Assembly: GCA_949419965.1 (NCBI GenBank)
Contig: CASPAC010000018.1
Span: 1-32,287, forward strand
DNA: 32,287 nt
Direction of reading: 5' to 3'
Source of the DNA: Bacteroidales bacterium
GTDB taxonomy: Bacteria > Bacteroidota > Bacteroidia > Bacteroidales > Rikenellaceae
Shown here: piece after piece, positions 1 to 32,287 of the stretch
Numbering within the stretch: position 1 is the first letter of the stretch
Layout: each line of letters opens with the position of its first letter
Made by a program: the position numbers and the translations under genes
Notes under the pieces: generated by a model
Told to the model about the DNA's origin: nothing
Database searches by the model: none
What the model saw: only the letters and a program-made list of their open reading frames with translations

Positions 1-53
1 CCGAAGCCCCGCCCTGCGGAGGCTCGCAAAACTCGCCCCGCTGGCTTCGGCAC
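1..53 (-). repeat. Repeat B, left copy (cut by window edge)
   Basis: Read on the minus strand this matches 23500-23578. It shares GCCGAAGCC, GCGGGGCGAG and a GCGAGCCTCCGCAGGGCGGG stretch ending in GGCTTCGG. It lacks a roughly 29-base internal segment present in the right copy. The ends form an inverted repeat (CCGAAGCC / GGCTTCGG), so the element can fold into a hairpin. Confidence 0.7.
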
Positions 54-270
54 GAATGCTTCTGCGGCCGGCTGAGACAGAATTTAAATCTAAGCCTGCG
101 AACCTGCGCTCTTTCTGAATAAAGCGAATGCAGCCTGCGGGGGTGAGCCCGGCGACAACCAAAGTGACGATCCACCGTGCCGGGAGGCTGCGGCTCGCGC
201 AACACTGCGAGCTGCAAAAAACAATCTTCGAAAAACGACTGCAAACAACCGCAAACGAACAACGATTCCT

Positions 271-387
271 AACCCTCCCGCGCCATTACGCCGCCAGCGG
301 ACTGCTGAATCTACACAAACCACGCTGACAAGAGCCGTAACCCTTGTCACTCCGGGTGTGAAGTTGCCGGAAGCGAAGATAGTGCAA
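271..387 (-). repeat. Repeat A, left copy
   Basis: On the minus strand this about 117-base element runs from TTGCACTATCTTCGCT through ACCCGGAGTGACAAGGG and AGATTCAGCAGTCCGCTGGC to GGGAGGGTT. It matches 23298-23413 with only a few substitutions and small insertions or deletions (CTCTTGTC versus CTCTTTGTC, TTTGTGTAG versus TTTGTAG). Those indels shift the frame between copies, which argues against a shared protein product. Its 5' end is a promoter -7 box. A truncated copy starts at 32241 and a diverged one lies at 31789-31966. Confidence 0.8.
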
Positions 388-405
388 GATGAGAGCACTG
401 CCAAA
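374..405 (-). promoter_or_regulatory. Bacteroidota-type promoter entering repeat A
   Basis: On the minus strand a TTTG box (405-402) is followed after exactly 20 bases by TATCTTCG (381-374). This is close to the Bacteroidota consensus TTTG-N19-21-TAnnTTTG. It would transcribe repeat A toward position 1 and away from the C11 peptidase gene. Only the -7 half is inside the conserved repeat. Confidence 0.5.
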
Positions 406-481
406 TTCCCGTGGGTAAGCACACGCTATCGGGCTGAAAAATACCTGATACACAGCAGTTCGATACACCGGCCGGAGCGAC

Positions 482-1945
482 TCAATGCGTCGCCCGCCAC
501 CATTCGGTAGCCTGTTTGAAGTCGACGACCGCCGGGCTGACGCTCGGGTCGGAAATGGTGATGCCCGAGTAGGTGCGGACCGGATAATAGGCGCCGCCAT
601 GCGACGAGGAATAAAAAGAAGGCGTATGATAGCGGCAGGCGCTCGGGACGGTGCGTTCGAGCTGCGCCTCGAATTCGGAAAGCAGCGCCGGGTCGCCGCA
701 CAGCTGCCGCACATAATCGCCCAGGTCGAAGAAGCGCACGGGAGAATAGCCGTCCATACGCTGCAAGGCTGCGAGGTTCGCAGACGTGGCGTCGAACGTG
801 AAACGCTCGTTGATGCGGCGCATGACGTCGGCCAGCGCCTCCATTTCGGCACACTCCGTGACGCTGATGGTACCGTAGGGATAACGATAAGTCATATAGA
901 ACTCGTAGAACTCCCGGCAGACGGCGGCATAGTCGACCCGACCGACCATGTACCGGCCGATGCTGGTATAGGGAAATCCGGGCCCCATTACCTCGGTCGG
1001 CGAAACGATCAGGCGCTCAGCTGCATGGCGCAACGCATAGGCCACCTCGACAGTCGCCATATAACAGGCATCGAAAAGGATGTACTCCATCTTCATGTCC
1101 GCTTGCGCAATGCCTGCGGCCAGGTCTTCGATCTCGGTCTGATAGGCCGAACCGCCGAACCAGCGGGTCACGGGACCGTGGGGATTCTCGTACTCCCAAT
1201 GCTCCTTCTCGCGGCCGGCGCGATAACCGGCCCGGGCCTGCGAAGCCGGCAGCCACGCCATGCCGTGGCAGCTGACGGTCATGGCATATCGCTGCGCCGG
1301 GGCCGCCCGGCGCACATCGCCGAGGATCGAAGCCAACCCGTCGGGCGTGGTGAAATCGGGCAGGTCGGTATAACGCTTGAGCAGCACCCGGCGGCACGTG
1401 CCGTCGACGGCGTGCAACTCGAAAAGCTCGGCCTGCGTCTCGGTCGGCATGAAGAAGACCACGACGCGCTCGTTTTCCAACACGCCCTGTGCCACGACGC
1501 TCTCCATGTCCTCGATGTTCATCTCGAAAAAACGGGTCAGCGTATTCTGATTGCCCGACCACGGGAAGTACATCAACAAGGTTTGCTGCGAGCGTTCCGG
1601 CTGCTGGAAAACACGGAGGCTCTCCTCGCGCCGGTCGGCCAGAAGGCATACCGTGAGGTCGCCCAAATCGCGAAGCCGCATGGCGTCGTTCGCATCGTCG
1701 GCCTTAAGTGTAACACGCGTTGTCCCTCGCTTGCCCTGCGCAGGAGAGACGGAATAACCCGTTCCGGAAGCAGAAATCTTCCATTTGCCCGAGGCCGTGA
1801 CGGTGAATTCGGCCGTCGCGCCGGCCCCGGCGGGCAGGATGACATCGGAGAGACTGCACGTCAGTTCGGGCTGCACGACGACCGTCTTTTCACACGCCGT
1901 CGACAACGAAAGGAGGAGCAGAAACGCAAGCAGACGCCGGATCAT
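482..1945 (-). CDS. Clostripain-family (C11) cysteine peptidase lipoprotein with BACON-like domain
   Basis: This is a predicted surface or periplasmic lipoprotein peptidase of 487 residues. Residues 1-18 form a lipoprotein signal with lipobox LSTAC, putting the lipidated cysteine at 18. Residues about 28-83 resemble a BACON beta-sandwich. The rest matches the clostripain/C11 fold: the catalytic His is in SCHGMAW (His227) and the nucleophile in FDACYMA (Cys294). C11 enzymes cleave after basic residues, often self-activate and are common in gut Bacteroidales, but the substrate here is unknown. The start at 1945 is chosen because it gives the lipobox. Its ATG overlaps the upstream stop as ATGA, which implies translational coupling with the DUF4919 gene. 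A longer in-frame start at 2023 would bury the signal peptide. Confidence 0.88.
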   Translation of the reverse strand: MIRRLLAFLLLLSLSTACEKTVVVQPELTCSLSDVILPAGAGATAEFTVTASGKWKISASGTGYSVSPAQGKRGTTRVTLKADDANDAMRLRDLGDLTVCLLADRREESLRVFQQPERSQQTLLMYFPWSGNQNTLTRFFEMNIEDMESVVAQGVLENERVVVFFMPTETQAELFELHAVDGTCRRVLLKRYTDLPDFTTPDGLASILGDVRRAAPAQRYAMTVSCHGMAWLPASQARAGYRAGREKEHWEYENPHGPVTRWFGGSAYQTEIEDLAAGIAQADMKMEYILFDACYMATVEVAYALRHAAERLIVSPTEVMGPGFPYTSIGRYMVGRVDYAAVCREFYEFYMTYRYPYGTISVTECAEMEALADVMRRINERFTFDATSANLAALQRMDGYSPVRFFDLGDYVRQLCGDPALLSEFEAQLERTVPSACRYHTPSFYSSSHGGAYYPVRTYSGITISDPSVSPAVVDFKQATEWWRATH

Positions 1946-2679
1946 TTGTATTCGCGGGGTTTGAGGTTGTTGAACTGCCACGTACGGCTGCGCCTGTAGG
2001 TGTAGCCTTCGGGTTTGTTCCAATAGACGCGGCCGAAATCATAGTAGAAGCCCCGGCGCTTCTTGCCCTCCACCACATAGGGACGCTCCAGCGGAATGAA
2101 CTCCACCGTGCGGCTGATGATGCGGGCCTTCCCGTAGGCGAGTCCCTCGACATCCATCGCGTCGAGCGCATGGTCGAACATCAGCACATGGCGCGGCGAC
2201 TTCTGCGTCAGTCCGTCGCCCGAAGCGAGGATCGCGCGCAGCACGCCGTTCAAGCGGTTGGAATAGGCCCGGGCCTGCTCCCGGTCGCCCAGCGCCTCGT
2301 AGGCGAACGCCATGAGGTTGAGTACCTTGGGGCTGAACGGATCGTGCTCCAGCACCTCGCGGCCCGTGGCGACGATCGCCTCGAGCGTTTCGCGCTGCGG
2401 CGCTTCGGGATCGAGCCCCGACGCCAGCAGAAGCAGGCGGTCCATCTCCGGAATCGGAGCCAGGGGCTTGTAGGCGTCCTGGTAGGCGTAGCCGTAGTAG
2501 AGATAGTGGTAGTCGGCATCGGTCAGCGTCGGGTCGCCGGCGTTGTAGCGCATCATCAGCCCCGTATAGTAGTAGGGCGACGACGAATCGAGCGTCCGGG
2601 CCAGGATGTCCTCCTCGACGGGGACCTGCGCCGCGGCCGCCAGCGGCAGGAGCGCCAAAAAGAGCAGAAGTCGTTTCAT
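1942..2679 (-). CDS. DUF4919 family exported protein
   Basis: A 245-residue protein with a clear N-terminal signal peptide (MKRLLLFLALLPLAAAAQ, residues 1-18), so it is exported, probably to the periplasm. From memory the sequence resembles the Bacteroidales family DUF4919. It has Tyr-rich segments near residues 36-65 and a helical, TPR-like middle (EHDPFSPKVLNLMAFAYEAL). No catalytic motif is seen and the function is unknown. It sits 29 bases downstream of dapA and overlaps the C11 lipoprotein gene by 4 bases, so the last two genes at least form one transcript. An upstream in-frame start at 2937 would read through dapA and lose the signal peptide, so 2679 is preferred. Confidence 0.8.
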   Translation of the reverse strand: MKRLLLFLALLPLAAAAQVPVEEDILARTLDSSSPYYYTGLMMRYNAGDPTLTDADYHYLYYGYAYQDAYKPLAPIPEMDRLLLLASGLDPEAPQRETLEAIVATGREVLEHDPFSPKVLNLMAFAYEALGDREQARAYSNRLNGVLRAILASGDGLTQKSPRHVLMFDHALDAMDVEGLAYGKARIISRTVEFIPLERPYVVEGKKRRGFYYDFGRVYWNKPEGYTYRRSRTWQFNNLKPREYK

Positions 2680-2708
2680 TGCAATGCGTTTTATGTACAA
2701 ACGCGCTG

Positions 2709-3599
2709 TTAACGCAAATCGTATTCCGCAATCAGTTTCCGGAACCGTTCGCGCAAGGTCTCGGACCCATCGACCAGCGGCAGACGCATGGCGGGGCCGA
2801 TCTTGCCCATGACCGCGAGCGCACATTTGACGCCCGTGGGGTTGCCTTCGGCAAAGAGCGCCTTCACGGCGTCGTCCAGCGCGGCGAACTCCGCCTCGGC
2901 CTGCGCGAAATCGCCTGCCTTGGCATGGTTGACGCACTGCATGAAACGCTCGGGGAAAGCGTTCGCAGCCACCGAGATGACGCCGTCGCCGCCGCGCTGC
3001 ATGACAGGCAGCACCATGCCGTCGTCGCCCGAGAGGACGAGAAATCCCTCGGGCCGGTTGTCCAGTATCTGCTGGATCTGGTCGATGTTGCCCGAAGCCT
3101 CCTTGATGCCGATGACGTTGTCGAAGTCGCGGGCGCAGCGCAGCGTAGTTTCGGCAGTCATGTTGACGCCCGAACGGCCCGGAATGTTGTAGAGGATCAC
3201 GGGCAGGGGCGAATGGGCGGCCACCGTGCGGAAATGCTGGTAGAGACCCTCCTGCGAGGGCTTGTTGTAGTAGGGAGTCACGCTGAGGATGGCATCGGCG
3301 CCGCGCAGGTCGAATTCGCGCAGCTGGTCGAGCACCTCCGACGTCGAATTGCCGCCGCAGCCGATGACCAGGGGCACGCGCCCGGCGATGTGGTTGGCGA
3401 TGAACATGGCTATCACGGCCCGCTCGGAGTTGTAGAGCGTCGGAGTCTCGGCCGTCGTACCCAGGGCCACGATATAGTCCACGCCGCCGTCGATCACGTA
3501 GTCGACCATCCGCGCCAGCGCCTCGTAGTCCACGCGGCCCTGCGCCGTGAAAGGAGTGATCAGGGCGACTCCCACGCCCGCAAGTTTGTGTTGTAGCAT
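2709..3599 (-). CDS. dapA: 4-hydroxy-tetrahydrodipicolinate synthase
   Basis: DapA condenses pyruvate with aspartate semialdehyde, the first committed step to lysine and meso-diaminopimelate in the cytoplasm. At 296 residues it has the usual family length. Key features are the GTTAE motif (Thr48/Thr49), the VTPYYNKP loop, Tyr137 in LYNIPGRSGVN with Arg142, and the Schiff-base lysine in GIKEASGN (Lys166). The start MLQHKLAGVG has a purine-rich AGAGAGA upstream. ligA ends 146 bases upstream on the same strand, and the DUF4919 gene follows after 29 bases. Confidence 0.97.
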   Translation of the reverse strand: MLQHKLAGVGVALITPFTAQGRVDYEALARMVDYVIDGGVDYIVALGTTAETPTLYNSERAVIAMFIANHIAGRVPLVIGCGGNSTSEVLDQLREFDLRGADAILSVTPYYNKPSQEGLYQHFRTVAAHSPLPVILYNIPGRSGVNMTAETTLRCARDFDNVIGIKEASGNIDQIQQILDNRPEGFLVLSGDDGMVLPVMQRGGDGVISVAANAFPERFMQCVNHAKAGDFAQAEAEFAALDDAVKALFAEGNPTGVKCALAVMGKIGPAMRLPLVDGSETLRERFRKLIAEYDLR

Positions 3600-3700
3600 A
3601 TCTGTCTCTCTAATTAAAAATCATGTTCCCCGGGGCCATCCCGGCACTCCGAAGCGACGGCGTCGAAGCAAAACCGGCAAACGAAAGCGGACCGAATCCA

Positions 3701-3745
3701 CTTTCACCTCTCACCTTTCACCTCTCACCTTTCACCTTTCACTTT

Positions 3746-3746
<1 letters not shown>
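3701..3746. repeat. Short tandem repeat between ligA and dapA
   Basis: Irregular tandem copies of TCACCTYTCACC-type units (CTTTCACCTC, TCACCTTTCA, CCTCTCACC, TTTCACCTTTCAC). The complementary motif GTGAAAGGTGAAGAGTGAAA occurs once more downstream of the eda start at about 19251. These look like simple-sequence intergenic repeats. No regulatory role is visible. Confidence 0.65.
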
Positions 3747-6013
<2,267 letters not shown>

Positions 6014-6073
6014 CTAAAATCAAAAAAAATGCAAAAAAAAAATACGGATGTGGCGCAGTATGCAAATTTTGTT

Positions 6074-6081
6074 TATACTTG
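6074..6081 (+). promoter_or_regulatory. -7 box for the 6104 gene
   Basis: TATACTTG, one mismatch from TAnnTTTG, lies 22 bases before the ATG at 6104 in an AT-rich stretch. The -33 element is poor. The placement implies that the downstream ATG at 6104, not 6029, is the true start. Confidence 0.45.
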
Positions 6082-6103
6082 CAGAAAATTTCAGCGTACT
6101 ACC

Positions 6104-6433
6104 ATGACCAAACAGCATATCGTGAAGAAACATATCGTTACGAGCTACCGCAATCTCAGCCTCGAAATGCAGGAGGCAGTCAAGGAAAAATACCCGCTCG
6201 GCTTCACCGAAGCCATGATACGCGTGGACAAGCCCAACGGCGACTTCTTCTATGCCGTACCCTTCGACACCGACGAAGTGGCCTACCTGGTGAAGATCGA
6301 CGTCAAGATCGACGACAACTCGCAGGAGGAAGAGGAGAAGGATTACTACGACGACGAAATCAAGGGAGCCGACGAGCTGCAGGACGACAACTCCGACTCG
6401 AACGAAACGAACGACGACGACGTCGACATCTGA
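6104..6433 (+). CDS. Conserved Bacteroidales protein with acidic tail
   Basis: A 109-residue soluble protein. Residues 1-70 are ordered and carry a pattern I associate with a small conserved Bacteroidales family (KEKYPLGFTEAMIRVDKPNG, then FFYAVPFDTDEVAYLVKIDV). Residues 71-109 are almost wholly Asp, Glu, Asn and Ser and probably disordered. No enzyme motif is present and the function is unknown. The start at 6104 is preferred over the in-frame ATG at 6029, because the promoter-like TATACTTG lies between them and the extra 25 residues do not look conserved. The lipoprotein gene starts two bases after its stop, so the two are co-transcribed. Confidence 0.82.
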   Translation: MTKQHIVKKHIVTSYRNLSLEMQEAVKEKYPLGFTEAMIRVDKPNGDFFYAVPFDTDEVAYLVKIDVKIDDNSQEEEEKDYYDDEIKGADELQDDNSDSNETNDDDVDI

Positions 6434-6435
6434 TC

Positions 6436-7068
6436 ATGAAGCGCCTCTCCCTGCTGGCGGTATGGGCCTGTGTGGCAGGCGGCACGGCCGCCTGCGGGCT
6501 CTCCGACGATCCGCGCGAAGAGGAGAAGAGGCACGAATACCTCGTCTTTGCCGACCCGGCTTTCGCGGCGTGGCTTCTGCGCGAAGCCGATGCCGACGGC
6601 GACGGGCGCATCTCGCGCTATGAAGCCGAACGGATGCGCCGGATCGAGTGTGCCGGGTGCGGCATCGGATCGCTGGGCGAAATAGGCGGCTTCACCAATC
6701 TGCGGACCCTCGTATGCCCCGGCAACCGGCTCGAAGAACTCGACCTGCGGGGATGCCGCTATCTGGAACACGTGGACTGCAGCGGCAACCGCCTGCGTAC
6801 GCTCGATGTCGAGGGGCTGCGGAATCTTGTGACGCTGGAGTGCGGCGACAACGACCTGGAACGGCTCGACCTGTCGGCGAACGTCTCGCTGAGGACCCTG
6901 CGCTGCTCCGCCGATCCGCTCTCCCTGCTCAACGTGGCCGCCTGCGCCGCCGACATGGCGGAAGTCGACGCCCGGGCATGTCCGCTTCAGGTCTTCTACA
7001 AACGGGCGGGCCAGCACATCCGCATTCTCCGGCTCGACGATCCCGACATCGTACGGGATCTCCGCTGA
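6436..7068 (+). CDS. Lipoprotein with EF-hand loop and leucine-rich repeats
   Basis: A 210-residue predicted lipoprotein. The signal ends in the lipobox GTAAC with lipidated Cys20. Residues 52-63 (DADGDGRISRYE) match a canonical 12-residue EF-hand calcium loop at every ligand position: Asp52, Asp54, Asp56, Gly57, Ile59 and Glu63. Residues about 68-180 form leucine-rich repeats of about 21 residues with the pattern LxxLxCxxNxLxxLDL, as in Bacteroidetes internalin-like proteins. It likely mediates surface binding with calcium-dependent structure; the ligand is unknown. It starts two bases after the upstream acidic protein gene. A short Cys-rich C-terminus ends at residue 210. Confidence 0.85.
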   Translation: MKRLSLLAVWACVAGGTAACGLSDDPREEEKRHEYLVFADPAFAAWLLREADADGDGRISRYEAERMRRIECAGCGIGSLGEIGGFTNLRTLVCPGNRLEELDLRGCRYLEHVDCSGNRLRTLDVEGLRNLVTLECGDNDLERLDLSANVSLRTLRCSADPLSLLNVAACAADMAEVDARACPLQVFYKRAGQHIRILRLDDPDIVRDLR

Positions 7069-7263
7069 GGCCCGGGCGGGAGAGGATGTAACCCGCATAG
7101 GCATGATTCGCCGCTCCGGTCAGAATGCCTGAGCGAAAGAATACGGCGGCATGTCCGAAGCCCCCGACGAACCGGACCGCAGCATGAACCGCCCCGACCG
7201 CCCCCGGAAACCGCGAGACATCCTTTAATCTTTTCCTGCACGAATCCGCACTCTCAGAAAAAC

Positions 7264-7297
7264 GTTTCGCCCCGAATCCTACGATCCGGGGCGAAAC
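7264..7297 (-). terminator. Intrinsic terminator of the rluB-like gene
   Basis: A perfect 11-bp stem (GTTTCGCCCCG with CGGGGCGAAAC) surrounds a 12-base loop. On the minus strand it is followed by GTTTTTCT. It lies 22 bases past the stop of the pseudouridine synthase gene and may also stop convergent transcription from the lipoprotein gene. Confidence 0.85.
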
Positions 7298-7318
7298 CAT
7301 ATACATGCGCCACGCGCG

Positions 7319-8638
7319 CTACTCGTAGCGACCCGACTTGAGCCGCTCGACCTCCTCGCGGGAGAGGAAGCGCCAGGCGCCGCGCTTGAGGTTCTTTTTG
7401 GTCAGACCGGCGTAATAGACGCGGTCGAGTTTGGTGACGGTATAACCCAGGAACTCGAAGATGCGGCGCACGATGCGGTTGCGCCCCGAGTGGATCTCGA
7501 GCCCCACCTCCTGCTTGTTCTCCTTGACGTAGGAGATTTCGTCGGCGAAAATCTCGCCGTCTTCGAGCGTCACGCCTTCGGCGATGCGGTCCATGTCGGC
7601 CCGCGTGAGGGGCTTGTCGAGGGTGACCTGATAGATCTTCTTTTTCTTGTAGGAGGGATGCGTGAGCTGCTTGGTCAGATCGCCGTCGTTGGTGAAGAGC
7701 AGCAGTCCGAGGCTGTTCTTGTCGAGACGCCCCACGGGATAGATGCGCTCCTCGCAGGCTCCCGTCACGAGTTCCATCACCGTCTTGCCGGCATGGGGAT
7801 CGTCGAGCGAAGTGACGTAGCCCTTGGGCTTGTTGAGCACCAGGTAGACCTTCTTCTCGCCCTGCACGCGGCTGTCGTTGAACTTCACCTCGTCGTCGGG
7901 CATCACTTTCGTACCCAACTCGGTGACTATCCGACCGTTGACCGAAACGAGCCCGGCCATGATGAAATCGTCGGCCTCGCGGCGCGAACAGATGCCCGAC
8001 TGAGCCAGGTAACGGTTCAGACGCATCTCGCCGGTCTGCTTGGCGGGATCGTATTTGGGATAGGAGACGGGCTTGTCCGTGCGCTTGCGACCGGGGGTGC
8101 GATCGCCGGCGGGACGGCCGCCCCGGCTGTCGGCGGCATTGCGGTCGCCGTATTTCTTCGGCCCGAACTTCTTGGGGCCTTTGGCACCGTTTCCCGGGCC
8201 GAACTTGCGGGCACCGCGTTCACCGTAAGCCGGACGCTCGCCGCCCGAACGGGATTCCTCGCCGGCACCACCCTCGCCGAAACGGTTCTTGGCTCCGTAA
8301 CGGGGCTTCTCGCCATAGCGCGGTTTCTCGCCGAAACGGGGTTTCTCCCCTCCGAAGGAGGACCGCTCGCTGCGATAGGGCTTGTCGCTCCGTTCGGCAT
8401 GCTCGCCGAATGCACGGCGGGGCTTGCCATCGAACTTGGGACGGTTGTCCTGCGTGAAGTTGGGGTTATACGACACCCGTTTGCGGCTCTGGGCCGGCTG
8501 TTGCTCCGAATCGGCAGCGTCACGCTGCAAACGCGGGCGACGCTCGACGCGCTCCGCCGTGGCGGTAGCGATACGCTGGCGCTTGTCGCGTCCGAAACGC
8601 GAAAGCACCGCCGTCGAGTCGTTTTTCTGATCTTTCAT
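7319..8638 (-). CDS. rluB: RluB/RsuA-family pseudouridine synthase with long basic N-terminal extension
   Basis: The enzyme converts a uridine in ribosomal RNA, probably 23S helix 89-90 if truly RluB, to pseudouridine. It has 439 residues, while the catalytic core needs only about 240. Residues 205-265 are an S4 RNA-binding domain (MRLNRYLAQSGICSRREADD). The catalytic domain follows, with Asp306 in GRLDKNSLGLLLFTNDGDL, and then the conserved SGRNRIVRRIFEFLGY. Residues 1-200 are a low-complexity Arg/Lys/Gly-rich region with repeats such as FGEKPRYGEKPRYG; extensions of this kind are typical of Bacteroidetes homologues and may bind RNA. The start at 8638 is chosen over 8686 because the proximal promoter box (8673-8680) overlaps the longer frame. 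Confidence 0.92.
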   Translation of the reverse strand: MKDQKNDSTAVLSRFGRDKRQRIATATAERVERRPRLQRDAADSEQQPAQSRKRVSYNPNFTQDNRPKFDGKPRRAFGEHAERSDKPYRSERSSFGGEKPRFGEKPRYGEKPRYGAKNRFGEGGAGEESRSGGERPAYGERGARKFGPGNGAKGPKKFGPKKYGDRNAADSRGGRPAGDRTPGRKRTDKPVSYPKYDPAKQTGEMRLNRYLAQSGICSRREADDFIMAGLVSVNGRIVTELGTKVMPDDEVKFNDSRVQGEKKVYLVLNKPKGYVTSLDDPHAGKTVMELVTGACEERIYPVGRLDKNSLGLLLFTNDGDLTKQLTHPSYKKKKIYQVTLDKPLTRADMDRIAEGVTLEDGEIFADEISYVKENKQEVGLEIHSGRNRIVRRIFEFLGYTVTKLDRVYYAGLTKKNLKRGAWRFLSREEVERLKSGRYE

Positions 8639-8672
8639 ATCTGTTTGAATTGTCTGTGCCTGATGGCAAGTG

Positions 8673-8704
8673 CAAAGATAGTGCAAGCCGAGTGTAAAAG
8701 CAAA
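8673..8704 (-). promoter_or_regulatory. Proximal rluB promoter
   Basis: On the minus strand TTTG (8704-8701) is separated by exactly 20 bases from TATCTTTG (8680-8673), a perfect Bacteroidota sigma-factor consensus. The predicted leader to the ATG at 8638 is about 28 bases. Confidence 0.8.
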
Positions 8705-8836
8705 CTTGTTTGCATTTTACCGAGGCGCAGCCTATGTTCTGTAAAGATAGTGCAAGCCGAGTGTAAAAGCAAACTTGTTTGCATTTTACCGAGGCGCAGC
8801 CTATGTTCTGGAAAGATAGTGCAAGCCGAGTGAAAA
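8674..8836 (-). repeat. 69-bp tandem repeat, about 2.4 copies
   Basis: AAAGATAGTGCAAGCCGAGT begins units at 8674, 8743 and 8812. The first two full 69-bp units differ only at the unit junction, and the third is cut off after about 25 bases. Each full unit contains the palindrome GCAAACTTGTTTGC and, on the minus strand, a TTTG box that pairs with the next TATCTTT box. The near-perfect identity suggests recent duplication. Confidence 0.9.
8742..8773 (-). promoter_or_regulatory. Second rluB promoter copy
   Basis: On the minus strand TTTG (8773-8770), 20 bases, then TATCTTTA (8749-8742). It lies 69 bases upstream of the proximal promoter as part of the tandem repeat. A third -7 box (TATCTTTC, 8818-8811) has only TTCG at the -33 position and is probably weak. 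Confidence 0.6.
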
Positions 8837-9010
8837 GCCGAACCCCGGCCTGCCCTGCCGGAACCCGTCTTATCCGGCAAAATACAAGGCGTGACCAAAG
8901 GTGCCGCGCACGCAACATTCGCGAAAACAGTTTTGCGGCGACAAATAAGCCGTATGGAGAACCGAGCAGGGAAACGGACGGAGAACCGGCACGACCTGCC
9001 AAGAAACGAC

Positions 9011-9040
9011 GGGGTCCGCACCCTCACGGATGCGGACCCC
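9011..9040 (-). terminator. Intrinsic terminator after the 9060 gene
   Basis: A perfect 10-bp stem, GGGGTCCGCA with TGCGGACCCC, and a 10-base loop, starting 20 bases past the stop. On the minus strand it is followed by GTCGTTTCTT, a modest U-run. Confidence 0.75.
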
Positions 9041-9059
9041 GAAAACACGATGCGGCCGG

Positions 9060-9527
9060 TTATTCCTTGGCCGGTTCGGCCTCCTCGTCGTCGGAACGAC
9101 CGACGAAGTAACCGAAAGCGACGAGAGCGAGAACGGCAGCCAGGACGAGTTTGCCGCCGTAGCGATGCCAGAAAGTCAGCTTGTTCAACTTCTCGCCGTC
9201 GAGTTCGTTCGCAGCCAACATTTCGGCAAGATACTCATCGTCGATCTCGTAGCAGGTATCTTCCGCCTCGCAGTAACCGATCAGACGGGGCTCCTCGGTG
9301 ACATAGACCGGAACGTAAGCGATGGTATAGGCCGTATGCAGCGTAGCCAGATCGATGTAGTGGCCGCTGTCGGTCATGTACTCCTCGGTATCGGGAAACT
9401 CGGCCACGATGGTGGCGTACTCGCGCTCGCCGATGGGAATGCGCACGCCCCGGGCCGAAACGGCAGAACCGAACGCCGACAACACCAAAAGGCCGCACAG
9501 AACGGAAAGGAATTTCAACGATTTCAT
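9060..9527 (-). CDS. Small exported protein with C-terminal membrane anchor
   Basis: A 155-residue protein that I do not recognise. It has a signal peptide (residues 1-25, ending near AVSARG) and an ordered middle (26-120) rich in Tyr and acidic residues, with two cysteines (Cys86 and Cys92) that could form a disulphide. A transmembrane helix follows (about 126-142, KLVLAAVLALVAFGYFVG) and then a short acidic tail. This predicts an inner-membrane protein with a small periplasmic domain. Upstream lies a TATCTTTG box at 9562-9569 and downstream a strong hairpin, so it is a single-gene unit. The start at 9527 is preferred over 9773 because it yields the signal peptide and follows the promoter. 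Confidence 0.8.
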   Translation of the reverse strand: MKSLKFLSVLCGLLVLSAFGSAVSARGVRIPIGEREYATIVAEFPDTEEYMTDSGHYIDLATLHTAYTIAYVPVYVTEEPRLIGYCEAEDTCYEIDDEYLAEMLAANELDGEKLNKLTFWHRYGGKLVLAAVLALVAFGYFVGRSDDEEAEPAKE

Positions 9528-9561
9528 CTTGAATATTTTTAAGGGATTGATTTCTTGGCGG

Positions 9562-9569
9562 CAAAGATA
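9562..9569 (-). promoter_or_regulatory. -7 box of the 9060 gene
   Basis: The minus strand reads TATCTTTG, a perfect -7 match, 34 bases before the ATG at 9527. No TTTG is found at the expected -33 distance. Confidence 0.55.
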
Positions 9570-9782
9570 GCTAAAAAAAGGCGCCGTTATCCTACCCTGC
9601 CAGCAAAAAAGTCGGACATTCCGTCGCCCGGCCGGCACGCGGAAGATGCTGCGCGCCGCAGCTGCACGAGTTGAATCCGGCTCCGGGCGCCGCCCGACTC
9701 CGGGGTACAACGTTTCCCCCATCGCGAGCCTCGGATCGGTGCGGAAACGGCAGCCCGATTTCCGATTCTTCATTTTTAATTC

Positions 9783-9790
9783 TAATTTTG
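9783..9790 (+). promoter_or_regulatory. -7 box of the MATE gene
   Basis: TAATTTTG matches TAnnTTTG perfectly and lies 15 bases before the ATG at 9806, implying a very short leader. The -33 region (TTTCC near 9759) is a poor match. This box argues against the longer in-frame start at 9671. Confidence 0.55.
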
Positions 9791-9805
9791 CCGCCGCAAA
9801 AAAGA

Positions 9806-11134
9806 ATGAAGATGAACCGCGAAATCATGCGCATAGCGCTGCCCAACATCGTATCGAACATCACCGTGCCGCTGATGGGCATCGTCTCGACGGCCATAGC
9901 CGGCCACTGGGGCACCGACTCGGCGGCGACGATCGGCGCGCTGGCCATCGGAGTCTCGATCTTCAACTTCATCTACTGGAACTGCTCCTTCGTACGCATG
10001 GGCACGAGCGGTCTGACGGCCCAGGCTTTCGGTGCGGGCGACATGCGCGAATGCACCGACATGCTGGCCCGGGCGCTCTCGGTGGGTGCGGCGATGGGTC
10101 TGCTGATGGTGGCGCTGCAATGGCCCGTGGGCGAACTGGCGCTGCGGGCGATGAACGGCGGCGACATGACGCGCGACTACTTCTACGCCCGCATCTGGGC
10201 CGTGCCGGCCGGCATCCTGCTTTTCGGCTTCAACGGCTGGTTCACGGGGATGCAGAACGCCATGATTCCGATGTTCACGGCGTTGACGGTAAACGTCATC
10301 CACATCCTGTTCAGCCTGTGGTTCGCCTTCGGGCTGGACATGGGGATCGTGGGCATCGCCTATGCTTCGGTGCTGGCCCAATGGAGCGGCGTGGCGCTCT
10401 CGACACTTCTGCTGGTATGGAAATACGGCGGCATGCTGACCAAGATCGACTGGGCCCAGGTGCTCGACACGGGGCGGCTGAAGACATTCTTCCTGATCAA
10501 CCGCGACATCATGCTGCGCACGCTCTGCATCGTGGCGGTCTACACCTTTTTCACGGGAGCCTCCGCCCGCATGGACGATCCGGCGCTGCTGGCGGTGAAT
10601 ACCCTGCTGCTGCAGCTCTTCACGCTCTTCTCCTACATGAACGACGGGTTCGCCTATGCGGCCGAGGCGCTGACGGGACGCTTCATCGGAGCCCGCGACA
10701 GCGCGTCGCTCCGCCTGTGCATACGCCGCTGCATACTCTGGGGCACGGCAGTATCGGTGGCTTTCGTAGGCATCTACCTCGTCGGCTGGCGCAACCTGTT
10801 GGGGCTTTTCGTCGACAGCGAGGGGCCCGAAGCGCCCGCCATACTCGAGCTGGCAGGCCGCTACATCGTCTGGATCATCGTCATCCCGATAGCCAGCGCC
10901 ATGCCCTTCATCATGGACGGCATCATGGTGGGCGCCACCGAAACACGCGTGATGCGCAACTCGATGTTCCTGGCGACGGCGGCCTACTTCGTCATCTACT
11001 ATGCGGGCTACCCGCTCATCGGCAACAACGCGCTGTGGCTGGGCTTCACGCTCTACATGTTCCTGCGCGGCGTGCTGCAATACTTCATGACCGGACGCCT
11101 GCGGGCGATCGAGGAAAAAGCCGACCAAGCATGA
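9806..11134 (+). CDS. MATE-family multidrug/toxic compound exporter
   Basis: A 442-residue inner-membrane antiporter of the usual MATE length, with about 12 hydrophobic helices spread along the protein. The N-terminus MNREIMRIALPNIVSNITVP and the following MGIVSTAIAGHWG are typical of MATE proteins (DinF-like branch). Such transporters expel cationic or aromatic compounds using a sodium or proton gradient; the substrate cannot be told from sequence. The start is at 9806 or, equally, the ATG two codons later at 9812. It is a single gene, convergent with the GH43 gene at the end of the hexuronate operon. Confidence 0.93.
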   Translation: MKMNREIMRIALPNIVSNITVPLMGIVSTAIAGHWGTDSAATIGALAIGVSIFNFIYWNCSFVRMGTSGLTAQAFGAGDMRECTDMLARALSVGAAMGLLMVALQWPVGELALRAMNGGDMTRDYFYARIWAVPAGILLFGFNGWFTGMQNAMIPMFTALTVNVIHILFSLWFAFGLDMGIVGIAYASVLAQWSGVALSTLLLVWKYGGMLTKIDWAQVLDTGRLKTFFLINRDIMLRTLCIVAVYTFFTGASARMDDPALLAVNTLLLQLFTLFSYMNDGFAYAAEALTGRFIGARDSASLRLCIRRCILWGTAVSVAFVGIYLVGWRNLLGLFVDSEGPEAPAILELAGRYIVWIIVIPIASAMPFIMDGIMVGATETRVMRNSMFLATAAYFVIYYAGYPLIGNNALWLGFTLYMFLRGVLQYFMTGRLRAIEEKADQA

Positions 11135-11172
11135 AAACCGGGAACCGGTCGGCTGCCGGGTTCCGATAAAAG

Positions 11173-11201
11173 ATGCCTCGCTACGCTCGGCATGACAAGA
11201 A
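11173..11201. repeat. REP-like imperfect palindrome
   Basis: AGATGCCTCGCTACGCTCGG followed by CATGACAAG belongs to the same family of short CATTCTGAGC...GAAGAATCT-type elements found at 13959-13986, 23711-23743, 23935-23961 and 24122-24149. It sits between convergent genes, where such elements usually lie. Confidence 0.5.
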
Positions 11202-11235
11202 AGAAGCGCTGAACTAACGGCCCCTTTTCACGAAA

Positions 11236-11266
11236 CGCTCCCCGCCACGCAATGTGGCGGGGAGCG
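11236..11266 (-). terminator. Terminator of the hexuronate operon
   Basis: A perfect 13-bp stem (CGCTCCCCGCCAC with GTGGCGGGGAGCG) around a 5-base loop, 20 bases past the GH43 stop. On the minus strand a short TTTCGTG follows. Because it lies between convergent genes it may serve both directions. Confidence 0.75.
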
Positions 11267-11286
11267 TCGTATCGGCCCGGAGAGGC

Positions 11287-12927
11287 TTATTTCGAAACCC
11301 GGAACCAGTCTATATCGATCCAGCCGGCATCGTTGCGGCGCACCTCGGCGTCGGCGAAGAAACCGATCTTGGCGCCGATCCAATGGCCGGCCTCGGCGGT
11401 GAAGGCGTCGCCCAACTCGCGGAAACGCTTGCCGTCGGTGCTGAACGAGAACTTGCAGACAAGGCGCGGCGTACCGTTGGCATTCCACTGCTGCTCGAAG
11501 CGGCAGCGGAACCAGACGTCGACGGGCTCGCCCGAAGCGGCGAACTCCTGCGAAGCCTCGACCGACTCGGGTGCACCCTTCTTCATGGCCCGGTTGCAGG
11601 TGGTGCGCTCGACGAGGAGCTTGCCGTCGGCGTAACGCAGCCCGATCGCAGCGTAATCGTGACCCATGACGATCAGCCCGGCACGGTCGCCCTCGTAGGA
11701 GGGATGGAAGCGGAGCTTTGCCGTAGCGGTATAGGCCGGCGCATTGATCTTCTGCAACAGCAGATTGCCGTTGTCGGAGAGGTTGCGCCACCCCTCGGGA
11801 CGGTTGTGGCAGTAGAGCCGCAATTCGCCCGCAGAGGGATTGGGGAAATACCATCCCGGCTTGGGATTGGCATGCCACTGCCACTGCAGACCCAGCGTGC
11901 GGCCGTCGAACTCGTCGCTGTCGGCCGGCGTGCGGACGGCGCTTTTCACGCGCGAAGCGGGCTTGCGGTAGGTGTCGACCGGCTCGCCGACGCCGTCGCC
12001 GTTGCGGTCGAGGCCGATGATGCACCAGTCGTCATCGGACCACGTGACGGGCTGGAGATGAACGATCCGCCCGTAGGCATACATGTCGACGAAGTGGACG
12101 AACCACGAATTGCCCTCGACGTCGTCGACCAAACCTCCCTGGTGGGGGCCAGGGGTCTTGGTATTGCCCTGGTGGAGCACGGTACGGCACTCGTAGGGGC
12201 CCCAAGGCGACTTGGAACGCAGGACGATCTGCCAGCCGGGCTTGACGCCGCCCGCGGGAGCGAAGACGTAATACCAACCGTTGCGCTTGTAGAACTTGGG
12301 ACCCTCGACGGTGGGATGGTCGCCGTGGCCGTCGAAGATCATGACATCCTCGCCGATGAGCCGCTCGCCGTCGGGCGTCATCTCGCTGACGCTCAACACG
12401 CTTTTAAGCCCGGCGCACGACCCGGCCCAACCGTGCACGAGGTAGGCCCTGCCGTCGTCGTCCCACAAGGGGCAGGTGTCGATGATGCCCTCGACCTCCT
12501 TGACCAGCAGGGGCTCCGACCACTCGCCGCGCGGATCCTGCGCCTTGGTCATGTAGATGCCGACGTAGGGATTGCCCCAATAGATATAATACCAGCCGTC
12601 GTGGAAGCGGATGGAGGGCGCCCAGACACCCTCGCCGTGGCGGGGCTTGTCGAAATGGTCGTAGGGCGGCTGCGCGGCGAAGACGGTGTTGACGATCTCC
12701 CAGTTGACCAGGTCGGTCGAGTGGAGAATCTGCAATCCCGGCACGCAGTTGAACGACGAAGAGGTCATCCAGTAGTCGTCGCCCGTGCGGACGACGTCGG
12801 GATCGGAATAATCGGCATAGAGCACGGGATTCTTATACTTCCCGTTGCCCAGATCGGGCGTCCATACCGTTTGTGCCGCAACCGGAGCGGCGGCGAAAAG
12901 GCTGAAGAACAAAAGCAGTTTTTTCAT
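11287..12927 (-). CDS. GH43-family glycoside hydrolase, exported
   Basis: A 546-residue exported enzyme with a signal peptide (residues 1-19, cut near VAAQ). Residues about 25-320 form a five-bladed GH43 propeller. The likely catalytic trio is Asp42 in ADYSDPD (base), Asp150 in GIIDTCPLW (pKa modulator) and Glu208 in TVEGPKFY (acid). Residues about 335-546 are a concanavalin-like beta-sandwich of the kind that follows many GH43 beta-xylosidases and arabinofuranosidases. The expected activity is removal of arabinose or xylose side chains from pectin or hemicellulose; the subfamily is not certain. It begins three bases after the pectinesterase stop and is the last gene of the operon. Confidence 0.9.
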   Translation of the reverse strand: MKKLLLFFSLFAAAPVAAQTVWTPDLGNGKYKNPVLYADYSDPDVVRTGDDYWMTSSSFNCVPGLQILHSTDLVNWEIVNTVFAAQPPYDHFDKPRHGEGVWAPSIRFHDGWYYIYWGNPYVGIYMTKAQDPRGEWSEPLLVKEVEGIIDTCPLWDDDGRAYLVHGWAGSCAGLKSVLSVSEMTPDGERLIGEDVMIFDGHGDHPTVEGPKFYKRNGWYYVFAPAGGVKPGWQIVLRSKSPWGPYECRTVLHQGNTKTPGPHQGGLVDDVEGNSWFVHFVDMYAYGRIVHLQPVTWSDDDWCIIGLDRNGDGVGEPVDTYRKPASRVKSAVRTPADSDEFDGRTLGLQWQWHANPKPGWYFPNPSAGELRLYCHNRPEGWRNLSDNGNLLLQKINAPAYTATAKLRFHPSYEGDRAGLIVMGHDYAAIGLRYADGKLLVERTTCNRAMKKGAPESVEASQEFAASGEPVDVWFRCRFEQQWNANGTPRLVCKFSFSTDGKRFRELGDAFTAEAGHWIGAKIGFFADAEVRRNDAGWIDIDWFRVSK

Positions 12928-12930
12928 AGG

Positions 12931-13932
12931 TCAGTCGATTGGTTCTGTAAAATCGAAGGCGCCTGTCCAGTCGTAGCGGAACTGCTCGGAGCCGGTTTTT
13001 TTGGCGAAGATCCTTTCGGGCACATAGTCGGCGGCCTCGTCGTCGGAGAGCTCGTGCGACCACGCCACGCGGCCGCTGCGGCCGGCACCGGGACCGGTGC
13101 AACGCCACTCGGCGTAGAACGACGTACGCTCGCGGGCCGGATCGCGCCAGTTGTGCCACCCCTCGGGGCGGATGGCGGCGGGCAATTCGCACGCCAGCCA
13201 CACGGTGCGGGCGGTGGACTTCCAGGGCCGTCCGAGGTAGAGTTTCGTAACGCTGTCGGCCGCCGTCACGCGGCAGTTTCGGAAGACATAGCCGTACTTG
13301 TTGCGCTCGGTGGTCGAAGCGGCGGTGATGTAGCTGTCGGACTTGCAATGGATCGAGCAATCGTCGAACAAGACGATCGAGGGACCGAAGATGAAGTCGG
13401 TGGTACCCTCGATGCGGCTGTCGACGACATGCACGCGCGAGACGTAGCCCTTGGTGAAGAAGGTGTCCTGGTCGCCGACGAGTGCGCAGCCGCTCAGCAG
13501 GATGCGGTCGCCCCGGGTTTCGAGCGCCACGGCCTGCCCCACCCTGCCGGCGTCGTTCTCGACGGTGAGCCCCTCGATCCAGACGTCGTCGGCCTGGACG
13601 GAGAAGGTCCAGCAATCGTAGGTGGTCATCTCGTAGCCGTCTACGACCTTGCCCGAGAAGTCGTTCCAGACAATGCGGACGCTGTCGCGGCCGCCCTCTC
13701 CGACGATCTTGACCTTGTCCTTGTAGACGTCGAGGGTGACTTTCTCGCGGTAGGTGCCGGGCATGATCCGCACCGTGCGCCACCCTTCGGGTTTGGAAGG
13801 CAGCGCATCGAAACAGGCCTGCACGGAGGTGAAATCGCCGCCGCCGTTGCAGTCGACGACGTAGACGCTCTTTTCGCGCTCAGGGGTGCATCCTGCGCAC
13901 AGCAAGGCGAAGAAAAGGAGGATTCTTTGCAT
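12931..13932 (-). CDS. Pectinesterase (CE8), lipoprotein
   Basis: This enzyme removes methyl esters from homogalacturonan. The 333-residue protein has a short hydrophobic leader ending in LLCAGC (probable lipidated Cys15, with a non-ideal Cys at -3). The right-handed beta-helix motifs of family CE8 are all present: Gln133 in GQAVAL, Asp156 in GDQDTFF, nucleophile Asp179 in TTDFIFG, and Arg235 in LGRPW. The start at 13932 is preferred to 13956 because it gives the leader. It lies 101 bases after uxaA and three bases before the GH43 gene, so de-esterification is physically linked to galacturonate catabolism. Confidence 0.93.
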   Translation of the reverse strand: MQRILLFFALLCAGCTPEREKSVYVVDCNGGGDFTSVQACFDALPSKPEGWRTVRIMPGTYREKVTLDVYKDKVKIVGEGGRDSVRIVWNDFSGKVVDGYEMTTYDCWTFSVQADDVWIEGLTVENDAGRVGQAVALETRGDRILLSGCALVGDQDTFFTKGYVSRVHVVDSRIEGTTDFIFGPSIVLFDDCSIHCKSDSYITAASTTERNKYGYVFRNCRVTAADSVTKLYLGRPWKSTARTVWLACELPAAIRPEGWHNWRDPARERTSFYAEWRCTGPGAGRSGRVAWSHELSDDEAADYVPERIFAKKTGSEQFRYDWTGAFDFTEPID

Positions 13933-14033
13933 AACAGCATCTTCGTCCCGCAACAACAGATTCTTCGCTGACGCTCAGAATGACACGGTGCTGCGAAAGG
14001 GACGATTTTCAATTCTTAATTTTTCATTTTCAA
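13933..14033. repeat. REP-like element in the operon between uxaA and the pectinesterase
   Basis: CAGATTCTTCGCTGACGCTC followed by AGAATGACA (about 13959-13986) is one of the window's REP-like units. It is followed by the AT-rich TTCAATTCTTAATTTTTC repeat seen also at 19434-19455. It may stabilise the upstream mRNA or dampen read-through. No promoter is evident. Confidence 0.5.
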
Positions 14034-15524
14034 TTACAACGTGACGCCGGTCTTGAAGATGGCGATCTCCTTGAAACCGGTCTTCTCGTGGAGCAGATGT
14101 TCGCCGTCGGCCGTGGCAAGAATCTTGGCGATGAAACGCTCCAGCACGGCCTGCGGCTCCTCGTCCTCGACGAGCGACCCGGCGTTGAAGTCGATCCAGT
14201 TGGACTTGAACTTCGAAAGCTGGGTGTTGGTCGAAATCTTCATCGTGGGGACGAACGACCCGAACGGCGTTCCGCGCCCGGTGGTGAACAACACGAGCTG
14301 GCACCCCGACAAGGCGAGGGCCGAAGCGGCCACGAGGTCGTTGCCCGGCGCCTGCAGGAGGTTGAGCCCCTGCCTGCGAAGCGGCTGGGTGTATTTCAGC
14401 ACGTCGACGACCTGCTGGGCGCCGCCCTTCTGGACACAACCCAACGATTTCTCCTCCAGCGTGGTGATGCCGCCCTTCTTGTTGCCGGGCGACGGATTCT
14501 CGTAGATGGGCTGGTCGTACTTGCGGAAATACCCCTTGAAATCGTTGATCAGGCAGACGGTCTGCTCGAAGACGGCACGGTCCTCGGCGCGGTCCATCAG
14601 AATGGTCTCGGCGCCGAACATCTCGGGCACTTCGGTGAGCACAGTGGTGCCGCCCTGTGCGATGAGCCAGTCGGAAAAGAGGCCCACGAGCGGATTGGCC
14701 GTGATGCCCGAAAAACCGTCGGAGCCGCCGCACTTCAACCCGACGCGGAGGTAGGACAACGGCAGCAGCCGGCGCTTGTCGGCGCGGGTCTTCTCGACCA
14801 GCTCGCGGCAGATCTCGAATCCGGCAGCGACCTCGTCCTCGACCTCCTGGGCGATGAGGAACTTCACGCGGTCGTCGTCCCACTCGCCGATGGCCTCCTT
14901 GAGGGCCGAAACCTGGTTGTTCTCGCACCCGAGACCGAGGACGAGAACGGCACCGGCATTGGGATGCTTCACGAGAGCGGCGAGGGCGCTGCGCGTGTTG
15001 GCATGGTCGTCGCCCAGCTGCGAACAGCCGTAGTTGTGGGTATAGACCCGCACGTCGTCGAGGTGCGAGCAGTCGCACTCGGCCTTGACCCGCTCGGCGA
15101 TGGCCTGGGCCTGACCGTTGACGCACCCGACCGAAGGCACGATCCACAACTCGTTGCGGATGCCCATCGTGTCGTTCTTGCGGAGGTAACCCATGACCTT
15201 GACGTCGCGCTTGGGGTAGTCGACGTCGTAGACCTTGGGCGCATAGACATACTCCAGATCGTCGCGGAGGTTGGTTTTGAGGTTGTGGGAATGGATCCAG
15301 GCACCGGCGGCCACGGGCTCGGTGGCATGACCGATGGGATAGCCGTACTTGACGACATTCTCGCCCTCGGCGATGTCGCGCAAAGCGAACTTGTGACCGC
15401 GGGCGACGGACTCGCGCAAGGTGACGCGCACGCCGTCGATGTCGAACGATTCGCCGGCCTTCAGATCGTCGGCGAGGGCCACGGCGACGTTGTCCGCGGC
15501 ATTGATTTTCAGAAACCGTTTCAT
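14034..15524 (-). CDS. uxaA: Altronate dehydratase
   Basis: UxaA dehydrates D-altronate to 2-keto-3-deoxygluconate (KDG) in the cytoplasm. At 496 residues it matches the usual length. Residues about 1-90 form the SAF-like N-terminal domain, and the remainder the large UxaA domain with conserved Cys/His-rich segments (YTHNYGCSQLGDDHANT, VLGLGCENNQV) and GLKCGGSDGFSGITANP. These enzymes need a divalent metal, usually iron. The start MKRFLKINAADN at 15524 gives the family N-terminus; an apparent frame extension to 15881 is antisense noise over uxaB. It follows uxaB after 76 bases. Confidence 0.95.
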   Translation of the reverse strand: MKRFLKINAADNVAVALADDLKAGESFDIDGVRVTLRESVARGHKFALRDIAEGENVVKYGYPIGHATEPVAAGAWIHSHNLKTNLRDDLEYVYAPKVYDVDYPKRDVKVMGYLRKNDTMGIRNELWIVPSVGCVNGQAQAIAERVKAECDCSHLDDVRVYTHNYGCSQLGDDHANTRSALAALVKHPNAGAVLVLGLGCENNQVSALKEAIGEWDDDRVKFLIAQEVEDEVAAGFEICRELVEKTRADKRRLLPLSYLRVGLKCGGSDGFSGITANPLVGLFSDWLIAQGGTTVLTEVPEMFGAETILMDRAEDRAVFEQTVCLINDFKGYFRKYDQPIYENPSPGNKKGGITTLEEKSLGCVQKGGAQQVVDVLKYTQPLRRQGLNLLQAPGNDLVAASALALSGCQLVLFTTGRGTPFGSFVPTMKISTNTQLSKFKSNWIDFNAGSLVEDEEPQAVLERFIAKILATADGEHLLHEKTGFKEIAIFKTGVTL

Positions 15525-15600
15525 GGCTCTATACTCGAAAAAAGGGGCGGGAGCGCCCTGCTCTGAGAGCCGCACTCCTGCCCCGGATGAACGATTCGGT

Positions 15601-17058
15601 CTACTTGCCGAGGAACTTGTCCAACGCCTTGGCCATGCCCAGGTCGCGGATGTCGGACAGGTAGTTGGCGACGGCGGAGACGAAGCCCGGCACCTCGGAG
15701 AAATCGACGGTGAAGATGCCGCTTTCGCGCACGATCTTCGAGACGGTAGCCTCCGCATCGGCGGGATTCCAGTTCTTGCGGATGTACTCCACGAACTCCT
15801 GCGTATCGTCGGGCTGGAAACCGCTTTCGGGACCGTAGAGCGACAACAGCGCGGCGAACGTAAAGCACTCGTGCTGAGCAACGCGCCGGGCTTTGAACCA
15901 ATTGTCCTTGACGGTGGGATAGTTGCGCGCCTCCCATTTCGACAGCGAATTGAGCGAAATGGACTTGAGCATGTGCTTGATGAAGGGGTTGTAGAAACGC
16001 TCCAGGATGCCTGCGGCGAACTCCTTCAGTTCGGCCTGATCCTCCTCGATCATGGGGATGACCTCCTCGGCGACCATGTCGTTGACGAACTTCTCGATGG
16101 CGGGCGTGTTGAAGGCGTCCATGACGGTCTCGCAACCCATCTGCAAGGCGATGGGCACCATGCCGGTGTGCGAACCGTTGAGAATGCGCACCTTCTTGTC
16201 GCGGAACTGCTTGATCGACGGCATGAAGATGACGTGCAGGCCGGCCTTGTCGAGCGGCAGCTCCTTCATGACCTCCTTATAGCCGGGACCGCCGATGGCC
16301 CAGAGGTGGTACAACTCGGCCTTGACGACGAGGTTGTCGTTGAAACCGATCTCCTCCTTGATCTCGCTGATCGTATCGCGCGGGAACCCGGGGACGATGC
16401 GGTCGACGAGCGTATCGCAGAAGTGGCAGTTCTGCTCGACCCAGTCGATGAAATCCTGCCCCAACTTGTTATACTCGGCGTGCCTGATGACGTACTCGTG
16501 GAGCGTGGAACCGTTGTTCTCGATGAGCTCGCAGCAGATGATGCAAAGCCCCTTGGAGGGGTCGCCGCCGAAGTGCTTGAAACGCTTGTAAAGCAAGGCG
16601 GTCATCTTGGCGGGGTACGACTTGGGCGGGCAGGCCGTGAAGTCGTCGCCCTCCTCGTAACGGATACCGGCCTCGGTGGTGTTGGAGATGGTGATCTTCA
16701 ACTCGGGCGAGAGGAAATACTGCTCGTACTTGGCATAGTCGACGTAGGGATTGAACGAATCCATGACGCTCTTGACCATGCGCACGTCCTTCTTGGGCTG
16801 CTTGTTCTCGATGCCCTCCAGGTAGACGTGGTAGAGGTTGTCCTGCTTGCGGAGCAGGTCGATCATGCCCAGCACCTTGCGCTCGGGGTCGAGGATGGGC
16901 TGGCAGACGGCCACACCCGCATTCATGACGCCCTTTTCGTTGGCGATGTCGATCTGCCAGTCGACGAACGCACGCAGGAAATTGCCCTCGCCGAACTGGA
17001 GGATCCGGATGGGCCGCTCCGTCTTGGCGACGGTCGACTTATTGAGTTCCTTGATCAT
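15601..17058 (-). CDS. uxaB: Tagaturonate reductase (altronate oxidoreductase)
   Basis: UxaB reduces D-tagaturonate to D-altronate with NADH. The 485-residue protein is a full-length member of the mannitol dehydrogenase/UxaB superfamily: an N-terminal nucleotide-binding segment (RPIRILQFGEGNFLRAFVDW, residues 16-35), the SNTTEAGI segment, and a C-terminal catalytic domain with KVRILNGSHT. The FGEGNFLRAF signature and 480-residue length fit UxaB rather than mannonate UxuB; the neighbouring uxaA and uxaC support this. It starts 27 bases after exuT. Confidence 0.94.
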   Translation of the reverse strand: MIKELNKSTVAKTERPIRILQFGEGNFLRAFVDWQIDIANEKGVMNAGVAVCQPILDPERKVLGMIDLLRKQDNLYHVYLEGIENKQPKKDVRMVKSVMDSFNPYVDYAKYEQYFLSPELKITISNTTEAGIRYEEGDDFTACPPKSYPAKMTALLYKRFKHFGGDPSKGLCIICCELIENNGSTLHEYVIRHAEYNKLGQDFIDWVEQNCHFCDTLVDRIVPGFPRDTISEIKEEIGFNDNLVVKAELYHLWAIGGPGYKEVMKELPLDKAGLHVIFMPSIKQFRDKKVRILNGSHTGMVPIALQMGCETVMDAFNTPAIEKFVNDMVAEEVIPMIEEDQAELKEFAAGILERFYNPFIKHMLKSISLNSLSKWEARNYPTVKDNWFKARRVAQHECFTFAALLSLYGPESGFQPDDTQEFVEYIRKNWNPADAEATVSKIVRESGIFTVDFSEVPGFVSAVANYLSDIRDLGMAKALDKFLGK

Positions 17059-17085
17059 ATTCTTTTGCTTTTTATTGTCGGAAAC

Positions 17086-18534
17086 TTACTTGATGACCAC
17101 CAGCTTGTATTTGGGAACCAACGCCTTCATGACGATCCAGCCGACGAGGTAGGCCACGGCGCAGATGCAGAAGACGATGAAATAACCGGCCGGCTTGCCC
17201 TCGAAACCGAGGAAGCGCAGGTTGGTTTCGCCCGCAAAGACGAAGAGGTCGCCGGCGAACCACTGCAACAACATGGAGCCGACGCCGCCGGCCATGCCGC
17301 CGATGCCGGTGATGGTGGCGATCGCCGACTTAGGGAATATGTCGCCCACCGTAGAGAAGATGTTGGCCGACCACGACTGGTGCGCGGCGCCGCCGATGCC
17401 GATCATGATGACGGGGAACCACGGCGAGATGGTGCCGAGGGGCTGCGCCAACAGCACCAGCAAGGGGAAGAAGGCGAAAATCAACATGGCGCGCATGCGT
17501 GCGGCATAGGGATTCAGACCGGTCTTGTTGATGATGAGCGTGGGAAGCTTGCCGCCGTAGATGGAGAGCATGGTGATGGCGTAGAGCGTGAAGATCAGCG
17601 CAATGCCGAGGCCCTCGGAGGTCTTGATGCCGAACTGCGTATTGAGATACGACGGCGTCCAGAAGAGGAAGAACCACCACACGCCGTCGGTCATGAACTT
17701 ACCGAAGGCGAAAGCCCACGTCTGCCGGAACGAAAAAGCCTGCAGGAACGACATCTTGGGCTCGTCGTGCTGCTCGACGGCAGTCACGGCCTCCTCCTCG
17801 TGGCGGTCCTGCTCGATGTAGGCGAGCTCGGCGGCATTGACGCTGGGATGCTCGGACGGCTTCTTGTACATGAAGACCCAGAAACCCATCCACACGAAGC
17901 CCAGGGCGCCGATGACTACGAAAGCCATCTCCCAACCCCACGCCTTGGCGAGCAAGGGGATGGTCAGCGGTGCGAAGAGGGCGCCGATGGAAGCGCCGGC
18001 GTTGAAAATGGAGGTGGCATAGGCGCGGTCCTTCTTGGGGAAGTACTCGGCCGTCACCTTGATGGCAGCGGGGAAGTTGCCGGCCTCACCCAGAGCGAGG
18101 ACGCAGCGTGCCGCGATGAAGAAATACATGCTGACGGTGGCGATGGTCACGGCCATGACGGAACCCGCCTCGACGGCCCGCAAGGCAGCGGCGTCGGGCA
18201 GTCCGACCCACAATTCGGTGCCCACGCCGCACAAGGCGTGGAGGCAGGCGCCGGCCGACCACACGCCGATGGCCCAGAGGTAACCCTTCTTGGTGCCCAT
18301 CCAGTCGACGAAGCGGCCGGCGAAGAGCATGCAGACGGCGTAGAAGATCGAAAAGATCGAAGTGATACGTCCGTAATTGGATTCGTCCCAATGGAATTCG
18401 GGTTTGATGAACTCGTCCCACGTGAGCGACAAAACCTGACGGTCGAGGTAGTTGACCGTAGTGGCGAAAAACAACATCGCACAGATGATCCAACGGTAGT
18501 TGGTCATCTTCTCGTTGAAATTGATATTTTGCAT
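17086..18534 (-). CDS. exuT: Hexuronate MFS transporter
   Basis: An inner-membrane importer of 482 residues with 12 predicted helices, in the anion:cation symporter branch of the major facilitator family that holds ExuT. The N-terminus shows NYLDRQVLS at the end of the first helix. The loop after helix 2 has GRFVDWMGTKKG (motif A), and LGEAGNFPAAIKVTAEYFPK is a signature of this branch. It should bring galacturonate and/or glucuronate in with protons or sodium. Its place between eda and uxaB supports the substrate, but binding specificity cannot be read from sequence. Gaps to neighbours are 27 bases on both sides. Confidence 0.9.
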   Translation of the reverse strand: MQNINFNEKMTNYRWIICAMLFFATTVNYLDRQVLSLTWDEFIKPEFHWDESNYGRITSIFSIFYAVCMLFAGRFVDWMGTKKGYLWAIGVWSAGACLHALCGVGTELWVGLPDAAALRAVEAGSVMAVTIATVSMYFFIAARCVLALGEAGNFPAAIKVTAEYFPKKDRAYATSIFNAGASIGALFAPLTIPLLAKAWGWEMAFVVIGALGFVWMGFWVFMYKKPSEHPSVNAAELAYIEQDRHEEEAVTAVEQHDEPKMSFLQAFSFRQTWAFAFGKFMTDGVWWFFLFWTPSYLNTQFGIKTSEGLGIALIFTLYAITMLSIYGGKLPTLIINKTGLNPYAARMRAMLIFAFFPLLVLLAQPLGTISPWFPVIMIGIGGAAHQSWSANIFSTVGDIFPKSAIATITGIGGMAGGVGSMLLQWFAGDLFVFAGETNLRFLGFEGKPAGYFIVFCICAVAYLVGWIVMKALVPKYKLVVIK

Positions 18535-18561
18535 CGGTTCGAGGTTAGATGGATTGAACGC

Positions 18562-19230
18562 TTAACGCACGGCGGCGATGACGCCGAGGGCGAAACGGCA
18601 TTTCTCGGTGATGGCCTTCCACTCCTTGGCGGCGATGACCTCCTTGGGGAAGAGCTGCGAACCCATGCCTACGCAGAAGACGCCGGCCTTGAACCAGGCG
18701 GTGAGGTTCTCCTCGGTGGGCTCGACGGCTCCCGTAGCCATGATATTGGACCACGGCAGGGGCGCCTTGACGTTCTTGACGAACGACGGACCGCCGACGT
18801 TGCCTGCGGGGAAGACCTTCGTAAGATCGCAACCCAGCTCCTGGGCCAAGCCGATCTCCGTGACGGAACCGCAGCCGGGGGTGTAGGGCACGAGGTGGCG
18901 GTTGCACACCTTGGCGACCTCGGGATTGAGGTAGGGACCGACGACGAAGTTGGCGCCGTACTGCATGTAGAGGACGGCCGTGGGAGCGTCGACGATGGAA
19001 CCGATGCCCAGCACCATGTCGGGGCACTCCTTGGCGGCGAACTTCACCAACTCGATGAAGACCTCCGAAGCGAAGTCGCCGCGGTTGGTGAACTCGAAAG
19101 CACGCACACCGCCCTCGTAACAAGCCTTGAGAACCTGCTTGGCGATCTCGGCGTCGGCGTGATAGAACACGGGAACCATACCGGTCTTGCCGATGGCCTC
19201 CATGACCTGAGACTTATTGAATCTTGCCAT
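18562..19230 (-). CDS. eda: KDPG aldolase
   Basis: Eda splits 2-keto-3-deoxy-6-phosphogluconate into pyruvate and glyceraldehyde-3-phosphate, the last step of hexuronate breakdown. The 222-residue beta-barrel has the Schiff-base Lys138 in [12 protein letters not shown] and the phosphate-binding GCGSVTE and [11 protein letters not shown] loops. At the position of the general acid/base glutamate of the E. coli enzyme (LRTE) this protein seems to have TNRGD (Asp52), judged by eye. It may also act on 4-hydroxy-2-oxoglutarate. The start [12 protein letters not shown] fits the family. It lies 27 bases before exuT, with 223 bases separating it from kdgK. Confidence 0.94.
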
Positions 19231-19453
19231 TTTTTATAAAGTGAAAGGTGAAGAGTGAAAAGTGAATTTCCGGGTTTCAACGCGGTGCCATTCTGAATGA
19301 AGTCAAAGGCTCCGAAACAGAAGAATGACGGCCGAATATCTCCAATCGGAATTCAACTATGCGGCTGCGGTCTGCGGAACCCGCGGTGCAACTCCATGAG
19401 CTGCACCGCGAATCAGCCGGACAACCGAATTTTTAATTCTTAATTTTTAATTT
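19231..19453. repeat. Non-coding gap inside the hexuronate operon
   Basis: This 223-base gap between kdgK and eda holds GTGAAAGGTGAAGAGTGAAA-type repeats (19251-19266), a TTTTTAATTCTTAATTTTTA repeat near 19431 and a 9-bp hairpin (CGCGGTGCA, 19382-19390, with TGCACCGCG, 19402-19410). The hairpin lacks a U-run on the minus strand, so it is more likely an mRNA processing or stabilising structure than a terminator. No gene or clear promoter is seen. Confidence 0.5.
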
Positions 19454-20473
19454 CTAACGCTGTACGCGCCCGTTGGCGTTGCCGCCGGCCAAGGATTCGA
19501 CCTCCTCGACCGAAACGAGGTTGAAGTCGCCGTTGATGGTGTGCTTCAACGCCGAAGCGGCCACGGCGAACTCGAGGGCCTCGCCCTGCGTGGGCTTGGT
19601 CAGCAGACCGTGGATGATACCGCCGGAGAACGAATCGCCGCCGCCGACGCGGTCGATGATGGGATCGATGTCGTAACGCTTCGACTCGTAGAACTCCTGG
19701 CCGTTGTAAATCATGGCTTTCCACCCGTTGTGCGTAGCGGAGAAAGACTCGCGGAGCGTAGAGATGACATATTTGAACCCGAACGTCTCGGCCATCTGAC
19801 GGAAGATGCCCTTGTAACCCTCGGCGTTGGTCTCGCCGCCCTCGACGTTGGCGTCGGGCTTGAAACCGAGACACAGCTCGGCGTCCTCCTCGTTACCGAT
19901 GCAGACGTCGACGTACTGCATCAAAGGACGCATGATGGACTGGGCCTTCTCCTTGGTCCAGAGCTTCTTGCGGAAATTGAGGTCGACCGAAACCGTAACG
20001 CCGTGACGCTTGGCAGCCTCGCAGGCCAGGCGGGTGAGTTCGGCGGCCTTGTCGGAGATGGCCGGGGTGATGCCCGACCAATGGAACCACTGGGCACCCT
20101 CCATGACGGCGTCGAAATCGAAGTCGGCGACGTCGGCCTCGGCGATGGCCGAGTGGGCGCGGTCGTAGATGACCTTCGAAGGACGCATCGAAGCACCCGT
20201 CTCGAGGTAGTAGATACCTACGCGGTCGCCGCCGCGGGCGATGAAGTCGGTGCGGACACCGTACTTGCGCAACGCATTGACAGCCGACTGACCGATCTCG
20301 TGCTTGGGCAACTTGGTGACGAAGTAGGCTTCGTGGCCGTAGTTGGCGCAGCTGACAGCCACGTTGGCCTCGCCGCCGCCATAGACGACATCGAACGAAT
20401 CGGACTGAACGAAACGGGTGTTGCCGGGCGTCGAGAGACGCAGCATGATCTCACCCAAAGTGACGATTTTCAT
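19454..20473 (-). CDS. kdgK: 2-keto-3-deoxygluconate kinase
   Basis: KdgK phosphorylates KDG to KDPG with ATP. The 339-residue PfkB-family protein shows the N-terminal substrate-binding GGGEANVAV (residues 32-40), VSVDLNFRKKLW (161-172), and the PfkB signature DRVGGGDSFSGG with catalytic base Asp280. It starts 18 bases after the uxaC stop, which indicates tight coupling as the second gene of the operon. PfkB substrate choice is assigned mainly from the operon context and overall resemblance to KdgK. Confidence 0.94.
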   Translation of the reverse strand: MKIVTLGEIMLRLSTPGNTRFVQSDSFDVVYGGGEANVAVSCANYGHEAYFVTKLPKHEIGQSAVNALRKYGVRTDFIARGGDRVGIYYLETGASMRPSKVIYDRAHSAIAEADVADFDFDAVMEGAQWFHWSGITPAISDKAAELTRLACEAAKRHGVTVSVDLNFRKKLWTKEKAQSIMRPLMQYVDVCIGNEEDAELCLGFKPDANVEGGETNAEGYKGIFRQMAETFGFKYVISTLRESFSATHNGWKAMIYNGQEFYESKRYDIDPIIDRVGGGDSFSGGIIHGLLTKPTQGEALEFAVAASALKHTINGDFNLVSVEEVESLAGGNANGRVQR

Positions 20474-20491
20474 AGGGTTATGACAGTTTGT

Positions 20492-21904
20492 TTAGAATTT
20501 GAAATAGTTCTTGGCATTGCGGTAGCAGACGCCCTCTACGATCTCGCGGCCGATGAAGTCGATCTCGGAAGCGGGGAGCAGTCCCTGCTCGATGTCGTTG
20601 CCCAGGAGGTTGCAGAGCGTACGGCGGAAATACTCGTGGCGCGGGTAGGAAAGGAACGACCGCGAATCGGTGAGCATGCCCACGAAGCGGCTCAGCAGAC
20701 CCAGCGTCGAAAGCGCATTCATCTGCTTCTCCATGCCGTCCTTCTGGTCGAGGAACCACCAGCCCGACCCGAACTGGATCTTGCCGGCGCCGTAGCGGCC
20801 GTCCTGGAAGTTGCCCAGCATGGTGGCGACCAACTCGTTGTCGCGGGGATTGAGGTTGTAGATGATGGTCTTGGTGAGTTTGTCGTTGCGGTCGAGCATG
20901 TCGAAGAACTTGGACATGGTCTTGCCGACAGTGAAGTCGCCGATCGAATCGAAACCGGTATCGGGACCCAACTGCCTGAACATGCGCGAATTGTTATCGC
21001 GGATGGCACCGTAGTGGAACTGCTGCGTCCAACCCGTCTCGTGGTCCATAACGGCGAACTCGACCATCATGGCCGTCTTGAACTTGCGGATCTCCTCGCG
21101 CGACAGCTCCGTACCGCCGTACACCTTATTAAAGATGGCGTCGATCTCGGCCTGCGTGTAATCCTCGGCGTAGAACTCCTCGATGCCGTGGTCGGAGAGG
21201 CGGCAGCCGACCTCCCCGAAGAACTTATGCCGCACGCGCAGGGCGTCGATGACGTCGGCGAACTTGCTGATCGAGACGCCCGAGACCTCGGAGAGCTTCT
21301 CCATGTAGGCGCGGAAATTGGCGGGCACCTCGACGGCCATGGCCTTGTCGGGGCGCCACGTGGGCAGCATCCGCACGGCGAAGCCGTCCTTGGCGACCTT
21401 GATATGGTGCTCCAGCGAATCGACGGGATCGTCCGTCGTGCAGACGACCTCGACATTGTAGTGCTGCATCAAACCGCGGGCGAAACGCTCGGGCTTCTGC
21501 AGCTGCTCGGTGCAGCAATCGTAGATCTCGCGCGCCGTCTGGGGATTGAGGAGCTTCGAGACGCCGAAAGCCGTCTTGAGCTCGAGGTGGGTCCAGTGGT
21601 AGAGCGGATTACGCATGGTATAGGGCACCGTCTCGGCCCACTTTTCGAACTTTTCCCAGTCGGAAGTATCCTTGCCCGTGCAGTAACGCTCGTCGACGCC
21701 GTTGGTGCGCATCGCACGCCACTTATAATGGTCGCCCTCCAGCCAGATCTTCGACAAGTTGTCGAAACGGTGGTTCGAAGCCACATACTCGGGAATCAGG
21801 TGGCAGTGGTAGTCGATGATCGGCATTTTGGCTGCATGATCGTGGTAAAGACGCTCTGCAGCAGAAGTTTGCAACAAGAAATTGTCGTCGTTGAACTGTT
21901 TCAT
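20492..21904 (-). CDS. uxaC: Uronate (glucuronate/galacturonate) isomerase
   Basis: UxaC converts D-galacturonate to D-tagaturonate and D-glucuronate to D-fructuronate. The 470-residue length equals that of the E. coli enzyme. The amidohydrolase-fold metal motif is present as IIDYHCHL (His33 and His35), and a conserved RNNSRMFRQLGPDTGFDS-like segment (residues about 302-320) follows. The start MKQFNDDNFL at 21904 matches the family; the reading frame's extension to 22060 would cross the promoter. First gene of the operon, divergent from the DUF4861 gene. Confidence 0.96.
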   Translation of the reverse strand: MKQFNDDNFLLQTSAAERLYHDHAAKMPIIDYHCHLIPEYVASNHRFDNLSKIWLEGDHYKWRAMRTNGVDERYCTGKDTSDWEKFEKWAETVPYTMRNPLYHWTHLELKTAFGVSKLLNPQTAREIYDCCTEQLQKPERFARGLMQHYNVEVVCTTDDPVDSLEHHIKVAKDGFAVRMLPTWRPDKAMAVEVPANFRAYMEKLSEVSGVSISKFADVIDALRVRHKFFGEVGCRLSDHGIEEFYAEDYTQAEIDAIFNKVYGGTELSREEIRKFKTAMMVEFAVMDHETGWTQQFHYGAIRDNNSRMFRQLGPDTGFDSIGDFTVGKTMSKFFDMLDRNDKLTKTIIYNLNPRDNELVATMLGNFQDGRYGAGKIQFGSGWWFLDQKDGMEKQMNALSTLGLLSRFVGMLTDSRSFLSYPRHEYFRRTLCNLLGNDIEQGLLPASEIDFIGREIVEGVCYRNAKNYFKF

Positions 21905-21929
21905 GATAGGTATGCAGTTTTTCAGTTTG

Positions 21930-21960
21930 TAAAAATAGCAATTATATGCGAATCGCCAAT
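21930..21960 (-). promoter_or_regulatory. Candidate promoter of the hexuronate operon
   Basis: On the minus strand ATTG (21960-21957) is followed after 19 bases by TATTTTTA (21937-21930), one off the -7 consensus at the last position. It would give a leader of about 20 bases before uxaC. Confidence 0.5.
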
Positions 21961-21972
21961 GTGAAAAATTAC

Positions 21973-22014
21973 CAAATAAAGTATAATATTTGCCGAAAGA
22001 ATGCATTATTTGCC
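21973..22014. promoter_or_regulatory. Candidate operator between uxaC and DUF4861 genes
   Basis: The segment contains an inverted repeat, CAAATA (21973-21978), 8 bases, TATTTG (21987-21992). It also contains two direct TATTTGCC-type sites ending at 21994 and 22014, exactly 20 bases apart (two helical turns). It lies between the two divergent promoters, so one regulator could act on both. The regulator is not in the window. Confidence 0.35.
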
Positions 22015-22020
22015 ACTTCG

Positions 22021-22052
22021 ATTGGCCGGTAAGCGAAAAGTACGTAATTTTG
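22021..22052 (+). promoter_or_regulatory. Promoter of the DUF4861 gene
   Basis: ATTG (22021-22024), 20 bases, TAATTTTG (22045-22052): one mismatch in the -33 box and a perfect -7 box. The ATG follows 36 bases later. Confidence 0.65.
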
Positions 22053-22088
22053 CCGCACAATCAACGCAACCAATTTCGCGATAACATC

Positions 22089-23198
22089 ATGAACCGTTCA
22101 ATCATCCTGGGAGCCGCCCTGCTGGCGCTGGCTTCCTGTACGCACGACGTACGAATCGAAGTGACCAATGCATCGCAGTCGGTGGCGCACGACCGCACGG
22201 TGGAAATCGCCTGGTCGGAACTCCGCGGCGTCACGCCCGAAAACGTCGTTGTTCTCAACGACGAGGGAGAACAGATTCCCTCGCAGACGATCTATGCCGG
22301 CAGCGAAACGCCGCAGTCGCTGATCTTCCAGGCCGACGCCGAACCCGGCCGGACCCTGCGCTTCACCGTTTCGGCGGGCGAACGCAAGGAGTTCGAATCC
22401 AAGGTCTACGGCCGTCAGGTGCCCGAACGCTACGACGACTATGCGTGGGAAAACGACAAGGTGGCCTACCGCCTCTACGGTCCGGCGCTGGAGACCTCGC
22501 CCGAGAAACTCATCACGCCGGGCATCGACGTGTGGGTGAAGTCGACCGACCGGCTGGTGATCGACGAACGCTACGCCCGCGGCAACTACCACCACGACTA
22601 CGGCGACGGCATGGACTGCTACAAAGTGGGCGTCACGCTGGGTTCGGGCGCTTCGCTTCCCTTCGTGGGCGGCAAATTCCGGATGATGGGCCACAACTAC
22701 GCCGGGCAGCGCACGCTCGACAACGGCCCGATCCGCACCACGGTGGAACTGACCTACGCTCCGTTCGAAGTCGACGGCAAGGAAGTGGCGCTTGTGAAGA
22801 CCATCTCGCTCGATGCAGGCTCGCACTTCTCGCGCATGGAAAACCGCTATACGGGCGCCGAGATGCCGATCGCGGCAGGCGTCGTGCGTCATGACGTCAA
22901 GGAATTCGCCCAAGGCGCCGGCTGGCTGGCCCTGCGCGAAGCCGCCTCGGACTCCGACGACCCCGCACGAGACGGCGACATCTACCTGGCCATCGTACTG
23001 CCCGGAGCCGAGATTCTGCCCGACACGCTGGGGCATGCGCTGGCCGTGAAGACGGCGGCCGACGGCGAACCGCTGGTCTACTATGCCGGTTCGGGCTGGA
23101 GCAAGGGCGGCATCGACGACATGGAGCAATGGGAGCGGATGACGGCCGAGTTCTCGGCGTCGCTGGCCGAACCTCTCCAGGTCAAAATCGTCAGATAG
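22089..23198 (+). CDS. DUF4861 family lipoprotein
   Basis: A 369-residue predicted lipoprotein. The leader MNRSIILGAALLALASC gives lipidated Cys17. The body is beta-rich and resembles DUF4861, a Bacteroidota family I recall from polysaccharide-utilisation settings; I do not know of a proven reaction and none is assigned. His-rich GNYHHDYGDGMDCYKVG (residues about 174-190) and GGKFRMMGHNYAGQR are the most striking conserved-looking stretches and could be an active site. It diverges from the uxa operon and shares its control region, so a role in uronate-polymer use is likely by context. A strong terminator follows. Confidence 0.85.
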   Translation: MNRSIILGAALLALASCTHDVRIEVTNASQSVAHDRTVEIAWSELRGVTPENVVVLNDEGEQIPSQTIYAGSETPQSLIFQADAEPGRTLRFTVSAGERKEFESKVYGRQVPERYDDYAWENDKVAYRLYGPALETSPEKLITPGIDVWVKSTDRLVIDERYARGNYHHDYGDGMDCYKVGVTLGSGASLPFVGGKFRMMGHNYAGQRTLDNGPIRTTVELTYAPFEVDGKEVALVKTISLDAGSHFSRMENRYTGAEMPIAAGVVRHDVKEFAQGAGWLALREAASDSDDPARDGDIYLAIVLPGAEILPDTLGHALAVKTAADGEPLVYYAGSGWSKGGIDDMEQWERMTAEFSASLAEPLQVKIVR

Positions 23199-23248
23199 TT
23201 TCGCAGGCAGGGATTTTTCTGCGATCCCTACCCTTTCAGCCATCCGTT

Positions 23249-23290
23249 GCGACCCGGGAATAGTCCCGGGTCGCTTTCTGTTTGTTTTTC
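23249..23290 (+). terminator. Intrinsic terminator of the DUF4861 gene
   Basis: A perfect 10-bp stem, GCGACCCGGG with CCCGGGTCGC, around a 6-base loop. TTTCTGTTTGTTTTTC follows, a strong U-rich tract. Confidence 0.9.
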
Positions 23291-23311
23291 TCCCGCTTTG
23301 CACTATCTTCG
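23281..23311 (+). promoter_or_regulatory. Promoter entering right copy of repeat A
   Basis: TTTG (23281-23284), 19 bases, TATCTTCG (23304-23311). The -33 box falls within the U-tract of the preceding terminator. It would transcribe repeat A, B and possibly the fragment at 24190. Confidence 0.5.
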
Positions 23312-23413
23312 CTCCCGGCAACTTCACACCCGGAGTGACAAGGGTTACGGCTCTTTGTCAGTGTGGTTTGTAGATTCAGCAGTCCGCTGGCAGCGTAATG
23401 GCGCGGGAGGGTT
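23298..23413 (+). repeat. Repeat A, right copy
   Basis: Matches 271-387 (opposite strand) over about 116 bases with few differences. The shared parts are TTGCACTATCTTCGCT, CCGGCAACTTCACACCCGGA, GTGACAAGGGTTACGGCTCT, AGATTCAGCAGTCCGCTGGC and GCGTAATGGCGCGGGAGGGT. Identity stops abruptly after GGGTT in both copies, giving a defined boundary. Confidence 0.85.
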
Positions 23414-23499
23414 GATAAGAAATAGTTGTTTGGGTAATTCACGGCGTCGAATGAACCGCAGCCGAGTCCGGTTTTGACAGAGGTACGGGAGGTGTTCTC

Positions 23500-23578
23500 G
23501 TGCCGAAGCCCGCGGGGCGAGCCCCGTTAAGAACGGGGATTTGTAAATTCTGCGAGCCTCCGCAGGGCGGGGCTTCGG
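23500..23578 (+). repeat. Repeat B, right copy
   Basis: A 79-base palindromic element starting GTGCCGAAGCC and ending GGGCTTCGG. Relative to the left-edge copy it has an extra segment of about 29 bases that includes its own hairpin (CCCCGTTAAGAACGGGG). It could be a MITE-like or REP-like unit. No target duplication is obvious. Confidence 0.65.
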
Positions 23579-23710
23579 CTCGCCCGGCTGAAGCCGGATT
23601 GTAGTTCTACAAACCGCAGCCGCCCGAGCATCTTTTCTCTTTACCTACTCGCGTTGCCGCCAGTTGCATATTCCAGTCTGCTGCGGAGTTTGCGAACAAT
23701 TCAGTAGTTT

Positions 23711-24149
23711 GTCATTCTGAGGAGCAGAGCGACGAAGAATCTGTATGCTGACGATACAGATGTTTGACTGCACTTCGTTTGTCGTTCACTTCTTTGCAAA
23801 GAGCCGCTGCAACCGTCATGTTGAGCGCAGCGAAACATCTGTAACCTTGCCCAGAATAGATTCTTGACTGCACTTCGTTTGTCTCTCTCCTCCTTGCTCG
23901 GCATAGTCCGCAAGCGGCCTCTGCACTCGCTGCGTTCGTCGATCCGCTCCGCTCAGAATGACAATTATGGCAAGCATGCCCCACATTGCGGCTATTTCTC
24001 TGGTGCGGAAGAGCCGATGCCAAGGTTTCAACCCTTGCGCCCGGGGCCGGCTCGCGCTGAAAGCGCGACCCCCGCAGCCGGCCCGGGCGAGCACACGAAG
24101 AATGAATATTGCTGATTAATAGATTCTTCGGCTTCGCCTCAGAATGACG
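23711..24149. repeat. Cluster of REP-like elements
   Basis: Several copies of a short motif in both orientations: CATTCTGAGGAGCAGAGCGA then CGAAGAATCT (23711-23741), CCGCTCCGCTCAGAATGAC (about 23943-23961) and AGATTCTTCGGCTTCGCCTC then AGAATGAC (24122-24149). A second motif, TTGACTGCACTTCGTTTGTC, occurs at 23764-23783 and 23865-23884. Such units are widespread intergenic repeats in this lineage. Confidence 0.6.
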
Positions 24150-24189
24150 AACTGCTTCTTAATTGTGCATTGTGAATTTTAAATTGTGA

Positions 24190-24579
24190 ATTCTGAATTG
24201 TTTCCCTCTCCGCCGCATTCCATTCAGCGATTGCTACACAACGCCTGCTGCGGGCTACCGCAATTACACGGTGGGAGCCTTGACGAGCGTCAGTGCGGTC
24301 GGCCGTTGTTGGGGGTCGTCGTCGTTCTCGACAGGCAGCTACTTTGCGGCCAGCCTCCACGGAACTGCCACCGAAATCAGTCCGGTACATCAAGGCTACC
24401 GCGCACACGCTTTCTCCGTGCGCTGCGTCCAAGCATCTGCAAAAGTTGCCCTTTTTACCTGCCGCACTCACCGGACATCGTCTCCAATAACCGGAGATGA
24501 AGTCCGGCGGCCGGCGCCACCGAAAATAACGATGACCTCAACAGCATCGGCCGGAAACCGCAAAAAGAGCCACCGATAA
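24190..24579 (+). pseudogene. Orphan C-terminal fragment of a lectin-fold (FISUMP/DGR-target-like) domain, copy 1
   Basis: The open frame has no credible start and begins right after a stop at 24187. It encodes SDCYTTPAAGYRNYTVGA, then GRCWGSSSF and AFSVRCVQAS. The PAAGYR...G.L..V..G...W.SSS...VRCVQ pattern is typical of the C-type-lectin-like C-terminal domain in FISUMP proteins and in targets of diversity-generating retroelements. After RCVQAS it continues without family resemblance to a stop at 24579. Flanks at 24242-24261 and 24418-24440 are identical to those of the copy near 31345. It lacks the N-terminal parts of such proteins, so I call it a fragment; a silent donor cassette is another reading. 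Confidence 0.6.
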
Positions 24580-24588
24580 AAACAGCAA

Positions 24589-24613
24589 GCGCCGCTCCTA
24601 AAAGGAGCGGCGC
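24589..24613 (-). terminator. Terminator of the DUF349-pyrG-yidC group
   Basis: A perfect 11-bp stem (GCGCCGCTCCT with AGGAGCGGCGC) and a 3-base loop. The minus strand continues TTGCTGTTTTTATC. It lies 96 bases past the yidC stop. Confidence 0.85.
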
Positions 24614-24708
24614 CGACCATTGCATGATGCAAACCGGAAACAAGACCGACCAGCCTCACCCGGACAAGCCGCGAACAAACCGCACCCGCTCCCGGATGCC
24701 GCAGAAGC

Positions 24709-26631
24709 CTACTTCTTCCTCCGGGCCTGCTGCTGGGCCTCCTGCTGGCGCAGAAGTTCTTCGTAGCGCTGCTGGAATTTCGACTTCTTGCCTTTCGATT
24801 TCTTGGCAGCATTGGCGTCCATGATCGCCTGTATCTTGCTGTCGTCGACCATGCGGCGGATGACCAGCGTCTGACCGATGGTCAGCAAGTTGGAAACCAG
24901 ATAATAGAAACACAGACCGCTGGCGTAGTCGTTGAACCAGAAGAGCAGCATCAGCGGCATCATGTAGAGCATCATGAACTTCATGCCGGCCATCTGGGGC
25001 TGCGAAGAAGCGGTCTGCTGGTAGTTGTAATAGGAATAGGCGAAGGTCGAAAGACACATCAGGAGGGCGAACAACGAAACGTGGTCGCCGTAGAACGGAA
25101 TCGAGAACGGCAGGTCGAAGATGCTGTCGTAGGACGAAAGGTCGTGCGACCACAGGAACGACTGCCCGCGCAACTCGATCGAAGCCGGCAGGAAACGGAA
25201 GACGGCGATAAGGATGGGCATCTGGATCAGCATGGGGATGCAGCCGCCCATGGGGTTGATGCCGGCCTTCTTGTAGAGCTCCATGGTCGCCTGCTGGCGC
25301 TTCATGGCATCCTCCTGCCTGGGATATTTCTTGTTGAGCTCGTCGACCTGGGGCTTGATCAGCCGCATTTTGGCCATCGAAACGTAGCTCTTGTAGGTCA
25401 TGGGCGAGATGACGAGGCGGATGAGCACGGCGAGAATCAGAATAATGACGCCGAAACTGCCGATGTAGTTGCGCAGGAAATCGAAGACCGGAATCACGCA
25501 CCAGCGGTTGATCCAGCCGAAGATGCCCCATCCCAGCGGAATGAGCCGCTCCAGCGACAGCCGCTCGCCGCCGACCTCGACCTTGCGCAGGATCGAATAC
25601 TTGTTGGGGCCGAAATAGAAAGCGAAGTCGTAGCCCTGGGTCTGCACCGTGTAGGGCACCGACATAGCGGCCGAAAAACGCTTCATGCAACCGCTGCCGG
25701 GCCGCTCGGTATCGAACTTCAAGACAGCGTGCGACACATGCTGCGGCGCGATGAATACCGACGAGAAGAACTGCTGCTTGAAGGCCACCCAGTCGACCGG
25801 CTCGTCGACGTTCTCCGACTTGCTCTCCTCGCTCATGCCCAGCTCCTCGATCGAACTTGCACCGGGGAAACGGTAGGCGACGGTGGTATACATGTTCTCG
25901 TTCTTGAACCCGCGCTCGTTCTGATAGGAGACGTTGCTCCACTCGATGCCGATCGAAGACTGGTCGGCCATGACGGGAGCCATGTTGACCATGCGCACGT
26001 TGAAGTCCACCAGGTAGTCGCGCTGGGGCGTACGCTCGTTGTGGATGAGGTATTCATACTCGAGCCAGGCACCCTCGCCGACGGGCAGACGCATCACGAC
26101 GGAATGCGTGCCGTCGGCCGACGTGCGCACGGGCTCGGCCCGGAACACATACTCCGACGTATTGATGTCGGCGGCGTGCAGGCCGTTGCGCAGGTAGAAC
26201 GTGAGGGCGAATTCGGCGCTCGCGGGGTCGAAAAGCTCCACGGGGCTCTCCGACGCATAACGGTCGTAGTCCTTGAGCGTCACGCCCTTGATCTGACCGC
26301 CGCGCGTGGAGAAGAGCACCTTCATCACGTCGTTCTCCACGGTGAACTCCTCGGCCTGCGCATTCTCGGCTTCGGCGAGCAGGGCACCCACGGCCGAAAC
26401 ACGCCGTTCGAGCCGCTGGGCCCGGGCCGTACTGTCGGTGCGGTCGGTCGACCCGGCGACCGTCGGACCCTCCGCGACCTCGGGTTCGAGGGTCTGGCGG
26501 ATCGAATCCTGGTAGGCCCGGTAGGCGGCCACTTCCTGCTGATAACGTTTCTGGTCTTGGTTCAACACATAGTAGAAACCCGCGAAGACCAGCGCGAGCA
26601 CCACGATCGTGACGATTGATTTCTTATCCAT
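24709..26631 (-). CDS. yidC: Membrane protein insertase YidC
   Basis: YidC inserts and folds inner-membrane proteins, alone or with Sec. The 640-residue protein has the Gram-negative layout: a first helix at residues 5-22, then a large periplasmic domain (about 85-360). The conserved five-helix core follows, with the groove arginine Arg405 in LAVLIRLVISPM and the cytoplasmic KPQVDELNKKYPRQEDAMKR coiled segment. A basic C-terminal tail (KKSKGKKSKFQQRYEELLRQ) probably contacts ribosomes. It follows pyrG after 246 bases in which I see no feature, and ends in a strong terminator. Confidence 0.97.
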   Translation of the reverse strand: MDKKSIVTIVVLALVFAGFYYVLNQDQKRYQQEVAAYRAYQDSIRQTLEPEVAEGPTVAGSTDRTDSTARAQRLERRVSAVGALLAEAENAQAEEFTVENDVMKVLFSTRGGQIKGVTLKDYDRYASESPVELFDPASAEFALTFYLRNGLHAADINTSEYVFRAEPVRTSADGTHSVVMRLPVGEGAWLEYEYLIHNERTPQRDYLVDFNVRMVNMAPVMADQSSIGIEWSNVSYQNERGFKNENMYTTVAYRFPGASSIEELGMSEESKSENVDEPVDWVAFKQQFFSSVFIAPQHVSHAVLKFDTERPGSGCMKRFSAAMSVPYTVQTQGYDFAFYFGPNKYSILRKVEVGGERLSLERLIPLGWGIFGWINRWCVIPVFDFLRNYIGSFGVIILILAVLIRLVISPMTYKSYVSMAKMRLIKPQVDELNKKYPRQEDAMKRQQATMELYKKAGINPMGGCIPMLIQMPILIAVFRFLPASIELRGQSFLWSHDLSSYDSIFDLPFSIPFYGDHVSLFALLMCLSTFAYSYYNYQQTASSQPQMAGMKFMMLYMMPLMLLFWFNDYASGLCFYYLVSNLLTIGQTLVIRRMVDDSKIQAIMDANAAKKSKGKKSKFQQRYEELLRQQEAQQQARRKK

Positions 26632-26877
26632 CGATTTCTTTTTCTGCTTGCATTATAGGTTAATCATCGGGGCGGAGACATGCGCCCGAAAAGGGCCTTG
26701 CTCCGTCCTTTCCGCAGGGCTTTGTTTCCCGGCCCTGCGATGGTTCATACGGCCGGCTTCCGGTCAAGCGGCGACCGCAACGACCGGCAGCCTCAACGAC
26801 CGCCGGTGCGGATCGCATGATCCCGCCCGGCTGCTCGGGGCAACGAAGGAGGAACGGCCCCGGCGTGCCCGCATCGG

Positions 26878-28500
26878 CTACTTTTTCCGGGCGTCGCAGG
26901 CCAATGCGGCATTCACGAATGCCACGAAGAGCGGCGAGGGGCTCTGCACCGTGCTTTTGTACTCGGGGTGGTACTGCGTCCCGACGAACCAGGGATGGTT
27001 CGCGACCTCGACGACCTCGACGAGATTGGTGTCGGGATTGACGCCCACGGCCTGCATGCCTGCGGCCTCGAACTGCTCCAGGTAGTCGCTGTTGAACTCG
27101 TAGCGGTGGCGGTGGCGCTCCGAAATGTTGAGCTTGCCGTAGGCTGCAGCCACTTTCGAACCCTTCTTCAACTGGCACGGATAGGCGCCGAGACGCATCG
27201 TGCCGCCCTTGGCCGTGACGCCTTTCTGCTCCTCCATCAGGTCGATGACGGGGTGGGCCGTGGGTTCCATCTCGCTGGAATTGGCATCGGCGAGCCCCAG
27301 GACGTTGCGCGCGAACTCGATGACGGCGCACTGCATGCCGAGACAGATGCCGAGGAACGGAATACCGTTCTCGCGGGCGAAACGCACGGCCTCGATCTTG
27401 CCCTCGATACCGCGGTTGCCGAAGCCGGGCGCCACGAGGATGCCGGCCATCTTGCCCAGCTGCGCCTCGACGTTGCTGCGGTCGATCTTCTCGGAGTTGA
27501 CATAGTGCAGCTTGACCTTGCAGTCGTTCATGGCACCGGCGTGCACGAACGACTCGCAGATCGACTTATAGGCGTCGGGCAATTCGGTGTACTTGCCCAC
27601 CAGAGCGATCTCCACCCGCTTGGACGGATGCTTCACGCGCTCCACGAAATCGCTCCACGCCGCCATGTCGGGCTCCTGCTCGGAGGGCAGGTTGAGTTTG
27701 TCGAGCACGACTTCGTCGAGATGCTGGGCGTGCATGCGCAGGGGTACTTCGTAGATCGTGGGCACGTCGATGGACTCCATGACGGCATTGGCGTCGACGT
27801 TGCAGAACAGCGCCACCTTGCGCTTGAGGTTGGCCGTGAGCGGATGCTCGGTGCGCAGCACGAGGATGTCGGGCTGCAGACCGTTCTCCAACAGAGCCTT
27901 GACGGAGTGCTGCGTAGGCTTGGTCTTCAACTCGCCCGAAGCGGCCATGTAGGGGATGAGCGTGAGATGAACCAACGCCGTATTCTTGTGCCCGAGCTGG
28001 TAACGCAGCTGGCGCACCGACTCGATGAACGGCAGCGACTCGATGTCGCCGACCGTACCGCCGATCTCGGTGATGATGACGTCGTACTTCTTGGTCTGCC
28101 CCAGGAGCTGGATGCGGCGCCTGATCTCGTCGGTGATGTGGGGAATGACCTGCACGGTCTTGCCCAGATACTCGCCCTTGCGCTCCTTCTCGATGACGCT
28201 CTTGTAGATCTTGCCCGTGGTCACGTTGTTGGCCTTCGACGTCGGATGGTTGGTGAAGCGCTCGTAGTGGCCCAGGTCGAGGTCGGTTTCGGCTCCGTCC
28301 TCCGTGACGTAGCATTCGCCGTGCTCGTAGGGGTTGAGCGTGCCGGGGTCGACGTTGATGTAGGGATCGAGCTTCTGGATGGTCACCGAGTAGCCGCGGG
28401 CCTGCAGCAGCCGGGCGATCGAAGCCGAGATGATGCCCTTGCCGAGCGACGAAGCCACGCCGCCCGTCACGAATATGTACTTGGGTTTGGTGAGTTTCAT
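26878..28500 (-). CDS. pyrG: CTP synthase
   Basis: PyrG makes CTP from UTP with ATP and glutamine. The 540-residue protein is full length. Residues 1-270 are the synthetase domain, with the P-loop [10 protein letters not shown] (13-22) and [19 protein letters not shown] (44-62). Residues about 295-540 are a class I glutamine amidotransferase with nucleophile Cys386 in GICLGMQ, His511 and Glu513 (TQYHPEYKS). It starts nine bases after the DUF349 gene stop, so the two are co-transcribed. Confidence 0.98.
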
Positions 28501-28509
28501 GTATGGTTT

Positions 28510-30579
28510 CTATTTATCGATGTTTTCATTCTGCTGCTCTCCGGCCTCCCGGCAGTCGAGGAGCCGGATCTTCTCGACGGTCGCGGCGATCTCGTCGTGC
28601 AGGCGGGCGATCTTCGACCTTACGTCGGCGATGAGGGCCTCGGCGCCCTTCGAACGGCCGAAGAAGCCGATGTTGTTCTCCAGCACGGCGGCCTCCTGCT
28701 CGAGCTGCCGCACGCGGTTGGCGAGCTTCTCGCGCTCGGAGCGCACGCGGCGGTCGCCCGAAGCCCTGAGGGTCGATATTCTCTCGCGGAAGCGGTTCAT
28801 CGAACGGTCGCGCTCCGTACCGCGCAACGTATCGAAGAGGTTGTCGACCACGGCCTTGTAGCGCTTCTGGATGGCATCTTTCTGCTTGATGGGCACGAAG
28901 CCGATCTCGCCCCAGCGGCGCTGGAAATCGCGGATCACCTCGTAGCCGCCCTTCGTCACGTCGGCGGCCTCCATTTCGGCCAGCAGGGCGAGTTTCTTCT
29001 GCAAGTTCGTCTCGTGCTCGCCGTCGACCGAAGCGAAATGGGTGCTCTTGCGCTCGAAGAAGCGGTCGCAGGCGGCGCGGAAACGCTTCCAAACCGCATC
29101 GGAGTGACGGCGCGACACGGCGCCGATCTCCTTCCAGCGGTTCTGCAGGGCGATCAGCTCGTCGGTCGCCTTCTTCCACTCCTCGCTGTTGACCAGTGCT
29201 TCGGCAGCCTCGCACAACTCGTTCTTGAGCTGCAGGTTATGGTCCAATTCGGCCTTCACGCCGGCATAGAAACGACGTTTCGCATCGAAGAAGCGGTCGC
29301 AGGCGGCGCGGAAGCGCTCGTAGATGCGGTTGTTGTCCTTCTTCGGTGCGAAACCGATGGTTTTCCAGGTCTTCTGTATCTCCAGGAGGCGTTCGCTGGC
29401 GCGGTTCCACTCCTTGCGCGCGGTCAACGGCTGCGCGGTGAGCTCCTCGGCCGCAACGCATAGCTCGGTCTTGAGCCCGAGGTTCTTCAGCTGCTCGCTC
29501 TTCAACGCATCGAAATGCTCCTGATGCTGCTTGTTGATACGGGTGGAAGCCTCGCGGAAACGCTCCCACAACGCCTCCTTGAACTCGTTGGCCACGGGGC
29601 CCGTCTCGCGCCACTCGTCGTGGAGCTTCTGCAACTTATGGAACGCTTCGACGACCGAAGGCTCCAGCACGAGGGCCTCGGCCTGCTCGCAGAGGGCGAC
29701 CTTCTGCTCGTAGTTCTTCTTGAGGTCGAGGTCGCGCAGCTCCTTGTTGATCTTGATGAAGTTGTAGAAGTTCTCCACATGGAGGTTGTAGGTCTCCCAC
29801 AGGTCCTTGACGTTGGCCTGCGGCACGATGCCCGTCTCCTTCCAGCGGTTCTGCAGCTCGCGGAAGCGGTTGAAGGTGTGATTCAGCGTCTCGTCCGAAC
29901 CGACCAGTTCCTTGAGCTCCCCGATGATCCCCAGCTTCACCTGCAGGTTCTTCTCCTTCTCGGCTTCGAGACTGGCGATGAAGTCGTCGCGGCGGCGGCG
30001 GTACTCCTTGAAGAGCTCCTTGAGCTGCACCTCCACGCCGTCGACCGGAGCCGCGAACGCCTCCTCGGCGCCGCCCGACTCCAAAAATGCACGGCGGGCG
30101 GCCTCCACCTCGGCACGGCGCAGGCGGTAGAAAGCGATCTTCAACGCCTCGACCTCGCGACGGATCGCCTGCACGGGCTGCTCCTCGAGCATCCGGGCGA
30201 AAAGGCCGACCAACTCCTCCTTGCTGCGGCCCGCGAACTTGTCGTCGGCGGCAGGACGGGCGGCGGCAGCCTCCTCGGCCGTCTCGCCCTCGATCTCCAG
30301 ACCGGCATCGCTGGCCGCCAGAGCGGCGTCCTCCTCCGAAAAATCGACCTTCTCCGTCTCCTCGGCGGGTTCCTCCACCGACTCGGCGGTCCCGACACGG
30401 ATACGGGGACGTTTCGCACGGGCCGGCGCATCGGCGGCGGAAGAAGCCGGCGCCGTATCGGAAGTCTCTGCGGTTGCGACGTTTCCGGCGCCCGGATCGG
30501 ACGCAGCATTCAGCACATCGTCGGCCTGGGGGCCGACATGCTCCTCGGGAGCATGGAAGGTCGGATTTTCGGTTGCCAT
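28510..30579 (-). CDS. DUF349 repeat protein
   Basis: A 689-residue soluble, largely alpha-helical protein. Residues 1-115 are disordered and acidic or Ala-rich. Residues about 240-600 hold five DUF349 repeats, each opening with a W..TG or W..IG motif (NRWKETGIV, DEWRETGPV, KTWKTIGFA, NRWKEIGAV, RRWGEIGFV). The last about 60 residues are a predicted coiled coil. DUF349 proteins are common in Bacteroidales, but no biochemical role is assigned. The start at 30579 (MATENPTFHAPE) is preferred over 30633, since the promoter-like TATATTTG (30631-30638) overlaps the longer start. First gene of the group with pyrG. Confidence 0.9.
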   Translation of the reverse strand: MATENPTFHAPEEHVGPQADDVLNAASDPGAGNVATAETSDTAPASSAADAPARAKRPRIRVGTAESVEEPAEETEKVDFSEEDAALAASDAGLEIEGETAEEAAAARPAADDKFAGRSKEELVGLFARMLEEQPVQAIRREVEALKIAFYRLRRAEVEAARRAFLESGGAEEAFAAPVDGVEVQLKELFKEYRRRRDDFIASLEAEKEKNLQVKLGIIGELKELVGSDETLNHTFNRFRELQNRWKETGIVPQANVKDLWETYNLHVENFYNFIKINKELRDLDLKKNYEQKVALCEQAEALVLEPSVVEAFHKLQKLHDEWRETGPVANEFKEALWERFREASTRINKQHQEHFDALKSEQLKNLGLKTELCVAAEELTAQPLTARKEWNRASERLLEIQKTWKTIGFAPKKDNNRIYERFRAACDRFFDAKRRFYAGVKAELDHNLQLKNELCEAAEALVNSEEWKKATDELIALQNRWKEIGAVSRRHSDAVWKRFRAACDRFFERKSTHFASVDGEHETNLQKKLALLAEMEAADVTKGGYEVIRDFQRRWGEIGFVPIKQKDAIQKRYKAVVDNLFDTLRGTERDRSMNRFRERISTLRASGDRRVRSEREKLANRVRQLEQEAAVLENNIGFFGRSKGAEALIADVRSKIARLHDEIAATVEKIRLLDCREAGEQQNENIDK

Positions 30580-30630
30580 CTCGGTAGCGGTTTTGTAACT
30601 CCTTATAATAAGGAATGTATATGAATCCTG

Positions 30631-30638
30631 CAAATATA
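30631..30638 (-). promoter_or_regulatory. -7 box of the DUF349 gene
   Basis: The minus strand reads TATATTTG followed by C, a perfect -7 match, about 52 bases before the ATG. The expected -33 position has GTGC, a poor match. Confidence 0.55.
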
Positions 30639-30681
30639 ACCATTTTTCCTCTCCCTCCGCACGATTTTAATGGAATTTTCG

Positions 30682-30689
30682 TATCTTCG
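30682..30689 (+). promoter_or_regulatory. -7 box of the response regulator gene
   Basis: TATCTTCG lies 21 bases before the ATG at 30711. No clear TTTG at -33. It argues for the start at 30711 rather than the in-frame ATG at 30615. Confidence 0.5.
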
Positions 30690-30710
30690 CATAAAACCCG
30701 CCCACGCATC

Positions 30711-31376
30711 ATGTCCCATCGCATTCTGTTGGTCGACGACGAACCCGACATCATCGAGTTCGTGCGCTACAACCTCCTCAAGGAGGGATACGAAGTCTTC
30801 ACCGCCGCCGACGGAGCCGAAGCGCTGCGCGTGGCGGCCGAGTGCCGCCCGCACCTGATTCTGCTCGACCGCATGATGCCCGTGATGGACGGAGCCGAGA
30901 CCTGCCGCGCCATCCGCCGCGACCCGGCGCTGCGCGGCACGATCGTGGTGTTTCTTTCGGCCCTGGGCGAAGAAGAACAGCAACTTACGGGGTTCGGCGT
31001 GGGAGCGGACGACTACCTGACCAAGCCCATCCGCATGAAACTCTTGGTAAGCCGTCTGCGGGCGATCCTCAAGCGGGTGAACGAAACGGACGGAGGGACT
31101 CCGCCGACCGGCATCTCGATCGACCGCGAACGCTATACCGTACGCTGCGAGGGCAAGGAGATCGCCCTGCCGCGCAAGGAATTCGCACTGCTCGATCTGC
31201 TCAGTTCCGCACCGGGCAAACTGGTCTCGCGCGAAGAGATCTACGCCAAGATATGGGGCTCGGAAGTGGTCGTGGGCGACCGCACCATTGATGTACACAT
31301 CCGCAAACTCCGCCAGAAAATCGGCGAACACCGCATCACCACCGTCAAAGGCGTAGGCTATCGGTTCGAACCCTGA
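30711..31376 (+). CDS. OmpR/PhoB-type response regulator
   Basis: A DNA-binding response regulator of 221 residues. The receiver domain (about 1-120) has acidic pair Asp9/Asp10, phosphoacceptor Asp53 in LILLDRMMPVMDG, a conserved Ser in VVFLSA, and Lys in DYLTKP. The C-terminal winged helix (about 127-221) has the family ending RTIDVHIRKLRQKIGEHRIT and VKGVGYRFEP. A histidine kinase usually follows such genes in Bacteroidales, but none is present in the 0.9 kb downstream, which holds repeats. The kinase must be elsewhere or the regulator is an orphan. Target genes are unknown. Confidence 0.95.
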   Translation: MSHRILLVDDEPDIIEFVRYNLLKEGYEVFTAADGAEALRVAAECRPHLILLDRMMPVMDGAETCRAIRRDPALRGTIVVFLSALGEEEQQLTGFGVGADDYLTKPIRMKLLVSRLRAILKRVNETDGGTPPTGISIDRERYTVRCEGKEIALPRKEFALLDLLSSAPGKLVSREEIYAKIWGSEVVVGDRTIDVHIRKLRQKIGEHRITTVKGVGYRFEP

Positions 31377-31791
31377 AAGCGGAGCCTGCGGACCCGCGGT
31401 CATTGTCCGGAAACAGGAAAGCGGCCGTCGCAGATGCTTGGACGCAGCGCACGGCAAGGGCGTAGGACCGATCCGTATAGTGCACAGGCAGCACGTCGCT
31501 CGCCGTGAGACGGAAACGACCCCCGTTAAAAGAACCCGCGCCCCAGGACGACGAGCACCAGCTGTAGCCATTCTCGCCGACGGCAAGCAAGCCTCCCGTC
31601 ACATTGTCGCGGTAGCCCGCAGCAGGCGCTATCTGGCAATCGCTCAAGAGGATGCTGCGGAGAGTTGGGCGGGGAATCAGCCTCAGGGCCCGACCGCTTC
31701 CGGCTCCACAGCAAACGAATTTGCAACTGACGGCCTGCGAATTTTCTGCGGAACGGAACCGGAAATTGCTCCCGAGTTGCGGCCCCGCATC
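31345..31791 (-). pseudogene. Orphan C-terminal fragment of a lectin-fold (FISUMP/DGR-target-like) domain, copy 2
   Basis: A stop-to-stop frame with no ATG of its own. The lectin part encodes SDCQIAPAAGYRDNVTGG, then WCSSSWGAGSF and ALAVRCVQAS. It has the same motif order as the fragment at 24190, and the 52-residue core is exactly as long and aligns without gaps, though only 17 residues match. The flanking bases at 31609-31628 and 31430-31452 are identical to the other copy. The frame then runs 32 bases into the 3' end of the response regulator gene before stopping, showing it has lost its natural end. A consensus promoter lies upstream at 31959-31990. It could be a decayed gene tail or a cassette. 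Confidence 0.6.
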
Positions 31792-31966
31792 TCACACCGC
31801 CAGCGGATTGCTGAATCTGCCGACCGCACTGACAACACGTTTTCGGCAAGCCGGGTCAGCATCGAACCTGCCTGAACGCTGCCGAAGCGAAAAAACGTGC
31901 TTGATGAGGAACCTTGGTCCCTGTCATTCCGGGTCATCGGCCGCTCTTTATCCGTTCGCAAAGATA
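31789..31966 (-). repeat. Diverged copy of repeat A
   Basis: On the minus strand it keeps the order TTATCTTTGCG, ACCCGGAATGACAGGGA, TTGTCAGTGCGGT and AGATTCAGCAATCCGCTGGC, matching the parts of repeat A but with an extra segment of about 90 bases in the middle. Here the repeat directly precedes a lectin-like fragment on the same strand. Confidence 0.55.
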
Positions 31967-31990
31967 AGGCAAGCTAAAAGCAGTATCAAA
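31959..31990 (-). promoter_or_regulatory. Consensus promoter reading into the lectin-like fragment
   Basis: On the minus strand TTTG (31990-31987), exactly 20 bases, TATCTTTG (31966-31959): a perfect Bacteroidota consensus. It faces the diverged repeat A and the fragment at 31345-31791. No start codon with a plausible product follows closely. Confidence 0.7.
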
Positions 31991-31996
31991 TTCAGT

Positions 31997-32030
31997 CGGA
32001 TGTCTGTTTCATTCGGATGTCTGTATTATT
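31997..32030. repeat. 17-bp tandem duplication
   Basis: CGGATGTCTGTTTCATT (31997-32013) is followed directly by CGGATGTCTGTATTATT (32014-32030), with two differences. Confidence 0.75.
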
Positions 32031-32265
32031 CAGAGTCGCTCGCTTTCGCGGGCCGCGACCTGTTTTTTCCGATTACCAGCTTTCCAGCGGCTTTTTTACC
32101 TGCCATTTTTGGCAAGACGAGGGCTTTTTGGGTGGTGTTTTTTAAGGGTAGCTTTGAGGGCCGGAGCTTGCAACGATTTCGGGACAACTCACTATTTAGC
32201 GCCCCTCCCTGGGTGCGCTTCAATGAATCTGTTTTTTGTTTTATCTTCGCTCCCGGCAACTTCAC
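32026..32265 (-). CDS. Doubtful small basic protein
   Basis: An open frame of 79 codons whose last part is strongly basic and ordered-looking (KNTTQKALVLPKMAGKKAAG, then LVIGKNRSRPAKASDSE). A shorter start at 32106 would give 26 residues. The 5' end lies inside repeat A, where the first residues (MKLPGAKI) simply translate the repeat, so the full frame is unlikely to be a natural gene. I do not recognise the family. It could be the tail of a decayed gene. Confidence 0.15.
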   Translation of the reverse strand: MKLPGAKIKQKTDSLKRTQGGALNSELSRNRCKLRPSKLPLKNTTQKALVLPKMAGKKAAGKLVIGKNRSRPAKASDSE

Positions 32266-32287
32266 ACCCGGAGTGACAGGGGCTACG
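32241..32287 (+). repeat. Repeat A, third copy (cut by window edge)
   Basis: TTATCTTCGCTCCCGGCAAC continues as TTCACACCCGGAGTGACAGG and on to the window edge. It matches 23303-23349 almost exactly, in the same orientation. The -7 box TATCTTCG is kept but no TTTG is seen at -33. Confidence 0.8.

Follow-up and report, generated by a model that had tools for sequence, protein, structure and literature searches.

Two intergenic lectin-like cassettes of a Bacteroidales contig as predicted members of a dispersed template library of a diversity-generating retroelement

Contig CASPAC010000018.1 carries two lectin-like stretches that share the same ends around different cores, which raises the question of what such paired stretches are and how they came to differ. 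The window analyzed here is this whole contig (32,287 nt); the cassette counts, machinery, and VR tests reported below were taken from genomes of relatives. The sequence comparisons identify both stretches as predicted members of a dispersed template library of a diversity-generating retroelement (DGR). Their positions are as follows.

24242 to 24440, plus strand: template cassette 1 (DGR-type), with left flank 24242-24261, core 24262-24417, and right flank 24418-24440.
31430 to 31628, minus strand: template cassette 2 (DGR-type), with left flank 31628-31609, core 31608-31453, and right flank 31452-31430.

The original prediction described identical 20-base left and 23-base right flanks around exactly 156 bases, and this geometry was confirmed at both sites; the common left flank is CGCCTGCTGCGGGCTACCGC, and the length of each cassette, flanks included, is 199 bases. 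A recount by hand gave the same identity between the core translations, 17 of 52 residues. The in-frame translation of both cassettes is PAAGYR...VRCVQ (PAAGYR...SVRCVQ for cassette 1). Both sit between called genes, with a DUF4861 gene and yidC as the neighbors of cassette 1 and a response-regulator gene adjoining cassette 2. Nothing was found by an Rfam search of the window or by a Pfam search of the two window ORFs that cover the cassettes. The two copies are intergenic, have recurrent leader motifs upstream (see below), and do not look like decayed gene pieces. The earlier term "lectin-like fragments" holds for the arrangement of flanks and core; in place of decayed pieces of larger genes, there are complete stand-alone cassettes, each with a leader. 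Elsewhere, the window contains tandem 69-base repeats (8671-8843; two copies that are 99% identical and a partial third) with GCAAAGATAGTGCAA or a variant of it.

The flanks were searched for in the nearest genome, that of an Alistipes relative (G001; 2.2 Mb, 99% complete), which contains 86% of the window's sampled 31-letter words. The left flank was found at 81 places (≤3 mismatches) compared with 1 for the reversed pattern, and the right-flank 14-mer GTGCGCTGCGTCCA had 89 exact matches and none with one mismatch (1 for the reversed pattern); both counts greatly exceed chance. A right end was present at the proper spacing for 80 of the 81 left-flank places, the sole exception being a place with 3 mismatches. 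The 89 right ends correspond to one VR and 88 cassettes. Fourteen of these cassettes form a tandem array (C1:57.3-62.9 kb), and 74 are dispersed over both strands of several contigs, 70 of them outside genes called by a codon-usage script and 4 inside; two of the 74 are near-identical inverted copies on a 3.3-kb contig (C14) that may be an assembly effect. A whole-genome search had been proposed as a check; applied to G001, it returned many copies with conserved ends, variable cores, and one intact target gene; the opposite outcome, flanks confined to two places or the lack of an intact parent gene, is not what G001 contains (88 cassettes, with the target gene present).

The cassettes are accompanied by recurrent elements, which lie in the window at these positions.

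23297 to 23355, plus strand: leader start of cassette unit 1, a repeat common to other units, with CACACCCGGAGTGACA at 23325-23340.
23372 to 23390, plus strand: leader motif AGATTCAGCAGTCCGCTGG of unit 1, close to AGATTCAGCAATCCGCTGG.
24208 to 24233, plus strand: conserved 5' element CTCCGCCGCATTCC..CAGCGATTG immediately before template 1, from motif recurrence.
24452 to 24456, plus strand: T-run behind cassette 1, a possible terminator, from T-run statistics.
31800 to 31818, minus strand: leader motif AGATTCAGCAATCCGCTGG of unit 2, from a motif search.
294 to 360, minus strand: leader of another unit, directed outward past the left end of the window (within 1-406), with start repeat 360-345 and motif 312-294.
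32235 to 32287, plus strand: leader start of a further unit leaving the right end; the next G001 cassette is C3:12946 (plus strand).

Of 76 cassettes (the 74 dispersed ones of G001 and the 2 in the window), 34 have the 16-mer CACACCCGGAGTGACA (≤3 mismatches) in the 1.6 kb before them. A leader motif near AGATTCAGCAATCCGCTGG was found at 87 places in G001 (≤3 mismatches) versus 0 for a reversed control, and 79 of these 87 places are followed within 1.8 kb by a cassette on the same strand; a shared leader thus precedes most of the dispersed cassettes. The GCGATTG of the 5' element is exact in 61 of the 74 dispersed cassettes and in all 14 array cassettes. On the other side, a T-run of at least 4 occurs at +16 to +50 behind 39 of the 74 dispersed cassettes, as opposed to 17 and 16 of 74 in the controls. 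For 48 of the 74 dispersed cassettes, gene calling gave an upstream gene; it is co-directional with the cassette in 42 of the 48, at a median distance of ∼775 bases. The Bacteroidota promoter box has the consensus TAnnTTTG, and this box was absent from up to 300 bases upstream of all 74 dispersed cassettes. Both read-through and a promoter at the leader start are possible sources of transcription of the dispersed units.

The G001 leader of the unit that matches window 23297-24440 is split across two contig ends, L200 (C2:1-5500) and L201 (C3:1-5000); the tyrosine recombinase-like gene at one of these ends (L200:1509-2492) would fit the insertion of a mobile element into this leader. In addition, the leader modules just before cassette 1 differ between the window and G001, although the cassette itself differs at 2 bases.

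A reverse transcriptase (RT) with a template repeat (TR), which the original prediction suggested looking for, was found in G001 beside the 14-cassette array. The order on one strand is a fimbrial adhesin gene ending in the VR, a 494-aa ORF, avd, the tandem array of 14 TRs, and the RT gene. The RT, 397 aa in length, adjoins the array; it matches PF00078 (60 bits over a cut-off of 29.6) and phrog_1423 "Reverse transcriptase" (E 3e-93), and its closest PDB entry by sequence is 8ub7 (E 1e-40), which we take to be the Bordetella phage DGR RT. Its sequence contains IGNLTSQ, which fits the DGR RT motif. On the opposite side of the array, the 136-aa Avd matches phrog_3206 "Avd protein of DGR" (E 1.4e-20), as well as NF033474 (E 1.2e-14) and PF22296 (E 1.4e-9), both under curated cut-offs. 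The 494-aa ORF (L064:13695-15179, minus strand) had no match in Pfam (E up to 0.01) or NCBIfam (E up to 0.1). A second G001 RT (L066:4751-6571, minus strand) was considered as part of the system and rejected, as it resembles group II intron RTs (288.9 bits, slightly short of the cut-off of 300).

The target, beyond the 494-aa ORF, is a 792-aa open frame with fimbrillin domains, a feature of type V fimbrial proteins, and the C terminus PAAGYR...SVRCVQEF. Its N-terminal part is lipoprotein-like by our own reading, and its C-terminal part scores 20.5 bits against the C-type-lectin/FISUMP family TIGR02145, below the cut-off of 41.65. The model of the full target had a mean pLDDT of 73.5, and the C-terminal piece modeled alone had a pLDDT of 31; the Foldseek and VIA matches listed for the target model were fimbrial or unrelated, with no C-type-lectin chain among them, which is uninformative either way. 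The VR and TR of a DGR differ at their 3' ends (IMH versus IMH*). Here, the VR and the cassettes diverge just after GTGCGCTGCGTCCA: the 3' end of the VR is GTCCAAGAATTC, and that of 83 of the 88 cassettes is GTCCAGCATC or GTCCAAGCATC, the other 5 having other ends or being incompletely read by the rule. The right end of the VR, AGAATTC, is present in 0 of the 88 cassettes.

The relation of VRs to templates was analyzed at the DNA level in the close RT clade (≥81% identity), which has 9 genomes and a usable VR in 4 of them (G001 and the Alistipes genomes G142, G013, and G144); the VR was unusable in G141 (chimeric assembly), G021 (Ns), G165 (target off the contig), and G016 and G140 (no target match). 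When the G001 VR was compared with the 88 cassettes, the best match was C7:97308, a dispersed cassette on a contig other than that of the VR, with 7 mismatches in 188 nt (56 for the next best), and 7 of 7 mismatches were at one of the 35 adenines in this template. For the G142 VR, the best of 19 retrieved G142 cassettes was also dispersed (L160), with 22 of 23 mismatches at A and the other at the last base. The best of 19 retrieved G013 cassettes for the G013 VR was the dispersed L147, with 17 of 22 mismatches at A; the 5 non-A differences all lie in the first 45 nt, and 3 non-A differences remain even with a mosaic of two templates. The G144 VR, truncated to 180 nt at the edge of its contig, was compared with 4 retrieved cassettes of G144 and 2 of G165, and it traces to an array cassette on the same G144 contig as the RT, with 12 of 12 differences at A (34 differences for the next best). 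Of the four VRs compared with a library at the DNA level, three (G001, G013, and G142) thus have a dispersed cassette as their best template. In the sister-genus genome G182, one TR and one VR were found, with 15 of 15 differences at A, which is the ordinary form of a DGR. The VR of Rikenella microfusus (G222) did not fit the one other copy with which it was compared (69 mismatches, 14 at A).

In the metagenome assembly G141, the target frame runs into an array cassette; the target gene and array cassettes are joined in two chimeric ways (L124 and L212), and part of the array is repeated. These chimeric joins indicate that template libraries can mislead short-read assemblies.

The VR comparisons also bear on RecA-type gene conversion, by which silent cassettes would recombine into the expressed adhesin gene through the shared flanks, without an RT. 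Silent in-frame copies with invariant ends and one expressed gene are what such conversion would use; there are also mosaic pairs (of the 13 differences between C4:167200 and C9:8856, 12 are confined to the first 48 of 165 core bases), and 5 of the 22 mismatches of the G013 VR lie outside template adenines. However, antigenic variation by gene conversion is marked by differences without base specificity, and here the differences between VR and template fall on template adenines (7/7, 22/23, 17/22, 12/12, and 15/15), a bias that conversion does not predict, and an RT and Avd are found next to the array. Because of this adenine bias, plain gene conversion through the flanks, one of the two processes that had originally been suggested, is disfavored, and we regard it as very unlikely to be the source of VR diversity. 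Conversion among cassettes and leaders may still occur.

As an independent comparison, 53 homologs of the target protein were analyzed; a VR was found by pattern in 18 of these and in none of the other 35. When these 18 VRs were compared with 90 cassettes (88 from G001 and 2 from the window), 5 were within 9 residues of one cassette, and none of the 90 was a close template for the other 13. The P0001 and P0005 VRs are closest to array cassette C1:62247 (9 and 7 changes, respectively), the P0003 VR to array cassette C1:58100 (9 changes), and the P0004 VR to dispersed cassette C3:116564 (1 change). For these four VRs, 26 of 26 changed residues need changes at template A only, compared with 20-26% for the other 87 cassettes. 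The fifth, the P0002 VR from a relative, resembles window cassette 2 and its G001 copy (58 of 63 residues, with 1 of 5 changes explained by adenines). At three sites, Asn or Gln is found in this VR but not in window cassette 2, suggesting that the template of that strain is perhaps a relative of cassette 2. Among the VRs compared, none was an exact adenine-only derivative of either window cassette. Based on the DNA- and protein-level matches, use as a template is supported for 4 of the 88 G001 cassettes. P0006 has a VR that is cut short and has a shifted-frame end (VFPCAASK), like the shifted end of the sole off-frame cassette, C2:488655.

Based on these comparisons, we consider it highly probable that the window fragments are TRs of a DGR with its machinery elsewhere on the chromosome, and that the library of ∼88 templates serves one adhesin VR. 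The original prediction had raised the possibility that dispersed cassettes serve as a library for a lectin gene expressed from another locus, and this is borne out in G001 by the 88 cassettes, one target, and an RT beside the array. The anatomy of the locus, the template-VR matches, the placement of differences on template adenines, and the keeping of frame in the templates (see below) are each seen in the sequences themselves. In the proposed mechanism, a TR would be transcribed from any unit, array or dispersed, and RT and Avd would then make a cDNA of it in which errors fall at the adenines of the template, so that use of the dispersed templates would be in trans and dependent on RT. The cDNA would replace the VR through the shared ends, the PAAGYR start and the GTGCGCTGCGTCCA end. 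The adhesin tip would in this way be rechosen from ∼88 premade lectin scaffolds and then mutated at adenines. We infer that the window's own strain has the same activity.

If the cassettes are templates, their coding content would matter only through the VR, and this content was examined in the 88 G001 cassettes. These cassettes have no in-frame stops, compared with 128 and 60 stops in the two remaining sense frames, and the cassette length is a multiple of 3 in 87 of 88. This open frame was not built in by the search because the cassettes were found by DNA patterns. Among the 62 cassettes with a 156-base core, Gly11 and Arg53 are each present in 62 of 62; at Arg53, codon positions 1 and 2 are invariant, and the pairwise difference at position 3 is 0.67. 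By these measures, the noncoding templates visibly evolve under what appears to be protein-level selection, which would be sensible only if their content were expressed somewhere, in this case via the VR. The original prediction had used ordinary decay, acting on flanks and cores alike, as its frame of comparison, and this frame does not apply to reading frames that are intact and apparently selected. Decayed gene fragments were rejected as a description of the cassettes (no in-frame stops in 88, ends intact). Cassettes as genes of their own are disfavored as well, since an in-frame ATG runs into only 25 of the 88 and only 4 of the 74 dispersed ones are in a called gene.

The same data bear on whether the dispersed cassettes are relics, that is, dead insertions of old cDNA, so that the array near the RT alone would supply templates. 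Such relics could explain the low number of AAY codons in dispersed cassettes that end in GTCCAAGCATC (mean of 2.6 versus 7.6 in the array), the promoter box not found upstream of dispersed cassettes, and the tracing of the P0001, P0003, P0005, and G144 VRs to array cassettes. Against this, dead insertions would not be expected to lack stops, keep frame in 87 of 88 cases, and have near-saturated third positions at invariant residues, and dispersed cassettes are the best template for 3 of the 4 VRs compared at the DNA level (G001, G013, and G142) and fit the P0004 VR with one change (C3:116564). We therefore hold the relic explanation to be highly improbable.

The window's two sites were also compared with their counterparts in relatives. 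The window cores differ from those of G001 by 2 and 0 bases (both C/T), which lends no support to the earlier suggestion that cores are exchanged or hypermutated in place. In G141, where the DNA flanking site 1 is ∼88% identical, a homologous cassette differs at 46 of 189 sites, 26 of them without A on either side, and keeps its frame; no cassette was found at G141 site 2. The response-regulator gene next to cassette 2 adjoins a different cassette in G016, and a search of the stretches retrieved around the genes of the two sites from G013, G142, and G144 gave no cassette. From these site comparisons, we conclude that cassette sites are gained and lost. Within a site, the cores seem to diverge through ordinary substitution, which would explain the third-position differences between the window copies. 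It had been argued correctly that adenine mutagenesis of one template is insufficient for the difference between cassettes 1 and 2, because these are two different templates. Adenine mutagenesis between templates as a general source of diversity was rejected, as it is unsupported at the window's sites and supported once (C1:61032 to C1:60611).

In this one case, array cassettes C1:60611 and C1:61032 differ at 20 core sites, of which 15 are A in 61032 and none is A in 60611. This pattern has the signature of a template overwritten by mutagenized cDNA, suggesting that templates can be written back; as one clear instance, it gives template write-back thin support. In addition, the mean number of AAY codons per core is 7.6 in the array (14 cassettes), 5.0 in dispersed cassettes ending in GTCCAGCATC (30), and 2.6 in those ending in GTCCAAGCATC (41), with 3 further dispersed cassettes unclassed. 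Alongside this drop in AAY codons, the right end changes by one base, a pattern that resembles a division of the templates into mutable and frozen classes. A tentative extension, which we think somewhat less likely to be right than wrong, is that the system is an evolving heritable repertoire, in which a mutable A-rich array beside the RT is combined with an archive of dispersed A-poor "frozen" templates and winning variants are written back by template-to-template or VR-to-template retrohoming. If true, the system would store past binding solutions for recall, a bacterial analog of a germline gene-segment library plus hypermutation.

That the cassettes are instead recipients, extra VRs in small expressed lectin ORFs that are diversified by the DGR, is also highly improbable: small ORFs do lie over both window copies, 4 of the 74 dispersed cassettes are within a called gene, and there is the one template-to-template overwrite (15 of 20 core sites at donor A), but an in-frame ATG leads into only 25 of 88 cassettes, the VR right end is in none of them, the window and G001 copies are nearly identical, and over half of the differences from the G141 counterpart of cassette 1 (26 of 46) have no A on either side.

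Relatives of the RT (E ≤ 1e-40) are present in 45 of 268 genomes of the family, and in the nearest clade, the RT is accompanied by cassette libraries. Profile matches, VR included, numbered 22 in G013, 49 in G016, and 20 in G142, and G141 had 70 left-end matches versus 6 for the control. Genomes of the same genus without such an RT (G002, G006, G014, and G019) had 0 to 3 profile matches, and two genomes with a more distant RT (G130 and G182) had 2 each, with 0 in a pattern search of G130. The flank sequence is not the same in every species: CTTCGGGCTACCGC is the form of 20 of the 24 matches in G016. In other genera, there were 97 (G193), 122 (G225), 21 (G253), and 16 (G265) profile matches, and pattern counts were 44 in G193, 4 in G225, 2 in G222, and 0 in the retrieved parts of G253 and G265. 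The 44 G193 cassettes (L203 and L204), found by an open-frame pattern, occupy ∼22 kb beside a DGR-like RT and are often ∼210 bases apart; because of these, the template expansion is not confined to the window's species.

By its parts, the system is a predicted DGR, well supported by these comparisons; it is set apart by the number and placement of templates, with a predicted choice of template before adenine mutation. As a rule, known DGRs sample the adenine positions of a single scaffold; ∼88 selected scaffolds would multiply this sampling by combinatorial choice. One surface adhesin of a gut bacterium would thereby combine random mutation with a stock of binding tips prepared in advance. This suggests that DGR surveys that seek one template near the RT undercount DGR capacity.

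DGRs of the Bordetella phage BPP-1 type consist of an RT, Avd, a TR, and a VR at the C-terminal end of the target, with adenine-specific differences between TR and VR. The system described here is like these in each of these features and unlike them in having ∼88 non-identical templates instead of one, most of them remote from the RT, and scaffold changes besides those at adenine positions. Antigenic variation of the vls and pilS type uses a silent cassette library that feeds one expressed gene. Silent in-frame copies feeding one expressed surface gene are common to both, whereas adenine-directed differences, an RT, and copies dispersed over the chromosome set the present system apart. In a literature search, no template library feeding one VR was found in the portions of text available, and an earlier description may exist. 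Bacteroides DGRs diversify tip pilins of type V pili (Macadangdang et al., cited in PMC12632263), and like these, the system has a fimbrial target (fimbrillin fold) in Bacteroidales; the available text of PMC12632263 makes no mention of a template library for the pilus-tip DGRs. DGRs with more than one TR are a further likeness: as far as the accessible parts of these sources go, the largest case in a survey has 6 TRs with few A-to-N changes (PMC6642488), "several" TRs are given for two phages (PMC12386605), and no dispersed library feeds one VR in either. In Thiohalocapsa PB-PSB1, according to the part of PMC10907252 available, DGR components act in trans, with one TR serving targets at several loci; diversification of a VR from a remote TR is alike in the two systems, and the arrangement is reversed, with one TR and many targets there and many predicted TRs and one target here.
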